Of a stretch of 44,963 bases of DNA, positions 1 through 44,963 are shown piece after piece. A program made the position numbers and the translations under genes. The notes under the pieces are model-generated. The model had not been told where the DNA came from. It saw only the letters and a program-made list of their open reading frames with translations, and searched no databases. Source of the stretch: a virus; IMG/VR virus record IMGVR_UViG_3300036846_000622, positions 1 through 44,963 of that record; one strand, 5' to 3'. Each line of letters begins with the position of its first letter. Position 1 is the first letter of the stretch.

Positions 1-339
1 GCCCCGGTCGCGGGCGCGAGCGCGTGGGAGGACCCGCGCGAGCCGGCAAGATGGTTAACGATCCGGATGCGTGGCCGGCGCGTCCGATCCTGGGCCTATG
101 CTACTCGTCCGGGATCATTGTTTGATTTATCGTCAACGGCTTAGGCGCGTCCGAGAGAATTTGGATTGTTAAACCTGGCGTTTGGGCGCCGATTGCAGCC
201 CGCGCGTCGCTGATTTCGTCACGCTTGCCCATTTGGCGGATCGCGGCCACTGCGGCCATCGGGTTATCATCTTGCGCGGCGATTTCCTCAAGCCGATGAA
301 AGTTTCGCGCAAGCGCAGAGGTTCTCAACACCTCCAATG
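1..339. repeat. Left copy of imperfect terminal direct repeat
   Basis: Bases 1-339 match 44625-44963 with nine substitutions, at 128, 164, 179, 236, 248, 272, 290, 296 and 305. All nine lie at third codon positions of the gene at 101-586, and the encoded protein segment is unchanged. Bases 1-127 are identical. The repeat shows that the sequence closes on itself with a unit near 44,624 bp. The differences suggest two natural variants rather than read errors. Confidence 0.95.
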
Positions 340-586
340 CGGCGAGATAGGCGGCTTTCACATGCGGCTTGCGGAAAGCTTGATAGAGACCGTGCGGGGT
401 TAGGCCGGCGGCGCGTGCGGCGCTATCGCGTGGCATTCCCTCCCACACCATCGCATCGAGTGCGGTTTGCAGCTTGCGGGTAATGCGTTTGGGAAGGCCG
501 GCGCCGTTCCGCTGTGGTTCGATCTCGCCGGCTTGCATTACCGGCGTGGTTAGGCCGAGCACCTTCCGGCTGACGCTATTCGGCAT
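101..586 (-). CDS. Putative terminase small subunit (HTH protein)
   Basis: 161 residues. A helix-turn-helix-like segment at about residues 45-75 (GMPRDSAARAAGLTPHGLYQ) is followed by a charged helix. This layout is common in phage small terminases, which recognise packaging DNA and load it onto the large subunit. When the ends are joined it is the first gene of the leftward late operon, about 13 small genes before the large terminase at 39197-40747. A second, truncated copy lies at the right edge with the same amino acids. A general DNA-binding regulator is the main alternative; the family was not confirmed. Confidence 0.55.
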   Translation of the reverse strand: MPNSVSRKVLGLTTPVMQAGEIEPQRNGAGLPKRITRKLQTALDAMVWEGMPRDSAARAAGLTPHGLYQAFRKPHVKAAYLAALEVLRTSALARNFHRLEEIAAQDDNPMAAVAAIRQMGKRDEISDARAAIGAQTPGLTIQILSDAPKPLTINQTMIPDE

Positions 587-703
587 TGCTAGGCCACTCA
601 GGTATCAATCAGGTAGCTCAAAGAGTGTGGCGCGCGTTTTTGGCATTTGGCAACGCACTGATTGCGAATTGTGATTTTATGCAGCAATGGCGCGCGGTTT
701 TGC

Positions 704-712
704 TGTGGATAA
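704..712 (-). other. DnaA-box match
   Basis: TTATCCACA on the minus strand equals the strong DnaA box consensus. It stands alone in this intergenic region; another consensus match is at 7707-7715. A few matches are expected by chance in 45 kb, so a role in replication is only a suggestion. Confidence 0.35.
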
Positions 713-754
713 CTAGGTCCGAGGCCTTGACGCAATTATGTCGCAGGCACGGTC

Positions 755-769
755 TTACCACAGCGGTAA
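755..769. promoter_or_regulatory. Operator-like palindrome TTACC-N5-GGTAA
   Basis: TTACC-ACAGC-GGTAA. The same palindrome with the same 5-bp spacing occurs at 7241-7255 in the regulator control region. A further half site (TTCGGTAAC) follows at 795-803. It probably binds one of the two HTH regulators at 6860-7105 or 7272-7655. Confidence 0.5.
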
Positions 770-833
770 CGGTGTTGGGTTCAGGTTTAGACGTTTCGGT
801 AACAATGTTGCGCACATTTAATGTGGTGACGTA

Positions 834-862
834 TTGACACTAGTGTCGTAATGTCATTAGAT
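834..862 (+). promoter_or_regulatory. Probable early promoter with overlapping palindrome
   Basis: TTGACA (834-839) is a perfect -35 hexamer. Seventeen bases later lies a weak -10 (TTAGAT, 857-862). The perfect 12-bp palindrome GACACTAGTGTC (836-847) covers most of the -35, so a bound dimer would block polymerase. It sits 37 bp before the first small gene of the rightward operon. Confidence 0.5.
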
Positions 863-898
863 AGCGGCATCATCAATTCTAGCCCTGAGGTGATGCTA

Positions 899-988
899 AT
901 GCCTACGTCTCGACAATTCCGCACCGCGAACCGCTTCCTGCGCCTGTATTGGCGCGTGATGTATCGCATTCCCGCGTTCTATCGCTGA
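899..988 (+). CDS. Small basic protein, unknown (29 aa)
   Basis: First possible gene of the early rightward operon. The start follows a good ribosome site (GAGGTGA, 887-893) that belongs to the same repeated leader used by the next genes. The peptide starts MPTSRQFRTANRFLRLYWRV and is rich in Arg and aromatic residues. Its stop lies 15 bp before the next start. Function unknown. Its reality rests on the leader and position. Confidence 0.5.
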   Translation: MPTSRQFRTANRFLRLYWRVMYRIPAFYR

Positions 989-1003
989 CAGGAGCACGCG
1001 ACC

Positions 1004-1201
1004 ATGACCAAGAAAGAAGCACGGGCCCGCAACGAAGCTTATCGTCAAGCGCTGACTGAGGGTCGCGTAGTTCGTTACAATCAAGGCTGTTCATTCCGCA
1101 GTTTCAAGACTGTTGAACAAGCCTGCGCCTTTATTCAGCAAATTAAAACTTTCGTTCCCGAGGCTGATGCCGAGCGCATTTTCCACGATGCCAACGAATG
1201 A
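1004..1201 (+). CDS. Early small protein, unknown (65 aa)
   Basis: 65 residues, basic N-terminus (MTKKEARARNEAYRQALTEG), no membrane segment. The ribosome site is AGGAG just upstream (990-994). The TGA stop (1199-1201) lies one base before hammerhead ribozyme 1, so self-cleavage would leave this message with the ribozyme stem III hairpin at its 3' end. No family recognised. Early position suggests a host-interaction role, which is inference only. Confidence 0.75.
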   Translation: MTKKEARARNEAYRQALTEGRVVRYNQGCSFRSFKTVEQACAFIQQIKTFVPEADAERIFHDANE

Positions 1202-1202
1202 A

Positions 1203-1254
1203 GGACGAAACCCGCGCCAGCGGGTCTAGCGGTTAAGCCGCTACTGACGAGTCC
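1203..1254 (+). ncRNA. Type II hammerhead ribozyme 1
   Basis: Parts in order: stem II 3' strand GGAC (1203-1206); GAAA core (1207-1210); stem III CCCGC/GCGGG with loop GCCA (1211-1224); GUC cleavage site ending at 1226; stem I TAGCGG/CCGCTA with loop TTAAG (1227-1243); CUGACGA core (1244-1250); stem II 5' strand GUCC (1251-1254). All core bases of the hammerhead consensus are present. The permutation, with ends in stem II, defines type II. Predicted cut is after 1226. Confidence 0.93.
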
Positions 1255-1277
1255 AACATCAACCCTGAGGTGAGACT

Positions 1278-1613
1278 ATGAAACGCAAATATACCCAAGC
1301 CGAACGCGCGCAATTCCAAGTTGAGGCGCTTTCGCGCGCCGAGACCGGGCAATCGTTTGCGAATTATCCGGCGATCTATGAAGGCTTCACGGCACGCGGC
1401 ATTGCCGAGAGCGAAATTGAGCCGCGCGTCAACGTGTTCACTTACGCGGCCTGGCAGGCAAAGGGCCGACAGGTCCGGCGCGGCGAGAAAGGCGTCAAAA
1501 TTGTAACTTTCATTGTGACCGACGACGAGGGCGAAACCCGCAAATTCGCGCACACCTCCGTCGTGTTTCACGTCTCACAAACCGACGCAATCGAGGCCAA
1601 GCGCGCGGCCTAG
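1278..1613 (+). CDS. ArdC-like ssDNA-binding domain protein
   Basis: 111 residues. The segment around residues 50-75 (NVFTYAAWQAKGRQVRRGEK) resembles the N-terminal ssDNA-binding domain of ArdC-type antirestriction proteins. The C-terminal metalloprotease domain of full ArdC is absent. Such proteins protect incoming DNA, which would fit an early gene. The ribosome site GAGGTGA (1267-1273) lies 12 bases past ribozyme 1. The TAG stop donates its G (1613) to stem II of ribozyme 2. Family call from motif memory, moderate. Confidence 0.65.
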   Translation: MKRKYTQAERAQFQVEALSRAETGQSFANYPAIYEGFTARGIAESEIEPRVNVFTYAAWQAKGRQVRRGEKGVKIVTFIVTDDEGETRKFAHTSVVFHVSQTDAIEAKRAA

Positions 1614-1666
1614 AGCGAAACGCGGGGCGACCCGCGTCCCGGTGTAATGCGCCGGCTGATGAGCTC
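1613..1666 (+). ncRNA. Type II hammerhead ribozyme 2
   Basis: Stem II GAGC (1613-1616) pairs with GCTC (1663-1666), a covarying change from GGAC/GTCC in the other copies. GAAA 1617-1620; stem III CGCGGG/CCCGCG with a GCGA tetraloop (1621-1636); GUC ending 1638; stem I CCGGTG/CGCCGG, loop TAATG (1639-1655); CUGAUGA 1656-1662. Cut expected after 1638. Its first base is the last base of the upstream TAG stop. Confidence 0.93.
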
Positions 1667-1694
1667 AGACAAACCCTAACCCTGAGGTGAAACC

Positions 1695-1874
1695 ATGACC
1701 CGCCAACACTTCAAAGCACTTGCCGAGGCCCTCAAATTCGAGCGTCCGGGCGCAAATTGGGATCCGAACAAGCGCGTCCAATGGGAGCAGGATTGCAAGG
1801 CTATTGCTGACGTTTGCAATCGCTTTAACGGCGGTTTCAAGCGCGAGCGATTCCTCGAGGCCTGCGGCATGTAG
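1695..1874 (+). CDS. Early small protein, unknown (59 aa)
   Basis: 59 residues beginning MTRQHFKALAEALKFERPGA, with a repeated-leader ribosome site GAGGTGA upstream (1684-1690). Mostly helical, with two Cys near the middle and end. Similar short proteins occur in phages and prophages of alphaproteobacteria, to my recollection, without known function. It lies between ribozymes 2 and 3. The last base of its TAG stop (1874) is the first base of ribozyme 3. Confidence 0.75.
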   Translation: MTRQHFKALAEALKFERPGANWDPNKRVQWEQDCKAIADVCNRFNGGFKRERFLEACGM

Positions 1875-1932
1875 GACGAAACGCGGGCCCGCGCGGCCCG
1901 TGTCTGCCGGTATCGCCGGCACTGATGAGTCC
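1874..1932 (+). ncRNA. Type II hammerhead ribozyme 3
   Basis: Stem II GGAC (1874-1877) with GTCC (1929-1932); GAAA 1878-1881; an 8-bp stem III (1882-1889 with 1895-1902, one G-U pair) and loop CGCGC; GUC ending 1904; stem I TGCCGG/CCGGCA with loop TATCG (1905-1921); CUGAUGA 1922-1928. Stem III differs in length and sequence from the other copies but still pairs. Cut expected after 1904. Confidence 0.93.
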
Positions 1933-1954
1933 AACTCTAACCCGAGGTGAAACC

Positions 1955-2047
1955 ATGCTTTCCGATCCGACTGAGGTAATTTGGACAACCGCCGTGACGT
2001 TGTTCGCGAGCATTTTCGTCATGCTTGTTCTCGCGGGAGTGCTCTGA
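1955..2047 (+). CDS. Single-span membrane peptide (30 aa)
   Basis: 30 residues: short polar head (MLSDPTEVI), then one hydrophobic helix to the C-terminus. The start follows the repeated leader (CGAGGTGAAACC). The TGA (2045-2047) lies two bases before the next ATG, so translation is probably coupled. This is the one ribozyme-bounded unit with two genes. Function unknown; an inner-membrane peptide. Confidence 0.65.
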   Translation: MLSDPTEVIWTTAVTLFASIFVMLVLAGVL

Positions 2048-2049
2048 CC

Positions 2050-2394
2050 ATGACGCACGATCCGACGCGCGATGAAATGCTTGAGTATCTTTGCGCACAA
2101 CCGTTCGCGGGCGAGGCCGACGACTTTGACCGCGAGCAGGCTATCTATTGGTTCGCCGCGCACTATCACGGCGGCCAATGGTCAAATCTTTACGCCGCGC
2201 TGTGCGCGTCCGAGTACAGCCCCGGCAATCTCGAATGCGAACCACACCCCGACAGTATCGGCGCCGACCTGTACGCCGACCTTGTGGCGTGGTTCGCGCC
2301 CGCGACGGCGCCGGCACCAAGCGGCGAGACACCGCCGGCAAAAGCCGATTTCGGTATGCACCCGATGGTCCGCTACACCTTCGGCCGCTCCTAA
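2050..2394 (+). CDS. Early protein, unknown (114 aa)
   Basis: 114 residues, acidic, with a central segment rich in aromatic residues (about residues 30-65, FDREQAIYWFAAHYHGGQW) and a Pro/Ala-rich stretch near residue 90. ATG 2050 is preferred over upstream in-frame codons because it directly follows the 30-residue gene. The TAA stop (2392-2394) touches the first base of ribozyme 4. No function recognised. Confidence 0.75.
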   Translation: MTHDPTRDEMLEYLCAQPFAGEADDFDREQAIYWFAAHYHGGQWSNLYAALCASEYSPGNLECEPHPDSIGADLYADLVAWFAPATAPAPSGETPPAKADFGMHPMVRYTFGRS

Positions 2395-2450
2395 GGACGA
2401 AACGCGGGGTAACGCCCGCGTCCGAGCGTATCGCGCTCGCTGACGAGTCC
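2395..2450 (+). ncRNA. Type II hammerhead ribozyme 4
   Basis: Stem II GGAC (2395-2398) with GTCC (2447-2450); GAAA 2399-2402; stem III CGCGGG/CCCGCG (2403-2420, loop GTAACG); GUC ending 2422; stem I CGAGCG/CGCTCG with loop TATCG (2423-2439); CUGACGA 2440-2446. The core is complete. Stem I is again 6 bp with a 5-base loop, as in all four copies. Cut expected after 2422. Confidence 0.93.
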
Positions 2451-2478
2451 AGCCGCACTCAACAACTCGAGGTGACTA

Positions 2479-2643
2479 ATGCAACGCACAGCATTACGCA
2501 AAATGCTGATAATCATCGGACTTTGGCTGGTCTTATTCACGCTTCCGGTCTTGTTGTGGCTGGTCATCAACCAAAACGACAACCCGCCGAGCCTTCCAAG
2601 TTCGATCATAAAGAAAGCCACAGACTCGAGTCCGATGAATTGA
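2479..2643 (+). CDS. Small membrane protein (54 aa)
   Basis: 54 residues: basic N-terminus (MQRTALRKM), a long hydrophobic helix at about residues 9-30, then a polar Pro/Ser/Lys tail. Ribosome site CGAGGTGA (2468-2475) from the repeated leader. TGA ends 9 bp before the next ATG. No ribozyme follows. Predicted single-span inner-membrane protein of unknown role. Confidence 0.7.
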   Translation: MQRTALRKMLIIIGLWLVLFTLPVLLWLVINQNDNPPSLPSSIIKKATDSSPMN

Positions 2644-2651
2644 GGTTGAAC

Positions 2652-2837
2652 ATGCGCGCGAATAAATACACCAGGCGCGTTAAGGCGCTTGGTTATACGC
2701 CCTACGCGATCGCGCCGATCTTAGCGGTATCGGTGCGGCAATCGTTACGCTATGCCGCCGGCACCGACTTGCCGGGGACGGTAGATCGACTCCTCGAAAT
2801 GCTCGAGCGATACGGCATTCCCGAGGAGTGGAAATGA
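2652..2837 (+). CDS. Small basic protein, unknown (61 aa)
   Basis: 61 residues starting MRANKYTRRVKALGYTPYAI, with basic N-terminus and C-terminal helix (about residues 42-58). ATG 2652 follows GAGGTTGA, a variant of the early leader. The small basic fold with VSVRQSLRYAAG could be an HTH, but this is weak. Next gene begins 38 bp later. Confidence 0.65.
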   Translation: MRANKYTRRVKALGYTPYAIAPILAVSVRQSLRYAAGTDLPGTVDRLLEMLERYGIPEEWK

Positions 2838-2875
2838 GACCTTCCGATATGGTAATATCAACGCGAGGTGAAACC

Positions 2876-3076
2876 ATGACCGACACTAACTTTCCGAGCC
2901 AGCAGCAGGAGCAGCGCGCGAAATGGGACTTGCTCTTGCTTGACATCGAAACCCGAACCGAACAGGTCCGGCAGCTAAAAACCTATGAACCCTGGCGCCT
3001 AGTGTTTGCCGGATTGACATCTGGCGCCGCAATTCTCGCCGTGGGCGTTGCCATAGGCCATTGGATCGTTGGATGA
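2876..3076 (+). CDS. Small membrane protein with coiled-coil head (66 aa)
   Basis: 66 residues: polar helical head (about 8-37, with EQRAKWDLLLLDIETRTEQ) and one transmembrane helix (about 43-63). ATG 2876 is favoured over upstream in-frame ATGs because of the leader GCGAGGTGA. Last gene of the early operon, 24 bp before the terminator. Short proteins of this layout recur in phages as hypothetical proteins. Confidence 0.72.
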   Translation: MTDTNFPSQQQEQRAKWDLLLLDIETRTEQVRQLKTYEPWRLVFAGLTSGAAILAVGVAIGHWIVG

Positions 3077-3100
3077 GCATGATCTCGTTAAGTGAATGAG

Positions 3101-3126
3101 AAAGGGCCCCGCTAGGGCCCTTTTTT
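3101..3126 (+). terminator. Rho-independent terminator of early operon
   Basis: Nine-bp stem AAAGGGCCC/GGGCCCTTT (3101-3109, 3115-3123), loop CGCTA, and a T6 run (3121-3126). It closes the rightward early transcript. The reverse strand also has a hairpin followed by T and C bases, so it may help the opposing operon. Confidence 0.9.
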
Positions 3127-3275
3127 ATGTGCGGGTTATCGTCCTTGCCACCAACTAAGCCCCGAACGTCACAGGAGGCGCCCGGGTTAGGGCCCGATGA
3201 GAACGACTTTCTGAGAGAGAGCGACTCCCGCACTAACCGCCCTGAGGTGAGGGCCCTCGCTTCACCCGGGGAGCT
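3127..3275. other. Gap between convergent early operons
   Basis: No convincing gene. It holds GC-rich inverted repeats, including the perfect palindrome GAGGGCCCTC inside GGTGA...TCACC (about 3246-3266). It also holds a stray copy of the early leader (CCCTGAGGTGAGG, near 3240-3252) not followed by a start codon, perhaps a relic of a lost cassette. Confidence 0.5.
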
Positions 3276-3707
3276 TTATTCGGCTTTACGCCATCGCGCA
3301 ATCGCCGCGCGCCGCGCATTAAGACTCCGCGCCGCCGCCGTGGTTTTGAGCATTTGCACAGCCGATATTTCGCGGGCATTTTCACAGGAAAATAGCCAAG
3401 GGGCGCGAACCATGCTCCCCATCGGGCGCACCTGATGCGCCGAGCGTTTTTTGAGTCGGCGCCGGATCCTAGCAAATGCCCCCGGATCCTCCTCCAAAAC
3501 CAGCTTACAACCCATAACTCCGAGCAAAGCGCCCAAGCTAATGGGCCCAACCGCCTTCATGCATTTGGGCGCGAGCAGTTTTGAAACGTAACCGGCCGGC
3601 AATCCGCAGAGCTCATCAAGATTAAGCCGCGACACCTCGAGCGCATCGGCGCGCCGTCGCAGCGCGGCATGTAGATCGCGATAATCGCGTATCTCAGCGA
3701 GTGACAC
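3276..3707 (-). CDS. HTH-like DNA-binding protein, last gene of leftward operon
   Basis: 143 residues. Residues about 8-60 (LHAALRRRADALEVSRLNLD through ...AGYVSKLLAP) look like a Cro/C1-type helix-turn-helix with recognition helix AGYVSKLLA. The C-terminus is very basic and low in complexity. It starts 6 bp after the gene at 3714-4106, at the 3' end of the minus operon led by 7105. Probably a transcription regulator; target unknown. Confidence 0.65.
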   Translation of the reverse strand: MSLAEIRDYRDLHAALRRRADALEVSRLNLDELCGLPAGYVSKLLAPKCMKAVGPISLGALLGVMGCKLVLEEDPGAFARIRRRLKKRSAHQVRPMGSMVRAPWLFSCENAREISAVQMLKTTAAARSLNARRAAIARWRKAE

Positions 3708-3713
3708 GCGGCC

Positions 3714-4106
3714 TCACAAGGCTTGCATGAAGTCCTCGTCTCCAATCACTATCAGAACCGGGCCGACAAGGAAATCATGGCGTAACTGTGCGCCGTCTCT
3801 TGCCAACGCTTCCGCCCAAAGCTGTGTCGCCCGCTCATTCACCGGCAACCCGGCGAGCTTGCCGCCTTCATCGCAGAACGCCACGCAGGGATGGAACTCG
3901 CCGCCGAACTCAAAACTATCAAAATGCGGCACCATTTCGAGATAGCCGCCGCCGAGCGCCGCGCGCAATTCGCGCAACGTCGCCGGCCGCCGGTAAGGCG
4001 TCATCAACGCCGTTCCGTTCACACTCAGCACTATTAGGGCACCGTGCATTTCCAGCCCGTGACTGACCAACAAAACTAACCCTCTGCCTCTAGGAAGCCC
4101 GCCCAT
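3714..4106 (-). CDS. DUF3846-like protein
   Basis: 130 residues from ATG 4106 (GGAG upstream), or 111 from an internal ATG at 4049. The C-terminal half (about 60-128: CVAFCDEGGKLAGLPVNERA, then FLVGPVLIVIGDEDF) matches the pattern of the DUF3846 family, common in phages and plasmids, function unknown. It begins 5 bp after the upstream stop. Confidence 0.7.
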   Translation of the reverse strand: MGGLPRGRGLVLLVSHGLEMHGALIVLSVNGTALMTPYRRPATLRELRAALGGGYLEMVPHFDSFEFGGEFHPCVAFCDEGGKLAGLPVNERATQLWAEALARDGAQLRHDFLVGPVLIVIGDEDFMQAL

Positions 4107-4111
4107 GCGTT

Positions 4112-4732
4112 TTAAGGCTCCGAGCCTTGTCCCGCATCGTCCGAATCGTTTTGTGAGCCCCCTAGCTGATTTTTGGCCGCCTCGCGACGCCCTAATAGTC
4201 GCAGCAGGCTAGGCGAGACCGGCGAATCCTTGGGAATCCCGGCCGCACGGCATTCCCGCGCCCACAAAACCTCATTCGCCCGGTCAATCCGCTCGCCAAC
4301 CGCGCGCCGCCGCCGCGTTTGCTCATCGTCCGCATCGAGGCCGAACGTCTCGCCAAACTTGCGCTTGAGCTCCTCGACCGTGGGCCGAGACCGCCGCTCG
4401 AGCTCGAGGCGATCCGCCGCCGCCCGATCCTCGAGCACCAGGCGCGCCGCCGCCGCTTGCCGTTCGCCGGTCTCGACCACCCGGCGCCAGCCCGCCGTCT
4501 CGCGCTCGCACCATTCGATCACCAGCGCCGGCGAGGGCAGATACTCAGACTCGCGCGCCACCCCGCGCAACGGATCCGCGATCCGCTCAACAATCGCTTT
4601 GGGGTAGAGTTGGAGCACCGCGACCAGGCCGCCGATATAGGTTTTGCTGCCTTTGCTGAGACTAGGCGGATAAAGCCCGATCAGATTGCCAACGAGCTCC
4701 GTGGCAATCTCAGGCGACACCCTTTCGCTCAT
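4112..4732 (-). CDS. Putative replication-associated protein
   Basis: 206 residues from ATG 4732; an ATG at 4816 would add 28 residues of low complexity that overlap the upstream gene out of frame. The N-terminal part (about 1-85) is helical with LIGLYPPSLSKGSKTYIGGL. The centre and C-terminus are charged coiled-coil (RQAAAARLVLEDRAAADRLE) ending in a basic tail. By position after a replication-like gene it may be a helicase loader or primosomal partner, which is inference. Confidence 0.55.
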   Translation of the reverse strand: MSERVSPEIATELVGNLIGLYPPSLSKGSKTYIGGLVAVLQLYPKAIVERIADPLRGVARESEYLPSPALVIEWCERETAGWRRVVETGERQAAAARLVLEDRAAADRLELERRSRPTVEELKRKFGETFGLDADDEQTRRRRAVGERIDRANEVLWARECRAAGIPKDSPVSPSLLRLLGRREAAKNQLGGSQNDSDDAGQGSEP

Positions 4733-5351
4733 CAACCGGGAGGCCGAGGGCACGTTTGCGCTCTCGGATTTCGTCGGCCATTTGGTAAGCAAGCTCCGCG
4801 CCGGAAGCTTTTCCATTGCGTCGATTTCCGTTTACCAAAGCGGATATGTAGGCAATCGGCTCCGCTACGTCAGCATCCCTGGCATATTGGATGAGGGCCA
4901 GCAAACCATCGGCATCATCGTGGGTTTGTTTCAGCCAATGGCCGAGTAGGCTGCCGGTGCGCTTTTCCGCTATGCCAAACGTGACAAGCAGCAGCTTACC
5001 AATACGGTATAGCTTTGCGCGAGTATCTTCATCGACTGGCTCCCCGATTTCCACAGGCTTAGGCTCATCAAAAAATCCGGGCTCGCGCTTCGACTGAGGA
5101 ATCTTCTTAGATTCCGAAGGAGAAGAGTTTTCTTTAGGGGGTGTGGGGGGGATTTCTTTTGTGTCACGCATGTCACGCTGCAACTGCGTGACGCCATCAC
5201 GCGCCGCTACGTTACGCGCTCGTTGTTTTTGTTGGCGAATGCGGCTTTGCTCCCGCACCCGTGCACGTCGCTCCTGTTCCTCGAGCTCCAATAGCCGGAC
5301 GATTTGAGAATCGCTCATGCCGGCCGCCCTTAGGGTTGCAATGCTAATCAT
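4710..5351 (-). CDS. Putative replication protein
   Basis: 213 residues. N-terminus has a helix and a very basic Arg/Gln segment (about 18-48), then a disordered Pro/Ser/Lys linker (68-90). A C-terminal helical domain (about 105-210) includes LLVTFGIAEKRTGSLLGHWL and AYISALVNG. Linker plus C-terminal domain recalls phage DnaD/DnaT-like replication initiators, but no key motif proves it. ATGA overlap with the gene at 5348-5680. Confidence 0.5.
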   Translation of the reverse strand: MISIATLRAAGMSDSQIVRLLELEEQERRARVREQSRIRQQKQRARNVAARDGVTQLQRDMRDTKEIPPTPPKENSSPSESKKIPQSKREPGFFDEPKPVEIGEPVDEDTRAKLYRIGKLLLVTFGIAEKRTGSLLGHWLKQTHDDADGLLALIQYARDADVAEPIAYISALVNGNRRNGKASGAELAYQMADEIRERKRALGLPVDERKGVA

Positions 5352-5680
5352 CGCGACGCCACCCGCAGCAAGTCGCGCCGAGCAAACCGAGGCACCAGCC
5401 GATAAGGAGCGCCGTTATAGCTGCGGCTGATTTGCCAATCGGTATCGACCAGCAGGAAATTCAACGCATGAATGTGAACCGAAACCGTAGAGTAACCTTT
5501 CGGCGCCGGCACTCGAGCCGCGAACACCGCCGCATAAAGCGCTGGCCGCGTCATTCCGTTTTCGCCGGATCGTTTGATCGCGTCGAAAATCTTGGTCTGC
5601 AGCGGTGTTAAGGCTATCCCAAGCCGAATGTTTTTCGGCATCGGTTGATGGCAGTACGGACAATGTTCGGGCCCGCGCAT
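5348..5680 (-). CDS. Winged-helix protein with N-terminal CPYC knuckle
   Basis: 110 residues. Starts with a short zinc-knuckle-like CPYCHQP (residues 7-13) and continues as a winged-helix-like fold (about 22-90: LTPLQTKIFDAIKRSGENGM ... STVSVHIHALNFLL). Likely binds DNA. TAATG coupling with the upstream nuclease gene and ATGA with the downstream one suggest balanced co-translation. Confidence 0.65.
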   Translation of the reverse strand: MRGPEHCPYCHQPMPKNIRLGIALTPLQTKIFDAIKRSGENGMTRPALYAAVFAARVPAPKGYSTVSVHIHALNFLLVDTDWQISRSYNGAPYRLVPRFARRDLLRVASR

Positions 5681-6138
5681 TAGGAAACCTCATGAAAAAT
5701 CCTGAACTGCGGCCATTGAAAACTCGCCGCTTGCTCGCGATCCCCGCTATCTCCGCGATCGTCGCGCCCCCAATTTTCAACGATTGAATGCTCGAGCGTC
5801 ACATCAAGATATGCGATTGTGCCGCAACCAAACCGCACCACAATCAGCACCGGCACACGAACGATTGAGTGAAGCGTCTGCAATTCAACAACCTTGCGCC
5901 GTCCGATTCTAAAAAATGGGCACTCACCAAAGGCGTATGTGCTGGTCTTGATTTCAAAAAATGCGACGACGTTCCCGCGATATAACAGCCGGTCAACACG
6001 CGATTTTTCTAAGTCGTTTGGATCTGATCCGATCTTTAACTCGTTGGCATGGGCCCAGGTCGCAAAAGCACTAGCAACTTCTTGCTCCGCAACAGCATGT
6101 TGTTCCGTCCGATAAGTCTGCCGAGGTAACGCACTCAC
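5680..6138 (-). CDS. PD-(D/E)XK-like nuclease
   Basis: 152 residues from a GTG start (6138) that overlaps the upstream stop (GTGA) and has AGGGA upstream. The core VDRLLYRGNVVAFFEIKTS (about residues 48-66) has the spaced Asp and E-x-K of the PD-(D/E)XK nuclease fold. Could process recombination or replication intermediates or attack host DNA. It directly follows a VRR-NUC nuclease. Confidence 0.65.
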   Translation of the reverse strand: MSALPRQTYRTEQHAVAEQEVASAFATWAHANELKIGSDPNDLEKSRVDRLLYRGNVVAFFEIKTSTYAFGECPFFRIGRRKVVELQTLHSIVRVPVLIVVRFGCGTIAYLDVTLEHSIVENWGRDDRGDSGDREQAASFQWPQFRIFHEVS

Positions 6139-6533
6139 GACACTTTCCCTCGCAGCAAGTTGAGGTGTTCCAAGACGGCGAGCGCCTTATCCAATCCGTA
6201 GACGACGCAAGCAAACCCGCCGGCAGCATTCACCTCATCGACGAACTTGAGTTGATCCTCAGTCGGCCGGCCATCGGCAGCCTTGAGCTCGACCGCATGG
6301 AATATCCCGAGCGGTCCAAACCCGCAGCGCGGACACGTTGAAGGTTTCACCGCGCAGATGTCAGAGACGCCGGCACGCACGCCCAGGCCTTTGAGGATCG
6401 AAGCCTCGATAGGTCGCCGCGCGCCACCGTTAGGGGAATGCCACGGGATAACGCCCGGTGCTCCCCGGATCTTGAAGTGCTGAAAAACCGCCCGCTGGAT
6501 CTGATCCTCAGGACGCGCCCGCCGTCGCCTCAT
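6135..6533 (-). CDS. VRR-NUC domain nuclease
   Basis: 132 residues. Pattern: Q-x-A-V-x-Q-H near residues 13-20, GVRAGVSDICAV (about 50-62), a CPRC insertion (68-71) and HAVELKAADGRPTEDQ (79-94) with the E-x-K. This is the virus-type replication-repair nuclease (VRR-NUC), a PD-(D/E)XK branch acting on DNA junctions. The usual PD is SD here. GTGA overlap with the next nuclease. Confidence 0.8.
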   Translation of the reverse strand: MRRRRARPEDQIQRAVFQHFKIRGAPGVIPWHSPNGGARRPIEASILKGLGVRAGVSDICAVKPSTCPRCGFGPLGIFHAVELKAADGRPTEDQLKFVDEVNAAGGFACVVYGLDKALAVLEHLNLLRGKVS

Positions 6534-6891
6534 GATCTGATCCGAAATCGCGTGCTAACGAGGCTTCTCCGAGCGGCGTATCGCGCAGCGCACCAAGCAA
6601 ACCGCAAGCATGGGCATAGCTATCGACGGTGTGCTCGAAACGCTGTTTGTCCTCGATCTTGTCGCGCCGTCGCATTTCGTCAAAGGCTTTCATATCGAAG
6701 CCTTTCTCGCGCATCTCGCCGCGCATCTCGGCGCGCTCGAAACTAATCTCGGCGCGTTGCTCATCAAAATGATTGTGCGCCAGCATGTACGAGCGCAACT
6801 GTGTTGCTTCGCTTTTGTTGAGCGCGCTGTTGTGTCCGATCTTAGCTTCCTCTATCGCATCAAGTAGAGGCTCGCGTTTGCGTCTCGCCAT
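6508..6891 (-). CDS. GapR/DUF2312-like DNA-binding protein
   Basis: 127 residues. An IGHNS motif (residues 18-22) comes before a coiled-coil stretch and GFDMKAFDEMRRRDK (about 64-78). This resembles the DUF2312/GapR family of alphaproteobacteria, whose members bind AT-rich or overtwisted DNA, and phage relatives. Good AAAGG ribosome site. It overlaps both neighbours. Family call is from motif memory. Confidence 0.6.
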   Translation of the reverse strand: MARRKREPLLDAIEEAKIGHNSALNKSEATQLRSYMLAHNHFDEQRAEISFERAEMRGEMREKGFDMKAFDEMRRRDKIEDKQRFEHTVDSYAHACGLLGALRDTPLGEASLARDFGSDHEATAGAS

Positions 6892-7105
6892 TTGATTTAA
6901 CCTTTCGTTGTTTGACCCCGAGGAGCTCCGCGACGGAGATCCCCGTTAGATTGGCAAGCCGGCGCAAAATTTTACCGCGCGGGAAACGGTCGCGGCTTTC
7001 CCACCGCGATACCGTTGCCTCTTTGACCCCGATTTTCTTGGCGAGCTCGAGTTGAGAGAGATCGTTGCGCTCGCGCCAAATTCTAAGGGGATGTCTCGCC
7101 GGCAT
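6860..7105 (-). CDS. Cro-like HTH regulator
   Basis: 81 residues. Classic HTH_3 domain (about 5-62): LSQLELAKKIGVKEATVSRW, then ...ELLGV. Divergent from the regulator at 7272 and first gene of the leftward operon, the position of Cro in lambda-like switches. The half-conserved operator at 7142-7156 lies between its start and a possible -35 (TTGACG, 7163-7158). Confidence 0.85.
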   Translation of the reverse strand: MPARHPLRIWRERNDLSQLELAKKIGVKEATVSRWESRDRFPRGKILRRLANLTGISVAELLGVKQRKVKSNGETQTRAST

Positions 7106-7271
7106 GTTGTGCTCTGCGGTTTGAGTGCCGACGATCTTGGATTACCGAAACGGAGAGCGTCAAATTTGCCGGCCATGCGACAAAAAACTTGGGGTCTATA
7201 CCTTTTGATGTAGGTCAAACGCCCCCGCCGCATGATACAGTTACCCATTCGGTAATGCTGCGAGGGTCAAA
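7106..7271. promoter_or_regulatory. Divergent lysogeny control region
   Basis: 166 bp between the two HTH regulator genes. It holds a full TTACC-N5-GGTAA palindrome (7241-7255), a near copy TTACC-GAAAC-GGAGA (7142-7156), the 9-bp inverted pair ATTACCGAA (7141-7149) / TTCGGTAAT (7248-7256), and a TTGA-N6-TCAA palindrome (7205-7218) like an FNR/FixK box. Promoter hexamers are weak and not assigned. Confidence 0.65.
7241..7255. promoter_or_regulatory. Operator-like palindrome TTACC-N5-GGTAA
   Basis: TTACC-CATTC-GGTAA, 16 bp before the ATG of the CI-like gene, so it lies in or near its leader and could serve autoregulation. Identical half sites and spacing to 755-769. Confidence 0.6.
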
Positions 7272-7655
7272 ATGGCACGCACGGGCAAGGCGTTGGCACG
7301 GACTCGCATATCTGTTGCACCAGCGAATGAAACGCCGATTTATCGCCTCTATATTGACGAACACCTGAAAGCAAAGGGTTGGACTGACGCCGAGGCCGCC
7401 GATATTTTCGGCGTTGCCTATGCCACAATGTACCGATGGCGCAAGATGCAACGCCAGCTAGACGCGGAGAAAATCGCGCGATTTGCGGAGGTTATGGGCA
7501 TTAGACCCGAGGAGCTTTGGGCGCCGCCGGTCGAGAAGAAACCTTACCATATCGTCAACATGCTCGAGGCCTTGGACGACGATTCCAAAATCTTAGTCAT
7601 CAAACTAATTCAGCAGCTTTATACGATTAACGCATTGAAAAAAGGGCAAAAATAG
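7272..7655 (+). CDS. CI-like HTH regulator
   Basis: 127 residues. HTH domain at about 22-80, with EAADIFGVAYATMYRWRKMQ as turn and recognition helix, then PEELWAPP. The C-terminal tail (about 88-120) is a short helix, LEALDDDSKILVIKLIQQLY, probably for oligomerisation. There is no S24 peptidase domain, so induction would not use RecA-driven self-cleavage. Divergent from the Cro-like gene; likely lysogeny repressor. Confidence 0.75.
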   Translation: MARTGKALARTRISVAPANETPIYRLYIDEHLKAKGWTDAEAADIFGVAYATMYRWRKMQRQLDAEKIARFAEVMGIRPEELWAPPVEKKPYHIVNMLEALDDDSKILVIKLIQQLYTINALKKGQK

Positions 7656-7801
7656 CGGTGATTAAGTTGACATAGTTTTTGCCTATACCTACCTACCGCT
7701 ACGTGGTTATACACAGCTATATTTGACGTATCGGAAAGGCCCTATTAGGCTCAATAGGAGCCTTAAACACCCTGTTAGTACCGCGTTTCCGGTGACCGCA
7801 T
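7656..7801. promoter_or_regulatory. Leader region before recombination operon
   Basis: 146 bp with no gene. Contains a TTGACA hexamer (7668-7673), a DnaA-box consensus TTATACACA (7707-7715), and two mutually exclusive hairpins: CCTATT/AATAGG (7741-7758) and AGGCTC/GAGCCT (7747-7763). It ends with GGTGA before ATG 7802. Confidence 0.5.
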
Positions 7802-7990
7802 ATGGCGGATCCGTGTTCTGATACCCCTCTAGAAATTTTGGCGCGCATTGCCGCGCGACTTGCTGCAATACAAGTCGATCTGACGGTGTTGCATCAAAAG
7901 ACACAGCAAGAAATCCAACAACTAGAAAATACCTCAGGCCCGAGGGAGCGACACAATGGGAACGATGACCCGTGTAGGGTTTTATCGTGA
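7802..7990 (+). CDS. Small helical protein, unknown (62 aa)
   Basis: 62 residues with an amphipathic helix (about 8-45: LEILARIAARLAAIQVDLTV ... QQEIQQLEN). GGTGA lies just before the ATG. Its 3' end overlaps the exonuclease gene by 35 bp in another frame. Possibly an accessory of the recombination genes; unconfirmed. Confidence 0.5.
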   Translation: MADPCSDTPLEILARIAARLAAIQVDLTVLHQKTQQEIQQLENTSGPRERHNGNDDPCRVLS

Positions 7991-8891
7991 CATCGACCCC
8001 GAAACTTACCACGCGGATCCCGCCCCACTGCCCTCTCTATCGCAGGGCATCGCAAAGCTACTGATCCACAACTCGCCCCTGCACGCTTGGACTTGCCACC
8101 CGCGCCTCAACCCGGACTTCCTGCCCGACTCTGATAAGAAATTCGATCTTGGCAATGCCGCGCACAAACTACTCATCGGCGCCGGCAAGAATATCGCGGT
8201 GCTCGAGTTTGAGGACTACCGCACCAACAAAGCCAAAGACGCTCGAGACGCCGCGATAGCAGAAGGCAAGACCCCTATCCTTGGGCATCAATACGCTCGA
8301 GCAAACCGCATGGTCGAAGCGGGACGCGAGCAGATCGCAATCCGCTATGAGAACCTCCACCGCGCCAGAATTTTCGATCCCGATATAGGTGCCGGCGAGG
8401 TGGTCATGTTGTGGAAGGACGGCGAGACTTGGGCGCGCCAAATGCTCGATTGGCTCTCGGACGATCACCTGATTTATGCCGATTACAAGACCACAGCGGA
8501 ATCGGCCGCGCCGCACACACTCGGCCGAAAGATGTCCACCGATGGATGGCATATCCAAGCCGCGATGGCCGAACGTGGATTGAACATCTTGGACGCAAGC
8601 TTACCGTCACGCCATTACTTCTTTGTCGTTCAGGAAATCGAGGCCCCCTATGCTTTATCAATCGCGGAGCTCGATGAGAACGCGCTTGTTCTAGGCCGCA
8701 AGCAGCTTGCCTATGCTTTCGCACTTTGGGAGGCGTGTCAGAAGAACAATCTTTGGCCGGGGTATCCGCTCGATACGGTCTATCCGGTCATCCCGCCCTG
8801 GTTTGAATCCGAATGGCTTAGTCGCGAGATCCATTTTGCGGCAAGCAATCGCATCAGCGGTAACGGCGGCATGGTGACAGAGTTAGGGTGA
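7956..8891 (+). CDS. RecE-like PD-(D/E)XK exonuclease
   Basis: 311 residues. The N-terminus (YHADPAPLPSLSQGIAKLLI, about 18-37) and GNAAHKLL (66-73) are typical of the phage exodeoxyribonuclease VIII-like family. Active-site pattern: E148, D164, then D176-x-K178 in ADYKT. Expected to degrade one strand of duplex ends for single-strand annealing. GAGGGAG ribosome site; a second ATG is at 7965. GTGA overlap with the next gene. Confidence 0.85.
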   Translation: MGTMTRVGFYRDIDPETYHADPAPLPSLSQGIAKLLIHNSPLHAWTCHPRLNPDFLPDSDKKFDLGNAAHKLLIGAGKNIAVLEFEDYRTNKAKDARDAAIAEGKTPILGHQYARANRMVEAGREQIAIRYENLHRARIFDPDIGAGEVVMLWKDGETWARQMLDWLSDDHLIYADYKTTAESAAPHTLGRKMSTDGWHIQAAMAERGLNILDASLPSRHYFFVVQEIEAPYALSIAELDENALVLGRKQLAYAFALWEACQKNNLWPGYPLDTVYPVIPPWFESEWLSREIHFAASNRISGNGGMVTELG

Positions 8892-9712
8892 GCAAACTAA
8901 ATTTCAGTCGCAGATTTAACAACAGCGCGGTAAGTGCCGGCTATCACCGCGTTATGCGATTCGATACGCCGCCGGAATGGGTCAATCAATCCGACGAAAC
9001 CCGCATGTGGGCGCAAGCCGAGACGCACGGAAAGAAAACAACGAAAGTTGATATGCCGGCATTCTCATTCACCGAAAAAAAACTCACACCGAAAGCCGCT
9101 CGAGATACAGCAGAGCAGCAATTTATTGACAGTGTTACGCAAGCGATGAAAACGATTGAATTTGCCTTTAATCAAGTTAACTCTGTTCCTCACCCAACAA
9201 TGGCCTATCAAAGTCGGTTCAGACACAAAGACCTGATTGACCTATTAGGGCGCGTCTGCCGTTGTTTCAATCCGGCAATCCCGTTCGCTTATAGCCCGCT
9301 GGTAGCCGTAGATAATCGCTGCAAGCCGCGTCTATCGCTCAGTGACGTTCACATTTGCGTAGAGTGTGGCGGCCCCGCGCGCATTCAGTATCAGAACGAA
9401 TGGTTTTGCGAAGATTGCACCCCGTTGCAATCGCCCTACAAGCAAACCGAACGGCGCCGCGAACTTGTGCGCGAGTTAGAAGATAAGGAAGCCGAAGCGC
9501 GCAAACTCAAAGACGCAATCGAAGCCGTTGCGGAAAAGCTGAAACCGCAGCCGGACCCGCCTCCAAAACCGAAGCCTGTGTACCAACCACATCCAAACCC
9601 CGAGGTGACGTTTCCCGCGATCACGACCTATCAAGACAGACTAAAGGCATATCACGACAAACTAAAAGAACAACAACCAAGCCCGGTCTTTAGGCCTAAG
9701 GAGCACCAATGA
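8888..9712 (+). CDS. Zinc-ribbon coiled-coil protein, unknown
   Basis: 274 residues from a GTG that overlaps the exonuclease stop. The central part (about 95-150) is unrecognised. A zinc ribbon has CVECGG and CEDC (about 156-178). A charged coiled coil follows (about 187-220), then a Pro/Lys-rich segment. Located between exonuclease and ATPase, so likely part of the recombination or replication module. Confidence 0.65.
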   Translation: MSKLNFSRRFNNSAVSAGYHRVMRFDTPPEWVNQSDETRMWAQAETHGKKTTKVDMPAFSFTEKKLTPKAARDTAEQQFIDSVTQAMKTIEFAFNQVNSVPHPTMAYQSRFRHKDLIDLLGRVCRCFNPAIPFAYSPLVAVDNRCKPRLSLSDVHICVECGGPARIQYQNEWFCEDCTPLQSPYKQTERRRELVRELEDKEAEARKLKDAIEAVAEKLKPQPDPPPKPKPVYQPHPNPEVTFPAITTYQDRLKAYHDKLKEQQPSPVFRPKEHQ

Positions 9713-9945
9713 AAGACACGGCTGATATTCGCGAGCGAATGCTGCGCATCTGGAAACTTGTAGACGAGAAAAAAATCTCAGCATCCGAAGCCCGCTTACA
9801 TATTGCGCTCGCCAGGACGGTGCTCGAGACGCTCAAAGTTGAAATTGCGGCCGCACATCTAAATCAAACCAATCTGCCGAGCGTTTCTATTGGCCGAGTC
9901 ATACAAATGAGAAAGCAACATGGAGTTTCGGCAAGCTTCTCGTAA
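9709..9945 (+). CDS. Small helical protein, unknown (78 aa)
   Basis: 78 residues, largely two helices (RERMLRIWKLVDEKKISASE; TVLETLKVEIAAAHL). ATGA overlap with the upstream gene, 26-bp overlap with the ATPase gene. No family recognised; probably co-translated with the recombination genes. Confidence 0.65.
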   Translation: MKDTADIRERMLRIWKLVDEKKISASEARLHIALARTVLETLKVEIAAAHLNQTNLPSVSIGRVIQMRKQHGVSASFS

Positions 9946-10846
9946 GTCAGCGAAGCCGCTTGTCGGTTTGTACGGTGAATCAGGTACCGGCAAAACCTAT
10001 AGCGCATTGCTGTTGGCGCGTGGTTTTGTCGGGCCCGCCGGCACAATCGGAATGATCGAAACCGAAAGCGGACGCGGCGAGGCCTACGCCGACTTGATCC
10101 CTGGCAGCTATTACGTCTTACCAATTCGGGAACCGTTCTCGCCGCAAGTCTATGGTGAGGCGATTGCACTTGCAGAACAGATGGAGCTCGACGCACTCAT
10201 AATCGACAGCGCGAGCCACGAATGGGAAGGCGCGGGCGGCGTGCTTTCGATGGCCGCAGCCAACCAAGCAAAGGGTGTGAAGGGCGTTCTCGTTTGGCAA
10301 CAACCGAAGATCGCGCACCAAACTAATTTCATGCTGCGCCTAATGCAGACACCTATCTCGTTAGTGATTGTCTGTATGCGCGCCAAGTATCCGATGGAGC
10401 AGAGTAAGAAGCCGAGCGGCGAAGCCGAATGGACGCGATCACAAAGACTCGAGCCGAAGCAGAGCGAGGATATTCTGTACGAGATTTTTTGCCACGGATG
10501 GATCGATCACTCGCACGCTTTTCACGCAACAAAATACACGCGACCGGACCTCGCCAACGTCATCATTGACGGAGAAGCAATCACGCTCGAGACCGGAGCT
10601 CGCCTCGCAGCTTGGGCATCCGGCGAGACTATAGCGAAGCCAGCCGGACAGCAGATCCCTAGTGCAGAGGATTACATCGCAAAATGGGACCACATCATCG
10701 CCGCCGCCACACGCGGCGCCGACCTTCATCCGTGGAACGCGGAGAAGGCTATTCGCAATCAGATCCTATGGGCGAATCCGGAACAGCGGGAAGCACTTAC
10801 AAATCGCGTGGCGAGAGCGGCGAAAGACCTAGAGACCTCCGCGTAA
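9920..10846 (+). CDS. RecA-fold AAA ATPase (recombination)
   Basis: 308 residues. Walker A GESGTGKT at 19-26 and Walker B-like LDALIIDSAS (about 90-99) in a RecA-like core; C-terminal helical part from about 230. Size and neighbours (RecE-like exonuclease, integrase) fit the AAA_24/Sak4-type phage ATPases, which act in single-strand annealing recombination. It could instead be a general phage ATPase. Start follows the previous gene's reading frame without a strong ribosome site. Confidence 0.75.
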   Translation: MEFRQASRKSAKPLVGLYGESGTGKTYSALLLARGFVGPAGTIGMIETESGRGEAYADLIPGSYYVLPIREPFSPQVYGEAIALAEQMELDALIIDSASHEWEGAGGVLSMAAANQAKGVKGVLVWQQPKIAHQTNFMLRLMQTPISLVIVCMRAKYPMEQSKKPSGEAEWTRSQRLEPKQSEDILYEIFCHGWIDHSHAFHATKYTRPDLANVIIDGEAITLETGARLAAWASGETIAKPAGQQIPSAEDYIAKWDHIIAAATRGADLHPWNAEKAIRNQILWANPEQREALTNRVARAAKDLETSA

Positions 10847-10857
10847 CGCCGGATTTT

Positions 10858-11109
10858 ATGACCGCTGTGGAGCTCGCCAAGCATATATCGGTAACGCCAA
10901 AGACAATCCGACGATGGGCCCAAAAAGGTGAGATCCCGCCCGGTAAAATGATTGGCGGTAGAAGGCTATGGGAGTGGGAAATTGTCCGCTTGCATTTGTC
11001 ACAAACTCATACCAATATGGTAAGTCCCAATGATACCTTAACACAAACCGAGAGGATACGAAATGAAGCGCAGTCACACAGACGAGCCCAGGAGGGCCGT
11101 CATTCCTAA
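10858..11109 (+). CDS. Excisionase-like HTH protein
   Basis: 83 residues. Residues 1-45 form a MerR/HTH_17-like winged helix (VELAKHISVTPKTIRRWAQK ... GGRRLWEW), typical of phage excisionases and directionality factors. It overlaps the integrase start by 47 bp, the usual xis-int layout. An in-frame ATG at 10684 would lie inside the ATPase gene and is not preferred. Confidence 0.75.
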   Translation: MTAVELAKHISVTPKTIRRWAQKGEIPPGKMIGGRRLWEWEIVRLHLSQTHTNMVSPNDTLTQTERIRNEAQSHRRAQEGRHS

Positions 11110-12034
11110 TTCGTTTGCGGACCTGATGGACAAATTCAAAGCTAGTCCGCAGTTTCAGAAACTTAGGCCCAACACGCAACGCAAGTACGAATATATCCTT
11201 TGCCGAGCTCGAGCTCTGCGGAGCTTGGGCGACATGCCCATGCGCGAGGTTTGTTGTGAGCACGTCCAAGCATTTCTCGACGTGTTTGCTGATAAAGCCG
11301 CGCAGCAAACCAACGGCAAGGTTGTCATGCAATCCATGCAGCAATGGGCGATTCCGCGCGGCTATTTGAAAGTTCCGTTTACCATTGGCCTACAGGTTGA
11401 GAGATCGAAAGGCCATCGGCCGCCGTGGCTCGATCATCACGTTGAAACCGCAATCAAGCACGCGCGTCCGGACCTGGCGCGCTTTGTGGTGCTCGCAGCC
11501 TATACGGGCCAGCGCATTAGCGATCTTGTCAAAATGCGTTGGCGGCATGTTCGCACCGAACGCGGTTTCCGAGGCATTCAGGTTGTGCAGACCAAGACCG
11601 GCAAGGTGCTTTGGATTCCGTTAGTGGACGACTTGCTGCCCTATATCGACGCTTGGGAACACGAATATAAAAGCCAGCCCCGCGTTGACTTGAACAATGA
11701 TTTTATCGTGCTCAAGCGGGACGGTACGCCTTGGAACGAGCATCTTCTGACGGAGCATTGGAATCGGCATCGCAAGGTAAATCCCGCGCTCGCAGAACAT
11801 GAGGCGTTACAGCTTTCGTTTCATGGCTTGCGCGCCACTGCCGTTATTCGGCTGAAACAACTCAACGTCAGCACTGATCTCATTTGCAGCTTTGTCGGCA
11901 TGTCACGGCAGATCGTGAGTGTTTACACTGCAATGTCGGATCAAATCGAAAACTCTATCGCGGCTATGGAGGCAATGAACAGCAAACCAAAAACAGCGCA
12001 GATTGTGCCGCTGCACAGGATTGAGAAGGACTAG
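11063..12034 (+). CDS. int: Tyrosine integrase
   Basis: 323 residues. SAM-like core-binding domain (about 18-105) and catalytic domain. Visible catalytic residues: R151 (TGQRISDL), K178 (TKTGK), H254 and R257 (FHGLR), Y288 (VSVYTAM). The usual second His/Trp before Tyr (LGH in many relatives) is VGM here. Integrates phage DNA into the host chromosome. GAGAGGATACGAA precedes ATG 11063. The attachment site could not be located. Confidence 0.93.
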   Translation: MKRSHTDEPRRAVIPNSFADLMDKFKASPQFQKLRPNTQRKYEYILCRARALRSLGDMPMREVCCEHVQAFLDVFADKAAQQTNGKVVMQSMQQWAIPRGYLKVPFTIGLQVERSKGHRPPWLDHHVETAIKHARPDLARFVVLAAYTGQRISDLVKMRWRHVRTERGFRGIQVVQTKTGKVLWIPLVDDLLPYIDAWEHEYKSQPRVDLNNDFIVLKRDGTPWNEHLLTEHWNRHRKVNPALAEHEALQLSFHGLRATAVIRLKQLNVSTDLICSFVGMSRQIVSVYTAMSDQIENSIAAMEAMNSKPKTAQIVPLHRIEKD

Positions 12035-12087
12035 CTTCGCGTTGGGCAGCCCCCCCAAAAGGGCAAGCATCATCCCCAACGGAAGGG

Positions 12088-12134
12088 CCGGCGGCACGGG
12101 TCAGCACAATCCCCGTTGCCGCCGGTTTCATTTT
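12088..12134 (+). terminator. Terminator-like hairpin after integrase
   Basis: Stem CCGGCGGCACGGG (12088-12100) pairs with 12112-12125 with one bulged T, loop of 11 bases, followed by TTTCATTTT. Likely ends or weakens transcription from the integrase operon before the small-gene cluster. Confidence 0.65.
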
Positions 12135-12157
12135 CGGAGGGCGAAAGGAGAACAACT

Positions 12158-12541
12158 ATGTTTCGCATCGAATGCTTTTGCGATGACAAGCGTCTCGCGG
12201 AAATTCTGAATGCGCTGAACGGCAAGGCCTATCAGGTAAGCGCCATCCCGGTCGCCAATGCTCGCAAGGCCGCGGGCGGCGCCGTGCGCCAAATCAACGG
12301 CTCAACGACCGAGCTCCTGATGGCAGGCATTGCCAAGCGCAAGCTCAGGGACGTTGGCGCCCAGGACATGAAGGCGATCATGGTCGAAGCTGGATTCAAT
12401 GAGACATCCTATAGTCATCCACTGAAACAAGCGCAGGACATGGGCTTGCTCAAGCGGGTGCCCGCCAAGAATCAAAAATATACGCGCTATAAGGTCATTC
12501 CCAAGAAAGCCAAGAGTAAATCGAAAGGAGCCGCAGCATGA
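12158..12541 (+). CDS. Unknown protein with winged-helix-like C-terminus
   Basis: 127 residues from ATG 12158 behind a strong AAAGGAG. Residues about 45-115 (TELLMAGIAKRKLRDVGAQD ... LLKRVPAKNQKYTRYKV) have the helix-turn-helix-wing rhythm; the tail is Lys/Ser-rich. Possibly DNA-binding. First of seven tightly packed small genes after the integrase. Confidence 0.65.
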   Translation: MFRIECFCDDKRLAEILNALNGKAYQVSAIPVANARKAAGGAVRQINGSTTELLMAGIAKRKLRDVGAQDMKAIMVEAGFNETSYSHPLKQAQDMGLLKRVPAKNQKYTRYKVIPKKAKSKSKGAAA

Positions 12542-12822
12542 GCAGCTTGCGCCTCTATAAAAGTTATATGTTCCGCGACAAGGATCCGGCGATTGACGAG
12601 CTCCGCACCGTGATCCAACGCGCCAACAAACAGAACCGCCTCGATCACAAGGCGCTTGCACAGATCACCGAGGAGGGCGGGCCGACCGTTTCATGTATGC
12701 GCGCGTGGTTTTTCGGTGTGACCAAGCGGCCGACCAACGCCACGCTCGAGGCCGCCGGCCGCGCAATCGGCTATCAACGAGTGTGGGTCAAACGGAAAGC
12801 GAACGGCCATGACCGTGATTGA
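12538..12822 (+). CDS. HTH-like protein, unknown (94 aa)
   Basis: 94 residues. A helix-turn-helix-like stretch at about 30-80 (LDHKALAQITEEGGPTVSCM ... PTNATLEAAGRAIGY) suggests DNA binding, perhaps as a small regulator. ATGA overlap with the preceding gene; AAAGGAG upstream. Confidence 0.65.
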   Translation: MSSLRLYKSYMFRDKDPAIDELRTVIQRANKQNRLDHKALAQITEEGGPTVSCMRAWFFGVTKRPTNATLEAAGRAIGYQRVWVKRKANGHDRD

Positions 12823-13003
12823 AGAACAAAAAATTATGGATGTCAGCCTCGATCCGCGTTGGAAAGTGGGCAAGGTAAAGTTCGACGGAGCCGAGCATAT
12901 CTTCATCACCATGCAGCACCCGAAGCACATCAACGTCACTTGGCTGATACCGCGCGAACAAGCCGCAATGATGGGCAAGGCCCTAATAGATTTAGCGAAA
13001 TGA
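12809..13003 (+). CDS. Small protein, unknown (64 aa)
   Basis: 64 residues, mixed beta and helix (WKVGKVKFDGAEHIFITM), ending in a short helix. It overlaps the previous gene by 14 bp and the next by 4 (ATGA). Ribosome site weak at 12809; ATG 12836 is a possible start. No family recognised. Confidence 0.55.
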   Translation: MTVIEEQKIMDVSLDPRWKVGKVKFDGAEHIFITMQHPKHINVTWLIPREQAAMMGKALIDLAK

Positions 13004-13224
13004 GTAGCCTCGACGCGCAGATTGCCGAGGTAGAGCGCGAGATCAAATATCGCGAGAATGTCTATCCGCGTTGGGCGCGTGCCGGCAAGATACGGCAATC
13101 GGTTGCGGACATGCACCTCGAGCGTATGCGTGACGTGCTCAAGACCCTGACAGAGCTCCGCAAGATGCAAGACCTGGCCGAGAAACTCGCAAAGGAGAAT
13201 GGCAATGGAAACTCGGAGCGATGA
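13000..13224 (+). CDS. Small coiled-coil protein, unknown (74 aa)
   Basis: 74 residues, nearly all charged helix (MSSLDAQIAEVEREIKYREN; LTELRKMQDLAEKLAKEN). ATGA coupling to the upstream gene. Start chosen at 13000 because upstream in-frame codons lie inside the previous gene. Could be a small dimeric partner protein. Confidence 0.6.
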   Translation: MSSLDAQIAEVEREIKYRENVYPRWARAGKIRQSVADMHLERMRDVLKTLTELRKMQDLAEKLAKENGNGNSER

Positions 13225-13351
13225 GGAAATTATTGAGGAAATACTAAAGCAATTGAGGCCGTTAAAGGATGGCGTGACGGAGGAGCAGGCGAGAGCGGCG
13301 ATCCGGGCGACCATTGAGAAACAGCGGCAGCGCATAAAGGAGGCGTTCTGA
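13205..13351 (+). CDS. Small acidic helical protein (48 aa)
   Basis: 48 residues starting METRSDEEIIEEILKQLRPL, charged and helical. Strong AAAGGAG eight bases before ATG 13205. It overlaps the preceding gene by 20 bp and shares TGATG with the next. Function unknown. Confidence 0.6.
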   Translation: METRSDEEIIEEILKQLRPLKDGVTEEQARAAIRATIEKQRQRIKEAF

Positions 13352-13494
13352 TGTGGTCGTGGTTCGTATTTCTCAGTGCTATCGGCTTTTGGCTTACTTG
13401 GGCAGCCATCGGTGTGATGTGGCTCATGGCCGGCGTATTCCGCGAACCCGAGCGTGAGCGCGAGATCCTGCGGCGGGAAGGTTACCGCAAATGA
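13351..13494 (+). CDS. Small membrane protein (47 aa)
   Basis: 47 residues: one Trp-rich membrane span (about 3-29, WFVFLSAIGFWLTWAAIGVM) and a charged C-terminal tail. AAAGGAGG precedes the start; TGATG overlap upstream and ATGA overlap downstream. Predicted inner-membrane protein; role unknown. Confidence 0.65.
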   Translation: MWSWFVFLSAIGFWLTWAAIGVMWLMAGVFREPEREREILRREGYRK

Positions 13495-13823
13495 CCGTCA
13501 ATAAGGCGCGGATAATTCATGACATCGCGAACGAGGTCGCCAAGGAGCTCACTGCCAAAGGCTGTCTCATCGAGGGAGGGTTTGAGGTGTTTCGCCTTTT
13601 GGCAATCCACAAGGACGCGCCGGAAACACAGGTATCAGAAATGCGGCTCGCGTGGATGGCCGGCGCGGACTGCCTCTTTTCCAGCATCATAAACATGCTC
13701 GATCCTGGCACGGAGCCTACGGAGATCGACCTCGAGCGTATGGATAAAATCCAACAAGAGCTCGACAGATGGAGGGCGCGGATAATTGAGCGCGTTACGC
13801 CCGCGCATCAGGGCACGGCATGA
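13491..13823 (+). CDS. Unknown helical protein (110 aa)
   Basis: 110 residues, soluble, mostly helical, with ANEVAKELTAKGCLIEGGFE and a C-terminal coiled coil (ERMDKIQQELDRWRARIIER). GGAAGG ribosome site and ATGA overlap. Last of the post-integrase cluster. No homologue recognised. Confidence 0.7.
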   Translation: MTVNKARIIHDIANEVAKELTAKGCLIEGGFEVFRLLAIHKDAPETQVSEMRLAWMAGADCLFSSIINMLDPGTEPTEIDLERMDKIQQELDRWRARIIERVTPAHQGTA

Positions 13824-13885
13824 AATTACATAGTTCAGCACGACGAGCGAGGAGCGCGCGATTTTATTGAAGGGTTTCGATGAGA

Positions 13886-14074
13886 AACGGGCCGGGGTTG
13901 CCCGTTAGGCGCGGGGCGGTCTCTGGCCAGGGATCGTTCCGCGCCGCACTTCACGCGGCAGCCGGCGGGACGCCGGGGCTCTACTAGGGAACGAGGCCGC
14001 AAGGCAAACGACACTTGAGCCGCCAACACCTAAGATCCTAGTTAGTATGGTGAGGCAGACGGGTCGCGCCCGTC
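13886..14074 (+). ncRNA. Candidate structured RNA
   Basis: A gene-poor, hairpin-dense stretch. Helices: AACGGGC/GCCCGTT (13886-13906); GGCGCGG/CCGCGCC (13908-13945), which competes with GCCGC/GCGGC (13943-13959); CCGGCG/CGCCGG (13962-13976); CTACTAGG/CCTAGTTAG (13981-14045) enclosing a GNRA hairpin GCC-GCAA-GGC (13996-14005); GACGGG/CCCGTC (14058-14074). No known RNA class recognised. A 35-codon frame from 13880 has little support. Folding may partly reflect GC content. Confidence 0.35.
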
Positions 14075-14086
14075 CCGCGTGGCCGC

Positions 14087-14167
14087 ATGGATGCAACAAA
14101 TATACTTTGGGTTATCCCAATCTTAATCTTGATTTGCGCCGTCATTTACGTTGTGCGCTGGCCGTGA
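14087..14167 (+). CDS. Possible membrane peptide (26 aa)
   Basis: 26 codons giving MDATNILWVIPILILICAVI and a short basic end, a clear single membrane span. No convincing ribosome site; it follows the structured stretch. It may be a real phage peptide or a chance frame. Confidence 0.4.
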   Translation: MDATNILWVIPILILICAVIYVVRWP

Positions 14168-14450
14168 ACAGCCGCAGAACAAACCCCCTGTTACTGATCG
14201 GTAACATTTAGGGTCTAAGTATTTGATAATAATAGAACCTCTGATATCAGTTCCGTAGCATAGACTTGTTGTAGATCAAACACATACAGCGATGCGGTTT
14301 TCCGTTTGCAGACCTAAGAGGTCTTCGCGGATCTTCGCAGGCCTTCGCGGGTCTAAGGAGGGACAATAGGGGCTTTCATAACCCTTGTTGTCAACTTTGC
14401 CGCCGTTCTTGCGGTGCGTTGCGCCCCCGCTCATCACGGTATTTGCATGA
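14168..14450. promoter_or_regulatory. Regulatory stretch before lysis genes
   Basis: No gene supported. It contains palindrome GTTAC-N6-GTAAC (14190-14205), hairpin AGACCT-AAG-AGGTCT (14310-14324), and three 10-bp direct repeats of CTTCGCRGRY (14323-14352). A promoter for lysis genes is expected here but no clear hexamer pair is seen. Confidence 0.45.
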
Positions 14451-14453
14451 ACC

Positions 14454-14717
14454 ATGTGGACACTCGCCAAGCGAACGGCGGCATCCAAAAAGGGTTGGCG
14501 CACGCGGAAACGTATGGCGGTTGTTCGTGAAACATTAAAGGAACCGAGCCATGAACCCGGGCCCCGCCGAAGAAGCCGGCAAGGTAGCGACGGCTGCCGT
14601 TACGGCGTTGTCAGGGACGCCCTGGATCCTGGCACTGCTAATCTTCAACCTAACGTTTCTCGGGTTGCTCGCGTGGGTAGGCCGCGACACGCGCCAGCAT
14701 TACGACAACCTCAATAA
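14454..14717 (+). CDS. Possible small basic protein overlapping holin
   Basis: Up to 87 codons. Only the first 35 or so look protein-like (MWTLAKRTAASKKGWRTRKR, a motif seen in small phage proteins). The rest overlaps the holin-like gene out of frame by 167 bp. Weak start context. Kept as a low-confidence candidate. Confidence 0.3.
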   Translation: MWTLAKRTAASKKGWRTRKRMAVVRETLKEPSHEPGPRRRSRQGSDGCRYGVVRDALDPGTANLQPNVSRVARVGRPRHAPALRQPQ

Positions 14718-14772
14718 GAGCCTCCTCGAGAACCAAGCAAGGATCCTCGAAAACTGTAGGCCGCACCCATGA
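14551..14772 (+). CDS. Holin-like membrane protein
   Basis: 73 residues with one strong membrane span (about 25-43, WILALLIFNLTFLGLLAWVG) and a polar helical tail. AAAGGAACC precedes ATG 14551. It overlaps the endolysin start by ATGA, the usual holin-endolysin arrangement. Expected to form inner-membrane lesions that free the amidase. Small size fits a single-span holin; an anti-holin is possible. Confidence 0.65.
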   Translation: MNPGPAEEAGKVATAAVTALSGTPWILALLIFNLTFLGLLAWVGRDTRQHYDNLNKSLLENQARILENCRPHP

Positions 14773-15968
14773 AAATCGCATTTTCGTCCGGTCACGGGAA
14801 ATACATCCGAGGCGCCAGCGGCTATTTGGACGAGGTGGACGAGGCGAGAAAAATCGTTGAGGCCGTGGCCGAGCTCTGGCGCGCGAACGATGTCGAGGTG
14901 ACGACGATACACGACAACCAAAGCACCTCGCAGAATGCCAACTTAGCTTGGCTGGTAGACCAGCATAACCGACTTAGCCGTGACCTCGATGTGTCGTGCC
15001 ACCTGAATGCGTATCAGACCACCTCAAAACCTATGGGCAGTGAGGTTTGGTATTACAGTCAATCGGAGCTCGCCGGCAGGGTATCGGCCGCGATGGCCGG
15101 CGCCCTCGATCTGCCGAACCGTGGAGGCAAGTACACCTCAGGGCTGACGTGGGTCATGGGGTGCGAAAAACCGAGCATTTTGCTCGAGGTGTGTTTCGTA
15201 GACTCTTCCACCGACGCCGACCATTACCACGCCTATTTTGATGAGGTCGTCACCGCGATAGCGGAGAGCATCGCCGGCATCGAAATGGGCGAAGCCCCGG
15301 TCGAGCCGGAAGAACCGCCGCCGGTCGAGCCGGAAGAACCGACCGGAGAGAACCGCCTCGAGATCACCGCGACCGGCGCCGGCAATCTCATGGTGGATTT
15401 CAACGGCAACACCGTCATCGTGGGCGACGGCAATCCGGACAACCGTGTTGACATAACGATGGCATTGCACGGCGATGTGGTTGTGAGTGTGAACGGACAA
15501 GAGTTTCACAATTTCACCCCGCCACCCGACGAGATCCAGCCTAACCACCGCGACGTTATGGCGAGCGTATTCGGCGGCAGCAGCGATCCAAACAACTCGG
15601 CCTATCCGCCCTATGATTTTCTAGGCGACAGCGATTTTTATGTCGCGTTGCCGGTCAATGTGAGCGACGAAGCGGTGCGGCAACGCGGCGTGCGCGTTTA
15701 CAATCGAGCGACCGGCGAGAGCGAAATAGGTCGGATTCGCGACAAGGGCCCTTGGATGGTAGACGACACCTCGTATTGCTTTGGCGACGCCGAGGCAATC
15801 TCAGTCACTTGCTATCGCGATCACGAACCTTTGCCGCGCGGTCCTAACCAGGGCAAGATCCCCTCTAACGAAGCGGCGATCGATCTCTCGCCAGCCCTGG
15901 CCCATGCGATCGGCATTGATGGTTTAGGTCGCGTCGATTGGGAATTTGTCGAAGGAGAAACCGTATGA
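14769..15968 (+). CDS. Endolysin: N-acetylmuramoyl-L-alanine amidase with RlpA-like C-terminus
   Basis: 399 residues. Amidase_3 domain (about 1-175): zinc-ligand-like SSGHG (H9), E22 or E25, CHLN (H78) and catalytic ILLEVCF (E140). A Pro/Glu linker (about 175-198) leads to a beta-rich segment (200-250). The C-terminal region (about 255-395: GRIRDKGPWMVDD ... AIDLSPALAHAIGIDGLGR) looks like the double-psi barrel of RlpA-type proteins. No signal peptide, so it needs the holin. It should cut the amide bond between muramic acid and the stem peptide. Confidence 0.85.
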   Translation: MKIAFSSGHGKYIRGASGYLDEVDEARKIVEAVAELWRANDVEVTTIHDNQSTSQNANLAWLVDQHNRLSRDLDVSCHLNAYQTTSKPMGSEVWYYSQSELAGRVSAAMAGALDLPNRGGKYTSGLTWVMGCEKPSILLEVCFVDSSTDADHYHAYFDEVVTAIAESIAGIEMGEAPVEPEEPPPVEPEEPTGENRLEITATGAGNLMVDFNGNTVIVGDGNPDNRVDITMALHGDVVVSVNGQEFHNFTPPPDEIQPNHRDVMASVFGGSSDPNNSAYPPYDFLGDSDFYVALPVNVSDEAVRQRGVRVYNRATGESEIGRIRDKGPWMVDDTSYCFGDAEAISVTCYRDHEPLPRGPNQGKIPSNEAAIDLSPALAHAIGIDGLGRVDWEFVEGETV

Positions 15969-16237
15969 AATCGCCGAAAGTAAATGAGACCGCCCAAACA
16001 GATGAGCCCCAACCCCTAGCCGGAACGCTTCTGACCGTTACGATAAGCGACCCAGGCTTGGCAAAACGATCATCGGAGGTGTCTTACGCCATCCACGCCT
16101 TAGAGACCGTTGCGAAGGAGCTTGGGCGCGGCAACGGCGGTATCACGGCAGGAACTATCGTCGGCGTAGGTTCAGGCGGCGCCGCCAACACGGCAAAAGG
16201 CTCTTGGACTTACACGCCGTCCGCGACGCTTCCCTAA
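15965..16237 (+). CDS. Unknown protein of lysis cassette (90 aa)
   Basis: 90 residues from ATG 15965 (AAGGAG upstream, ATGA overlap with the amidase). Soluble; central helix SSEVSYAIHALETVAKEL and a Gly/Ala-rich end. No membrane span, so not an obvious holin or spanin. Its TAA stop (16235-16237) overlaps the stop of the convergent late gene. Confidence 0.65.
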   Translation: MKSPKVNETAQTDEPQPLAGTLLTVTISDPGLAKRSSEVSYAIHALETVAKELGRGNGGITAGTIVGVGSGGAANTAKGSWTYTPSATLP

Positions 16238-19200
16238 TCGCGTTGTTTCATCGGAATGCCGAATGCGCCATTTGCGCCGCGCTCGATAGCGTCGAACATC
16301 TGACGCAGATAGAACACGTTTTGAAATGCCGTCACCCGGCGCAGGGCGTGTGTATCGCTTTCGTTCCAATCCCTCGAGGCAGCCGCGCCCGTGACTTGCG
16401 TAATCCCCTCGAGTTTGCCGACCGTGGGCCCGAGGAGCTGATCGACTGCCGAGCGGCCAGCATATCGCGATAGCGGCTTGTCCGTTCCAATGGCGCGATA
16501 GAGATCCAACTGGCCGCGCGTTGCCTTCGCCGTCATCTGGTTGCCTTCCTCGAGCCAGCCGAGGACGTTGCTCCGCGCCATCGCTTCCTTCACCCAATCG
16601 GCCGGATTGTCGGACAGCTTGTTGCCGGCCAGGAGCGACCCGACAAAGTACGAAAGCATTCCCAGGCCGAGCATTCCGGTGACGCCGCTCATGGTTTGCG
16701 CGTCCGCGCGTTGTAGGTTCGCGAGCAGGATCCGCGTATTTGCGCCGGCTGTGAATGACTTGAATTGCGTGAGCACGCTAAAGACCGGATTCGACATCAT
16801 CAGCGGCTTTTCAAATCCGGGCGTCACCACGCCTATATCAGCCTCACGCTGGATTGCGCTTTCAAACGCGGACTTCGCCTGCTTGTCTGTCCATTCTCCC
16901 GTATTCGAGAGGTGAACGTCGTCAACTATGTTCCCGTGCGTTTCGTACTGTTCCGCGATCCGTTCTGCCAAATTTCGATCTATCCCGTTCTCTGCCAAGA
17001 TCGCGAGCTCGCGCCCTGTATGTGTGCCGGCGACCAAGTTTTTCGACATATTGTGCAACTCGGTCATCGCGACAACGCCGTTAATCGCCTTGGCGAAATC
17101 GGTCCACTGTGCCTGCAAATTCACAAGCTGGAACTTGTCGGCCAGGTACGCGGACCCGCGCTCGAGCGGTGATTTTGGATGCATCGAGGTCATCGTGTCG
17201 GCAAGCGAATGAGCTCGCGACGCCTGTTCCATTTCGATGATAATTCCCATCGCGCGGAACTGACGAACAACCTCCTTGGTCAGAGTAAAATCGCCCCTCG
17301 CCAGCGAACTAATGAGCGGCTGATAGGCGTCCTTCATCACCGTGAGCGCGCCGAACCGCGACATCACGTTGCCCAAATCGGGAAGCGATGAGATCACCGA
17401 CATCCCAAGGCTCGCCGGCACGTTCAGGTTCTTTACGACGCGCGCCGCCGTGGCGAGTTGCGGCATTTGCGAATACATCGGATAGCCGTAGACGCCCCGG
17501 AAAATATCGCGCTGTCCGGCGAGATCCCGAACAACCTGATCCTGTTCTTTCCCCAACTCGAGCCGCTTGTCCTTGTCCGGCTCCGCATCAATCATGCGGG
17601 CATATTCCTCATGGATCTTGCGAAATTCATTGGTCATCAACGGATCGCCAAACCGTTCCGCGAGCAGCGTATCCGGCACCATTGTTCTAAGATGAGCATT
17701 GACGATGTGTTGAATATCGTTCTCGAGCCACGGTTCAACTTGCGCATCCGGAATGCCGAACGTCCGCGCCAATTCGGGCCCGCGCCGCCCCTCCACGTTG
17801 TCACCGCTATAGCCGACGCTAGGGCCGCCGCTATCAATGTCGTAATTCAGCCGGCCATCTGGCGAGCCGAGGATCCGGTCAATGATTTCGTGGGCGTTGT
17901 CGCGTAATTCGGAATCGCTTAGGTCCGTATCCTTGGCGAGCGCCTTTTTCACGAACCGATTAACCGCATCATCGGCGGTTGTTAGCCGGCGCGCTTCCGG
18001 CATTCGTTCGCCGCGATCCGTCGCCTCCTCGCCCTTGCCTCGAGCTCGCAGGGCCATCTTAGCCTCGACTGAGGTATCGCCCTCCCATTTGAGAGCCTCC
18101 TCCTCGAGCCGATCGCGGAGCTCGTCATGCTGCCGGTCGATCATCCCTTTGGCGTCATCAAGGAGCTCGCGCCGCGTCTCATGCCGGTCTAGCCGGTCCT
18201 GCAGGATTCCTAGCCGGCCACGGTTCGCGCGTTCCGCAAGCTGTGCCTCGCCGGCCCGTATATCGGTCGCCCCCAATTGCTTGAGCCGTGCTGCCCTTCC
18301 GGCTTGCGCTGATGCGATTAACTGCCGGACCTTGGCAACATCCTCCCGGGCGATCGCAACCTCATCCTCCTTGCCCTGACGGCGAACGGCGACCGGAACA
18401 GATTGCCCCGAGGCTTCCATGTCGGCCGCGATCTTGTCGAGATCGCGCAGATTGACCGATTGGCTAAACTCATCCCGCAGGATCTTGCCCACGTCTTTGA
18501 CGGACTTCACCTCGACGCCGGCACGGTCGAATAGTTCCCCGAGGGTTGCGGCGATATGGCTGGACTCGAGCGCATCTTTATCCGCGCCAGGGAGGTGCTC
18601 GACCCACCAGGCCGGCTCATGCCCGCGACCCGACTGACTGATCCAATTTAGAATGTCATCCCGTTCGGGCATCCCGTGGCCCGTCTCCTCGCGTGTCGGA
18701 AACGCGCCGGGAAATTCGCCCTGTAGCTTTTCCCCCATTTCGTGAAAGGTACGGCCTTGGCTGTTTATGAGCCCCGGTCGGACGCGATTGCCCCCGATAA
18801 CGCCCGCGAGCTCGCCGCCCTCATCCTTAATGCCGCCATTGGCGACCAGCCACGACAGGAACGACGGAACCTTCTGCATCTTGCGCCGGCCGACCAGCAT
18901 CTCGGCTGCCGCCCGATATGGGCCAGTTAGCGCACCCTTCACCTCCTCATCCTCGAGCGTCCGCAACTGCGCTTCCGTCATCGGGCGATCCTGCCGGCGC
19001 AAGTCCGCGAGATCCCGTTCCATGTTCTCGAGGTGCGCGCGGTTTTCCGGAGCCGACAGGATGTCCCGGTTCTCGCGGATCATCGCATCGAGCTCGGCAA
19101 TCTCCTCTTGGTACATGCTGCCGCGCTCCTCGAGAGCGCCGGCCCGCTTTTCGGTACGCGCGACTTCCCGTCCACGTTCGGTCAGTGCCGCATTGAGTGT

Positions 19201-21285
19201 TTTCTGTGTCTCCTCATTTCGGGCGATAGCGTCGTCTATCTGCCGGCCCCGGCTGTTCAGGGCTTTGAGGTTATCGTTGTAGGTCTCGAGCCGTCCCTGC
19301 GCGGCGCGCTTATCGGCTTGCTCGCCCTTGAGCCAGGATTGAAATACGTTCGCGACTTCCGGCCGTCCGGCTTTGATTGCCTGCTTGTCCCAAATGCGTT
19401 GCACATAGGATTGCGCGGTCCTGACATCGACATCCTTCGGAATCAGAGGCGGCGTTGTCTCCTGGGCCCGCTTGAGCCACGGATCGAATATCTCCTTGCG
19501 AATGAATTGAGCCGCTTTCTGCACTTGCGGAATCGAATGCTGATCGTCTCGCCGCATTGCATAGGCGACATCCTTTTTAAAACTCTCGAAATTCTCCTGT
19601 TCTTGCGGCACTGCCGATTGATCGGTAAACGCCTCTCGCTCCTTGGCGAAATAGGGGGCTTTCTCCACATTCCCGAATTTCATCTCTTTCCACTGATCGC
19701 CGAGGAAGCGGTCAACCTTGGCTTGCAAGATAGAAATGTTTGACCTAGCAAGCCGACTGAGCGCACCGCCGCCACCGAGCACGGTAGGGATACCGACCAA
19801 ATTATCCATGAAGCGCAGTGCAGTTTCGAAAGCATCGGCTGCCGCGCGCCGCGCCGTGAGAGATCGCGCGCCGAAAATCCGCGCCATCGGATCCATTCGG
19901 TAAAGAAGATTCGGCACCGCGCGCATGGCCCGCGCCGTCAGACCGCCGACCACCGGCACGCCTTCGACCAGGCTTGTGAGTGCCTTGGCATTCTCGGTTA
20001 TGCGTTGCCCGAAAATCGGGACGAGCTCGAGCTTGCGCACATCGGCTGCAGCGGCGCCAACCGCCGCCGGCATGGGAGGGAGCTCCGTCGCTTCCGTTAA
20101 CGGCGCCGCCGAGGGCTCCTGCGCCACGTCAGGCCGATTGTAATGGTTGACCAGGCTCGCGCCTTCGGGCGAAACCAGCCCGGTCGTTTGATCCATTTTC
20201 ACATCGGGATTTTCTTGCTCCAAGTATTTCAGCATTCGGCTGCCAATGCCCTGCCGGCGAAATTCGGGCGACACGACCACATGACCGAGCACGCGATCCT
20301 CGCCTTTCGTCTCGGTTTTGGCGACGCCGATAATGGGAGAGAGTTCAACGCCATCGCCGACTTTTCGCGATGCGGTTGCTGCCGTAATGTTCTTGCCCGT
20401 GTAATCTTTCCAATACTCAATGCCGTTTTCCTTCCCTAACAGCTTCGGCTCGAGTCCTGGCCCATATCGCACGTTCATTGTCGAATTGCCGGCACTCACA
20501 TGCTTGGCGACATACTCATCGTCGTTGTGTTCCCAATTCGGAGTTATGAGCTCGCGCGGTTCGGTTGATTTCGTAAAGACCGGATGACCAGGCAACGGCG
20601 GATTGCCGTTCTCATGGTTCATCAGGGCCCGCTCGCGATCTAAGCCGCGCTCTATCGCTGTGAGCTCGGCGGCGCTCGCCACCTTCACCGCGCCGCCACC
20701 GAGGAACGCCCCTAACAATGTGCCGGACGCGACGTTGATTGCCGATTCACTTAGCGGGCGAGTGTATTGCGTGGCTTGGAATGCCGCCTCTTGCGCGGTC
20801 ATTTGCGCCGCCGAGGCATAGCCCAACTTGAGTGCAGCCTTCCCGAATGTCGCGCCGCCCTTGGCCGCCTCGAGGCCCACGCCGCCAGGTAGCAACATTG
20901 TCGGATCCGCCAGGCCGGCGATCATTGTCGCGACCCATCCGGTTTTTCCCGAGTCCTGCAATACTTGCTTGTCCGATTCCTCCTGTTTGATTTGATTGAC
21001 AATCGCTTGCGTCTGCGCGGAAGAACGCGAATTTACAAAACGATCCCCATAATCATCAATCATGCGCGTGCCCTGAATAGTAGGATCGCGCGTTGGACTG
21101 TAACCAGGCTCCGCGTTGTAAAACGACGAGTTGATTCCTTGGATTATCGAAACCGCGCTATTCGCTTGCCGCAGCGCGGACCCCATGATGTCCATGCCGG
21201 CGTAATCAGGAGGATCGACTTTACTGATCGGCAGCGGGTTTCCCGTGACCCAACCAACACCCGGATCGCTTTGGCGCCACGGCAT
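16234..21285 (-). CDS. Giant internal virion protein with embedded GNAT-like motif
   Basis: 1683 residues, last gene of the late operon. Small N-terminal Gly/Ala-rich stretches (about 100-210) look membrane-active. A GNAT-like motif (VVVSPEFRRQGIGSRMLKYL, about 334-353) sits in a segment of about 270-375. A long coiled coil covers about 650-765, and further helical domains run to the end. Position and size match T7 gp16-type ejection proteins, which form the DNA channel across the envelope. The GNAT-like insertion is unusual. Confidence 0.75.
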   Translation of the reverse strand: MPWRQSDPGVGWVTGNPLPISKVDPPDYAGMDIMGSALRQANSAVSIIQGINSSFYNAEPGYSPTRDPTIQGTRMIDDYGDRFVNSRSSAQTQAIVNQIKQEESDKQVLQDSGKTGWVATMIAGLADPTMLLPGGVGLEAAKGGATFGKAALKLGYASAAQMTAQEAAFQATQYTRPLSESAINVASGTLLGAFLGGGAVKVASAAELTAIERGLDRERALMNHENGNPPLPGHPVFTKSTEPRELITPNWEHNDDEYVAKHVSAGNSTMNVRYGPGLEPKLLGKENGIEYWKDYTGKNITAATASRKVGDGVELSPIIGVAKTETKGEDRVLGHVVVSPEFRRQGIGSRMLKYLEQENPDVKMDQTTGLVSPEGASLVNHYNRPDVAQEPSAAPLTEATELPPMPAAVGAAAADVRKLELVPIFGQRITENAKALTSLVEGVPVVGGLTARAMRAVPNLLYRMDPMARIFGARSLTARRAAADAFETALRFMDNLVGIPTVLGGGGALSRLARSNISILQAKVDRFLGDQWKEMKFGNVEKAPYFAKEREAFTDQSAVPQEQENFESFKKDVAYAMRRDDQHSIPQVQKAAQFIRKEIFDPWLKRAQETTPPLIPKDVDVRTAQSYVQRIWDKQAIKAGRPEVANVFQSWLKGEQADKRAAQGRLETYNDNLKALNSRGRQIDDAIARNEETQKTLNAALTERGREVARTEKRAGALEERGSMYQEEIAELDAMIRENRDILSAPENRAHLENMERDLADLRRQDRPMTEAQLRTLEDEEVKGALTGPYRAAAEMLVGRRKMQKVPSFLSWLVANGGIKDEGGELAGVIGGNRVRPGLINSQGRTFHEMGEKLQGEFPGAFPTREETGHGMPERDDILNWISQSGRGHEPAWWVEHLPGADKDALESSHIAATLGELFDRAGVEVKSVKDVGKILRDEFSQSVNLRDLDKIAADMEASGQSVPVAVRRQGKEDEVAIAREDVAKVRQLIASAQAGRAARLKQLGATDIRAGEAQLAERANRGRLGILQDRLDRHETRRELLDDAKGMIDRQHDELRDRLEEEALKWEGDTSVEAKMALRARGKGEEATDRGERMPEARRLTTADDAVNRFVKKALAKDTDLSDSELRDNAHEIIDRILGSPDGRLNYDIDSGGPSVGYSGDNVEGRRGPELARTFGIPDAQVEPWLENDIQHIVNAHLRTMVPDTLLAERFGDPLMTNEFRKIHEEYARMIDAEPDKDKRLELGKEQDQVVRDLAGQRDIFRGVYGYPMYSQMPQLATAARVVKNLNVPASLGMSVISSLPDLGNVMSRFGALTVMKDAYQPLISSLARGDFTLTKEVVRQFRAMGIIIEMEQASRAHSLADTMTSMHPKSPLERGSAYLADKFQLVNLQAQWTDFAKAINGVVAMTELHNMSKNLVAGTHTGRELAILAENGIDRNLAERIAEQYETHGNIVDDVHLSNTGEWTDKQAKSAFESAIQREADIGVVTPGFEKPLMMSNPVFSVLTQFKSFTAGANTRILLANLQRADAQTMSGVTGMLGLGMLSYFVGSLLAGNKLSDNPADWVKEAMARSNVLGWLEEGNQMTAKATRGQLDLYRAIGTDKPLSRYAGRSAVDQLLGPTVGKLEGITQVTGAAASRDWNESDTHALRRVTAFQNVFYLRQMFDAIERGANGAFGIPMKQRD

Positions 21286-21289
21286 TGTG

Positions 21290-24200
21290 TCACCCGCGCG
21301 TTCCGAGAGTTACCGGCGTTCCCGTCACCGGCTCATTCCCCGGCTGCGTGATACCACCTAATCGAGACAGCCCCGAGCGAACGTATGGGCCGAGAGGCCT
21401 CATCATCGGACCTCCTCCCGGCAATGTTCCTATTTCTGTGGGAGCTCCGAATGCGCCAGGCTGCGGCACTAATCCCGTGACCCTCTCTCTCGCCTCCACG
21501 TCTCTGTTAAATTTATCCAACGCCGCTTTCTGATCGAACGCGAAACGATCCGAACCGTCCGGCCCGTGAAGCTGCATTAGCTGCCCACGATAGTTGATGA
21601 AAATCATGTAGGACGGTGCGAGGCCGGCAGTCTTTTCGTGGACCGTTTGAGGATCCGCCATGACGCCGGCAATCGACCAGCTAGGACTTGCCCCGGGCCC
21701 GATAGGTGTTTGTTGCCCGAGAATGCCCCGAGCCTCCTGCATCACCTGATCTTTGATCCAATCATGCGAACCACCGACTTGCGGATACATGAGCTCCGGT
21801 GCGTTCCGCGTAATCGCGCCATTGTTGACGCCGCTTTGTGTCCATAAGGTTTTTACATAGTCACCCGCCTTTTCCGCCGCCGCTTGTGCATCAAGTCCGC
21901 GCGCTCGCATTGCTTTGTAGTAATCGACAAAATCCGATTGCAGATATGCCGCTTGTTCCGGTTGTCCGATTATCCCTCTGAGAATATCGTGACCTTGTGT
22001 TGCGAAGAACCGACCCCAAAAACCGCCTTGCATAATGTTCTTGGATTCCTCGCCGGTCATCTTGCCGACTTCTTTATCAACATCGGCTTTGACCTGTTCA
22101 TAAATTCGCTTTTGTTGCGGATCGTCCGGCATGTTGAGTTGCTTAACGAGATCCTGCGGGTTGTCGATTTTGTCTTTCAAATCGGTCCAAGCATCCAACC
22201 GCTTGAGCGCAGCCTCGCCAAAATCATGCTTAAAATCTACCGGATTGATCCGGCGTGCCTTATCGAGCATCATCATGCCCGTAGTCATCCGTTCAGGATT
22301 GTTTGATCCGGCCATGCTCAAGACTGACGACTTCATATCGTCGCTGTTAAGCGTCCCGTAGTACGCACCTTCGCTCATCGTCCCCATGCCGAGCGCAATG
22401 TTTTTGGCTTCCTGAATCGGCCCGCTGCGCAGCTTGCCGCCGATAGAAATGCCGTCCTCCTTACTCAGCACAGACGGATTATCCGAGACAAAAGTTCCAT
22501 GCGTGTCGCGCATCTTCTGCACGATTTGATCACGCGATTGAAAATTGGCGGCCGTTTGGTTGGGATCGGCTGTATTAAAATCGACCTTGCGATAGTCGCC
22601 TTGCGCTACCGCCGCATCGACCGGGCTTGTCCCGAGCGCCTTTTGGTGGTTCTCGATATTGTTCCATGCACCTTCATAAAGCTGCGTTGTCGCCGTATCC
22701 ATGCCGGCGGCTTTTCTTTGCTCGAGTTGATTTTTGAATGCCGCCTTATCTTCCGGCGTCATTATGGTTTTTGCCATTTCGGCCGAGTCGAGTAATTGAC
22801 TCATGTGTTGTAATTGATCTTCTTGCCCGCCGCGTTGGGCGAGCGTGACTGCATCGCGCAGCGTTCCTATGCCAATGTCCTCATTATTTTTCAGCCGGCG
22901 ATCTATATCCTCAATCGCTGCTTTGGCGTTCTTTGCGGCATTCTGTTGCAATTCAACCGCGATGCTCTGAAACAATCGTTGCTGTGTCGCCGGCAAAGAC
23001 GCAATCGGCGTTCCGCGCACAACAGGATGCTCTTTGATTTCTTGCTGCGCCGTCTTAAACGCTTCGGCATCTTTATCCATATACTTGTGCATTCGCTGAT
23101 AACGTGCTTCGGCTTCCTCCGGAGTGTTGTAGCTTGGAAACTTATCCCAACCGATTTTTTCAACATTCTTCACCGCGTCATCGACCGACACAATCTTGCC
23201 GCCCCATATCGACGGAATGTTGTAAGTCTTGCCTTCATGATCGACCGTCATTTGTAGCAGCGTTGAGACGTTGCCCTGGTCATCGACAATCCGTTCGTTA
23301 GGACTGCGCAGCCGGTCGAGGTGGAGTTGATAAAAATCTTTCTCCTGCGGTGTAAAATGCATTTCAGCATCGGCCGCCGCGAGGTTAATTGGCGCGGGCG
23401 GCGCAACGCCCGTTCCTTGCGAGCGCGCAATGGCATTCTGAACCCATGTACGCGTGTGGTCATTTGGCTGCGAACCACCAGGCACAGATGTCCATTCTTT
23501 CTTGAGTGCCGGCGTTGCCGCATTCATCCACCAACCCGGATCGCTGCCAAACTTCCCGACATCCTCCTCGAGATCGCCGGTCGCCCCCGGATAGCTTTTC
23601 CAGGCGCCCGTCGTTTTGTAGAGATCCGCCGCCGAGAGCCAGGAGCGCATATCCTGCGCTTCCTCAGACATTCCGGGTATTCCGTATTTGCGCACGCGCT
23701 CTCTATAGGTGGTTAGTGTTTCCTGCCCGCGTCCGGCGGCGGTTGAAATCTGTCCCGCCCATCGCGAACCGGGAGGATAGACATAGGGAGGGAATGCCCC
23801 GGTCTCATACGGGTGTTGCCCCGGGAACTCACCAGGCTTGAATGATTTTCCGCCGACCGTTTCGCCATAGCCGGTGCGAATTGGCTGCCCGGTTACCGGA
23901 TCCATGCCAAACCCGCCGCCCGCGACTTCGCCATGCGCGATAGCATCCAACACCACCATCTTCCCCGGACTGAGGAGCTCCGGTTTGTATCCTTCCGCAA
24001 TCGCCCCCAACGTCTGCGCGCTACTTTTCGGATCTTGCTGACGCTGTAATTTCATCCAATCAATCTGCGCGGTGAGTCCTTCGATATGATCGACCGACGC
24101 CTGATCCCCGAGCGCGGCAGCCCGTTGCTTTAGATCGTTCGCATGTGTTAGCGAAAAATTATTCGGCGCTTTGATTATCTCCGATTCCCAACTATTCAAT

Positions 24201-25129
24201 TCGGCGTGGTAGTTCTTGAGCTCCTCCTTTTCCTCTACGCTGACGCCTTCGAGCGCGTGCAATCCTTCCGCCACGGCGGCATCGCGTTGACGAGCAGTCA
24301 ACCCTAGCTTTTGCGCCTCCGGATCCGTCCAAAACGCGGCATAGAGTGCCCGCTGCGCCTCGACCTTGTTTTTCTTTGTTTGATAGGTGCGGATAACGTC
24401 TCCGATTTTCTGTTGAGCCGTGTCGGCATCGCGCGCCTGTTGCTTCTCGAGTCCGGCGCGCTGCGCGTTGTAACCATTGCGCGGATCACTCGTAATTAAA
24501 TCTACAATCGCCTCGCTATCCTTTACTTTTTGGTCATAGGCCGCCCGTTGTTCCGGCGTATCCAAACCTTGGCGAGCGAGCGTTATTCTTTCCTCGTTTG
24601 TTCGTTTGAGCTCCTCCTGCATCCCTTGCAAAGCATTCGTGCGCGTCGTTACATCGTCCTGCGCCATTGTTTGTTTAACGGCGCTGGTTGTTTGATCCGC
24701 GATTGTTCTCCCGATAGCCGGACGTAACTCAGGCGGCGTATTTTGCAGCATCGTGTCGTTATATTTCTTGAGCGACTCGCTCAACACATGCGGATCGCCC
24801 TTCGCATCAATCCGCATCTGTTCAACGCTTTGAGAAATGGCGGGCGTCATCTTGGTCATGTATTCGATTTTTGCCGCTCGAGCGTAGGCATCGGACGCGG
24901 GCCCGATTAGCGGCGCCTTCGCGATAAACGGTTTGCCGTTTGCTTCCCCGACCGCTTGTTCCCCGGCTTGCTCGCCGTATCTCGTCGCAACTGTTTCCGC
25001 CGCCGCGCTCGCCTTATCGAGCGTGTTCGCAAGCATCTGATAGGGCGCCTGTACTTCCCCAGGCGTCACCGCCGTTTGCGGCTTGCGCGATATGTCCTCA
25101 GAAACCGGGACTTCGGGGAGATCGACCAT
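21290..25129 (-). CDS. Internal virion protein with lysozyme-like domain
   Basis: 1279 residues. N-terminal 380 residues are helical (Gln/Ala-rich). A lysozyme-like segment at about 390-510 includes LDAIAHGEVAGGGFG (possible catalytic Glu), ISTAAGRGQETLTTY and SEEAQDMRSWLSAADLY, the pattern of virion muramidases. Residues about 610-680 carry DDQGNVSTLLQMTVDHEGK, a module seen in other phage virion proteins. It probably opens peptidoglycan during DNA ejection. Starts by ATG overlap with the previous gene. Confidence 0.75.
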   Translation of the reverse strand: MVDLPEVPVSEDISRKPQTAVTPGEVQAPYQMLANTLDKASAAAETVATRYGEQAGEQAVGEANGKPFIAKAPLIGPASDAYARAAKIEYMTKMTPAISQSVEQMRIDAKGDPHVLSESLKKYNDTMLQNTPPELRPAIGRTIADQTTSAVKQTMAQDDVTTRTNALQGMQEELKRTNEERITLARQGLDTPEQRAAYDQKVKDSEAIVDLITSDPRNGYNAQRAGLEKQQARDADTAQQKIGDVIRTYQTKKNKVEAQRALYAAFWTDPEAQKLGLTARQRDAAVAEGLHALEGVSVEEKEELKNYHAELNSWESEIIKAPNNFSLTHANDLKQRAAALGDQASVDHIEGLTAQIDWMKLQRQQDPKSSAQTLGAIAEGYKPELLSPGKMVVLDAIAHGEVAGGGFGMDPVTGQPIRTGYGETVGGKSFKPGEFPGQHPYETGAFPPYVYPPGSRWAGQISTAAGRGQETLTTYRERVRKYGIPGMSEEAQDMRSWLSAADLYKTTGAWKSYPGATGDLEEDVGKFGSDPGWWMNAATPALKKEWTSVPGGSQPNDHTRTWVQNAIARSQGTGVAPPAPINLAAADAEMHFTPQEKDFYQLHLDRLRSPNERIVDDQGNVSTLLQMTVDHEGKTYNIPSIWGGKIVSVDDAVKNVEKIGWDKFPSYNTPEEAEARYQRMHKYMDKDAEAFKTAQQEIKEHPVVRGTPIASLPATQQRLFQSIAVELQQNAAKNAKAAIEDIDRRLKNNEDIGIGTLRDAVTLAQRGGQEDQLQHMSQLLDSAEMAKTIMTPEDKAAFKNQLEQRKAAGMDTATTQLYEGAWNNIENHQKALGTSPVDAAVAQGDYRKVDFNTADPNQTAANFQSRDQIVQKMRDTHGTFVSDNPSVLSKEDGISIGGKLRSGPIQEAKNIALGMGTMSEGAYYGTLNSDDMKSSVLSMAGSNNPERMTTGMMMLDKARRINPVDFKHDFGEAALKRLDAWTDLKDKIDNPQDLVKQLNMPDDPQQKRIYEQVKADVDKEVGKMTGEESKNIMQGGFWGRFFATQGHDILRGIIGQPEQAAYLQSDFVDYYKAMRARGLDAQAAAEKAGDYVKTLWTQSGVNNGAITRNAPELMYPQVGGSHDWIKDQVMQEARGILGQQTPIGPGASPSWSIAGVMADPQTVHEKTAGLAPSYMIFINYRGQLMQLHGPDGSDRFAFDQKAALDKFNRDVEARERVTGLVPQPGAFGAPTEIGTLPGGGPMMRPLGPYVRSGLSRLGGITQPGNEPVTGTPVTLGTRG

Positions 25130-25608
25130 TAGCTTGTACCTATTCCAAAGTTGCTAAAATTTGTCCCGCCTACGCCCTTGAGCAGCGTGGCGGCGACATC
25201 AAGATCCGTTAGCCCCATTGCATACTTGCCTTGCGCTCGAGTGAACGCAGCATCGGTTCGCTCTTGTTCGGCTTGTTGTAGGAAACTCTGTTGCGCGATT
25301 ATGCGCGACGTTTCGCCTTGAGTTTCTGAATAGTCGCGGACTGCCGCGCCCGTTGGCGACGTGGGATCGGTATTTGCAGCGGCGCGTACCGCATCAATCA
25401 TACCGAGGCTGCGCGCCAGCTTTTGACGATGTGCGGCTCCGGTTTCCGCCGCTTGGAGCTCGCCATATTGCGCGGCCCGGTCGAGCGTCTCTGCCTTGTA
25501 CTCGGCCGCAGCCGCCACGCCTTTACCCTTTTGATAAGTCCCATAAGCGGACAGGCCTAGCGAGGCTATCGAAGTTATACCCGCGACGGGCAATGCTGCT
25601 GCGCCCAT
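25129..25608 (-). CDS. Internal virion protein (T7 gp14-like)
   Basis: 159 residues: hydrophobic N-terminus (about 1-22, ITSIASLGLSAYGTYQKGKG) followed by a long Ala/Gln-rich helix. Size and place between a tubular protein and the larger internal proteins match gp14-like ejection proteins that form the outer-membrane part of the channel. Identity from context. Confidence 0.65.
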   Translation of the reverse strand: MGAAALPVAGITSIASLGLSAYGTYQKGKGVAAAAEYKAETLDRAAQYGELQAAETGAAHRQKLARSLGMIDAVRAAANTDPTSPTGAAVRDYSETQGETSRIIAQQSFLQQAEQERTDAAFTRAQGKYAMGLTDLDVAATLLKGVGGTNFSNFGIGTS

Positions 25609-25609
25609 G

Positions 25610-27880
25610 TTACACCGTTGCTTCTATCCCGAGCTCCACTAGCGTGAACGGACCCGGCGTGTCCTTGATGATTGCCACTCGAGCGTCCCACGATAGCCCC
25701 AACGGGAAATAATCATAGGTTTGCTCGCGCATCGGCGCTGGCTGCGTTGCGTCGTCGCCTATGTTGTAGGCTGTGATCCGCCGGATATTCATAATCGTGC
25801 CGAGAGCCGGCGAGGTTTGCGTAAGCGGACCACCGAATAGCCGCGCGAACACAAAGCCGGTGTTGTGGACTGTCCAAGCCGTCACCCGAACGGTGCGCCG
25901 CTTCACCATGCGTTGCTTCTTAGCCTCGCCGGGAGGAGCCATCGGAATGAACGGCTCGAGCACCGAGGTCCAGGGTTGACCGGCCATGAGATTCGCACTG
26001 TTGAGGTTCTCGCCGCCATGAAATTGCGGAACAATGAATCCGTTCGCGTCAATCTGATAGGTGCCCATGAATACAGTCCCGTTATCAATCAACGTGACCG
26101 TGATCCCCGGCATGAACCACAGCGGTCCCTTGCCACCAGGCGGGGCGAGTGCGGCTGGCGCATTGTTGACCCGAAGATTGCAATCGAGAATCGCGAATGG
26201 ATCGAGCGCCTCAACTATCGACACGGGTCCGGATCCACCCACGACGTTGTAAACATTCGTGAACAGGATTTCGGCTTGACGTGCCGCAACCCAACTCGGC
26301 TGTCCGGCGCCGGTCCAAGGAATCCATCCAGCATTCCCAACAAGCTGCCCGTTTTGCAGTTTGTAAAGGCCGACGACAATGGAGCCATCGGCATTAAGAA
26401 TGTAGGCATAGCGTTCCGGAAAGATGCTATCGGCACTCGGCGCGGCAATAGCAACGGGCCCGGTAAACAAATGCGTCGCGAGATCGCCCACCTCGCGCGT
26501 CTCGTATGGCCGGCTGTAGGATCCTGTGGCTGCCACGACCATCGGCCGCAGATTGCCAGCATTGATGAAAATGAGCTCCTCTTGCAGCAATCTCGGTTGT
26601 ACGTTTGCGGCGCCATCGCGGCTTACCAGATTGAAGGCGACAGATCCCGGCTTGAGCGGATTCGTGACCGAGATCGGAATGTAGTAGACGCCGATTGTCG
26701 TAAAGCAGAACTCATTACCTTCCGCCCCTGGCTCGACATAGAGCACTTGTGCCTTGCCCGGGGCGAGCTCAAACATGCCGCCGTCAGCCGTAGGGACTTG
26801 TTGATCGACATAGAGATCAAACGGCGAGCCTATTGCACTCCAAGAGATCCCATTCGGAACCGAGGGGAAATTGTAAAAAATCAGCCGGTTTTGATCTATC
26901 CGGACGCCCGAAGGCCAGCCCCGGAAATTGTTCATTACCTCATCGTCCCAAAGCGAGATCGCTTGCGGGGGGAACCCGCTTCCAGGGCTGGTAATCGACA
27001 CGGCGCCGTATGGACCGACCGCAACTTCACCGTTTACGAAGAATTTCCCCGGCACAATGGTTTGAATAATCATTGAGGTAGGCGTCGCAGGAGCGGCAGG
27101 AGCGAAGGAGCAAACAATCCCCTTAGCGCCCGACGTTGCCCCGATAACAAGATCGCCAACCGAAAGCGAGCCGGCGATCCCCCCGATTCCAAAGTCCTCA
27201 CCTTGCAGTAATTGTTGCTCTACGGTTCCGGTCAAATGCGTTGAATCAGTAAATCCCGTAATCAGAATTTGAGCGTCGATATAACGCATCCGCGTCCCCA
27301 CCATTCCGGGGACCGCGACCGGCGAAGAGAACGTAAGCGTAATGTTGCTGCCGAGCTTGTAGTCCGAGGGCAACATTGTCACGTTCTTCGGGGAGATCCG
27401 ATAGAACGGCGTGCGCGCTTGATTGTTGCCACCAATCGTCACTTGATAATTGGCGAGCGTCCAAGTCGAGACACCATCCCAGGTTAGCACTTGCGGCTGT
27501 GCCCCCGGGAAGCAGATATAGACGTTCAGCAAATAAACGTCCCAAATGATTTGTTGAGCCGTCGCCACCGTCCACGGCATACCGCTTACCGTGAACACTT
27601 GCGCGCCGGCAGGATTGAACACGTTTAATGTGCCGCCATCAAAATTGAGATAGAAAATGCTTCCCGCCTTCATCAACACGGCTTCGGTTCGCCCGGTCGC
27701 CAAAAACTTCGCAGTCTTTCCCGGTCGATTGTTGAGCACCCGCGTGGCGAGGATCCGGTAATTGCTCATCTGCCGTGCGCCCGCCGCAAATGGCTTTGCA
27801 TCGTCCGCGCGCTTGGCGCCTACGTCGAGCTCACCGCTCGTAAAATCCCGTTGTGCCCCGGTGATTTTTGGTCGCGCCAT
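25610..27880 (-). CDS. Tail tubular protein B (T7 gp12-like)
   Basis: 756 residues, beta-rich. The N-terminus (FTSGELDVGAKRADDAKPFA, about 12-31; GARQMSNYRILATRVLNNRP) is characteristic of podovirus nozzle proteins. Located after the tubular protein A gene, 6 bp downstream. It should form the hexameric tail nozzle to which fibres attach. Confidence 0.8.
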   Translation of the reverse strand: MARPKITGAQRDFTSGELDVGAKRADDAKPFAAGARQMSNYRILATRVLNNRPGKTAKFLATGRTEAVLMKAGSIFYLNFDGGTLNVFNPAGAQVFTVSGMPWTVATAQQIIWDVYLLNVYICFPGAQPQVLTWDGVSTWTLANYQVTIGGNNQARTPFYRISPKNVTMLPSDYKLGSNITLTFSSPVAVPGMVGTRMRYIDAQILITGFTDSTHLTGTVEQQLLQGEDFGIGGIAGSLSVGDLVIGATSGAKGIVCSFAPAAPATPTSMIIQTIVPGKFFVNGEVAVGPYGAVSITSPGSGFPPQAISLWDDEVMNNFRGWPSGVRIDQNRLIFYNFPSVPNGISWSAIGSPFDLYVDQQVPTADGGMFELAPGKAQVLYVEPGAEGNEFCFTTIGVYYIPISVTNPLKPGSVAFNLVSRDGAANVQPRLLQEELIFINAGNLRPMVVAATGSYSRPYETREVGDLATHLFTGPVAIAAPSADSIFPERYAYILNADGSIVVGLYKLQNGQLVGNAGWIPWTGAGQPSWVAARQAEILFTNVYNVVGGSGPVSIVEALDPFAILDCNLRVNNAPAALAPPGGKGPLWFMPGITVTLIDNGTVFMGTYQIDANGFIVPQFHGGENLNSANLMAGQPWTSVLEPFIPMAPPGEAKKQRMVKRRTVRVTAWTVHNTGFVFARLFGGPLTQTSPALGTIMNIRRITAYNIGDDATQPAPMREQTYDYFPLGLSWDARVAIIKDTPGPFTLVELGIEATV

Positions 27881-27886
27881 ATCTCA

Positions 27887-28585
27887 TCACCCCGGTGATC
27901 CTGTTCCACCCCATCCACTCGGAAGCTGCGGCCACGGCCGGCGCACCCGCCGCGCTACATAGATCCGACTGTTCCACATCGCGCGTTTCGGCGTTTCCTG
28001 ATCAGCGCGCGTTTTTGCTTCCTGCAAAACACCAACGCCGATTTTCCACATAGCTGCGGCTTCTTGCACATCGTACATGAGCGAACGATAGATCCCGCTC
28101 AACGTGAAAAACATCAGCGCAGTTATGAAGGTTCTCGCCATCCTATCGGTTGTCGGACTTTGATCCCCGCCCGGATCCGAAGAGACATATTGGATTTGAA
28201 CAACCCCGGGTGTCGTGCCGGACGGTGCCGGATAGTAAAGGCTCGACCCTGAGATCGCCCGCACCTCGAGGTGATTACCAACGATCTTATAAAGGACCGG
28301 CGCATCATCGAGCCGCATCCAAATGAGGTGAACGCAATCCGGCGGTTTCGGATAAGCCGTATCGAATTGCCTATCTTCGGGAGGCGTTGTCAGCGGTTGC
28401 AGCGTTTGGATCTTGGTTACGGCGGCCCAATTGTGATTATCGAGCATAAACTCGAGGGCGATTTCGTATGCGCGACTCGCGGCATTCCAATTATCTGATC
28501 CGTCAGCCGCGACGAAAACCTCATCAATGCCCGCGCTAACGAGCGCATCGTTGATAACATCGAGTTTTTGAACGGGCCATGTCAT
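27887..28585 (-). CDS. Tail tubular protein A (T7 gp11-like)
   Basis: 232 residues. The N-terminal half fits the adaptor/gatekeeper family: DVINDALVSAGIDEVF, then YEIALEFMLDNHNWAAVTK (about 47-65). Forms the ring between portal and nozzle. It follows the glycine-rich protein gene with 9 bp spacing, so tail genes here are ordered fibre, adhesin, adaptor, nozzle. Confidence 0.78.
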   Translation of the reverse strand: MTWPVQKLDVINDALVSAGIDEVFVAADGSDNWNAASRAYEIALEFMLDNHNWAAVTKIQTLQPLTTPPEDRQFDTAYPKPPDCVHLIWMRLDDAPVLYKIVGNHLEVRAISGSSLYYPAPSGTTPGVVQIQYVSSDPGGDQSPTTDRMARTFITALMFFTLSGIYRSLMYDVQEAAAMWKIGVGVLQEAKTRADQETPKRAMWNSRIYVARRVRRPWPQLPSGWGGTGSPG

Positions 28586-28594
28586 CGCATCACC

Positions 28595-30784
28595 TCAATA
28601 GAAAATCTCGACTTTGGCAACAAAATCAGCTTGACCTAAGCCGCCCGTAAACGACGGTGAGCATGTTGTAGCCGGCGCCGGACAACTCGCTTGCGACGAG
28701 TTCCAATAGGCTTCAAAACTATTGCTCATTCCGAGGTTTTGTCTGGTACCGCCGCTAGTCGCATTGATCCCGACAACCAAATCCTTCGCCGGATTAAATG
28801 CGTAATTGATTGCGTCGCTCGTCGTCGTTGAATTGATTGGCACCGTCACGCTGTTGACGCCGCTGAATGTCGCTCTGACTTGCGAGCCATCATAGTTTTG
28901 CGTCGTGGTTCCGACCGGGCCAGCCGAATGCCCGACAAACACATCTGACAAAACAAGATTGCTGTTCGATGCCGCTATGACCGTCACGCGGATTTGAGTA
29001 GCCGAAGCAGGAGATGAGTAGGCCGGCACGCCAACCCATTGGCGAATCCCGTAACCATTAAATCCCGTGTTATCTACGCCACCGCCGCCACTGCTGAAAT
29101 TGACGCTGACAATGGTGTGCCAAGTCCCGGCCTCCTGAACGATGACTATGCCGGAACCGCCGGCATAGCCACCAGTACCGCCGCCGCCGCCGGTATTGAC
29201 GGTGCCCGGTGTAGCTGCGGCACCCCCGCCGCCCGCACCCGCGGTTCCGCTTCCGCTTCCGCCACCAGCGTAAGTATTTGAATCGATCGGGCATTGCGTT
29301 CCCGCGCCGCCATTACTGTCTGTCGCGGTCACACCACTAGGACCGCCGCCGCCACCTCCACCACCTTGAACCGCGCCGCTTGGTGCTCCCGCTGCTCCGC
29401 CGCCACCTTGCGATCCGCTACCCCCGGCGCCGGGACTACTACTAAGTGGGCCGCCACCCCCGCCACCACCTGCGCCGCCATTGCCGCCGGGGCTTCCAGT
29501 ATTAGAACCTCCGTTGCCGCCATATCCGCCGCCGATCGCCGTTAGAGACATAGGCGATGGAAGGATGCTATTGCCGCCTTGCGCTGCCGATGCTCCGCCG
29601 GCTCCGACTGTAACTGAATATGTGCCGCTTGGAATTGCTAACCCCGAGCCGATTAGCATTCCGCCGCCGCCACCTCCGCCGCCATATCCGGGGCTAGTGT
29701 TAGTTCCCGAGCCGCCACCGCCGGCAACGATGCAATATTGAACCGAGGCGGCCGTGGGGCAAACAATGTTGCCGTTTACAATCATCGTGTAACGACTCTT
29801 CCCGGCCGAAATTGTCGCGGTGTTGCCGGCGCCGGTAACGGTGCAAGTCGTTGCGGGAGGAGGTGGACCGCCGCCGCCCTCTACGATGATGGTGAGACCG
29901 CTGCCCCCTGCCACACCGTCTTTACTGGTTGTTCCATTCGTGCTGTTGCCGCCCGCGCCGCCGCCAGTGTTCGCCGCTCCGGGCACACCTTGATTATCGC
30001 CGCCGGTAGTTCCCGGCTTACCGCCGCCGCAAGTAGCGGTCGCAGTCGTGCCGGTTTGATAGGTGCCACCGCCGCCGCCGCCCGCGATGCAATTCGCGAG
30101 CCCGAATCCGGCAGGCGTTACACCTGCGCCGCCATTGCCGCCCGAGCTTGCGGTTCCATTGCCGCCAACGGCGCCGTCCCCGGCACCACCGCCGGCACCG
30201 TATTGGCCTCCGGTGTGGCCGGTCCCGCCACTAAAGTGCGTGCCGGTACCCGCGCCACCATCGTTATTCTGTCCACCCGCGCCGCCGCCGTTGTATCCGC
30301 TGCCGCCGGCTGCCGCGTTATTGCCGCCACCTTGGCCGCCGACTGCGGTTGCGATTGCGCCGAGAGTTGTCGATCCGCCAACGCCCCCGGCAGTAGCGGT
30401 CCCATGAACCGCGCCGCTACCACCCGCACCGATGCTAATCGCAGTCGTGCCGGTTAGGCTTGTGCTTCCGGTAAGAGTTTGGCCCCCGGCGCCGCCGCCG
30501 CCCGCTGCGTAGGATCCGCCCGCGCCGGAACCGCCGCCGCCGCCGCCGCCGACGAGGAGATAATTAACATTGCGGCCGGATGGACAAACGATATTGCCGC
30601 TGGTGATAAAGGTGTAAGTGCTTCCAGCCCCGACCGTTGAGACTGTATTGCCGGCGCCGGTCACCGTGCAGGGAGCAGCAGCACCTCCCCCAAGCAGCAT
30701 TGGCGAGAACGTACCGGGGAGTTGCGCGTAAATGCTCCACGCGCTTGCTAACAGAAACGCACATGCAATCGCGATGCGCTTCAT
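28595..30784 (-). CDS. Secreted glycine-rich fibre/adhesin-like protein
   Basis: 729 residues from ATG 30784 (GAAAGG upstream, ATGA overlap with the fibre gene). N-terminal Sec-like signal: MKRIAIACAFLLASAWSIYA. Two tandem glycine-rich units each begin with CTVTGAGNT and continue through NIVCP to long poly-Gly stretches. A beta-rich C-terminus (about 560-729) has no Gly blocks. Glycine-rich units of this kind can form poly-Gly II sandwiches, as in some phage adhesins. Likely a receptor-binding tip; the export signal is odd for a virion protein. Confidence 0.65.
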   Translation of the reverse strand: MKRIAIACAFLLASAWSIYAQLPGTFSPMLLGGGAAAPCTVTGAGNTVSTVGAGSTYTFITSGNIVCPSGRNVNYLLVGGGGGGGSGAGGSYAAGGGGAGGQTLTGSTSLTGTTAISIGAGGSGAVHGTATAGGVGGSTTLGAIATAVGGQGGGNNAAAGGSGYNGGGAGGQNNDGGAGTGTHFSGGTGHTGGQYGAGGGAGDGAVGGNGTASSGGNGGAGVTPAGFGLANCIAGGGGGGTYQTGTTATATCGGGKPGTTGGDNQGVPGAANTGGGAGGNSTNGTTSKDGVAGGSGLTIIVEGGGGPPPPATTCTVTGAGNTATISAGKSRYTMIVNGNIVCPTAASVQYCIVAGGGGSGTNTSPGYGGGGGGGGMLIGSGLAIPSGTYSVTVGAGGASAAQGGNSILPSPMSLTAIGGGYGGNGGSNTGSPGGNGGAGGGGGGGPLSSSPGAGGSGSQGGGGAAGAPSGAVQGGGGGGGGPSGVTATDSNGGAGTQCPIDSNTYAGGGSGSGTAGAGGGGAAATPGTVNTGGGGGTGGYAGGSGIVIVQEAGTWHTIVSVNFSSGGGGVDNTGFNGYGIRQWVGVPAYSSPASATQIRVTVIAASNSNLVLSDVFVGHSAGPVGTTTQNYDGSQVRATFSGVNSVTVPINSTTTSDAINYAFNPAKDLVVGINATSGGTRQNLGMSNSFEAYWNSSQASCPAPATTCSPSFTGGLGQADFVAKVEIFY

Positions 30785-33165
30785 TGCACGCCTTTCAACA
30801 ACGCGCCGCCGATGCAGTAATTTGTCGCGATGCACTGATAGGGAATGATGTCCACCGCGCTCGCGGCTGTGCTGAGAACGTAGTTGCAGCCGCCCGCGCA
30901 TTTCAGGTTAGAGTTGACGGTCGCCGGAATCGTGCGGTTTCCGGTGCCGTCCTGAATGAAGCGCAGCAATCCGGCCTGCCCCGCCTTCATCCCCGACCAC
31001 GTCATTGTGGTGATATTGCCCGTGAGCGTGACGCTGGCGTTGAGGAACGTCGAAAAATCGAAAACCGTGGTCGCGCCCCAAGTGACCGCGACTTCCGCCG
31101 TGTAGACCGTGGCCGCCGTCAGCACTTTGTTTGCGGCGCCGCCCGTGAAATTTGCGACGGTCGCGAGATCTTGCAGAGCCGCGCTGCCAAATGACGCACC
31201 TTGAGTCTTGGTAATTGTGAGCGCGCCGGTCGTCGTGTTGAGCGTGCCGTCGCCGCTAATCGCCGGTATTTCGCCGGTCGTCCCGCCGGTATCAAACAAA
31301 ATGCCATTGGCCGCGCCGCCGGAAATTGGAGTCGAACCGACTATGATAGTCGTGCCCGAGCCCGTTGGAGAGGCCCATGTGCCATCTGCCCGCAAGAAAT
31401 TGGTTGTTCCGCCGCCGGATGACGGAACGCATCCTTTCGTTGCCGAAGCAAAAGGCTGGCAGAAAGTTTGCAGTGTAGTCGGACTCAACGCGACCGGCGT
31501 TCCCCCGCCAACGCTGCCGAGCACTGTGCTGGCGCCTATCGTGGGCAATTGCGTGAGTGCGGCTTGCCCGGAGAGTTGAGCAAACGAATAGTCATTGGCG
31601 GTGGCAACAATAGAGCCGGTTCGACCAAACACTTGAGTCACGGCGCCGGCCGGCGGCGCGGTCCAAATCCCATCTGCGCGTAAGAACTGACCCGTGTTGC
31701 CCGTTGATCCCGGCACGCAACCCGACACGCCGGCCGTGGTGAATAGGTTACATAAGGCGGTGAGTTGGGCGTTCGTATATTCTTGAACGACGCCGCCTTG
31801 ATCGTAGAGCACTCGTAATGATGTGCCGCCGGTAATTGTTGTTGAACCAAGCGTAATGTTGCCGCCCGTCCCGCCGCTCCCAGGTGGCACACTCCAATTC
31901 CCGTCTGCCCGCAGATAACTTACAGTGCCGCCGGGTGAGACCGGAACGCACCCGGGAACCGACGTTGAAAAGATGACGCAAGTAAATGGTGGAGGTGGCG
32001 ACCAAGTCCCATCTGCGCGGAGAAAATTCACGGTGCCGCCGCTGGAACTAGGAACACAACCGGCAATGCTCGCCGTGAAAATGTTGCAAAGTGTCGTGAG
32101 TTGAGCCTTGCTCAAAGCGGAAGGAATGCCGGGACTACCCGAAATATTTCCAATTACGCTTTGATCGGGAATTGTTGGCAATTGCCCGAGTGTAGTTTGC
32201 CCTGAAATCTGCGAGAAATTGTAATCGCCTTGCGCGCCGACGATGTGGCCCACGCGCCCAAACACATCAATCACCGCCGCCGTAGGTGGCGCGGTCCATG
32301 TGCCGTCCGAGCGCAGGAAATGTGTTAGGTCCGTATCTGAGGCCGGAACGCAGCCTTTAGTGACAGGCGTAAAGAGCAAACAGAACGCTTGCACCTGTAG
32401 GGTTGTCAAAGCCGAGGGTGTGGTAGGGCTCCCCGAGACGTTGCCCATCAATGTGGGGCTGGCAATCTGTGGAAATTGCGTGAAAGCAACTTGCCCGCCA
32501 ATCTGATTAAATTGGTAATCATTTGGTTGCGCAGTCACCGCGCCAAAGCGGCCAAAGACCGAGGAAACTCCACTCGCGGCAACCGGAGACATAACGATTT
32601 TGTTGCCGGTTGAATCGAACCCGAGCGCCATACCCGCGCGCTGACTCGCGGGCGGCATGAGTCCGATGCTTTCGCCAGGTAAGCCAAGAATCGCACGCCC
32701 GCTGACATCGTTCAGCTTGTCCCACGTCTCGCGATTCTGAGAGACGAGATCGGTTAGCACGACGTTTAGATCGCGCGCCGGGACGCCTTGATTTTCTTGG
32801 AATTGACTCGTCCGGCGCGGCCGGCGAGCGCCCACGATGGTGACGGTGCCGCTTTGCGGATTAGCGAACGTAACTTGCGCATTCGTAATCGGGCGCGCGA
32901 TGTTTCCGATACTGCCGGATGGCGAGGTGAGCGTCCAAGTGGGCGGCGTTTCTAGGACGTTGTTTAGCCACACCTCAATCCAGTTTCCGTAATCGCTACC
33001 ATCGCCATAAAGCGCAAACGGCACTGGCACGGGTCCGGTCGAATTGTTGAGGGTGACGGTCGCTATGCGAGGCGCGTCCGGCAGACCGGGAACCGGCGGC
33101 GGAACCTGCGCGAGCGCAAGACTAGCCGAGAACAGGAAGGCGAGGAGAGCGGCGAAGATCCTCAT
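30781..33165 (-). CDS. Tail fibre-like protein with signal peptide and repeats
   Basis: 794 residues. Sec-like signal MRIFAALLAFLFSASLALA then Q. Residues about 25-160 resemble the T7 gp17-type fibre N-terminus (GDGSDYGNWIEVWLNNV ... QGVPARDLNVVLTDLVSQNR). After that, five repeats of GCVP-x(8-9)-FLRADGTW-like units and three of VFGR-x-G-...-DY-F-Q make the shaft; each GCVP keeps one Cys. It follows a terminator directly. Probable tail fibre. Confidence 0.72.
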   Translation of the reverse strand: MRIFAALLAFLFSASLALAQVPPPVPGLPDAPRIATVTLNNSTGPVPVPFALYGDGSDYGNWIEVWLNNVLETPPTWTLTSPSGSIGNIARPITNAQVTFANPQSGTVTIVGARRPRRTSQFQENQGVPARDLNVVLTDLVSQNRETWDKLNDVSGRAILGLPGESIGLMPPASQRAGMALGFDSTGNKIVMSPVAASGVSSVFGRFGAVTAQPNDYQFNQIGGQVAFTQFPQIASPTLMGNVSGSPTTPSALTTLQVQAFCLLFTPVTKGCVPASDTDLTHFLRSDGTWTAPPTAAVIDVFGRVGHIVGAQGDYNFSQISGQTTLGQLPTIPDQSVIGNISGSPGIPSALSKAQLTTLCNIFTASIAGCVPSSSGGTVNFLRADGTWSPPPPFTCVIFSTSVPGCVPVSPGGTVSYLRADGNWSVPPGSGGTGGNITLGSTTITGGTSLRVLYDQGGVVQEYTNAQLTALCNLFTTAGVSGCVPGSTGNTGQFLRADGIWTAPPAGAVTQVFGRTGSIVATANDYSFAQLSGQAALTQLPTIGASTVLGSVGGGTPVALSPTTLQTFCQPFASATKGCVPSSGGGTTNFLRADGTWASPTGSGTTIIVGSTPISGGAANGILFDTGGTTGEIPAISGDGTLNTTTGALTITKTQGASFGSAALQDLATVANFTGGAANKVLTAATVYTAEVAVTWGATTVFDFSTFLNASVTLTGNITTMTWSGMKAGQAGLLRFIQDGTGNRTIPATVNSNLKCAGGCNYVLSTAASAVDIIPYQCIATNYCIGGALLKGVQ

Positions 33166-33176
33166 GGCGCGTCCTC

Positions 33177-33209
33177 AAAAAGAAGGCCGCAAGGGCGAAC
33201 CCTGCGGCC
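33177..33209 (-). terminator. Rho-independent terminator before fibre genes
   Basis: On the minus strand: stem GGCCGCA-GGG, TTCG tetraloop, CCC-T-TGCGGCC (33209-33185, one bulge), followed by TTCTTTTT (33184-33177). The fibre ribosome site starts immediately after. It should lower expression of fibre and downstream genes compared with capsid genes. Confidence 0.85.
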
Positions 33210-33231
33210 GTCAGGTTCAGGGGGCGAACGA

Positions 33232-33738
33232 TTAACCGGCGCGCAAATTCGGGTCGCCAAAGATCGGATCTTGGCGCCTAACCTCCTTGAGCATTTCATC
33301 GCCTTCGCGCCGCCGTCTCTCGAGCTCGGCTTGGCCGTGACCCGGTTTCATCCCAGGCGGGAGACCTAAATTTGCATCGTTCTCATGCCCGCGCGTGCGC
33401 GAGCTCACATAGTAGCGGTTCGGTTCGCGATCTAACGTGTCGTCGGCATCGCAAGAGAATTGTGGGAACTCGACCGGGCCGCCGTTTCTCTTGTGCCACT
33501 CCTGAAATTCGATCCGCGCCCTGCCGTAAGCCTTGAGCTCGGTTTCGTAGTCCTCGAGGATCACGCGAAATTCGATCATCGCCAGATCGTATTCGCCTTC
33601 CGACATGCCATCCTGCTTTGGCGGGATAGGCTTGTCCGGCATTTTTGGTTTGCGCGGTCCCGTGTCCCACAACCACACTTGTTGATCGTGCTGGTCATCG
33701 ACCATGTGCAGATTTGGAGCGACGAGCGGACGCGGCAC
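33232..33738 (-). CDS. Unknown virion-region protein (168 aa)
   Basis: 168 residues, charged, rich in Pro, Asp and Arg. N-terminal NLHMVDDQHDQQVWLWDTGP; helical middle (about 45-90, EYDLAMIEFRVILEDYETEL); C-terminus ELERRRREGDEMLKEVRRQD. Located between a cement-like protein and the terminator. Not recognised; maybe a minor structural or head-tail protein. Confidence 0.6.
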   Translation of the reverse strand: MPRPLVAPNLHMVDDQHDQQVWLWDTGPRKPKMPDKPIPPKQDGMSEGEYDLAMIEFRVILEDYETELKAYGRARIEFQEWHKRNGGPVEFPQFSCDADDTLDREPNRYYVSSRTRGHENDANLGLPPGMKPGHGQAELERRRREGDEMLKEVRRQDPIFGDPNLRAG

Positions 33739-33741
33739 GGA

Positions 33742-34374
33742 TTACTCCTCCGGAAGCACAGCGACGTAGGCGCGATAGGTGATCGACGGCGTTGTGCCCG
33801 ACACGAAATTGTAGAGTTTGAGATACTGATATTTTTCGTTGGCTTGGTTGTTCGTAAACAGGAGCTCAAAGATCAAGCCACCGATAGGCGGCACGGCCGG
33901 GGTCGGAAACGGGTTGGGCTGAGATTGCGAGCCGGCGACGCCAAGCTGCATCTGCGCAAGCTGCACCACATTGCCGGCGCCGAATGTCACGTCATTCGAG
34001 CCGACCGCAATCAGCGACACGCCGCCGGTCGCTGCCATTGCGCTGATCGCAACGAAAATCACCGCATCAATGCGCGCCCGCTGCGGGAAGATAGGCGACA
34101 CGTCGGCAATCGGCGGCAGGGCTACGCTCGCCGCTTGGTTGCCGCCGAGATCAACCACCGCATCGGCGCCATCGGCTTGCGCGTAACCGGAAGCCGCATA
34201 TGGGGCGGCGCCGTCCGAAAGCTGATTGTTGCGGTCGAAGGCATAGCTACGGTCACCGCCGCCGGTCGCCCAAATTCTCGGGGAGCTATTCGGATCCCGC
34301 GCGTATTTGCGCAAGACATCGAGCGCATCCCTGCGGCGAAGGTTCGGCGGGAGGGGACGAAGGATCTTGACCAT
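33742..34374 (-). CDS. Capsid cement-like protein (Bbp16-like)
   Basis: 210 residues. The centre (about 50-205) is beta-rich with ASVALPPIADVSPIFPQRAR and ending ITYRAYVAVLPE; similar proteins next to the major capsid gene of podoviruses are called Bbp16-like cement or decoration proteins. Immediately downstream of the capsid gene. Assignment by position and pattern. Confidence 0.55.
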   Translation of the reverse strand: MVKILRPLPPNLRRRDALDVLRKYARDPNSSPRIWATGGGDRSYAFDRNNQLSDGAAPYAASGYAQADGADAVVDLGGNQAASVALPPIADVSPIFPQRARIDAVIFVAISAMAATGGVSLIAVGSNDVTFGAGNVVQLAQMQLGVAGSQSQPNPFPTPAVPPIGGLIFELLFTNNQANEKYQYLKLYNFVSGTTPSITYRAYVAVLPEE

Positions 34375-34403
34375 TGCGGTACTCCGTCAGCAGGGTTTTT
34401 CGG

Positions 34404-35363
34404 TTAGGCAACGATGGGCGCGTTCGTCCAAGAATCGAGCCGGCCCAGGCAGTATTTATGCTCATCGACAATGCCGACATCCCACGCGATATGCGTGCGA
34501 TAGGTGCGGCGGTCCTGCAGCAAGCCGACATCTTCGGGGGTGAGCGGGCGAACTTGAATGCCGCGCAACATGCCCTCGCCAAGCGTCATGCCATAGAGTG
34601 AAGCGGTGACAGGCGAGCCGCCGCCCGAGGCGACTTCATTGAATTGCAAGACGGGAGCGTGGTCATCCTTGGGGTAGCCCCACAGGAAGCGATGGCCGGC
34701 GTAGCTGATTTTTGGCATTCCGGTTTCATCCCAAGTTTGCATCACGAAACCCGTCAAGGTCGTCGTGCGCGCGGCTTGAATGAACAGCGGCAAGCCAATG
34801 AAGGGAACGAAAACGTAGGTCGTGCCCGATTTCTTGGAAATGTTGTTGAGGAACTGATCGAGGTTCGCGAGGCTCAGAGGCGCACCGCCCGAGGTGGCTG
34901 AATTGTGATAGAGCCGGCCGTACTTGCGAGCTCGCACATTCAGACCGTTGAACACGCGCGGATTAGTTGATTGATCGCCCTTGATTAAGTTGTCGATCCA
35001 CAGCCGGCAGAACGCCGTAATGCCCATGCGCTCCTCGTAATTTCTGCGCTCGGGCCCGTGGCGATCCTGAATTGCGCGGTCAACGTCAATATCGTGGTCG
35101 ATGATATAGGTCGCCTCATCGAATGGGCTGATCGTGCCGTGCCCGGTGCTCGAGTTTTCGTTGATGGCGCGGAACGCCGGCTGCGGCAGCACTGCCTCGC
35201 GATAGCCGGTGTATTTTGCCCCGGTCAGGCTTTCAAACGGCATCACCTCGAAAACGTCGCTGTACTCCGTGAACATTTCAATCACGGTTCGACGCACGTC
35301 CTCTTTCTCGAAACCCTTCGCGTATTCGGTCAGGGTGATTAGTGTTGGATACGGTCCAGCCAT
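34404..35363 (-). CDS. Major capsid protein
   Basis: 319 residues. Opens with GPYPTLITLTEYAKGFEKED and EYSDVFEVMPFESLTGAKY; ends with a beta-rich P-domain-like part (DEHKYCLGRLDSW). Length and pattern fit HK97-fold podovirus capsid proteins. Placed between the scaffold-like and cement-like genes. Should form the icosahedral shell. Confidence 0.85.
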   Translation of the reverse strand: MAGPYPTLITLTEYAKGFEKEDVRRTVIEMFTEYSDVFEVMPFESLTGAKYTGYREAVLPQPAFRAINENSSTGHGTISPFDEATYIIDHDIDVDRAIQDRHGPERRNYEERMGITAFCRLWIDNLIKGDQSTNPRVFNGLNVRARKYGRLYHNSATSGGAPLSLANLDQFLNNISKKSGTTYVFVPFIGLPLFIQAARTTTLTGFVMQTWDETGMPKISYAGHRFLWGYPKDDHAPVLQFNEVASGGGSPVTASLYGMTLGEGMLRGIQVRPLTPEDVGLLQDRRTYRTHIAWDVGIVDEHKYCLGRLDSWTNAPIVA

Positions 35364-35380
35364 CGAGGTGTCCTCTCAAA

Positions 35381-36169
35381 TCACCGTTGAAACTGCTTCT
35401 GATCGAAGCTGCGCGAATAGGCCCACCGTTGGGCAGGCGACATGCGGTCGTATTCCTCTTGCGAAACCTTCCCGTTGCCCGGTGCAGGTTCGCGATGAGA
35501 TTGTGAGAACGGCGCAGCACCGCCACTCACGTCTTTCGCGGCGAGACGTTCAAACGCTTCCACATGCTTTGCCGTAATCAGGGCTTGCGAGAGCAGCTTG
35601 GCGTCGTCAGCGCCGACTTTGGCGTTGAACCAAGTTTGCAGCGCGTTGATCCGGTTCGGCCCGTTCGCGCCTAACTTGGCAATCTCGGCATTGATGGCGT
35701 TGCGGATCGTTGACGCCTCGCCGTGCTGATAGGCGGCCAGGAGATCGACCACCTGTTCGGTCGCCTCTTGCGAAAGCTGATTGTTATGGGCCCAGGTTTT
35801 GAATTGCGCCCACAGCGGATTAGCGCCATCGACCTGAAACTGACCGCCGTCCGGCAGCTTGAAATCTTTGCTGGTCTTTACCTGATAGCCGTCCGGATTC
35901 GCCGGCAGCGAATTGCGGCGAACTTCATCGGCAGATAGCCGCACGGCCATTTCGTTGTAGTGCCGGCCGAAATCTTCCGCTTTGCCTTTGAAATTCTGCG
36001 GCACCCAACCGAAATCAAACTGTCCCGCCGTTGGGCTTGGGGACGCCGAGGCTGGCGTAGAAGGCGCCGTCGTCGTCGGGGGACTCGTCCCTGAGGCGGG
36101 AGCGGATCCCGGCGCGGGCGACGGGGGCGGGCTTGGGGCGGCCGAGGATGGAGTTGTCGGGTCCGGCAT
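35381..36169 (-). CDS. Scaffolding-like protein
   Basis: 262 residues. The first 50 are Pro/Ser/Ala/Thr repeats; a helical domain follows (about 52-235) with WVPQNFKGKAEDFGRHYNEM and ATEQVVDLLAAYQHGEAS, and a Gln/Arg-rich end. Gene order before the capsid gene fits a scaffold. Bases 36015-36169 are also read in another frame by the upstream gene, so the N-terminal start is uncertain; the next in-frame ATG is at 35950. Confidence 0.7.
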   Translation of the reverse strand: MPDPTTPSSAAPSPPPSPAPGSAPASGTSPPTTTAPSTPASASPSPTAGQFDFGWVPQNFKGKAEDFGRHYNEMAVRLSADEVRRNSLPANPDGYQVKTSKDFKLPDGGQFQVDGANPLWAQFKTWAHNNQLSQEATEQVVDLLAAYQHGEASTIRNAINAEIAKLGANGPNRINALQTWFNAKVGADDAKLLSQALITAKHVEAFERLAAKDVSGGAAPFSQSHREPAPGNGKVSQEEYDRMSPAQRWAYSRSFDQKQFQR

Positions 36170-36386
36170 TGGTCTGCGCTTCGATCCCTTGCGCCATGTG
36201 GCGCATCAAATCTCGCGCGAGACTGCGGCGGCCATTTAGGGTTCGCAACGCACCGGACTTTCCCGAGTCGAGGCAGAGCTCTAATTGCCGGCGTAGGTAG
36301 CGGTGCAGCAATAATCCGTCGTAGCTGCGGCCGATCCGGTCGAGCGCCTCGAGCTCCTCCTTGTAGAGATCCGGTTCTTCGATCAT
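36015..36386 (-). CDS. Unknown head-module protein (123 aa)
   Basis: 123 residues. The N-terminal half is helical (EPDLYKEELEALDRIGRSYD ... RRQLELCLD). Its last 51 residues (ARAGIRSRLRDESPDDDG ... GVPKPNGG) overlap the scaffold-like gene in another frame, yet look like real protein. ATGA coupling with a 32-residue gene upstream. No function recognised. Confidence 0.65.
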   Translation of the reverse strand: MIEEPDLYKEELEALDRIGRSYDGLLLHRYLRRQLELCLDSGKSGALRTLNGRRSLARDLMRHMAQGIEAQTNAGPDNSILGRPKPAPVARAGIRSRLRDESPDDDGAFYASLGVPKPNGGTV

Positions 36387-36481
36387 TTGCGCCGTTGTTC
36401 GTATATGCGCGCCATATCAGCTAACCATTGTCGCAGCGTTGGCGACGGTCGCGGGAAATCGACAAAATAGACGAAGATCAT
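36383..36481 (-). CDS. Tiny coupled gene between portal and head gene (32 aa)
   Basis: 32 residues, MIFVYFVDFPRPSPTLRQWL then a basic helix. Its start overlaps the portal stop by ATGA and its stop overlaps the next start by ATGA. Two exact couplings leave almost no gap, which supports a real gene. Hydrophobic N-terminus; role unknown. Confidence 0.6.
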   Translation of the reverse strand: MIFVYFVDFPRPSPTLRQWLADMARIYEQRRK

Positions 36482-38079
36482 CCGACTGCCGTGGCAGGAG
36501 CCGGCGCACCAGGCGCACCCGGGGCTTGTCCGCGAATGAGGCCGCCGGGAGGTGTTCCGCCGAGGAGTTTTTGCATCTGATCCACCGCGCCCGCGACTTG
36601 ATCCTGCTTGCGCATGGCGACAATTTCGACCCGCATCTTTGCCATCAGGTTCTCGAGGGTCTGCCTGCCATCAACCCACATCTTAAATTCCTCAGGGAAG
36701 AACTGCCCGCCGAGTTGCAGGAATTGCACGGCCATTGAAATTTCCTGTTGTTCGGCAGCGCGTTGCGCCGGATTGAACGGCACTAGGCTGATCGTTTTGT
36801 TGTCGATCTTAACCTTTTGGATTTTGCCCCTTTTCTCCTCGATGTATTTGAACCGCTGGAAAATCTTCGCCGGCCCCTCGCGCCAGAACGGCAGACCTGG
36901 CCGGCCGATGCGGCGTTGCGCCCTCGCCATTTCATCGAGCCACTGCCCAAGCGTCGGCGGGGTGTCGCCGGTTTGCTGCGGAAAATCGACATAGAACATC
37001 TTTTTGAGGCGATGCTCTTTGTCCTCATAGGCGTAATTTGCGGCTTCCGGCGGCGGCGGTTGATACATGGATTTAATCGCGCCTTCGGATCCAACCCGCA
37101 CCGGATAAGCCATCCCAGGCTCGAGGCCGGCCTCAATCGCCGCGAAACTATCGTCCGGATAAGCAAGCGGCGGCCGGATCGAAATTTCGGAATGCATAAT
37201 TCGCATGATTTCATATTCATCGACCTGACGAAGCGAGGGCATTCCTTGCAGCAGCGGACCATGCCCCCACGGCCAATCAGGGTTAGGATTCCAGCGGAAG
37301 ATGATTAGCGGGCAACTGCCGTCCCCGACCAAAACCTGATCGTGAACCAGCTTGTTTTTGACGTAGACGACGTGTTGCCAAACCTCATCATCAACGCGGC
37401 TCCAATCGCGCCAGAAACCCCAGGATAGCATCGTGCGATCCGTTGGCTTGTCGCGACAGACGGCTCCAACATCGTCGGGGATTTTGCTCCAAATCTCTTT
37501 CCCGAGGAGCGTCTCGAGATACATATTGCGGGTGTGGCGAACCGCGAACCGGGTGTCGATTTCGCCGTAGGGCCCGAGATCGACTTCCATTTCCCGTATC
37601 GGGATTGCGGAGACCACCACCGGCTCAGAGATTTTTCCTCCCGGCGGTTCGATCCATAGTCCGACTGTTCCAATCGCGAGATCCGGATCGAATGCCTTGG
37701 AGAGCTCCGCATAGAAATTCGACGCTTTGATTGCCTCGAAAACTGCGCCCACCAGCTTGTTGATTTCATCGACAACCTCTTGCGGCGGCTCCTCGCCCAA
37801 GGGCTTCATATCGCACCAATTTTGCGCTTCCGGCATGTAGGTGTTGATGACTTCGGTCGCAAAATCCCCGCACAGTTCAAACGCCAGATCCGTATTCAAT
37901 TCGGCCGCGTCCAAAAGCCGTTGCTGCGGCGGCTGACTGTAGCTTTGGATCATGCGTTGCCGTTGCGGCGCCGCGAAAAAGTAACACTCGCGCAAATCCA
38001 GATCCCAAAGCGATTTCCACATGCGGCACTTCATGAGCCGCTGCAAACCTTCGCGTCCTAGATCCTTTTCGTCAGCCAC
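36478..38079 (-). CDS. Portal protein (head-tail connector)
   Basis: 533 residues, similar in length to T7 gp8. Recognisable pieces: CYFFAAPQRQRMIQSYSQPP (about 33-52), DFATEVINTYMPEAQNW, and PDWPWGHGPLLQGMPSLRQV (about 265-284), with a Pro/Gly/Ala-rich C-terminus. It should form the dodecameric ring at one vertex through which DNA enters. Gene order with large terminase upstream and capsid downstream agrees. Confidence 0.88.
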   Translation of the reverse strand: MADEKDLGREGLQRLMKCRMWKSLWDLDLRECYFFAAPQRQRMIQSYSQPPQQRLLDAAELNTDLAFELCGDFATEVINTYMPEAQNWCDMKPLGEEPPQEVVDEINKLVGAVFEAIKASNFYAELSKAFDPDLAIGTVGLWIEPPGGKISEPVVVSAIPIREMEVDLGPYGEIDTRFAVRHTRNMYLETLLGKEIWSKIPDDVGAVCRDKPTDRTMLSWGFWRDWSRVDDEVWQHVVYVKNKLVHDQVLVGDGSCPLIIFRWNPNPDWPWGHGPLLQGMPSLRQVDEYEIMRIMHSEISIRPPLAYPDDSFAAIEAGLEPGMAYPVRVGSEGAIKSMYQPPPPEAANYAYEDKEHRLKKMFYVDFPQQTGDTPPTLGQWLDEMARAQRRIGRPGLPFWREGPAKIFQRFKYIEEKRGKIQKVKIDNKTISLVPFNPAQRAAEQQEISMAVQFLQLGGQFFPEEFKMWVDGRQTLENLMAKMRVEIVAMRKQDQVAGAVDQMQKLLGGTPPGGLIRGQAPGAPGAPAPATAVG

Positions 38080-38080
38080 G

Positions 38081-38344
38081 TTATGTCCCCGCCGCCCTGC
38101 CGGTCACAACCGAGCTCAACGGCACAACGCCCGTGCCGGCCGACGCCGTGACGAGCGGCGGTTGCGCCCCGGCCATCGCGAGACGGGTTCCATAGCGGGC
38201 AATTAGAGAAGCGTAGTCACCCCGGGCTTGCGCCTGCGCCGCGTCCGTTTGGGCTTGTTGCGCCTGCGCCTGCATAGCTTGGAACATGGGGTCCGGCGGC
38301 GGCTGTTGCGGTTGAGGAGGTTTGCCCATGCGCGGCAGTGTCAC
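38081..38344 (-). CDS. Gln/Pro-rich small protein (87 aa)
   Basis: 87 residues from GTG 38344, or 82 from ATG 38329. Pro/Gln-rich N-terminus (GKPPQPQQPPPDPMFQAM) and Ala/Gln helix (about 20-48). Sits just before the portal gene; its first 113-128 bp overlap the upstream gene in another frame. Similar low-complexity proteins precede portals in other phages. Function unknown. Confidence 0.55.
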   Translation of the reverse strand: MTLPRMGKPPQPQQPPPDPMFQAMQAQAQQAQTDAAQAQARGDYASLIARYGTRLAMAGAQPPLVTASAGTGVVPLSSVVTGRAAGT

Positions 38345-38783
38345 CCGCTGGCGTCATGTCGCAACGCACCGGCTCACCCCCGTGCTCGAGGCAGACGCGC
38401 CATAGCGCATCCGGCCGCCAGGCCGCCGGCAGCCCGAGCATGTGCGCGATTGCCGTCGTGCAGAAAAAGGCCGGCGGAAAGAAGCGCCGTCGTGGACGGC
38501 GACGCATCCACATCAGCCCTACTGCCCGCTCACCAGGCGCGACGTAACCGAGTAATTGCCGCAAGCCGCTCGAGCCGGGAGCCAGCGCCAGGATCGTACC
38601 GCTGAGTTGCGGATCATAGAGGATCCATGTCGCCAATTCGGGAATGTGCCCGATTGCACAAACGTGCTTCCAATGACCGAGGGCGATAAGGGAGGCAAAC
38701 CGGCTCGCGGCGGTAGGCGAGAAAATCAGCAACCACCGATCCGGCTCGAGCAAATAGTGCGGCGCGAGCGAAGCGTGACCCAT
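38217..38783 (-). CDS. Unknown late protein (188 aa)
   Basis: 188 residues. The first 145 look structured (APHYLLEPDRWLLIFSPTAA; HWKHVCAIGHIPELATWILY; AIAHMLGLPAAWRPDALWRV). The last 42 are Ala/Gly/Ser/Thr-rich and overlap the next gene out of frame, so the tail may be of little use. Not recognised. Confidence 0.6.
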   Translation of the reverse strand: MGHASLAPHYLLEPDRWLLIFSPTAASRFASLIALGHWKHVCAIGHIPELATWILYDPQLSGTILALAPGSSGLRQLLGYVAPGERAVGLMWMRRRPRRRFFPPAFFCTTAIAHMLGLPAAWRPDALWRVCLEHGGEPVRCDMTPAGDTAAHGQTSSTATAAAGPHVPSYAGAGATSPNGRGAGASPG

Positions 38784-38784
38784 G

Positions 38785-39033
38785 TCATTCTATCGGCTCA
38801 TGTCCCTTTGCTTCCGGCGGGAACGTGACGCCTTCCCCGTTTTTCCACTCAAACACGGTATCGTCGCCGCCGTCCGTGATGATGACGCGCTGCGTTACGC
38901 CGAGTTTCGCGCCGACGCTCTTGCAATAACGCGCCGCCGCCTTGGTCGCTTCCTCCGCATCAACCCATCGCCGGACGTATTCGTGCGTGCCGTCCTTCAA
39001 GAATTGACAGACCGAAAACTCGCCATCGCCCAT
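38785..39033 (-). CDS. Unknown small protein (82 aa)
   Basis: 82 residues from ATG 39033, chosen because CGAGGTGA lies just upstream, as in the early leader. Starts MGDGEFSVCQFLKDGTHEYV; helix DAEEATKAAARYCKSVGAKL. Small alpha/beta protein with no recognised family. The upstream extension to 39111 overlaps another gene and is rejected. Confidence 0.65.
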   Translation of the reverse strand: MGDGEFSVCQFLKDGTHEYVRRWVDAEEATKAAARYCKSVGAKLGVTQRVIITDGGDDTVFEWKNGEGVTFPPEAKGHEPIE

Positions 39034-39035
39034 GT

Positions 39036-39185
39036 TCACCTCGATAGCAAAATGATCCCCGTCACCACCGCGCCGAACAACAGGAACAACAACATCGCCC
39101 AAAAGAACCAATCGTCATTGTTCGCGTTCACGTCCCCCGCCCCCTGCGCAAAGCTATAATGCCGGCGTAATTCGTCAGCAATCAT
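39036..39185 (-). CDS. Small membrane protein (49 aa)
   Basis: 49 residues: polar head (MIADELRRHYSFAQGAGD) and one long membrane span (about 26-46, DWFFWAMLLFLLFGAVVTGI). It fills the gap between the large terminase and the 82-residue gene; its stop GTGA overlaps the latter's ribosome site. Possibly a second holin-like or late membrane protein. Confidence 0.6.
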   Translation of the reverse strand: MIADELRRHYSFAQGAGDVNANNDDWFFWAMLLFLLFGAVVTGIILLSR

Positions 39186-39196
39186 ATCTTCAATCA

Positions 39197-40747
39197 CTAA
39201 CGATAATCCTCGACTCGTCGCAGCACCGACCGGCGCACCATTATGCTCGAGCGATCCGCATTGTCCTCACCACGGCGCATTGATAGACGCGATCCCATCA
39301 CACGCGCCGGCTTCACATCATTAACTTGCGGCAAGCCGATCATCGCGCGCCCTTCACCGAGACCGAGGCAAACATACTGCAACGCATCGGCAATGTTGCT
39401 GTAGCGATCTTTCTTTGGACGGAGCTCGCCCTTTTCGTCGCTTTCGTTGCAGTAGCGACCGGCCATCGCGACAATCAACGTCCGGCATGTTGGCGACACC
39501 GCGAAGCGCGGACGACCGTCCGTCATTTCACCTAACAAATGATCGACCGCTTCGACGCGCGTTGCGATCATGTTTTGCTTGAGACCGGGAGGAGCTCGCA
39601 CCGTGATCCCGTTGTGTTTGAAAATGTCGTAAGCCGTGCGCTCATCGTTTTGCGATTTATCTTGTCCCTTTGGATCCCCGAATGCGCGCACTTCATAGCC
39701 CGGATATTCAGTCACCAACAATCGCCGCACGCGCGGCGCAAAGCGTTCGGCCCCCTCCGCGCTTCCTATCAATTCGTGCTGCACCAGCACGCGATTGTTG
39801 ATTGCCTGCATGAACACCGCAGCCGGCGAGCGACCGAAATCGAGGCCGACATAAACCACGTAATCCGGACGCGGACGCAGCACTTCGCGCGAGACATAGA
39901 CCTCGCGCCGGAACATCGGCCACACCGCCGTGCCTTCCGTGACCAGCACCGTTCGCACCATCAAGCGCGAGTCGATCCAATCTTTGGTCATGCCGCTGAG
40001 TTGTTCGTCATAATAACCTTCCGGCAGATGTTTCAGATTTTCGGCTTGCGGATTGACGCGATAGCCGGTGACGGTGCCGTGCTGATCCATAATCTCGAGC
40101 ACGGCCGGCGGCTGCAAATGCCAACCCCAATCACGCGGCCATTGCAGCGCAGAAACTTCATCCGGCTTGAGCCCGGGCGGCATTTCCACTCGCCCGGTCA
40201 TAATCGGCAACCAATGATCTTCCGGCGGCGCGTTGGTCGCCGCGAACACTCCGCGCCATGTCGGGCCGCCATGTTCGGGCGGCGGGAACCGCAGGCGCGA
40301 GCGCGCTTCATCAAACAAAACCTTTTCCGTGAACTCGAGCTCATCGAAGGCGATCCCGGTGTATTCGGTCGAGCGCAGCTTGCGCACATCATCGTCTTTG
40401 TCGAGCGAGATAAAATCCACCAAGCAATTCACATCGTTGAATCTGAGGTGGTGATACATGGCGGCGCCGTAGCAGAAGCGGCCATAGGTCGCTTCCGGAA
40501 ACATGCGCAGCCAGGTTCGGATTGTCGTGCGCTTTAGGTCCGGCATCGTGTTGCGGACCACGGCGAATTGCGTGTAGCGAATCCCATCAACCGGCGAGGG
40601 TCTCTGATCCTGCGCGTGCCGCATGATGCGAGCGCACAGCGCGTAAGTCTTTCCCGACCCGAGCGGGCCCTCGAGAATATCGACCAAGCGATTGCTTTGC
40701 AGAAAATCCGCAATCTTGGTTCCGGAATAAACCTTAAATTCTTTCAA
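39197..40747 (-). CDS. terL: Terminase large subunit
   Basis: 516 residues. ATPase: Walker A GPLGSGKT (27-34), Walker B GIAFDELEF (131-139). RNase H-like nuclease: D303 in VGLDFGRSPA, D358 in FGDPKG, D454 in SNIADALQY. This packages DNA into the prohead. ATGA overlap with the upstream gene. Sequence alone does not show whether ends are made at cos, by headful, or as direct repeats. Confidence 0.93.
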   Translation of the reverse strand: MKEFKVYSGTKIADFLQSNRLVDILEGPLGSGKTYALCARIMRHAQDQRPSPVDGIRYTQFAVVRNTMPDLKRTTIRTWLRMFPEATYGRFCYGAAMYHHLRFNDVNCLVDFISLDKDDDVRKLRSTEYTGIAFDELEFTEKVLFDEARSRLRFPPPEHGGPTWRGVFAATNAPPEDHWLPIMTGRVEMPPGLKPDEVSALQWPRDWGWHLQPPAVLEIMDQHGTVTGYRVNPQAENLKHLPEGYYDEQLSGMTKDWIDSRLMVRTVLVTEGTAVWPMFRREVYVSREVLRPRPDYVVYVGLDFGRSPAAVFMQAINNRVLVQHELIGSAEGAERFAPRVRRLLVTEYPGYEVRAFGDPKGQDKSQNDERTAYDIFKHNGITVRAPPGLKQNMIATRVEAVDHLLGEMTDGRPRFAVSPTCRTLIVAMAGRYCNESDEKGELRPKKDRYSNIADALQYVCLGLGEGRAMIGLPQVNDVKPARVMGSRLSMRRGEDNADRSSIMVRRSVLRRVEDYR

Positions 40748-41058
40748 CTGACGTGTCGGCCTTTGATTTCCGGCGCCGGCACTTTCTTGTCGCTGGCGTG
40801 GCCGCCGCCCATCTTCACCCCGCCCTGGTCGCCGCCGACTGCCATCCCGCCGGGATTGCTACGCGCGGGCTTATTAGGTGCCGAAGGCATTTCCACGCCG
40901 GGAACTTTCTTGCCGTCACCTTTGCCGGTATTCGTGAACGCTGGCATTGTGTTGCTCCTTTCCAAATGAATTGATGCGTGCTGCAAGTGACCACAAATCA
41001 CACAGTCGCCCATGTGCATTGAGCTCGGAAAATAGAAGTGGGGCTCTATCTTCATCAC
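40744..41058 (-). CDS. Unknown late protein with Cys motif (104 aa)
   Basis: 104 residues from ATG 41058 (ATGA overlap upstream). An internal ATG at 40947 with AAAGGAG would give a 67-residue form, so two products are possible. N-terminal part has [18 protein letters not shown], a possible metal site; C-terminal part is Gly/Lys/Pro-rich and disordered. Confidence 0.6.
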
Positions 41059-41312
41059 TTGCGTGACTTGCCGGCCTCGCTATACGCAATCGCGATTGCC
41101 TGCTTTTGCGGATAGCCTTCATGGCTCAACGTGCTGATATTCGAGCTAATGGTTGCTTGCGAGGATCCTTTCTTGAGCGGATCGCGCCCGGGCTGCCCTG
41201 CAGGCGTGCCGACAACGGCGCTACCGAGTTGATTGTTCTGTGGCCCGTTGCCTTCCGGCCGGCCGACCGTTGGATAGTTGAACATTCCACCCGTGTTGTG
41301 ACCCTGCGGCAT
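41055..41312 (-). CDS. Small protein with [10 protein letters not shown] motif (85 aa)
   Basis: 85 residues. N-terminal Gly/Asn/Pro-rich stretch; C-terminal [20 protein letters not shown], a short pattern that recurs in small phage proteins, function unknown. ATGA overlap with the next gene. Confidence 0.65.
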
Positions 41313-41314
41313 TG

Positions 41315-41764
41315 CTATCTCCCTGTCTGCTTGACCACGCCGGCCCGGTCAGAACGATCCATGCCGGGATTAACCGGCCGGCCGGGACGCTCCTCCCATT
41401 TCGGCAGAACAATCTCGATTGTGTCGTTCGCGACCAAATTCGCATCGACCGCTTCGCGCTCGCGCGCCTCGAGCCCTAACTGCGGAATATGTCCGCAATG
41501 AATAATCATCGCGGCGCCGCGCGGTGTGATCCTCCCGCTGAATGCGCCGTCCGCAGCCTTCTTAAAGCGAATGAGTCCGGCGTAATTGAGTGTGCCCACG
41601 AACAAATCAAATCGCACATCATCCGGAATTTGGCTCGCCTCGAGAAACGGCCGGCGCAAGGTAATTTGCAATGCCGGCGGCGCTCCCTTGCGTTTAATTA
41701 ACGACGCCGAGGCAACCGGCTTACCATCACTGCTACTTGTCGGACGCTCGATCTTTACAAACAT
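41315..41764 (-). CDS. Unknown late protein, beta-rich (149 aa)
   Basis: 149 residues from ATG 41764 behind AGGAA. Contains [39 protein letters not shown] and [17 protein letters not shown], a beta-rich fold of unknown role. An ATG at 41842 is rejected because the preceding gene uses that stretch. Confidence 0.6.
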
Positions 41765-41766
41765 CG

Positions 41767-41961
41767 CTATTTCCTGTTCTGCGGAAACCCGAACAGCCGG
41801 CACCACATTTGCGGCTCGATCTCGCCAAGCGTTCGCCGGCAATCCTTGCGCTCCGGACGGAACGCATCGCAGAGCTCACAGCGCCGCAGCGCGTTGCCCT
41901 TGCTATAGTTGGCAACGTCCTTCGACATCTTCACCGTGATATTCGGCCACGGCATTAGCAT
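41767..41961 (-). CDS. Small Cys-rich, probable zinc protein (64 aa)
   Basis: 64 residues (ATG 41961; alternatives 41955 or 41928). Cys motif CELCDAFRPERKDCRRTL followed by CRLF suggests a four-Cys zinc site. Four bases before the next start. Role unknown. Confidence 0.6.
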   Translation of the reverse strand: MLMPWPNITVKMSKDVANYSKGNALRRCELCDAFRPERKDCRRTLGEIEPQMWCRLFGFPQNRK

Positions 41962-42006
41962 CCCCTACAGATCGACGGCGGGGCTGGCGGAATCGGGGGC
42001 AACCGC

Positions 42007-42168
42007 TCAGTGCCAGCCGAATGCTCGAGCGGCCCCACCGAAAATTTCGGCGCCAACCCAAAACGCCAACCCTGCCGCGATCAGATTCCAGCGCGCGGCA
42101 ACATTGAATGCCGCCAGCACAAAGCACACGAACGCAAACACCAAGAACACTAGACCGATGTTAGCCAT
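42007..42168 (-). CDS. Small two-span membrane protein (53 aa)
   Basis: 53 residues from ATG 42168 (TAATG overlap with the upstream stop, GGAGGA ribosome site). Two hydrophobic spans, about 3-22 (IGLVFLVFAFVCFVLAAF) and 27-47 (NLIAAGLAFWVGAEIFGG). Inner-membrane protein of the late operon; could be a holin-type protein. Confidence 0.65.
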   Translation of the reverse strand: MANIGLVFLVFAFVCFVLAAFNVAARWNLIAAGLAFWVGAEIFGGAARAFGWH

Positions 42169-42371
42169 TAGTTGCCATCCTCCGAGGCGAACCATTGATT
42201 TTCCGGATTGCTTCTCTCCCACAGCCGATGCGTCACTTCGCTAATGCGCTCGCCGTCAACAAGGTCCGAGCAATCAAAGCAGCACCCCATGCGCAGATCC
42301 TCGTACTTGCCGCACACCTTGCAGTTTCCGTGCTGCGCAATCGCGACATAGACGCCGTTGCCCGGTTTCAT
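42168..42371 (-). CDS. Small zinc-ribbon protein (67 aa)
   Basis: 67 residues from ATG 42371 (ATGA overlap with 42368-42742). CKVCGKYEDLRMGCCFDCSD (about 17-36) is a likely four-Cys zinc site. Upstream in-frame codons are in the overlapped gene and Arg-rich, hence rejected. Function unknown. Confidence 0.65.
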   Translation of the reverse strand: MKPGNGVYVAIAQHGNCKVCGKYEDLRMGCCFDCSDLVDGERISEVTHRLWERSNPENQWFASEDGN

Positions 42372-42742
42372 TGCACGATCCTTGGCACGAACGGCACGAA
42401 CGGACGCGGCGCTTCCTTGGCGAACTGACGCGGGCGCACGCCATGCCGGACCATCTTTTCGCAATGCTGCCGGATCATCCAATCGTCGTGATCGCTCGCC
42501 GGCTCGACCCGGATCTTCACCCCGCCGCGCCCGCGCACCACCGAGCTCGTCAGCGTCACCCGTCGCAGCACGGGCCCGAGCTCCTCGTTGGGCGACGGAT
42601 CCGCGAACGGCGCCTCTTTCAGAATGATGTGCTTGTCGGCTCCGATCTTCGGGCGGTGCTGGATCCAAACCTCGATCTCCTCCCAATAGCGTTCAGCGAA
42701 AAACGCCGGCAGGCGATCCATGTCGATCTCGATTTCAGTCAC
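42368..42742 (-). CDS. Unknown late protein (124 aa)
   Basis: 124 residues from a GTG with GAGGT upstream. N-terminal acidic helix (DMDRLPAFFAERYWEEIEVW), beta-rich centre (TLTSSVVRGRGGVKIRVEP) and Pro-rich end. It overlaps the upstream gene by 8 bp. Not recognised. Confidence 0.65.
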   Translation of the reverse strand: MTEIEIDMDRLPAFFAERYWEEIEVWIQHRPKIGADKHIILKEAPFADPSPNEELGPVLRRVTLTSSVVRGRGGVKIRVEPASDHDDWMIRQHCEKMVRHGVRPRQFAKEAPRPFVPFVPRIVQ

Positions 42743-42905
42743 CGAAAACCTCTGCCAACACCTCGCGCGCGAGGGCCGGCGCCTGCGCCCAACCCTGTTC
42801 TAGCTGCGCGATCCGCTCGAGCGCCGCCCGCATCTTCACCACCTTGGCGTTCTGCATGGCAAGCAACTCCCCGGCTCTCTCCGCTTTGCTCTTGTCTGTC
42901 GTCAT
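42735..42905 (-). CDS. Small helical protein (56 aa)
   Basis: 56 residues from ATG 42905 (ATGA overlap with the upstream gene). Nearly one helix, KSKAERAGELLAMQNAKVVK ... LEQGWAQAPALAREVLAE. Function unknown; maybe a small adaptor. Confidence 0.6.
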   Translation of the reverse strand: MTTDKSKAERAGELLAMQNAKVVKMRAALERIAQLEQGWAQAPALAREVLAEVFGD

Positions 42906-43330
42906 TTTTTGGTCTTTGCCGCCGTAAATGTGAAGGTTGCCCACTCTGACCATAGATCGCCGTTGTGAACCGCTACTTGTACGACCGCAGGCGCAAATAA
43001 TGACGGCTTCACTATCGTGGTAACTTCGGTGTCAGATACAAAAGTTGTTGGTTCGTCCTGTGTCGGACCGAAACGAATAACGCTTGCCGCAGCAAAGTTA
43101 GTGCCGATGCAATGCAGAACAAAATCCGGATCGCCTGAGACGGCGCTGTTAGGCGAAAGTGACGTTAAGGTTGGAGCCTCGAGCGGCGGTGGAAGTCCGG
43201 CCAATGCGGTTTCGGCAATCCGTTTCATCACGCTAGGATCCGCCTCGCGCATGATCGCCGCCATCGACGCCTTCAAGTGCTCGATTGTGCCCGAAAGCTC
43301 ATTGATCGCTTGTTCGCTTGGATCGCTCAT
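42902..43330 (-). CDS. IPT/TIG-like Ig-fold protein
   Basis: 142 residues. N-terminal helix (about 1-45) and a C-terminal domain (about 50-138) with TLTSLSPNSAVSGDPDF, IGTNFAAASVIRFG and VQVAVHNGDLWSEWATFTF, the pattern of IPT/TIG immunoglobulin-like domains. Such domains decorate capsids or tails and may bind surface sugars. ATGA overlap with the next gene. Confidence 0.65.
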   Translation of the reverse strand: MSDPSEQAINELSGTIEHLKASMAAIMREADPSVMKRIAETALAGLPPPLEAPTLTSLSPNSAVSGDPDFVLHCIGTNFAAASVIRFGPTQDEPTTFVSDTEVTTIVKPSLFAPAVVQVAVHNGDLWSEWATFTFTAAKTKK

Positions 43331-43611
43331 TTTTTCTGTCTCCGTTTCGGTCGCGGCACCTTCGATGTCCGGCGCCCGTTCTTCGACCGCTTGTAAGGCG
43401 CGCGTGGCTTTTTCGGCTTTGGCGCAGCGGGTGCATCAGACGCAGGACTATCAGACGCACCCGCCACGGAGCCCGAGGGCCGAGGTTCCTCGAGCTCGAG
43501 CTCAACGCCCGCCGCAGGAATACCCGCAGGTGCTAGTGCCCCGCCCTGTTGCCGTTGCCAAAGCGTCTCGAGCGAAACGAGCGCATGAGCCGTGACATTC
43601 AGCGGGCCCAT
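43327..43611 (-). CDS. Basic tail, disordered protein (94 aa)
   Basis: 94 residues from ATG 43611 (TGATG overlap). N-terminal helix (MGPLNVTAHALVSLETLWQR), then Pro/Ala/Ser linker and a very basic end (PYKRSKNGRRTSKVPRPKRR). May bind nucleic acid or another late protein; not recognised. Confidence 0.6.
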   Translation of the reverse strand: MGPLNVTAHALVSLETLWQRQQGGALAPAGIPAAGVELELEEPRPSGSVAGASDSPASDAPAAPKPKKPRAPYKRSKNGRRTSKVPRPKRRQKK

Positions 43612-43703
43612 CAACGCCTCCTGCGCATCACCAGAAGCGCGATCACCGTCGATCCGAGCAACCAGAACACCGTCACCATCGCGATCACCACCAACGCATC
43701 CAC
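43611..43703 (-). CDS. Tiny membrane protein, GTG start (30 aa)
   Basis: 30 residues: hydrophobic span (DALVVIAMVTVFWLLGSTVI) and an RRRR end. The GTG at 43703 abuts the upstream TAG; GAGGAG lies ten bases before. TGATG coupling downstream. Layout supports a real membrane peptide. Confidence 0.55.
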   Translation of the reverse strand: MDALVVIAMVTVFWLLGSTVIALLVMRRRR

Positions 43704-43985
43704 CTAGAACAACTCCTCGAGCGCGCCGAGCGGCCGTTGCATCCCGCGCAACTCACTCTCGATCCGATCCAACGCTCCCTTCAACCCGGGGATCGCCACC
43801 GTCTCGGTCGCCTCTTTGTCCGGCATCCCGTCCACCAATGCTTGCAGCTTTCCGAGCCGTGCCCGCAACGCACTCACCTCGGCGCCGATTACCTCGAGCC
43901 GCTTGATCACCCCCTTCGGCGGCGACACCCCGGCAAGCTCGCCCTTCGCGTATGGTGGATTGTTGATAAATTCCACGTTCGCCAT
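43704..43985 (-). CDS. Small coiled-coil protein (93 aa)
   Basis: 93 residues: short N-terminal stretch (FINNPPYAKGELAGVSPPKG) and a long helix with VIKRLEVIGAEVSALRARLG and LKGALDRIESELRGMQRPLG. AGGAGG ribosome site; preceded by the hairpin pair at 44002-44057. Function unknown. Confidence 0.65.
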   Translation of the reverse strand: MANVEFINNPPYAKGELAGVSPPKGVIKRLEVIGAEVSALRARLGKLQALVDGMPDKEATETVAIPGLKGALDRIESELRGMQRPLGALEELF

Positions 43986-44001
43986 CGCTTCCTCCTGTGT
44001 T

Positions 44002-44057
44002 GGACCCCTAGCCGTATTGCACGGCTTCCCTCAAAACTCGGACGGCTAGCAGGGTCC
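44002..44057 (-). promoter_or_regulatory. Alternative hairpins in late-operon leader
   Basis: Long stem GGACCC/GGGTCC plus CTAGCCGT/ACGGCTAG (44002-44015 with 44042-44057, two bulged bases). Competing short hairpin AGCCGT-ATTGC-ACGGCT (44010-44026) uses the same arm. The upstream TAG stop (44046-44048) is inside the long stem; the AGGAGG of the next gene lies just past it. Confidence 0.5.
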
Positions 44058-44234
44058 GATGTGGGGCGCATTCTGCGCTCGGGGCTCATCCTCAAACCAA
44101 TCCTCGACCGCTTGTTGAATGGCGAGCGCGAGCGAATGGCATCGCGCCCTGTAGACCGCTGCCGGAAAATCCGACGGCTCCAAAAAATGCTCCGCGAGCT
44201 CGTAGCAAGCAGGATCGTAAGTCTTGACCGTCAT
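44046..44234 (-). CDS. Small protein, unknown (62 aa)
   Basis: 62 residues, MTVKTYDPACYELAEHFLEP with a helix HSLALAIQQAVEDWFEDEPR. ATGA overlap with the upstream gene. Similar short proteins occur in alphaproteobacterial phages and prophages as hypothetical proteins. Confidence 0.65.
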   Translation of the reverse strand: MTVKTYDPACYELAEHFLEPSDFPAAVYRARCHSLALAIQQAVEDWFEDEPRAQNAPHIGPC

Positions 44235-44509
44235 CCCGACCTCGCCGCCTTCAATACTTGCGCAACCTCCCGCTCCGCACGCGCCCTCCCCTCGTCATAC
44301 CCGCGCATCAATGCCCCCGAGAACCACGTCACCAGCCACCCCTCATCCATGTCCGAATACCCCAACCTCACCGCAGTCTCACGAAACGCCGCTGCCCAAT
44401 CCCGCGCGTCAAACGATGGCAACGGCCAATTCGGATCCGCACGATCAACCAATCGCGCCATCGGCTCATAGGAGGCCGGCACCGCCTCACGCACTTCACG
44501 ATCACTCAT
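44231..44509 (-). CDS. Unknown protein, start of late cluster (92 aa)
   Basis: 92 residues with DWAAAFRETAVRLGYSDMDE and WFSGALMRGYDEGRARAERE. GGGGAG ribosome site eight bases before ATG 44509. First gene after the putative small terminase once the ends are joined; ATGA overlap with the next. No family recognised. Confidence 0.65.
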   Translation of the reverse strand: MSDREVREAVPASYEPMARLVDRADPNWPLPSFDARDWAAAFRETAVRLGYSDMDEGWLVTWFSGALMRGYDEGRARAEREVAQVLKAARSG

Positions 44510-44724
44510 CAGGCAATCTCCCCAAATCGCCCAAGCCCCAAAAATTTCAGCACCCCTGAATTTCTGACCTCAAGTGCGTAGACGAGTTACCAGCGCCTCG
44601 AGATCGACCCCGTTTTACCCCCCGGCCCCGGTCGCGGGCGCGAGCGCGTGGGAGGACCCGCGCGAGCCGGCAAGATGGTTAACGATCCGGATGCGTGGCC
44701 GGCGCGTCCGATCCTGGGCCTATG
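44510..44724. other. Gap between small terminase and late cluster
   Basis: No gene. Holds a short hairpin ATTCAG/CTGAAAT with T-rich tail (about 44550-44571, minus strand), and a GC-rich block (44625-44680) with GCGCG/CGCGC repeats. The part shared with 1-100 is unchanged between copies. A packaging site is a reasonable guess but not shown. Confidence 0.45.
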
Positions 44725-44963
44725 CTACTCGTCCGGGATCATTGTTTGATTGATCGTCAACGGCTTAGGCGCGTCCGAGAGAATTTGAATTGTTAAACCT
44801 GGTGTTTGGGCGCCGATTGCAGCCCGCGCGTCGCTGATTTCGTCACGCTTGCCCATTTGCCGGATCGCGGCGACTGCGGCCATCGGGTTATCATCCTGCG
44901 CGGCGATTTCCTCCAGCCGGTGAAAGTTCCGCGCAAGCGCAGAGGTTCTCAACACCTCCAATG
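44625..44963. repeat. Right copy of imperfect terminal direct repeat
   Basis: Matches 1-339 with nine third-codon-position changes (see left copy). Ends at the window edge. Confidence 0.95.
44725..44963 (-). CDS. Partial second copy of putative small terminase
   Basis: The C-terminal 78 or so codons of the gene at 101-586, cut by the window end. Amino acids are identical, nucleotides differ at nine silent positions. It should be the same gene seen through the circular overlap, from a slightly different variant. Confidence 0.85.
   Translation of the reverse strand, partial: LEVLRTSALARNFHRLEEIAAQDDNPMAAVAAIRQMGKRDEISDARAAIGAQTPGLTIQILSDAPKPLTINQTMIPDE

Follow-up and report, generated by a model that had tools for sequence, protein, structure and literature searches.

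The window, by which we mean the whole stretch of DNA that was analysed, is an entire IMG/VR virus record of 44,963 bases. Its PHROG matches (head-tail connector, terminase, major head protein, internal virion protein, exonuclease VIII and integrase) point to a temperate podovirus-like phage. Microcystis phage Mwe-JY08 has a connector 42% identical to the one encoded here, and for positions 900-8000 no DNA similarity to annotated phages was found. The plus strand carries eight small ORFs, together with a strong hairpin terminator, at positions 1004-3128, and we predict that the eight ORFs constitute one operon. Neither ORF1 (1004-1201; 65 aa) nor ORF3 (1695-1874; 59 aa) has a family match. ORF2 (1278-1613; 111 aa) matches part of the ArdC N-terminal domain (PF08401, 25.6 bits with a cut-off of 22.6; phrog_7245), and its predicted product is a short stand-alone relative of this anti-restriction protein. 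The match is confined to profile positions 66-100 of 123, and a protease part is lacking. ORF4 (1955-2047; 30 aa) is hydrophobic, and ORF5 (2050-2394; 114 aa) has homologues in four viral contigs. They are followed by ORF6 (2479-2643; 54 aa, with a hydrophobic N-terminal part), ORF7 (2652-2837; 61 aa) and ORF8 (2876-3076; 66 aa, with a hydrophobic C-terminal part). The likely intrinsic terminator at 3096-3128, GGGCCC-CGCUA-GGGCCC plus U6 (-21.7 kcal/mol, z -5.4), is absent from the matches of a consensus scan, probably because A-U pairs consume the U run. A promoter scan did no better than shuffles and yielded no good promoter; the TTGACA noticed by eye at 834-839 lacks a good second hexamer, and we do not claim it as a promoter. 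No defence families were found among the operon proteins, and no relatives of ORF2 were confirmed in viral contigs. Adjoining the operon, a 161-aa ORF on the minus strand (101-586) resembles a terminase small subunit on visual inspection and has no Pfam or PHROG match. An earlier reading of the DNA, made from the sequence only, had spoken of early phage genes. A run of small phage genes is indeed what we see, and the word "early" draws only on gene type and orientation.

Hammerheads are found at four of the seven ORF junctions, the other three being 2 nt, 8 nt and a 38-nt leader. The sequence-only reading had described four complete type II hammerheads on one strand, and all four are present on the plus strand, at 1203-1254 (HH1), 1613-1666 (HH2), 1874-1932 (HH3) and 2395-2450 (HH4). 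They share the same order of parts: stem II 5' strand, GAAA, stem III, the G-UC cut site, stem I, CUGANGA and stem II 3' strand. Every core base is found in each of them, and the GUC triplets end at 1226, 1638, 1904 and 2422, after which cleavage is predicted. Inspection of the sequence bears out the stem dimensions as well. Stem I is 17 nt long, with 6 bp and a 5-nt loop (UUAAG, UAAUG, UAUCG and UAUCG in HH1-HH4). Stem II has 4 bp and covaries, its 5' strands being GGAC, GAGC, GGAC and GGAC and its 3' strands GUCC, GCUC, GUCC and GUCC, and stem III varies from 5 to 8 bp. All four sites thus have the attributes of the hammerhead class, namely CUGANGA, GAAA, an NUH triplet and three joining stems, and the architecture is that of type II, stem II being open and stems I and III being closed by loops. 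The type II identity is further upheld by the folds of the isolated cores, for each of which the hammerhead is the minimum-energy structure, and by a covariance model made from relatives. When 30-nt flanks are included, the minimum-energy folds retain stems I and III and the stem II strands re-pair elsewhere, so that folding may need co-transcriptional order or ribosome-free mRNA. A descriptor matched four times in the window and not once in ~1.1 Mb of shuffled sequence; the four-hammerhead set is not a chance occurrence.

The custom covariance model was built from 24 relatives with HH2 as the sole member from the window, and the other three window hammerheads lie outside its training set. Run on both strands of the 45-kb record, it recovered the four sites with 61 to 69 bits and E-values from 1.6e-19 to 4.6e-17 (HH1, 62.8 bits, E 1.6e-17; HH2, 69.1 bits; HH3, 61.3 bits, E 4.6e-17; HH4, 64.9 bits, E 3.4e-18). 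It found no further hammerheads on either strand of the 45 kb, the next match having an E-value of 1.2. With the Rfam model Hammerhead_II (RF02276), nothing in the window reaches the gathering cut-off of 37 bits. At a permissive threshold HH2 (29.0 bits) and HH3 (29.5 bits) align over the full length of the model, and HH1 and HH4 give no match. The array is thus not detectable with Rfam in the way that the sequence-only reading had supposed. That reading had also said beforehand that it should be abandoned if no covariance-model hit exceeded threshold, and with the public Rfam model this is, taken literally, the outcome. The miss likely reflects the pseudoknotted subtype underlying that model rather than an absence of hammerheads. 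The Rfam model appears weak on the window sites because they belong to a compact subclass, which has a 4-bp stem II, a 6-bp stem I with a 5-nt loop and no multi-pair pseudoknot. Only three of the 88 hammerheads in 15 related loci pass the Rfam cut-off, all three with a long stem I (21-23 nt), and the array in one contig (L084) mixes pseudoknotted units that pass with compact units that fail.

To what extent the compact fold is maintained can be judged from pattern scans of viral contigs. Each pattern consisted of the core, one stem II sequence and a 17-nt spacer, and pairing within stem I was not required. The GGAC/GUCC and GGUC/GACC patterns each occur in at least 120 stretches of viral contigs and GAGC/GCUC in 73, compared with a single stretch for the mismatched pattern GGAC/GACC. 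Matched patterns being abundant and mismatched ones nearly absent, the scans indicate that stem II must pair. All six stem I pairs are formed in 165 of the 167 distinct GGAC/GUCC sites among the matches listed, compared with 3.0 of 6 pairs for shuffled stem I partners. Pairing of stem I is likewise full in 132 of 133 and 42 of 42 sites among the matches listed for two further stem II sets. An alignment of the 24 relatives has 99.5% of its cells paired and both sides changed in 13 of 16 pairs, but as these relatives were picked by a descriptor that requires pairing, the pattern scans provide the cleaner evidence. That 4 bp and 17 nt dominate is partly due to selection of sites, as the patterns fix stem I at 17 nt and stem II in each scan; this geometry is nevertheless shared by most of the 86 hammerheads lying beside the first pattern's matches, stem I being 17 nt in 50 and 18 nt in 23.

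Loop I shows a further kind of conservation. Of 211 distinct sites among the matches listed, 207 have U as loop base 1 together with A at -1, immediately ahead of stem II, and in each of the four exceptions both bases are changed. Later scans gave the same combination in 171 of 173 sites listed, the two exceptions again being changed at both positions. Loop base 5 is in turn coupled to +1, the first base after stem II, with G-A, U-A and A-U combinations. Because the scans contain several sites per contig, the coupling was tested with one site per contig, which gave p ~0.003 and, in the later set, p 0.001, each of them the floor of the test. Pairing of loop I with the 3' tail as a pseudoknot was considered for the compact class and rejected, the longest run being 2.27 versus 2.29 in shuffled sequence; in 15 other hammerheads, mostly with a longer stem I, the loop-tail run is 3.93 versus 3.08. 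A pseudoknot of at least four pairs, which is a majority feature in PMC3088659, is thus not a property of the compact set. What the compact class has in its place is the two putative single-base contacts, U1/A(-1) and loop base 5/+1. In type I and III hammerheads a conserved reverse Hoogsteen pair joins loops I and II (PMC6155905), and the U1-A(-1) contact resembles this pair in its presumed geometry. At the level of sequence comparison, core, stems and loop contacts are conserved over hundreds of viral contigs, which shows that the fold is under selection.

The hammerheads are placed between one stop codon and the next start. In the window, the TGA of ORF1 (1199-1201) lies one base upstream of HH1, with A(-1) at 1202. 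HH2 and HH3 share the G of the TAG codons of ORF2 (1611-1613) and ORF3 (1872-1874), and HH4 abuts the TAA of ORF5 (2392-2394). Elsewhere, with ORFs called by length and start codon rather than curated as genes and with counts taken from sites among the matches listed, the upstream stop falls within -6..+2 of stem II in 171 of 241 units, versus 4.8% at random same-strand positions; the later set gave 122 of 169. The two most frequent arrangements are an overlap of one base (UA-G of UAG) and direct abutment (UAA or UGA). In 213 of 235 units a start codon that has a ribosome site lies at most 90 nt downstream, the median distance being 23 nt. Four contigs (L062:7092-7110, L075:12476-12494, L088:5615-5633 and L105:1858-1876) also have in common TTGGCGAGTGTCCGACAAC and then AGCGAGGACGAA, slightly downstream of a GGUC/GACC hammerhead and ahead of the next start codon; this is a second, putative conserved leader element.

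It is tempting to link such a placement to translation. A terminating ribosome would cover stem II and GAAA and block the cut, and the ribozyme would act only when translation is sparse or finished, serving in effect as a sensor of translation. Consistent with this, overlap or abutment is the mode of stop placement, A(-1) is tied to loop U1 and the -1 base is A in 92 of 95 units with an abutting stop. It is also very rare for an upstream ORF to extend into the ribozyme, even though UGA stops are available in CUGAUGA. However, the same spacing would result from genome compaction together with the need for a stop 5' of the cut, by which non-stop mRNA is avoided. Moreover, A(-1) is retained when the stop is further upstream (139 of 146), and the pseudoknotted hammerheads of L084 likewise abut stops. 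Ribosomes might have some effect on cutting, but gating by translation seems to us rather unlikely. We are also doubtful of the more general proposal that a large unannotated subclass is built into stop codons, with the last A of the stop often being one of two bases that lock loop I, the terminating ribosome and the folded ribozyme being mutually exclusive, and cutting of the junction depending on upstream translation.

We consider it quite probable that the four compact type II hammerheads simply split the small-gene operon into five messages with separate fates. Cleavage itself we infer from the conservation described above, from established hammerhead chemistry and, by analogy, from published tests of similar arrays. 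Each hammerhead would fold once transcription has passed the 3' strand of stem II. This strand is made last and lies close to the next ribosome site, so that cutting would be co-transcriptional and local. A cut after GUC at each of the four junctions would release ORF1 on the piece that precedes the first cut, ORF2 as message 2, ORF3 as message 3, ORF4 together with ORF5 as message 4, and ORF6, ORF7 and ORF8, in this order, as message 5. The pieces between the cuts measure 412, 266 and 518 nt, and ~704 nt separate the last cut from the terminator. The upstream piece at each cut would end in the stem III hairpin directly past a stop codon, and the downstream piece would carry the stem I hairpin at its 5' end and then the ribosome site. 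Hammerhead cutting leaves a 2',3'-cyclic phosphate on the upstream piece and a 5'-OH on the downstream piece. The new ends would be poor substrates for both 5'-end-dependent and 3'-end decay, and cutting may in this way influence stability or expression. The likely gain would be separate fates for small genes that are transcribed together.

The same chemistry might also serve to make circular mRNA. Two cuts would leave each of the 412-, 266- and 518-nt segments with a 5'-OH and a 2',3'-cyclic phosphate, and an RtcB-type ligase or reverse hammerhead ligation could close it. Spliced or circular products were nevertheless sought and not detected by Perreault et al. (PMC3088659), and we regard circle formation as very improbable.

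Genes beside hammerheads are small, with a median of 101 aa. Linkage to a specific gene was considered and rejected: none of the ORF5 homologues in the four contigs lies beside a hammerhead, and 218 ORFs downstream of hammerheads fall in 182 clusters, mostly unrelated. Pfam and PHROG searches with 148 hammerhead-downstream ORFs revealed no dominant family, DUF932 being found in five and the ArdC N-terminal domain in two. Unrelated neighbours, and the modular nature of the sequence between ORFs, would fit a role of core and leader as blocks of DNA homology for the exchange of small-gene cassettes, ribozyme activity being incidental. Yet DNA homology needs neither compensating changes in three stems nor the coupling of U1 with A(-1) and of loop base 5 with +1, and the stem sequences diverge freely with pairing kept. 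Recombination joints appear to us highly unlikely.

The compact subclass is abundant in IMG/VR, in arrays of up to 12 per record. The notion in the sequence-only reading that type II hammerheads usually occur singly is contradicted by these related records and by the clusters in PMC3088659. Arrays are not a fixed feature of related phages, since no hammerhead occurs in the record of the nearest recovered phage relative, one of whose proteins is 62% identical, and the ORF5 homologues are without neighbouring hammerheads. Such coming and going between relatives could be expected of inactive relics of mobile ribozymes with no present function, but with the core intact in four of four and in hundreds of others, and with pairing as complete as in the alignment, this is scarcely credible. 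In one 125,690-base linear record (L003, G003), nine hammerheads lie on one strand at both ends (66-1166 and 121260-125606), as if one array spans the opening point of a circular or permuted genome. Three genome contigs labelled as Phycicoccus (L125), Streptomyces iakyrus (L126) and an Eggerthellaceae MAG (L137) contain the same hammerheads with identical flanks, one common to all three and three common to L125 and L126; at least some of these are therefore likely to stem from a contaminant or phage common to the records and not from the hosts.

For the role of hammerheads in phages, the array in the window offers a clean test bed, with four predicted cuts, a short operon and defined junctions, in which a conserved one-base contact could be disrupted and then repaired while the proteins change hardly or not at all. 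Hammerheads of the compact subclass are frequent in viral sequence and score below the Rfam cut-off, so phage ribozymes are probably undercounted, and many phage transcripts may be cut at gene junctions without annotation revealing it.

The idea of a processing array is not new. Perreault et al. described type II hammerheads in 2011, clustered beside single genes or short blocks in prophages of Clostridium scindens, Azorhizobium caulinodans and Agrobacterium tumefaciens, and already proposed the same operon-processing hypothesis (PMC3088659). Three tandem arrangements were cleaved in vitro and one in E. coli, and many hammerheads were without a pseudoknot, perhaps using other contacts (PMC3088659). 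Of the RNA-processing operon put forward in the sequence-only reading, the ribozyme at each of four junctions stands, and cleavage would give five messages with hairpins near the new ends, whereas its novelty was overstated in view of that work. In the open-access literature, the supplementary alignments of PMC3088659 aside, we found neither the compact subclass as a unit with two coupled single-base contacts nor its abundance below the Rfam cut-off and fusion to stop codons. Both the subclass itself and this fusion may provisionally be considered new.

As in the window, the published clusters place several hammerheads on one phage strand around single genes or short blocks, and an anti-restriction gene is present in both cases (ardA there, the ArdC N-terminal-like ORF2 here). 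In their consensus, loop I and the 3' tail of stem II form a pseudoknot, whereas the window set combines a 4-bp stem II with a constant 17-nt stem I and putative contacts of single bases. Cleavage has been demonstrated for those clusters (PMC3088659), and for the window set it is predicted. The Rfam Hammerhead_II model agrees with the window set in topology, core and type II opening, with all four window sites under its gathering score. An array of four to five type II hammerheads, four of them above the Rfam cut-off, is also found at L171:3189-6102 (minus strand), in a phage contig that encodes an ORF5 homologue with 63% identity. Like the window array, it consists of tandem hammerheads on one strand, but they are of the pseudoknotted type II subtype and do not lie beside the ORF5 homologue. 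The type III hammerhead of sTRSV satellite RNA has a 6-bp stem I, a 4-bp stem II (GUCC/GGAC), a U in loop I and an A beside stem II. Its likeness to the window hammerheads in stem lengths, stem II sequence and the loop I U with its A may be taken as a lead only. In the sTRSV hammerhead it is stem III that is open and stem II that is closed, whereas in the window stem II is open and, unlike in sTRSV, the partner A belongs to the upstream mRNA, often to its stop codon.
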